Of a stretch of 11,138 nucleotides of DNA, positions 1 through 11,138 are shown piece after piece. The notes beneath the pieces were generated by a model. It was given only the letters and a program-made list of their open reading frames with translations, did not search any database and was not told the DNA's origin. The translations under genes were made by a program, and so were the position numbers. The stretch is from contig JAICJK010000039.1 in the NCBI GenBank assembly GCA_025928415.1, positions 1 to 11,138 on the forward strand, given 5' to 3'. Source of the stretch: Solirubrobacteraceae bacterium. Its GTDB lineage: Bacteria; Actinomycetota; Thermoleophilia; Solirubrobacterales; Solirubrobacteraceae. How positions within the stretch are numbered: position 1 is the first letter of the stretch; the number at the start of each line of letters is the position of its first letter.

Positions 1-54
1 GAGGACGGCGGCGAGCGCGGCCGGCGCCGCGGCCGCTGTGGTCCGCCGGCGCAT
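1..54 (-). CDS. 5' end of an unidentified exported protein (partial)
   Basis: Only the first 18 codons are in the window, read leftward from an ATG at 54-52. They encode Met, three Arg, two Thr and then an Ala/Leu-rich run. This looks like the start of a signal peptide or membrane anchor, so the product is probably exported. The ATG shares a base with the TGA stop of the upstream peptidase-like gene (TGATG on the minus strand), an arrangement typical of translational coupling, so the two are likely expressed together. No domain is visible and the function is unknown. A second secreted hydrolase would suit the context, but that is a guess. The start is supported only by the overlap and the signal-like residues. 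Confidence 0.6.
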   Translation of the reverse strand, partial: MRRRTTAAAAPAALAAVL

Positions 55-1703
55 CAGATGTCCGCCGGGCAGGGCGCGGCGCCCGCCTTGCGCCGGGCGC
101 GCTCGGCCAGGACGTCGCCGGCGATCGCCATGGCCGGCATCCGCGCCATCGCCAGCGCGAGGTCCCCGAAGGCCAGCGTCTGGGCGCGCATCCGCGCGAA
201 GTCGATCGAGGCCAGCCCGAACGCCGGGTCGTAGAGGGACGCCGGCGCGGAGATCAGCGCGACGGTGGGCAGCAGCGCCTCGGCGTAGGGCGTGCCCTCC
301 CCGCCGAAGTTGCAGTGCTCGGCGGCGCGCCCCGGGTCGGTCCCGTCGGCGCCGACGAGCAGCGCCGTCCGGTCGAGGCGGTGGCGGACCACGGTGCGGC
401 GGGTCGCGGCGCGCAGCGCCGCGCTGGGCGTGACGAAGACCTGCGTCAGCTCCGGGCGCCCGGACAGCCGCAGCTCGCGGCCGGGGTGCCCCGGCCGCGG
501 CACCGCCCGGTACTCGCGCGCGCCGAGGTGCTCGAGGACGATGACCCCGGCCACGCGCCCGCGGTCGTAGGCGCGGTCCAGCTCGCGCGCGAGCACGCCG
601 GCGCCGCCGTGGCGGCGGCGCGGCGAGGCCACGCGCTGGTAGAAGTGCGCGGTCGGGAAGGCGAGCTCGATCGTCCGCGCCCGGCAGGCCCGCGGCAGGC
701 GGGCCAGCGACCGCGCCAGCGCGAGGATCGCGACGGGCCCGTTGTCCTCGACGGCGTTGGTGCCGTCGGTGTGGCTCTCGATCACCAGCCGCTGCGCGCT
801 GCGGCCGGGCAGCGTGGCCAGCAGCGTGCGCGTGGTGACGTGGGGGCGGCGCGCGCGCAGCGTGAGCGTCGCCCGCGCGCCGGGGTCGGCCTGCAGCGCG
901 GTGGTCAGCGCCTGCGCCTCGTCGGCGCCGAGGAACACGCCCGGGACCTTCCACGCGCGGCCCTCGTAGGGCTCGAAGTGCCCGCGCAGCTGCGCGCGCG
1001 GCAGGTCCTTGAGGAAGATCACGCCGGCGGCGCCGGCGGCCCCCGCGTCGCGCAGGTCCTGCACGCGGGCGTTGTAGTTGAGGAAGTCGCCCTCGAAGGT
1101 CGCGGCCGGGTCGAGCGTGTGGTGCGGGTCGTAGAGGGCGAAGCCGAGCGCGCCGGGCGCGAAGACCCCGAGCGGGACGCTGCCGGGCGGGGCGTCGCGG
1201 ACGACGATGCGCCCGGCGGCGTTCGCGGCGGTGATCGGCTGCGCGTCGGGGATCGAGACCAGGGGCGCGCCCACGCCGCCGGCGGCCGTCGGGCGCGAGT
1301 ACGGGACCGGCGACGCGACGGGCAGCGTCAGCGTGCGCCCGCCGGCCTGCACGCGGAGCGCCGCCGACCGCGGCGCCCAGGCGTCGATGCGAAAGCCCCG
1401 CGAGCTGACGCGCAGGCCGGGCACGGCGCGCAGCTCGCGCTCGAGCCACGCGACCATCCGCCGCTGGGCGGGGCTGCCGGTGGGGCGCGGGCCGTAGGAC
1501 CACTCCTTGGCGTTCAGGGCGCGCAGCTCGGCGGCGCTCGCGAGGCTCGAGGGGTCGAGGCGCGCGGGACATGAGGCCCGCGCGGCGGCAGCGGGAGAGA
1601 CGGCGGGCGCGGCGCCGGCCGGCGGAGCGAGCGCCAGCGCGGCCAGCACCGCCGGCAGCGCGATCGCGCTGCGACGCCGCCCCGTCTCGTGCCCCAGGCC
1701 CAT
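54..1703 (-). CDS. secreted M28-like metallopeptidase homologue with PA-like insert
   Basis: The protein has 549 residues. Residues 1-33 form a signal peptide: basic GRRRS, a hydrophobic Ala/Leu run and a PAGA-A cleavage region, so it should be exported. Residues 60-110 look like the N-terminal part of the M28 aminopeptidase fold, and residues 140-285 look like an inserted protease-associated (PA) domain. From residue 300 the catalytic fold resumes. H311 in ESHTDG and D320 in VEDN match the first two zinc ligands of M28 enzymes, and E391 in LEHLG may be a later ligand. Where M28 enzymes usually carry a Glu-Glu pair (general base plus ligand) the sequence reads FPTAHF (349-354), that is Ala and His. 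Substrate and activity are therefore uncertain. The gene is divergent from a TetR gene, with a palindrome between them, and overlaps the next gene by TGATG. The ATG start is supported by the signal peptide and a -10-like box 8 bases upstream. Confidence 0.75.
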   Translation of the reverse strand: MGLGHETGRRRSAIALPAVLAALALAPPAGAAPAVSPAAAARASCPARLDPSSLASAAELRALNAKEWSYGPRPTGSPAQRRMVAWLERELRAVPGLRVSSRGFRIDAWAPRSAALRVQAGGRTLTLPVASPVPYSRPTAAGGVGAPLVSIPDAQPITAANAAGRIVVRDAPPGSVPLGVFAPGALGFALYDPHHTLDPAATFEGDFLNYNARVQDLRDAGAAGAAGVIFLKDLPRAQLRGHFEPYEGRAWKVPGVFLGADEAQALTTALQADPGARATLTLRARRPHVTTRTLLATLPGRSAQRLVIESHTDGTNAVEDNGPVAILALARSLARLPRACRARTIELAFPTAHFYQRVASPRRRHGGAGVLARELDRAYDRGRVAGVIVLEHLGAREYRAVPRPGHPGRELRLSGRPELTQVFVTPSAALRAATRRTVVRHRLDRTALLVGADGTDPGRAAEHCNFGGEGTPYAEALLPTVALISAPASLYDPAFGLASIDFARMRAQTLAFGDLALAMARMPAMAIAGDVLAERARRKAGAAPCPADI

Positions 1704-1710
1704 GCGCCGC

Positions 1711-1716
1711 TAAGCT
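1711..1716 (+). promoter_or_regulatory. candidate -10 box (TAAGCT) for the TetR gene
   Basis: TAAGCT fits TANNNT and would give a transcript start near 1723 and a leader of about 29 bases containing the GAGGAG site at 1743-1748. It overlaps the minus-strand candidate box almost completely, so both directions could respond to one regulator bound at 1716-1732. This is a prediction from pattern only. Confidence 0.25.
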
Positions 1717-1717
1717 A
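1712..1717 (-). promoter_or_regulatory. candidate -10 box (TAGCTT) for the peptidase-like gene
   Basis: On the minus strand TAGCTT fits the actinobacterial TANNNT pattern and ends 8 bases before the ATG at 1703. A start at the usual distance would leave a leader of only about 2 bases, that is a nearly leaderless mRNA. No clear -35 hexamer is seen. It overlaps the palindrome at 1716-1732 by 2 bases. Confidence 0.35.
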
Positions 1718-1732
1718 ACTGACCGGAAGTTA
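1716..1732. promoter_or_regulatory. imperfect palindrome, candidate TetR operator
   Basis: TAACT and AGTTA flank a 7-base centre (GACCGGA). As a 17-base site centred on 1724, 6 of 8 base pairs match. It lies between the divergent peptidase-like gene and tetR, in one of the few AT-containing patches of this GC-rich window, and overlaps candidate -10 and start regions. TetR-family repressors usually bind such sites and repress both themselves and a divergent neighbour. The assignment is inference. Confidence 0.45.
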
Positions 1733-1742
1733 CCTGTCCAGC

Positions 1743-1748
1743 GAGGAG
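1743..1748 (+). promoter_or_regulatory. Shine-Dalgarno sequence (GAGGAG) of the TetR gene
   Basis: GAGGAG lies 3 bases before the ATG at 1752. It is a strong match to the anti-Shine-Dalgarno sequence at a rather short spacing, and it supports this ATG over internal alternatives. Confidence 0.5.
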
Positions 1749-1751
1749 CGC

Positions 1752-2387
1752 ATGTCCGGTACCGCCCCCACCCGCAAGCGCCTGCCGCGCGCCGAGCGCG
1801 AGGCCCGGATGCTCGACGCCGCCGATCGGGTCTTCGGCGAGAAGGGCTTCCAGGCGGCGCCGATGGAGGAGATCGCCGAGGCGAGCGGGATCACCAAGGC
1901 GCTGCTGTACCAGTACTTCGGCTCCAAGGAGGGCCTCTACGCGGCCTGCGTGGAGCGCGGCCGGGCCGAGATGTTCGCCGACATCGAGGCCGCGCTGGCC
2001 GCGGTGGCGCCGGGGCCGCAGCGCCTGCGGGTCTTCGCCGAGCGCTACTTCGACAACCTCGAGGCCCACCGCGGCTCCTGGTGGCTGCTCTACGGCGAGG
2101 CGCCGGCCGCGGCGGTCAACGCGATGCGCGAGCGCAACGCGGAGGCGATCGCCCGCGCGCTGGGCGGCGGGCTGGCGCCGGGCGTCCGCCCGCCCGACGC
2201 GGACGAGCTGGCGGTGCTCGCCCATGCGCTCGTCGGGGCGGGCGAGCAGCTCGGGCGCTGGTGGATCGCCCGTCCCGAGGTGGCCAAGTCAGCGGTCGTC
2301 GAGCACTTCCTCACGATCGCCGGCGGCGCGATCGGGGCCGTCGTCAGCGCCGCCGGCCGGCGCCCGCAACGCGCACGGCGGCGCTGA
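1752..2387 (+). CDS. TetR-family transcriptional regulator
   Basis: The protein has 211 residues, the usual TetR length. The N-terminal DNA-binding domain is clear: helix 1 around residues 16-33 (ARMLDAADRVFGEKGF), a helix-turn-helix around 37-57, and the family signature ending LLYQYFGSKEGLY (51-63). The remainder, about 70-200, is an all-helical ligand and dimer domain whose sequence does not reveal the ligand. It ends in an Arg-rich tail. The gene diverges from the peptidase-like gene with a palindrome between them, so it probably represses itself and perhaps that gene. The ATG start has a GAGGAG site just upstream. The last 44 bases overlap the 3' end of the esterase gene on the other strand. 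Confidence 0.9.
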   Translation: MSGTAPTRKRLPRAEREARMLDAADRVFGEKGFQAAPMEEIAEASGITKALLYQYFGSKEGLYAACVERGRAEMFADIEAALAAVAPGPQRLRVFAERYFDNLEAHRGSWWLLYGEAPAAAVNAMRERNAEAIARALGGGLAPGVRPPDADELAVLAHALVGAGEQLGRWWIARPEVAKSAVVEHFLTIAGGAIGAVVSAAGRRPQRARRR

Positions 2388-3654
2388 ACACGCGCGTCCT
2401 CGCGCCCGGGGCGTCCTGCTGGACCCGGTTCCCGGGCCCTAGGTCCACGGCGATCCGCAGCCGGCCGCCGCGCCCGGCGACGCGCGTGGCCGCGTGCGTG
2501 CCGCGACGGTCGCGGACGCGCACGCGCAGGCGCTCCCCGGGCCGGTACAGCGGGGGGGTCGTGACGCGCGCGGTGCCGCTGCCGCGCAGCGTGAAGCCAC
2601 GCCTGCTCGCGGCACGCAGCTCGCTGAACTCCAGCGCCGGGCGATGCACCGCCACGCGCCAGCCGTAGGCGCCGTAGCGCGGCTCGACGGCGCGGAAGGT
2701 CACGCGGGCGGGCGGGGCCGCTGGGTGCCGGAAGCTCGCCATCAGCTCCGGCAGCGTCTCGCGCAGGTCGCGCTGCCAGTACGGCCACAGGTGGCCGCCC
2801 GGCCCGTAGTCGTCCCACACATGCCCGATGTGCAGGGACGCGAGCCGCTCGTGGAAGCTGACGCTCATCTGGTGGACCGCCAGCTCGACGACGTCGCCCC
2901 CGCCGAACGGCCCGCCGGGCTGCCCGTTGCCCGTGCGCACCACCAGGCGCAGGCCGCGGAGGTTCGGCGCGAGGTCGGTCGGGTTGTGCCCGCGCCAGCG
3001 GATCTCCTGGGTGGCCCGCGGCCCGAACGGCTCGTCCCCCGTGATCGCGATGTCGAGCGGGTTGTTCGTGTCGACGGCCCCCGAGAAGCTCGCCGCCGCG
3101 CCGAACAGGTCGGGGTGGCGCGCCGCGTAGCTCATCGCGCCGAAGCCGCCCATCGACAGCCCGGCGATCGCCCGCCCCCCGCGGCCGGCGACCGTCCGGT
3201 AGCGGCGGTCGATGAACGGGATCAGCTGATCGACGTGGTAGTCCTCCCACTCGGGCGGGCCGCCGCGGCCGCCGTGGTACCAGTTCGCGTAGCCGCCGCC
3301 GGCGCCCGACGCGGGCATCACGACGATCAGCGGCGCGCCGCGCGTGATCGCCTCGGCATCGCCCTGCACGGTCCAGCTCCGCTGGTCGCCGATCGCGCCG
3401 TGCAGCAGGTAGAGCACCGGGTAACGGCGCTGCGAGCGCGCGTAGCCGGACGGCAGCAGCACGCGCACGCGCGCGGGGCCGGCGACGGCGGGCGTGCGCA
3501 GCGTGAGCTCGCTCAGGCGCGCGTCGATCCGCTCGGAGCCGGTGAGCGTCAGGTCCGCGGCGTGGGCGGCGGGCGCCGTCGCCAGGCAGGCGAGCGCGAC
3601 GGCCGGCACCGCGCGGGCGACGCTCCGGCGCGACCGCCGCCTCGCCGGCCCCAC
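2344..3654 (-). CDS. secreted alpha/beta-hydrolase esterase (esterase D / antigen 85-like) with extra C-terminal domain
   Basis: The protein has 436 residues and begins with a signal peptide (basic MGPARRRSRR, hydrophobic 12-30, cleavage after AHA at 32), so it is probably secreted. Residues 45-310 match the putative esterase family of Pfam PF00756: the oxyanion-side strand YPVLYLLHG (78-86), the nucleophile elbow GLSMGG with S167, and the catalytic His in GPGGHLWPYW (H288). The acid is likely D254 or E257. Such enzymes hydrolyse or transfer acyl esters, but the substrate cannot be read here. Residues 311-436 are extra, look beta-rich and Arg-rich, and I do not recognise them. The GTG start lies 7 bases after the scpB stop behind a GAGGGG site, suggesting co-transcription. 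Its 3' end overlaps tetR by 44 bases. Confidence 0.85.
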   Translation of the reverse strand: MGPARRRSRRSVARAVPAVALACLATAPAAHAADLTLTGSERIDARLSELTLRTPAVAGPARVRVLLPSGYARSQRRYPVLYLLHGAIGDQRSWTVQGDAEAITRGAPLIVVMPASGAGGGYANWYHGGRGGPPEWEDYHVDQLIPFIDRRYRTVAGRGGRAIAGLSMGGFGAMSYAARHPDLFGAAASFSGAVDTNNPLDIAITGDEPFGPRATQEIRWRGHNPTDLAPNLRGLRLVVRTGNGQPGGPFGGGDVVELAVHQMSVSFHERLASLHIGHVWDDYGPGGHLWPYWQRDLRETLPELMASFRHPAAPPARVTFRAVEPRYGAYGWRVAVHRPALEFSELRAASRRGFTLRGSGTARVTTPPLYRPGERLRVRVRDRRGTHAATRVAGRGGRLRIAVDLGPGNRVQQDAPGARTRVFSAAVRVAGAGRRR

Positions 3655-3657
3655 CTG

Positions 3658-3663
3658 CCCCTC
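3658..3663 (-). promoter_or_regulatory. Shine-Dalgarno-like site (GAGGGG) of the esterase gene
   Basis: On the minus strand GAGGGG overlaps the scpB stop codon by two bases and lies 3 bases before the GTG at 3654. It supports that start and translation from a shared scpB-esterase message. Confidence 0.4.
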
Positions 3664-4276
3664 AGCCCGCCGTGGCCGGCTCGGGCGCCTGCGGCGCCGG
3701 CGCGCCGGGCCCGCGGGCCTCCCCCGCCTTCAGGAGCCGCTCGCGCAGCTCGGCCTCCTCCTCCGGGGACGGGTCCCAGGCGCTGACGTCGGGCAGGTCG
3801 TCGAGCGACATGAGGCCGAAGAGCTTGAGGAAGCGCGGCGTCGTGCGGTACAGCGCGGCGCCGAACGGCGACCGGCCGGCCTCCTCGATCAGCCCGCGCT
3901 CGAGGAGCGTGCCCGACGCCGAGTCGGCGCTGACGCCGCGGATGCGGGTGATCTCGGGCCGCGAGACGGGCTCCAGGTAGGCGACGATCGCGAGCGTCTC
4001 GGCCTGCGCCGGGGTCAGCGGCGGCGTGCGGGGCTTGGCCAGCAGGCGGCGCGCCGCGTCCTCGGCGTCCGGCGAGGTGGTCAGCGTCAGGCCGCCCGCG
4101 ACCTCCTTGAGCTCGAGGCCGCGGCGCCCCGGGGCGCAGGCGGCGCGCAGCTCGGCGACGGCCTCGTCGAGCTCCTGCGCCGAGCACGCGCAGGCCGCCA
4201 GCAGGTCCTCGCGCGCGACGGGGTCCGCCGACAGGAACAGCAGCGCCTCGACCGTCCGCGCCAGCTCGCCGGTCAC
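3662..4276 (-). CDS. scpB: segregation and condensation protein B
   Basis: ScpB (204 residues) forms a dimer that binds ScpA and so joins the Smc complex compacting and segregating the chromosome in the cytoplasm. Two winged-helix domains are expected at about 5-80 and 88-165. The most conserved stretch is easy to read: AQAETLAIVAYLEPVSRPEI (90-109), then IRGVSADSA, LLERGLIEEAGR and YRTTPRFLKLFGL (143-155), followed by the usual LDDLP. The tail after 165 is an acidic then Ala/Pro-rich extension. The GTG start overlaps the scpA stop as GTGA, the usual coupled scpA-scpB arrangement. No truncation is seen. Confidence 0.96.
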   Translation of the reverse strand: MTGELARTVEALLFLSADPVAREDLLAACACSAQELDEAVAELRAACAPGRRGLELKEVAGGLTLTTSPDAEDAARRLLAKPRTPPLTPAQAETLAIVAYLEPVSRPEITRIRGVSADSASGTLLERGLIEEAGRSPFGAALYRTTPRFLKLFGLMSLDDLPDVSAWDPSPEEEAELRERLLKAGEARGPGAPAPQAPEPATAG

Positions 4277-5034
4277 GACGCCACCGCCCGGGCCGCGGTC
4301 GCGTGCCCCGCCGCGCGAGGCTCGATGCGGATCGGCCCGAACGACTCGGCCTGCACCCAGTCGGCCTCGCCGCGCTTGTAGAGCTCCAGCAGGCCGAACA
4401 GCGTCACCGCGACCGTCACGCGGTCGGCGCCGCGAACGGCGTCGTCGAACGAGCAGGCGCCGCGCCGCAGCAGCTCGCGCAGGTGGGTCAGGCGCTCGGC
4501 CACCGTGACCCGCGGCATCGACAGGTGGCGCAGCGAGATCGGCTCCGGCATCCGCAGCAGGCCGCCGACGGCCCTGCCGAGCTGGGCGGGGTCGTACACG
4601 CCCTCCGCCTCGGGGTCGAGCTGCGCGCGGCGCAGCCCGGCGGGCAGCGGGGCGCAGCGGTAGCGATGGCCGTGCTCGGCGGCCAGGCGCTCGGCGAGGT
4701 GCTCGGCCGCGCGGCGGTAGCGGCGCGCCTCCAGCATCCGCGCCAGCAGCTCCTCGGCCGCCTCGCCGGGCTCGAGGTCGAGCTCCTCCTCGGCCTCGCG
4801 CGGCAGCATGAGCCGCGACTTCAGCTCGAGCAGCGCCGCGATCAGCACGAGGAACTCGGTGGCCACCTCGAGGTCGAGCTCGCCGCGCGCCTCGAGCACG
4901 TCGAGATAGGACACGACGACGTCGGCCAGCTCGACCTCCAGCAGGTCGACCTCCTCGCGGAGCACGAGCGTCAGCAGCAGATCGAACGGCCCGGAGAAGA
5001 CCTCCAGGTCGAGCTCGAGATCGGCGACGAGCAT
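4273..5034 (-). CDS. scpA: segregation and condensation protein A
   Basis: ScpA is the kleisin subunit that bridges the Smc heads and binds the ScpB dimer. From the ATG at 5034 it has 253 residues. The N-terminal signature FSGPFDLLLTLV, the middle helix ATEFLVLIAALLELKSRLML and a C-terminal winged helix containing TLFGLLELYKRGE are all typical; the last binds the Smc head. The acidic middle links the two ends. An in-frame GTG at 5043 would add three residues. I prefer the ATG because a TAGCGT -10-like box lies 7 bases before it and would overlap the GTG. The stop overlaps the scpB start. No smc gene is in the window. Confidence 0.95.
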   Translation of the reverse strand: MLVADLELDLEVFSGPFDLLLTLVLREEVDLLEVELADVVVSYLDVLEARGELDLEVATEFLVLIAALLELKSRLMLPREAEEELDLEPGEAAEELLARMLEARRYRRAAEHLAERLAAEHGHRYRCAPLPAGLRRAQLDPEAEGVYDPAQLGRAVGGLLRMPEPISLRHLSMPRVTVAERLTHLRELLRRGACSFDDAVRGADRVTVAVTLFGLLELYKRGEADWVQAESFGPIRIEPRAAGHATAARAVAS

Positions 5035-5041
5035 GGCGCCC

Positions 5042-5047
5042 ACGCTA
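5042..5047 (-). promoter_or_regulatory. candidate -10 box (TAGCGT) before scpA
   Basis: On the minus strand TAGCGT fits TANNNT and lies 7 bases before the ATG at 5034, which would give a message starting about one base before the ATG. It suggests that scpA-scpB can be transcribed separately from trpS and the cupin gene. It is a pattern-based prediction with no recognised -35 box. Confidence 0.35.
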
Positions 5048-5068
5048 CCGGGGCCGGCGGTCGCGACC

Positions 5069-5404
5069 CTAGGAGCCCGGGTGGAGGTTCGGGTGCCCCG
5101 GCCCCGGCCAGGGGGCGAGCATCAGCAGCAGCAGCGCGTCCTGCACCGCGCGCACCTCGTGGCGCTCCTGCGGCGCCCAGTGCACCAGGCCGCCCGCGCC
5201 GATCTGCCGGGCCGCCCCGTCCGCCTGCACCTCGACCGTCCCGTCGTGCACGTGCAGCCAGGCGTGCTCGTGCACCTCGTGCTCCTGCAGCTCCTCGCCG
5301 GCCGGGAGCCGCAGGGCGATCACGCGCGCCGCGCCCTCGTCCGAATGCAGCACGACGGGCTGGCGCGGCTGGACGTCGATGCTCGTCAGGTCCCAGGAGT
5401 CCAT
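5069..5404 (-). CDS. small single-domain cupin protein
   Basis: The protein has 111 residues and looks like one small cupin barrel, without signal peptide or membrane segment. The first cupin motif is visible at about 35-58: a Gly, then EHEVHEHAWLHVHDGTVEV with H42, H45, H47, H51 and H53, several of which could hold a metal. A second motif with H75 and H82 follows near 70-84 (GGLVHWAPQERHEV). Such proteins may be metal enzymes or sugar or ligand binders, and the exact role cannot be told. It is encoded 38 bases after trpS and about 34 bases before scpA, probably in one transcript. The ATG is the sensible start: it has GAGGG close upstream, and the longer open frame above it runs antiparallel-free through trpS in the wrong frame. 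Confidence 0.8.
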   Translation of the reverse strand: MDSWDLTSIDVQPRQPVVLHSDEGAARVIALRLPAGEELQEHEVHEHAWLHVHDGTVEVQADGAARQIGAGGLVHWAPQERHEVRAVQDALLLLMLAPWPGPGHPNLHPGS

Positions 5405-5442
5405 GCCCTCAGACGATGCCAGGTCCGGGGGACGCGCGGGGC

Positions 5443-6435
5443 TCAGCGCGGCGGCCCGACCCCCATCGCCTCGCGCACGTCGGCCAGCACCGGCCGCGCG
5501 AGCGCTCGCGCCTTCTCCGCCCCCGCGGCAAGGACGGCCTCCAGCGCGGCCTCGTCGGCGCGCAGCGCCTCGTAGCGCTCGCGCACGGGCGCGAGCATCG
5601 CGGTCACCGCCTCGGCCGCGGCGGCCTTCAGGTCGCCGTAGCCGCGCGCGCCGGCGAGGTCGGCCTCGACCTGCGCGGGCGCCACGCCGCGGGCGACGGC
5701 GATGATGTCGATCAGGTTCGTCACGCCGGGCTTGTCCGGCGCGCGGCGGATCTCCGTGCCCGAGTCGGTGACCGCGCGGCGCAGCTTCCTGGCGATGGCC
5801 GCCGGCTCGTCGAGGACGTGGACGGTCCCGTCCGCGGTCGATCCCGTCGTCGACATCTTGCGCGTCGGGTCCTGCAGGTCCATGACCCGCGCCCCGACCT
5901 CCGGGATCCGCGCCTCGGGCACCACGAGCAGGCCCTCGCCGTAGCGCGCGTTGAAGCGCCGGGCGACGTCGCGCATGAGCTCCAGGTGCTCGCGCTGGTC
6001 CTCCCCCACGGGGACCTCGCCGGCCCGGTAGGCCAGCACGTCGGCGGCCATCAGCTCGGGGTAGAACAGCAGCCCCGCGCTGATCAGCTCGCGCTGGGCG
6101 GCCGACTTGTCGCGGAACTGGTGCATCCGGTTGAGCTCGCCGATCGCGGTCACCGACGTCAGCAGCCAGGTCAGCTCGGTGTGCTCCTGGACGTCGCTCT
6201 GGCGGAACAGGATGCAGCGCGCGGGGTCCAGGCCGGCGGCGAGCAGCAGCGCCGTGAGGTCGTAGAGCCCGGTCCGCAGGGCCGCCGGGTCGTAGGGCAC
6301 GGTGATCGCGTGCAGGTCGACGATGCAGTAGACGGCCTCGCCGCGGTCCTGGCCGTCGACGTACTGGCGGATCGCGCCGATGTAGTTGCCCAGGTGCTTG
6401 CGGCCGGTGGGCTGGATGCCGCTGAAGATCCTCAC
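5443..6435 (-). CDS. trpS: tryptophanyl-tRNA synthetase
   Basis: This class Ic synthetase (330 residues, normal bacterial length) activates Trp with ATP and charges tRNA-Trp. The N-terminus FSGIQPTGRKHLGNYIGAI holds the HIGH-type motif as HLGN (14-17), which binds ATP. Further family stretches are VDLHAITVPYDP (39-50), LTSVTAIGELNRMHQFRDK (92-110) and VPVGEDQREHLEL (141-153). The second ATP motif, normally KMSKS, reads KMSTTG (193-198), so the second Lys is absent. The GTG start immediately precedes RIFSGIQPTG, the conserved beginning. The gene lies 12 bases after gntR and is followed by the cupin gene. It is very likely the housekeeping enzyme, since nothing suggests a resistance paralogue. 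Confidence 0.96.
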   Translation of the reverse strand: MRIFSGIQPTGRKHLGNYIGAIRQYVDGQDRGEAVYCIVDLHAITVPYDPAALRTGLYDLTALLLAAGLDPARCILFRQSDVQEHTELTWLLTSVTAIGELNRMHQFRDKSAAQRELISAGLLFYPELMAADVLAYRAGEVPVGEDQREHLELMRDVARRFNARYGEGLLVVPEARIPEVGARVMDLQDPTRKMSTTGSTADGTVHVLDEPAAIARKLRRAVTDSGTEIRRAPDKPGVTNLIDIIAVARGVAPAQVEADLAGARGYGDLKAAAAEAVTAMLAPVRERYEALRADEAALEAVLAAGAEKARALARPVLADVREAMGVGPPR

Positions 6436-6447
6436 GGGCGCGGGACG

Positions 6448-7224
6448 CTAGCGCTCCGCCCCGCCGGGGTCGGCCCCGGGGCTCGCCGCGCCCGCCTCGC
6501 CCGGCAGCCGGACCAGCGCCGCCCACGCGAGGTCGTGCCCGGCGCCGCCCTCCTGGGCCAGCAGCAGGCGCCCGGTGCTGAGCAGGTGGGCGCGCATCGC
6601 CGCGGCCGCCGCGGCCCCGTCGCGCGCGCGCAGCGCCGCCATGATCGCGTCGTGCTCGGCGAGGATCGCGCCGAGGTCGCGCGACCGGCCGACGGTCGAG
6701 GCGCCGCGGAAGCGCACGGCGTCCCTGAGCTGGGCGACGATCTCGGCCAGCCGGCGGTTGCCCGCCGCCAGCAGCAGCGCGGCGTGGAAGGCCCGGTCGT
6801 GGGCCATGAACGCCGCCTCGTCCCCGGCGCCCGCCGCGGCGCGCATCGCGGCGAGCTCGCGGCCGAGCGCGTCGAGCGCGGGCGCGTCGAGCAGCTCGCA
6901 GGCCCGCTCGGTCGCCGGCACCTCGAGCAGCAGCCGCAGCCCGAAGACCTCCTCGAGGTCGTGCAGCGAGGTCTCCAGCACGCGCACGCCGCGGTTGCGC
7001 TCGAAGCGGACCATCCCCTGGCGCTCGAGGACCAGCAGCGCCTCGCGTACGGGGGTCCGCGACACGCCGAACTGACCCGCCAGCAACGCCACGGAGTAGC
7101 GCTCCCCGGCGACGAGGCGGCCGTCGACGATCGCGTCGCGCACGGCCTCGGTGACGCGCGCGGCCAGCGTGGCGGGCGCCGTGTCGTCCAGCGGCGCGAG
7201 GGCGTCGTGCGGGGCGGCGGGCAC
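6448..7224 (-). CDS. GntR/FadR-type transcriptional regulator with FCD domain
   Basis: The protein has 258 residues. The winged helix spans about 18-84, with the hallmark FGVSRTPVREALLVLERQGM (52-71). The FCD ligand domain spans about 88-220. Its four usual metal-binding positions are present: D143 and H147 (HDRAFH), H191 (EHD) and H213 (RAHL). FCD regulators generally sense small organic acids with this metal. The gene diverges from the D-2-hydroxyglutarate dehydrogenase-like gene across 39 bases, so it probably controls that gene and itself. The effector may be D-2-hydroxyglutarate or a hydroxyacid, which is inference. The GTG start is supported by a TAGGGT box exactly 6 bases upstream, which would place the transcript start on the G of GTG (leaderless). 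trpS follows after 12 bases. Confidence 0.9.
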   Translation of the reverse strand: MPAAPHDALAPLDDTAPATLAARVTEAVRDAIVDGRLVAGERYSVALLAGQFGVSRTPVREALLVLERQGMVRFERNRGVRVLETSLHDLEEVFGLRLLLEVPATERACELLDAPALDALGRELAAMRAAAGAGDEAAFMAHDRAFHAALLLAAGNRRLAEIVAQLRDAVRFRGASTVGRSRDLGAILAEHDAIMAALRARDGAAAAAAMRAHLLSTGRLLLAQEGGAGHDLAWAALVRLPGEAGAASPGADPGGAER

Positions 7225-7230
7225 GCCGCC

Positions 7231-7236
7231 ACCCTA
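7231..7236 (-). promoter_or_regulatory. -10 box (TAGGGT) of a leaderless gntR transcript
   Basis: On the minus strand TAGGGT fits TANNNT, and the six bases GGCGGC separate it from the GTG at 7224. The first base of the start codon is therefore at the expected transcript start. The palindrome copy at 7250-7261 would lie at about -26 to -37 of this promoter, where a bound repressor could block it. No consensus -35 is seen. Confidence 0.45.
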
Positions 7237-7249
7237 CCCCGCCGCCCGG

Positions 7250-7261
7250 GTAGCATGCGAC
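7250..7261 (+). promoter_or_regulatory. GTAGCATGC-type site: candidate GntR operator and -10 box
   Basis: GTAGCATGCGAC differs at one base from the perfect palindrome GTAGCATGCTAC found at 8738-8749. It contains TAGCAT (7251-7256), a good TANNNT -10 box, and ends 2 bases before the in-frame GTG at 7264. It lies in the short divergent gap between gntR and the dehydrogenase gene. FadR-type GntR proteins bind palindromes of this size with GT and AC ends, so this is a likely operator. The match could instead reflect only a shared promoter element. Confidence 0.5.
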
Positions 7262-7263
7262 AT

Positions 7264-8655
7264 GTGACGGACGTGGACCACGCCGAGCTCGCCCGCGCGC
7301 TCGCCGCCGTGGTCGGCCCCGGCCACGTCCTCGCCGACGACGAGCTGCGCGCGCCGTTTCAGACCGACTGGACCGGGCGCTTCGCGGGCCGCGCGGCGCT
7401 GGTCGTGCGCCCCGCCGACGGCGGCGAGGTCGCCCGCGTGCTGGCCGCCTGCCACGAGCGCCGGATCCCCGTCGTCCCCCAGGGCGGCAACACGGGGCTG
7501 GTGGGCGCCTCCGTCCCGCGCGGCGGGGAGGTCGTCCTCAGCCTGGCCCGCCTCGGCGCGCTGGGCCCCGTCGACCGCGCGAGCGGCCAGGTCGAGGCCG
7601 GGGCCGGGGTGACGCTCGCCGCGCTGCAGTCCCACGCCCGCGACGCCGGCCTCGACGCCGGCGTGGACTTCGCCTCCCGCGACTCCGCGACGCTCGGGGG
7701 CCTCGTGGCCACCGACGCGGGCGGGACGCGCGCCGTGCGCCACGGGACCGTGCGCGCCCGGATCGCCGGGCTGGAGGCCATCCTGGCCGACGGGACCGTG
7801 ATCGACCGGCGCTCGGGATTGCTCAAGGACAACGCCGGCTACGCGCTGGACGCGCTGATCGCCGGCAGCGAGGGCACGCTGGCCGTGGTGACCCGCGTGC
7901 GCTGGCGCCTGGTGGCGCGGCTGCCCGCGCGCGTGGCGGCGCTCGTCCCGCTGGGCGGCCTGGGCGAGGCCGCGGCGCTGCTCGCGGTGCTGCGCCCGGC
8001 GCTGCCGTCCCTCGAGGCGATCGAGTTCCTGCTCGACGACGGGCTGCAGCTCGTGATGGACCACCTGCACCTGCCCGCGCCGGTGCCCGAGCGCCGCCCG
8101 GCCTACGTGCTCGTCGAGTGCGCGGCGCGCGCGGACCCGACCGAGGAGCTCGCCGAGGCGCTCGGCGCGGCGGGCGTGCAGGACGCGGTCGTGGCCACCG
8201 ACACCGCCGAGCGCGAGCGGCTGTGGCGCTTTCGCGAGGCCCACACCGAGGCGATCTCGGCCGCCGGCGTGCCCCACAAGCTCGACGTCGGCGTGCCGCT
8301 GGAGCGCCTGGCCGACTTCGCCGCGCGCGTCCCCGCCGCCGTGGCCGAGGCGGCGCCGGGCGCGCGGACGATCCTCTTCGGCCACCTGGGCGACGGCAAC
8401 GTCCACGTCAACGTGCTCGGCGCGCCGCCCGGCGACCCGGCGCTCGACGAGGCGGTGCTGCGGCTCGTGGCCGCCTGCGGCGGGACGATCAGCGCCGAGC
8501 ATGGCGTCGGCGTGGCCAAGGCCGCCTGGCTGCACCTGATCCGGCCCCCCGGCGAGCTGGCCGCGATGGCGGCGATCAAGGCCGCGCTGGACCCGCGCGG
8601 GATCCTCAACCCCGGCGCGGTGCTCGCGCCCGGCAGCGCTGCGCCGCCGCGCTGA
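7264..8655 (+). CDS. FAD-linked D-2-hydroxyglutarate dehydrogenase-like oxidase
   Basis: The 463-residue protein is a vanillyl-alcohol-oxidase-fold flavoprotein. The FAD domain holds PQGGNTGLVGASVP (72-85), TLGGLVATDAGG (143-154) and LLKDNAGYALDALIAGSEGT (186-205). The C-terminal FAD-oxidase domain holds GHLGDGNVHVNV (373-384) and ISAEHGVG (409-416). From memory of human D2HGDH, the substrate trio R386/T390/K401 has the same spacing here as R324/T328/K339; the zinc ligands correspond to H374, H381 and E412, with H413 as catalytic His. It should oxidise D-2-hydroxyglutarate to 2-oxoglutarate and pass electrons to a carrier not encoded here. D-lactate or glycolate oxidase is possible but fits less well. 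The start may be GTG 7264 or ATG 7255; I prefer GTG because the TAGCAT box overlaps the ATG. It is divergent from gntR and followed by the HOT gene. Confidence 0.85.
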   Translation: MTDVDHAELARALAAVVGPGHVLADDELRAPFQTDWTGRFAGRAALVVRPADGGEVARVLAACHERRIPVVPQGGNTGLVGASVPRGGEVVLSLARLGALGPVDRASGQVEAGAGVTLAALQSHARDAGLDAGVDFASRDSATLGGLVATDAGGTRAVRHGTVRARIAGLEAILADGTVIDRRSGLLKDNAGYALDALIAGSEGTLAVVTRVRWRLVARLPARVAALVPLGGLGEAAALLAVLRPALPSLEAIEFLLDDGLQLVMDHLHLPAPVPERRPAYVLVECAARADPTEELAEALGAAGVQDAVVATDTAERERLWRFREAHTEAISAAGVPHKLDVGVPLERLADFAARVPAAVAEAAPGARTILFGHLGDGNVHVNVLGAPPGDPALDEAVLRLVAACGGTISAEHGVGVAKAAWLHLIRPPGELAAMAAIKAALDPRGILNPGAVLAPGSAAPPR

Positions 8656-8689
8656 GCGGGATCGTGCGACCCGCGCCGAGCGGGGCCCG

Positions 8690-8705
8690 GGCCGGCGCAC
8701 CGGCC
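8690..8705 (+). other. short GC-only hairpin between the dehydrogenase and HOT genes
   Basis: GGCCGG and CCGGCC pair perfectly around the loop CGCA, 34 bases after the dehydrogenase stop. No U-run follows, so it is not a typical intrinsic terminator. It could attenuate read-through or protect a 3' end, but such short GC hairpins also arise by chance in DNA this rich in G and C. Confidence 0.25.
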
Positions 8706-8737
8706 GTCCCCGCCCGCGGGAGCCGACAACGTGGCCT

Positions 8738-8749
8738 GTAGCATGCTAC
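8738..8749 (+). promoter_or_regulatory. perfect 12-base palindrome GTAGCATGCTAC: candidate GntR operator and -10 box
   Basis: The palindrome contains TAGCAT (8739-8744), a TANNNT -10-like box, and ends 2 bases before the in-frame GTG at 8752. The one-mismatch copy at 7250-7261 stands at exactly the same distance from its own GTG. It probably marks a separate, regulated and leaderless promoter for the HOT gene, and suggests that the GntR protein controls both enzyme genes. Binding is inferred and not shown. Confidence 0.55.
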
Positions 8750-8751
8750 GG

Positions 8752-10047
8752 GTGAGCGAGACCCCGGCGCGCCCTGCCCACGAGACCGTGTTCACGGTCG
8801 AGGCGACACCGCTGAAGTTCGGGCCCGGGGCGTCCGCCGAGGCGGGCTGGGAGCTCGCGCGGCTGGGCGCGCGGCGCGCGATGGTGTGCTCGGACCCGGA
8901 GGTCCGGCGGCTGGGCGTCACCGAGCGGATCACCGCCCAGCTCGACGCCGAGGGCATCGCCTTCGAGGTCTACGACGACATCCGCGTGGAGCCCAGCGAC
9001 GAGTCGTTCGCCACCGCGGCGGCGTTCGCCCGCGAGGGCGCCTTCGACGCCTTCGTCTCGATCGGCGGCGGCTCGACGATCGACACCGCCAAGGTCGCCA
9101 ACCTGATCTCGACGCACGGCGGCGAGGTCGTCGACTACGTCAACGCGCCCGTCGGCGGCGGCCGCAAGCCCGCCGGCCCGCTCAAGCCGCACCTGGCGAT
9201 CCCGACGACCTCGGGCTCGGGGTCGGAGGCGACGACGGTCGCCGTGCTCGACGTCCGATCGCAGGGGGTCAAGAGCGGGATCTCGCACCGCTTCCTGCGC
9301 GCCTCGCAGGCGATCGTCGACCCGGAGCTGACCCGCACGCTGGCCGCCGAGGTCACCTCGTCGGCGGGACTCGACGTGATCTGCCACGCGGCCGAGTCGT
9401 TCCTGGCGCGGCCGTTTCAGACCCGCGAGCGCCCCGCCTCCCCCGGCGACCGCCCGCCCTACCAGGGCTCCAACCCGGTCGCCGACCTGTGGTCCTCGCG
9501 GGCGCTGGAGGACGGCGGGCGCTTCCTGCGCCGGGCGGTGGCCGACCGCGACGACGTCGAGGCGCGCGGGCGGATGATGCTGTGCGCGAGCCTGGCCGGG
9601 ATCGGCTTCGGCTCGGCCGGCGTCCACATCCCCCACGCCTGCGCCTATCCGATCGCCACCGGGACCCACGCCTACCAGCCCGCCGGCTACCCGGACGACC
9701 ACCCGTTCGTCCCCCACGGGCACTCGGTGATCGTGACGTCCCCGGCCGCCTTCCGGTTCACCTACGAGGCGGCGCCCGAGCGCCACATCCACGTCGCCGA
9801 GCTGCTGGCCGGCCGCCCGATCGGAGCCGGCGAGCGGGGCCCGGAGACGCTGCCGCGCGTGCTGTCGGAGCTGATGCGCGACGTCGGCGCGCCGAGCGGC
9901 CTGCGCGAGCTCGGCTACGAGGAGGACGACATCCCGGCGCTCGTGCAGGGCGCGCTGAAGCAGCAGCGCCTGCTCGTCCTCGCGCCGCGCGAGCCGAGCG
10001 CCACCGACCTCGAGCGCATCATGCGCGAGTCGCTGGAGAACTGGTAG
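8752..10047 (+). CDS. hydroxyacid-oxoacid transhydrogenase (iron-type alcohol dehydrogenase, ADHFE1/HOT-like)
   Basis: The 431-residue protein belongs to the iron-containing alcohol dehydrogenases. The nucleotide-binding half has SIGGGSTIDTAK (103-114) and IPTTSGSGSEAT (150-161). The metal ligands known from FucO map to D208, H212, H295 and H322. Several stretches follow human ADHFE1 rather than other members: VYDDIRVEP (73-81), EGAFDAFV (95-102), YQGSNPVADLW (237-247), GIGFGSAGVHIPHACAYPI (283-301) and DDHPFVPHGHSV (315-326), including an extra segment between the last two His ligands. HOT transfers reducing equivalents from 4-hydroxybutyrate to 2-oxoglutarate, giving succinate semialdehyde and D-2-hydroxyglutarate, using tightly held nicotinamide cofactor. 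The neighbouring D-2-hydroxyglutarate dehydrogenase supports this assignment. In-frame starts GTG 8731 and ATG 8743 also exist; GTG 8752 is preferred because the palindrome and -10-like box lie immediately before it. Confidence 0.87.
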   Translation: MSETPARPAHETVFTVEATPLKFGPGASAEAGWELARLGARRAMVCSDPEVRRLGVTERITAQLDAEGIAFEVYDDIRVEPSDESFATAAAFAREGAFDAFVSIGGGSTIDTAKVANLISTHGGEVVDYVNAPVGGGRKPAGPLKPHLAIPTTSGSGSEATTVAVLDVRSQGVKSGISHRFLRASQAIVDPELTRTLAAEVTSSAGLDVICHAAESFLARPFQTRERPASPGDRPPYQGSNPVADLWSSRALEDGGRFLRRAVADRDDVEARGRMMLCASLAGIGFGSAGVHIPHACAYPIATGTHAYQPAGYPDDHPFVPHGHSVIVTSPAAFRFTYEAAPERHIHVAELLAGRPIGAGERGPETLPRVLSELMRDVGAPSGLRELGYEEDDIPALVQGALKQQRLLVLAPREPSATDLERIMRESLENW

Positions 10048-10073
10048 CCGGCCGGGCCCGAGCCGCCTGGCAG

Positions 10074-11138
10074 GTGCGGTTCGGGGGCCTGCCGCGAGCG
10101 TTCTGGCCGGTCTGGGGCGGCGCGCTCGTCAATCGCGCGGGCGGGTTCGTCGAGCCGTTCCTCGTCCTCTACTTCGCGCACCGCGGGGTCGGCACGACGA
10201 CGATCGGGCTGCTGGCCGCGCTGACCGGGGTCGGCTCGCTGATCTCCCAGCCCGTCGGCGGCATCCTGGCCGACCGCATCGGGCGCCGGGAGACGATCGC
10301 GCTGGGGATGGCCGGCGCAGCGGCTTCCTTCGTCCTGCTCGGCCTCGCCCGGCCGCTCTGGCTGCTGGCCGTGGCCGCCGTCCTCGCCGGGGGCTTCGTC
10401 GACCTCTACCGGCCCGCGTCCAGCGCGCTGGTCGCCGACATCGTCCACCCGGCGGACCGCCCGCGCGCCTACGCCCTGCAGTTCTGGGTCGTCAACGCCG
10501 GCTTCGCGCTGGCTGCGGGGCTGGCCGGCGTGCTGGCCGAGGCGGGCTACGGGCTGCTGTTCGCCTTCGACGGGCTGACCTGCCTGGCCAGCGCCGCGAT
10601 CGTCTGGCGCGACACGGCCGGCGTGCCGCGGCCGCCGCGGGCCGCGGGCGACCGCGGCGGCCTGGGGCCCGCCTTCGGCGACCGGGTGCTGCTCGCCTTC
10701 GTCGGCCTCACCGCCGCCGGCGCCTGCGTGTACTTCCAGGCCTACTCGACGCTCGCGCTGGCGATGCGCGCCGACGGGCTCGCGCCGTCGACCTACGGCG
10801 CGACCGTGGCGCTCAACGGCACGATGATCGTCCTCGTGCAGCCGATCGTCGCGCCGTGGCTGCTGCGCCGCCGGCGCGTCGCGGTGCTCGCGTCGGGCCA
10901 GGCGCTCATCGGCCTCGGCTTCGGGCTGGAGGGGCTGGTCGCGTCGTACGCCGGCTACGCGCTGCCCGTGCTGGTGTGGACCGCGGGCGAGATCGGCTTC
11001 CAGGCGCTCGCCGGCGCCGTCGTCGCCGACCTCGCGCCGCGCGCGCTGCGCGGCCGCTACCAGGGCGTCTACGGCCTGAGCTTCGGGGCGGCCGGCGCCG
11101 TCGCGCCGGTCGCGGGCGCGGCGGTGCTCGCCGGGCCC
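10074..11138 (+). CDS. MFS transporter, 3' end outside the window (partial)
   Basis: The frame stays open for 355 codons to the window edge. Many hydrophobic helices alternate with short loops, and the loop after helix 2 holds a perfect MFS motif A, GGILADRIGRR (62-72). The RPASSALVADIV stretch (113-124) and overall pattern recall the DHA1 drug:H+ antiporter branch (MdtH/MdtG type), so export of a small molecule is at least as likely as substrate uptake. The candidate GTG start lies 26 bases after the HOT stop; in-frame GTA, CAG and GCC codons before it are not starts. The short gap suggests co-transcription with HOT. Its substrate cannot be told; the setting invites a hydroxyacid, but this is not supported by residues. 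Confidence 0.85.
   Translation, partial: MRFGGLPRAFWPVWGGALVNRAGGFVEPFLVLYFAHRGVGTTTIGLLAALTGVGSLISQPVGGILADRIGRRETIALGMAGAAASFVLLGLARPLWLLAVAAVLAGGFVDLYRPASSALVADIVHPADRPRAYALQFWVVNAGFALAAGLAGVLAEAGYGLLFAFDGLTCLASAAIVWRDTAGVPRPPRAAGDRGGLGPAFGDRVLLAFVGLTAAGACVYFQAYSTLALAMRADGLAPSTYGATVALNGTMIVLVQPIVAPWLLRRRRVAVLASGQALIGLGFGLEGLVASYAGYALPVLVWTAGEIGFQALAGAVVADLAPRALRGRYQGVYGLSFGAAGAVAPVAGAAVLAGP

Follow-up and report, generated by a model that had tools for sequence, protein, structure and literature searches.

Adjoining D2HGDH-type and HOT-type genes with matching candidate control sites at their starts in a soil actinobacterium

Introduction

In Agrobacterium, the blcABC/attKLM locus unites a lactonase, an iron dehydrogenase and a succinate semialdehyde dehydrogenase (SSADH) for gamma-butyrolactone; its regulator is of the IclR type, its 4-hydroxybutyrate dehydrogenase an ordinary one, and it is not known to include a D-2-hydroxyglutarate dehydrogenase (D2HGDH). 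D-2-hydroxyglutarate itself appears in the accessible bacterial literature mainly as a by-product, e.g. of serine synthesis, which needs clean-up. For Achromobacter denitrificans, the regulator DhdR was described, which binds GTTATCAGATAAC and is encoded in one operon with d2hgdh; HOT is not named among the frequent d2hgdh neighbors in the accessible part of that report (PMC8651671). In C. elegans, the ADHFE1 and D2HGDH orthologues HPHD-1 and DHGD-1 belong to the propionate shunt, with 3-hydroxypropionate as substrate (PMC10096224).

In this study, we analyzed a DNA stretch of 11,138 nucleotides (the window) from a soil actinobacterium, in which a D2HGDH-type and a HOT-type (ADHFE1-like) gene adjoin, each with a matching candidate control site at its start. 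A contig lookup in the organism's own genome assembly identified the window as one entire contig ending at 11138; therefore, sequence past this position is unreadable.

Materials and Methods

Distinct HOT loci (82) were obtained after merging identical HOT translations. The phylum-wide search covered 396 genomes sampled out of a larger group, and in the plasmid search 6 of 1049 records with a HOT match were examined for neighbors. From a 21-locus set, L080, L092, and L096 were excluded because they lie on the same contigs as L033, L046, and L039, and L099 and L100 were excluded as non-HOT (28–29% identity). For the HOT tree, the 75 sufficiently long of the 82 distinct sequences were used, with L093 and L152 among those excluded.

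Results

Gene content of the locus

According to the ORF listing, the gene of a GntR/FCD-family transcriptional regulator (6448..7224, minus strand, 258 aa; PF00392 and PF07729) is divergent from the gene of a D2HGDH-type flavoprotein (7255..8655, plus strand, start ATG 7255 or GTG 7264), which is followed in the same direction by the gene of a HOT-type iron-containing dehydrogenase (8743..10047, plus strand, start ATG 8743 or GTG 8752). Domains above the Pfam gathering score were FCD and GntR, FAD_binding_4 and FAD-oxidase_C, and Fe-ADH and ADH_Fe_C in the three proteins, and together with the ORFs they agree with the gene positions of a preliminary description of this DNA. An MFS transporter gene (10050..11138, plus strand; PF07690, 135.3 bits) is truncated by the contig end. 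Because its top NCBIfam match is to a superfamily model for multidrug resistance, whose cut-off it does not reach, it was given no weight as a module member, and its belonging to the module is uncertain. A sigma-70 promoter and terminator scan and an Rfam search of the locus found nothing.

The HOT-type iron dehydrogenase

The iron dehydrogenase matches PF00465 with 144.5 bits (cut-off 31.3). For the HOT subfamily (cd08190), the accessible part of the published description gives a 19-residue insert at helices 5/6 and a 13-residue insert at helices 8/9 (PMC5125639). Both are present in the window protein, the first as 18 aligned columns (residues 226–243) filled in >70% of 40 HOT rows and in <30% of 13 other Fe-ADHs, the second as 13 columns (residues 310–322) that neither the 13 other Fe-ADHs nor the haloarchaeal row L150 have. 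Invariant among the HOT rows covering these positions are D211, H215, H298, and H325 as well as G108–G110 and D114, which we take to be the metal ligands and the glycine-rich nucleotide motif of Fe-ADHs. The nearest plasmid homologues are named hydroxyacid-oxoacid transhydrogenase in RefSeq, and the protein matched 16 NCBIfam families, among which there is no HOT model, in each case with a score under the cut-off. Of 101 genomes, the own one included, 17 hold HOT matches at 18 places in total, the window's own with 100% identity and the other 17 with 65–74%; the remaining matches form a separate set with only 26–41% identity. Membership in the HOT subfamily, judged from the accessible insert description and RefSeq names and not from a direct alignment with human ADHFE1, is supported at the sequence level, and the ADHFE1 look-alike of the preliminary description is thereby retained.

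The D2HGDH-type flavoprotein

The top solved relative of the flavoprotein is mitochondrial D2HGDH (6lpn, 5.1e-84); D-lactate dehydrogenase 8jdc gave 5.9e-48, and the GlcD equivalog cut-off was not reached (229.5 of 567.9 bits). For D2HGDH, R386, H434, H441, E475, and H476 are assigned to zinc, C1-carboxyl, and catalysis, and T390, K401, Y432, and N443 to the C5-carboxyl site, with K401 and N443 called strictly conserved, in the accessible part of the report (PMC7801405). In the alignment, eight of these nine substrate-site residues are kept, including the Lys401 and Asn443 equivalents. The first group is complete (5/5), a match that is not specific because it is common to D-lactate dehydrogenases, and the C5-carboxyl site reads T, K, F, N (3/4), Tyr432 being Phe. 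Lys401 and Asn443 are kept in all eight HOT-adjacent D2HGDH orthologues, the window included, whereas in 22 sampled paralogues, i.e. those among 30 loci kept from a longer and itself capped list of matches, the Lys401 position never holds Lys but Ser in 19, Ala in 2, and Ile in 1, and Asn443 is kept in one. On these two residues, an ordinary D-lactate or glycolate dehydrogenase was rejected, and the D2HGDH-type active site and the closeness to 6lpn argue for the D2HGDH look-alike suggested before.

The GntR/FCD regulator and candidate operators

The regulator scored 55.3 bits for PF00392 (cut-off 27) and 92.5 bits for PF07729 (cut-off 24.3), and matches were found in 6 of 100 relatives (57–66% identity, E ≤ 1e-45). 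In an alignment of 11 homologues a D...H / H / H pattern is visible, presumably the metal-ligand pattern of the FCD domain; the last His is absent only from the Rhodococcus copy, whose C-terminus fails to align. This fits the divergent GntR/FCD gene with four metal ligands reported earlier.

A candidate operator with a −10-like promoter, TAGCATG-CGA-CATGTGA (7251..7267, plus strand), overlaps the D2HGDH start. Its pattern RGCATGNNNCATGY, picked after the sites had been seen, occurs a single time in the 3.25 Mb of the own genome, at this start (reversed control 0). A second candidate operator/promoter at the HOT start (8732..8755, plus strand) contains the palindrome GTAGCATGCTAC at 8738–8749, which recurs in L158, there upstream of HOT, and in L036, where it lies at the start of D2HGDH. 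TAGCAT-N7-(A/G)TG is present in the window at two places only, the first site at the D2HGDH start and 8739. GCATG-type dyads are located at both enzyme starts in the window, and such a dyad occurs in all seven HOT loci holding this GntR (the window and six others). Perfect GCATGN3CATGC gave seven hits in 93 loci, a set in which some contigs are represented twice and four stretches have no HOT, and six of these hits are in GntR-bearing loci; 10 resamples of the whole set gave 0–3 hits (mean 0.7). A GntR/FCD regulator with recurrent operator-like candidate sites is thus supported, as far as sequence comparison goes. HOT-less clusters also hold GntR homologues with similar sites, three of four adjoining a GlcD-like flavoprotein, and therefore the effector need not be 4-hydroxybutyrate.

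Recurrence of the pairing

Among the 82 distinct loci, HOT adjoins this D2HGDH in eight, the window included, a YdiJ-architecture flavoprotein in six others, and an AttM-like lactonase in 28; these counts are lower bounds because some contigs end close to HOT. The adjacency, for which the preliminary description had called for a survey, therefore recurs in other genomes and is not unique to this one. D2HGDH, HOT, and GntR genes are also found together in L034, L036, and L084, the last of which (Candidatus Solirubrobacter pratensis) has the lactonase gene as well. In the YdiJ-architecture neighbors, Trp and Arg are aligned at Lys401 and Asn443 and scores are far under the YdiJ cut-off, so their D2HGDH identity is a guess. 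Several observations speak against a shuttle formed by the two enzymes. The window genes are co-directional and the other seven D2HGDH-HOT loci are head-to-head, and four of the eight (L035, L082, L093, and L094) have no GntR within the stretches examined. Neither dehydrogenase adjoins HOT in 68 of the 82 loci, some truncated by contig ends. Five genus-mates with HOT (G001, G003, G004, G006, and G007) have no D2HGDH orthologue among the matches listed, and in G052 the two genes are on separate contigs. In the same five genus-mates, a thioesterase gene adjoins HOT.

Neighbors pointing to 4-hydroxybutyrate

The lactonase of L084 passes the curated AttM-family model NF045700 (408.7 bits, cut-off 390; one copy run). 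In L040, HOT, AttM-like lactonase, GntR, and SSADH-like genes follow each other on one strand, with the SSADH-like protein under its cut-off, and on two actinobacterial plasmids an annotated SSADH is encoded on the opposite strand no more than 4 kb away from HOT. The window locus has no SSADH or lactonase gene, the former as noted before. One lactonase query found no match in the own genome (assembly 87.5% complete), which again counts against the shuttle. An SSADH-like gene is located on another contig of this genome (TIGR01780, 588.2 bits, cut-off 646.35), and ETF genes are present. For 4-hydroxybutyrate, the substrate first proposed, the lactonase and SSADH neighbors in relatives are favorable.

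Discussion

We consider it fairly probable that HOT and D2HGDH form a D-2-hydroxyglutarate shuttle, probably for 4-hydroxybutyrate, which is repressed by the GntR/FCD protein. Direct support comes from the gene identities with their subfamily-diagnostic features, the recurrent pairing, and the operator-like sites at both starts; catalysis, substrate, acceptor, effector, operator binding, and repression are what we infer. HOT would use a short omega-hydroxyacid, in all likelihood 4-hydroxybutyrate, as donor of a hydride that passes via bound nicotinamide to 2-oxoglutarate, thereby yielding succinate semialdehyde and D-2-hydroxyglutarate. The flavoprotein would oxidize the latter back to 2-oxoglutarate, with a respiratory carrier (probably ETF) as recipient of the electrons, while succinate semialdehyde would be converted to succinate by an SSADH-like enzyme encoded elsewhere in the genome. 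The GntR/FCD protein may sit on the GCATG-type dyads over both starts and repress until a hydroxyacid or oxoacid effector arrives.

The same shuttle could serve another substrate, with HOT oxidizing 3-hydroxypropionate to malonate semialdehyde and D2HGDH recycling D-2-hydroxyglutarate. Enzyme pair and substrate are reported for the C. elegans propionate shunt with HPHD-1 in the accessible text (PMC10096224), and the hotdog thioesterase gene of the genus-mates, which overlaps the start or end of HOT, could free a hydroxyacid from CoA. The lactonase and SSADH neighbors of HOT in relatives, however, point to 4-hydroxybutyrate, and no 3-hydroxypropionate gene was recognized among the HOT neighbors inspected, so we regard this variant as unlikely.

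Quite unlikely, in our view, is that the enzymes are uncoupled, a D2HGDH for metabolite repair or a dehydrogenase of D-2-hydroxyacids in general next to an ordinary NAD-dependent iron enzyme, sharing merely a 2-hydroxyacid-sensing regulator. That GntR and similar sites accompany a GlcD-like flavoprotein without HOT, and that this D2HGDH is not a neighbor in 74 of the 82 HOT loci, would suit such an arrangement; the HOT-specific inserts, the repeated occurrence of HOT next to this D2HGDH and, in other loci, next to a YdiJ-architecture flavoprotein, and the operator-like candidate sites at both gene starts argue against it. Juxtaposition in this one genome by chance or recent transfer, without a selected joint function here, would explain the absence of the pairing from the genus-mates (no D2HGDH orthologue among the matches listed) and agrees with the tree, where the HOT of the window sits on a long end branch (0.38) in one group with two HOTs from Deinococcus plasmids (91/98, not starred). 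The three-gene set in L034, L036, and L084 and the matching sites at the starts of both genes make it very improbable.

For the D-2-hydroxyglutarate shuttle, a wider generalization is conceivable, although we lean slightly towards doubting it: a dedicated and regulated bacterial shuttle that serves to oxidize gamma-butyrolactone/4-hydroxybutyrate, was put together repeatedly by combining HOT with one or the other of two D2HGDH kinds, and is controlled in several lineages by a single GntR/FCD subfamily whose operator is GCATG-N3-CATGC. If so, the catabolism of soil actinobacteria, tetrahydrofuran degraders included, would have the 'oncometabolite' D-2-hydroxyglutarate as an obligatory intermediate, and this compound would gain a role as a hydride carrier that is made and removed on purpose. 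This would suggest a reason for the existence of HOT in prokaryotes and provide a step by which intermediates are oxidized when tetrahydrofuran and gamma-butyrolactone are broken down. The candidate operator offers a direct handle on the effector, possibly on a new hydroxyacid sensor.

With Agrobacterium blcABC/attKLM, the relative L084 shares a lactonase of the AttM family, but the window locus is without lactonase and SSADH; the relative L040 has candidate genes for all three functions. In some relatives, the HOT/D2HGDH couple itself is accompanied by a lactonase gene, which points to a little-described route for burning 4-hydroxybutyrate. As in Achromobacter denitrificans, a GntR-family regulator is encoded beside D2HGDH, and to this extent the DhdR parallel drawn earlier stands. 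However, the genes are divergent in the window and form one operon there, and the published DhdR site GTTATCAGATAAC has no match in the window at up to three mismatches. On site and gene order, DhdR-type control was rejected. On plasmids of Rhodococcus ruber YYL and Mycobacterium dioxanotrophicus, HOT is likewise paired with a flavoprotein, there a FAD/GlpC-domain (YdiJ-architecture) enzyme directly after HOT; unlike the window's, these enzymes lack Lys401/Asn443 and reach 442 and 454 of the 1350 bits of the YdiJ equivalog cut-off. The Rhodococcus ruber YYL plasmid also carries a GntR homologue (57%) with perfect GCATGN3CATGC sites nearby, but these are at least 2 kb from HOT with a transposase gene in between. 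A bacterial locus with the HOT/D2HGDH couple was not found in the open-access literature searched. The couple itself is known from C. elegans (PMC10096224), and therefore any novelty would be limited to its bacterial locus. According to the accessible account, HPHD-1 makes D-2-hydroxyglutarate and DHGD-1 recycles it, so that the pair amounts to one oxidation step, as we infer for the window; in the eukaryote, the genes are co-expressed, whereas in the window they adjoin on bacterial DNA, with a regulator encoded next to them and 4-hydroxybutyrate as the probable substrate.

Gene content of the locus

The own genome (3.25 Mb, 669 contigs, 87.5% complete) contains the window as an entire contig (C183; 11,138 bases), in which the region of interest is bounded by trpS on one side and by the contig end on the other. 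A GntR/FCD regulator gene (6448-7224, minus strand) is divergent from two plus-strand genes, which encode an FAD dehydrogenase (start at 7255 or 7264, end at 8655) and an iron-containing dehydrogenase (start at 8743 or 8752, end at 10047). Gene descriptions and coordinates from the preliminary description were borne out by ORFs and family-model matches. Directly 3′ of the iron enzyme gene lies an MFS gene (10050-11138, plus strand) truncated by the contig end; its top model is a multidrug one, and an organic-acid carrier is not obvious. ARAGORN called a tRNA-Arg (7947-8044, plus strand, 98 bases, anticodon gcg) within the FAD dehydrogenase coding sequence, which is probably false.

Assignment of the two enzymes

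By sequence, the iron enzyme is a member of the hydroxyacid-oxoacid transhydrogenase (HOT) subfamily. All HOT proteins are described as bearing two inserts, one 19 and the other 13 residues long (PMC5125639). In an alignment that set 40 rows, the window protein plus its clade, against 13 iron dehydrogenases of other kinds, the first insert comprised 18 aligned columns (residues 226-243) and the second 13 columns (residues 310-322); among the HOT rows displayed, the second was missing only from the distant haloarchaeal L150. The nearest plasmid homologues are named hydroxyacid-oxoacid transhydrogenase in RefSeq; no HOT model is among the 16 NCBIfam families matched by the iron enzyme. In 101 genomes (own included), HOT matches were found in 18 places in 17 genomes, the own at 100% and the other 17 at 65-74% identity, set apart from all further matches at 26-41%. 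Nearest among named genomes were Solirubrobacterales MAGs. In the HOT tree, the window protein has a long branch and clusters with two Deinococcus plasmid HOTs (support 91/98, not starred), which would allow for horizontal transfer.

The best solved relative of the FAD enzyme is mitochondrial D-2-hydroxyglutarate dehydrogenase (D2HGDH) 6lpn, which we take to be the human structure. Its residues are consistent with the description of the human enzyme, for which nine substrate-site residues are given (PMC7801405). The residues holding the C5 carboxyl group (Thr390, Lys401, Tyr432, Asn443) are reported to be substituted in GlcD and D-lactate dehydrogenases, with yeast DLD2 and DLD3 as exceptions (PMC7801405). 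The window enzyme has eight of the nine residues, Tyr432 being replaced by Phe. Lys401 and Asn443 are kept in all eight HOT-adjacent orthologues (window counted) and in all three orthologues (51-58% identity) without adjoining HOT; among 22 paralogues sampled from relatives, Lys401 was found in none and Asn443 in one. A G059 homologue (44% identity) keeps the Lys401 equivalent and not Asn443. Judged by these residues, the FAD enzyme is D2HGDH-like.

Recurrence of the gene pair

Neighbors were counted at 82 distinct HOT loci, with set limits for identity to the query and for distance. The D2HGDH-HOT adjacency noted preliminarily recurs outside the window, being present at 8 of the 82 loci (window, L034, L035, L036, L082, L084, L093, L094); the genes are head to head in the other seven and co-directional in the window only. 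The GntR gene is present at four of these eight (window, L034, L036, L084) and at 7/82 HOT loci overall. A YdiJ-architecture protein with FAD and GlpC domains adjoins HOT at six loci (L145, L147, L152, L153, L158, L159), an AttM-like lactonase at 28, a hotdog thioesterase at nine, and a succinate semialdehyde dehydrogenase (SSADH)-like gene (≥30% identity, ≤5.5 kb) is found at nine; 34 have neither D2HGDH, YdiJ, AttM nor thioesterase. On the HOT tree (n = 75), the D2HGDH label requires five changes (at least four as judged by well-supported branches); for the YdiJ label, three are needed. Partner genes were thus acquired or lost on several occasions.

HOT and a D2HGDH orthologue (≥50%) occur together in 5 of 101 genomes, adjacent in four (the own G000, G028, G037, G045) and on separate contigs in G052. 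According to the preliminary description, HOT would oxidize 4-hydroxybutyrate with 2-oxoglutarate as acceptor and D2HGDH would recycle the D-2-hydroxyglutarate. In genus-mates with HOT (G001, G003, G004, G006, G007), a thioesterase adjoins HOT and a D2HGDH orthologue is absent, which counts against this reading, as does the possible horizontal transfer of the window HOT. In E. coli and Pantoea, YdiJ is described as a D2HGDH with an additional GlpC domain (PMC9504171). Since the plasmid YdiJ-architecture proteins score 442 and 454 bits with the YdiJ model, below the cut-off of 1350, and have Trp and Arg at the Lys401 and Asn443 positions, D2HGDH activity would be a guess for them.

Neighboring genes and possible substrate

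L040 carries, on one strand, HOT, then an AttM-like gene, the GntR gene and finally an SSADH-like one, which scores 509 bits with TIGR01780 (cut-off 646); this order would fit conversion of a lactone via 4-hydroxybutyrate and succinate semialdehyde to succinate. The L084 lactonase, the single copy run against the curated AttM model, reached 408.7 bits (cut-off 390), and the Deinococcus wulumuqiensis copy is attM in RefSeq. On two plasmids, an annotated SSADH gene lies <4 kb from HOT on the opposite strand. On the Rhodococcus ruber YYL plasmid, HOT and a gene of YdiJ architecture are accompanied by a GntR homologue (57% identity) and by multicomponent monooxygenase genes; this strain is a tetrahydrofuran degrader, and proposed tetrahydrofuran pathways include 4-hydroxybutyrate (PMC7464125). 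A lactonase was not found in the own genome at its given completeness (best match 25%, partial coverage). An SSADH-like gene on another contig scores 588 bits with TIGR01780 (cut-off 646) and 372 of 730 with the NADP-dependent SSADH model NF006915; ETF genes are located on other contigs.

The thioesterase gene shares a few bases with HOT in five genus-mates as well as in a further relative. The overlap is at the HOT start (L038, L042, L043, L044) or end (L045, L049), and the thioesterase could serve the release of the hydroxyacid from CoA. In Rubrobacteraceae L087 and L098, PhaC/PhaE-like polyester synthase genes, identified by eye from sequence, lie near HOT and may tie it to polymers that contain 4-hydroxybutyrate.

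Candidate control sites

Both enzyme genes of the window open with TAGCAT-N7-GTG, provided GTG starts are used; no further TAGCAT-N7-(A/G)TG is present on either strand of the window. The D2HGDH-start site is TAGCATG-CGA-CATGTGA, and the HOT-start site includes the palindrome GTAGCATGCTAC. A search of the 17-base pattern from the D2HGDH site (≤3 mismatches) gave three matches, namely itself, by construction, and two that overlap each other where HOT begins; none of 200 shuffles reached this number. RGCATGNNNCATGY, a pattern picked after the sites were seen, occurs once in the own genome, at the window site (reversed control 0). Strict GCATGN3CATGC occurs seven times in 93 loci, six of them in GntR-bearing loci, and 0 to 3 times (mean 0.7) in 10 resamples. 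In L034, L036 and L084 it is placed at, or in between, the HOT and D2HGDH genes; three sites surround the GntR gene of the Rhodococcus plasmid, ≥2 kb from HOT with a transposase gene intervening, and the seventh is within a flavoprotein gene of L085. Of the other HOT loci with the GntR gene, the window and L040 show sites with one mismatch, and L158 has the palindrome seen at the HOT start of the window. With the −10-like TAGCAT only seven bases from the start codon, the messages may be leaderless and the candidate operator would cover the promoter, which would imply repression.

In L147 (R. ruber YYL pYYL1.1; 7294-9976), the gene between GntR/operator and HOT is an IS1380-family transposase gene, and the GntR C-terminus fails to align with relatives. 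The HOT/D2HGDH intergenic regions of L082 and L093, D2HGDH-HOT-AttM loci with no GntR gene seen nearby, contain by eye a different dyad, GGGTA...TACCC, suggesting a different regulator.

A further point against the proposed reading is that close GntR homologues also occur in HOT-less clusters (L213, L214 and L215, 57-62%; L216, with the second copy of genome G045, 55%). In L214, models identified a thiamine-diphosphate enzyme and a class-III aminotransferase, both of which have look-alikes by eye in L213, L215 and L216, together with a GlcD-like flavoprotein and an aldehyde dehydrogenase. The GlcD-like flavoprotein is found in three of the four clusters, not in L216, and aldehyde dehydrogenases in some. 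The dyad search matched in three of the four (L215 has only a TAGCATG half site). Given these HOT-less clusters, the effector may be a general hydroxyacid or oxoacid.

Comparison with known systems

The commonest neighbors given for bacterial d2hgdh are GntR, ETF, SerA, CdaR, LldP and GlcF, a set without HOT (PMC8651671). The preliminary description knew of no account of the route. For a bacterial HOT-D2HGDH locus this stands as far as the papers listed in full-text searches of the open-access literature go, none of which reported one in its title or abstract opening, whereas the enzyme pair has already been described, as has its chemistry. Mammalian HOT chemistry has been described (PMC5125639), and a HOT increases in Aspergillus making 3-hydroxypropionate (PMC10061894). 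In the worm, HOT (HPHD-1) makes D-2-hydroxyglutarate during 3-hydroxypropionate oxidation and D2HGDH (DHGD-1) recycles it (PMC10096224).
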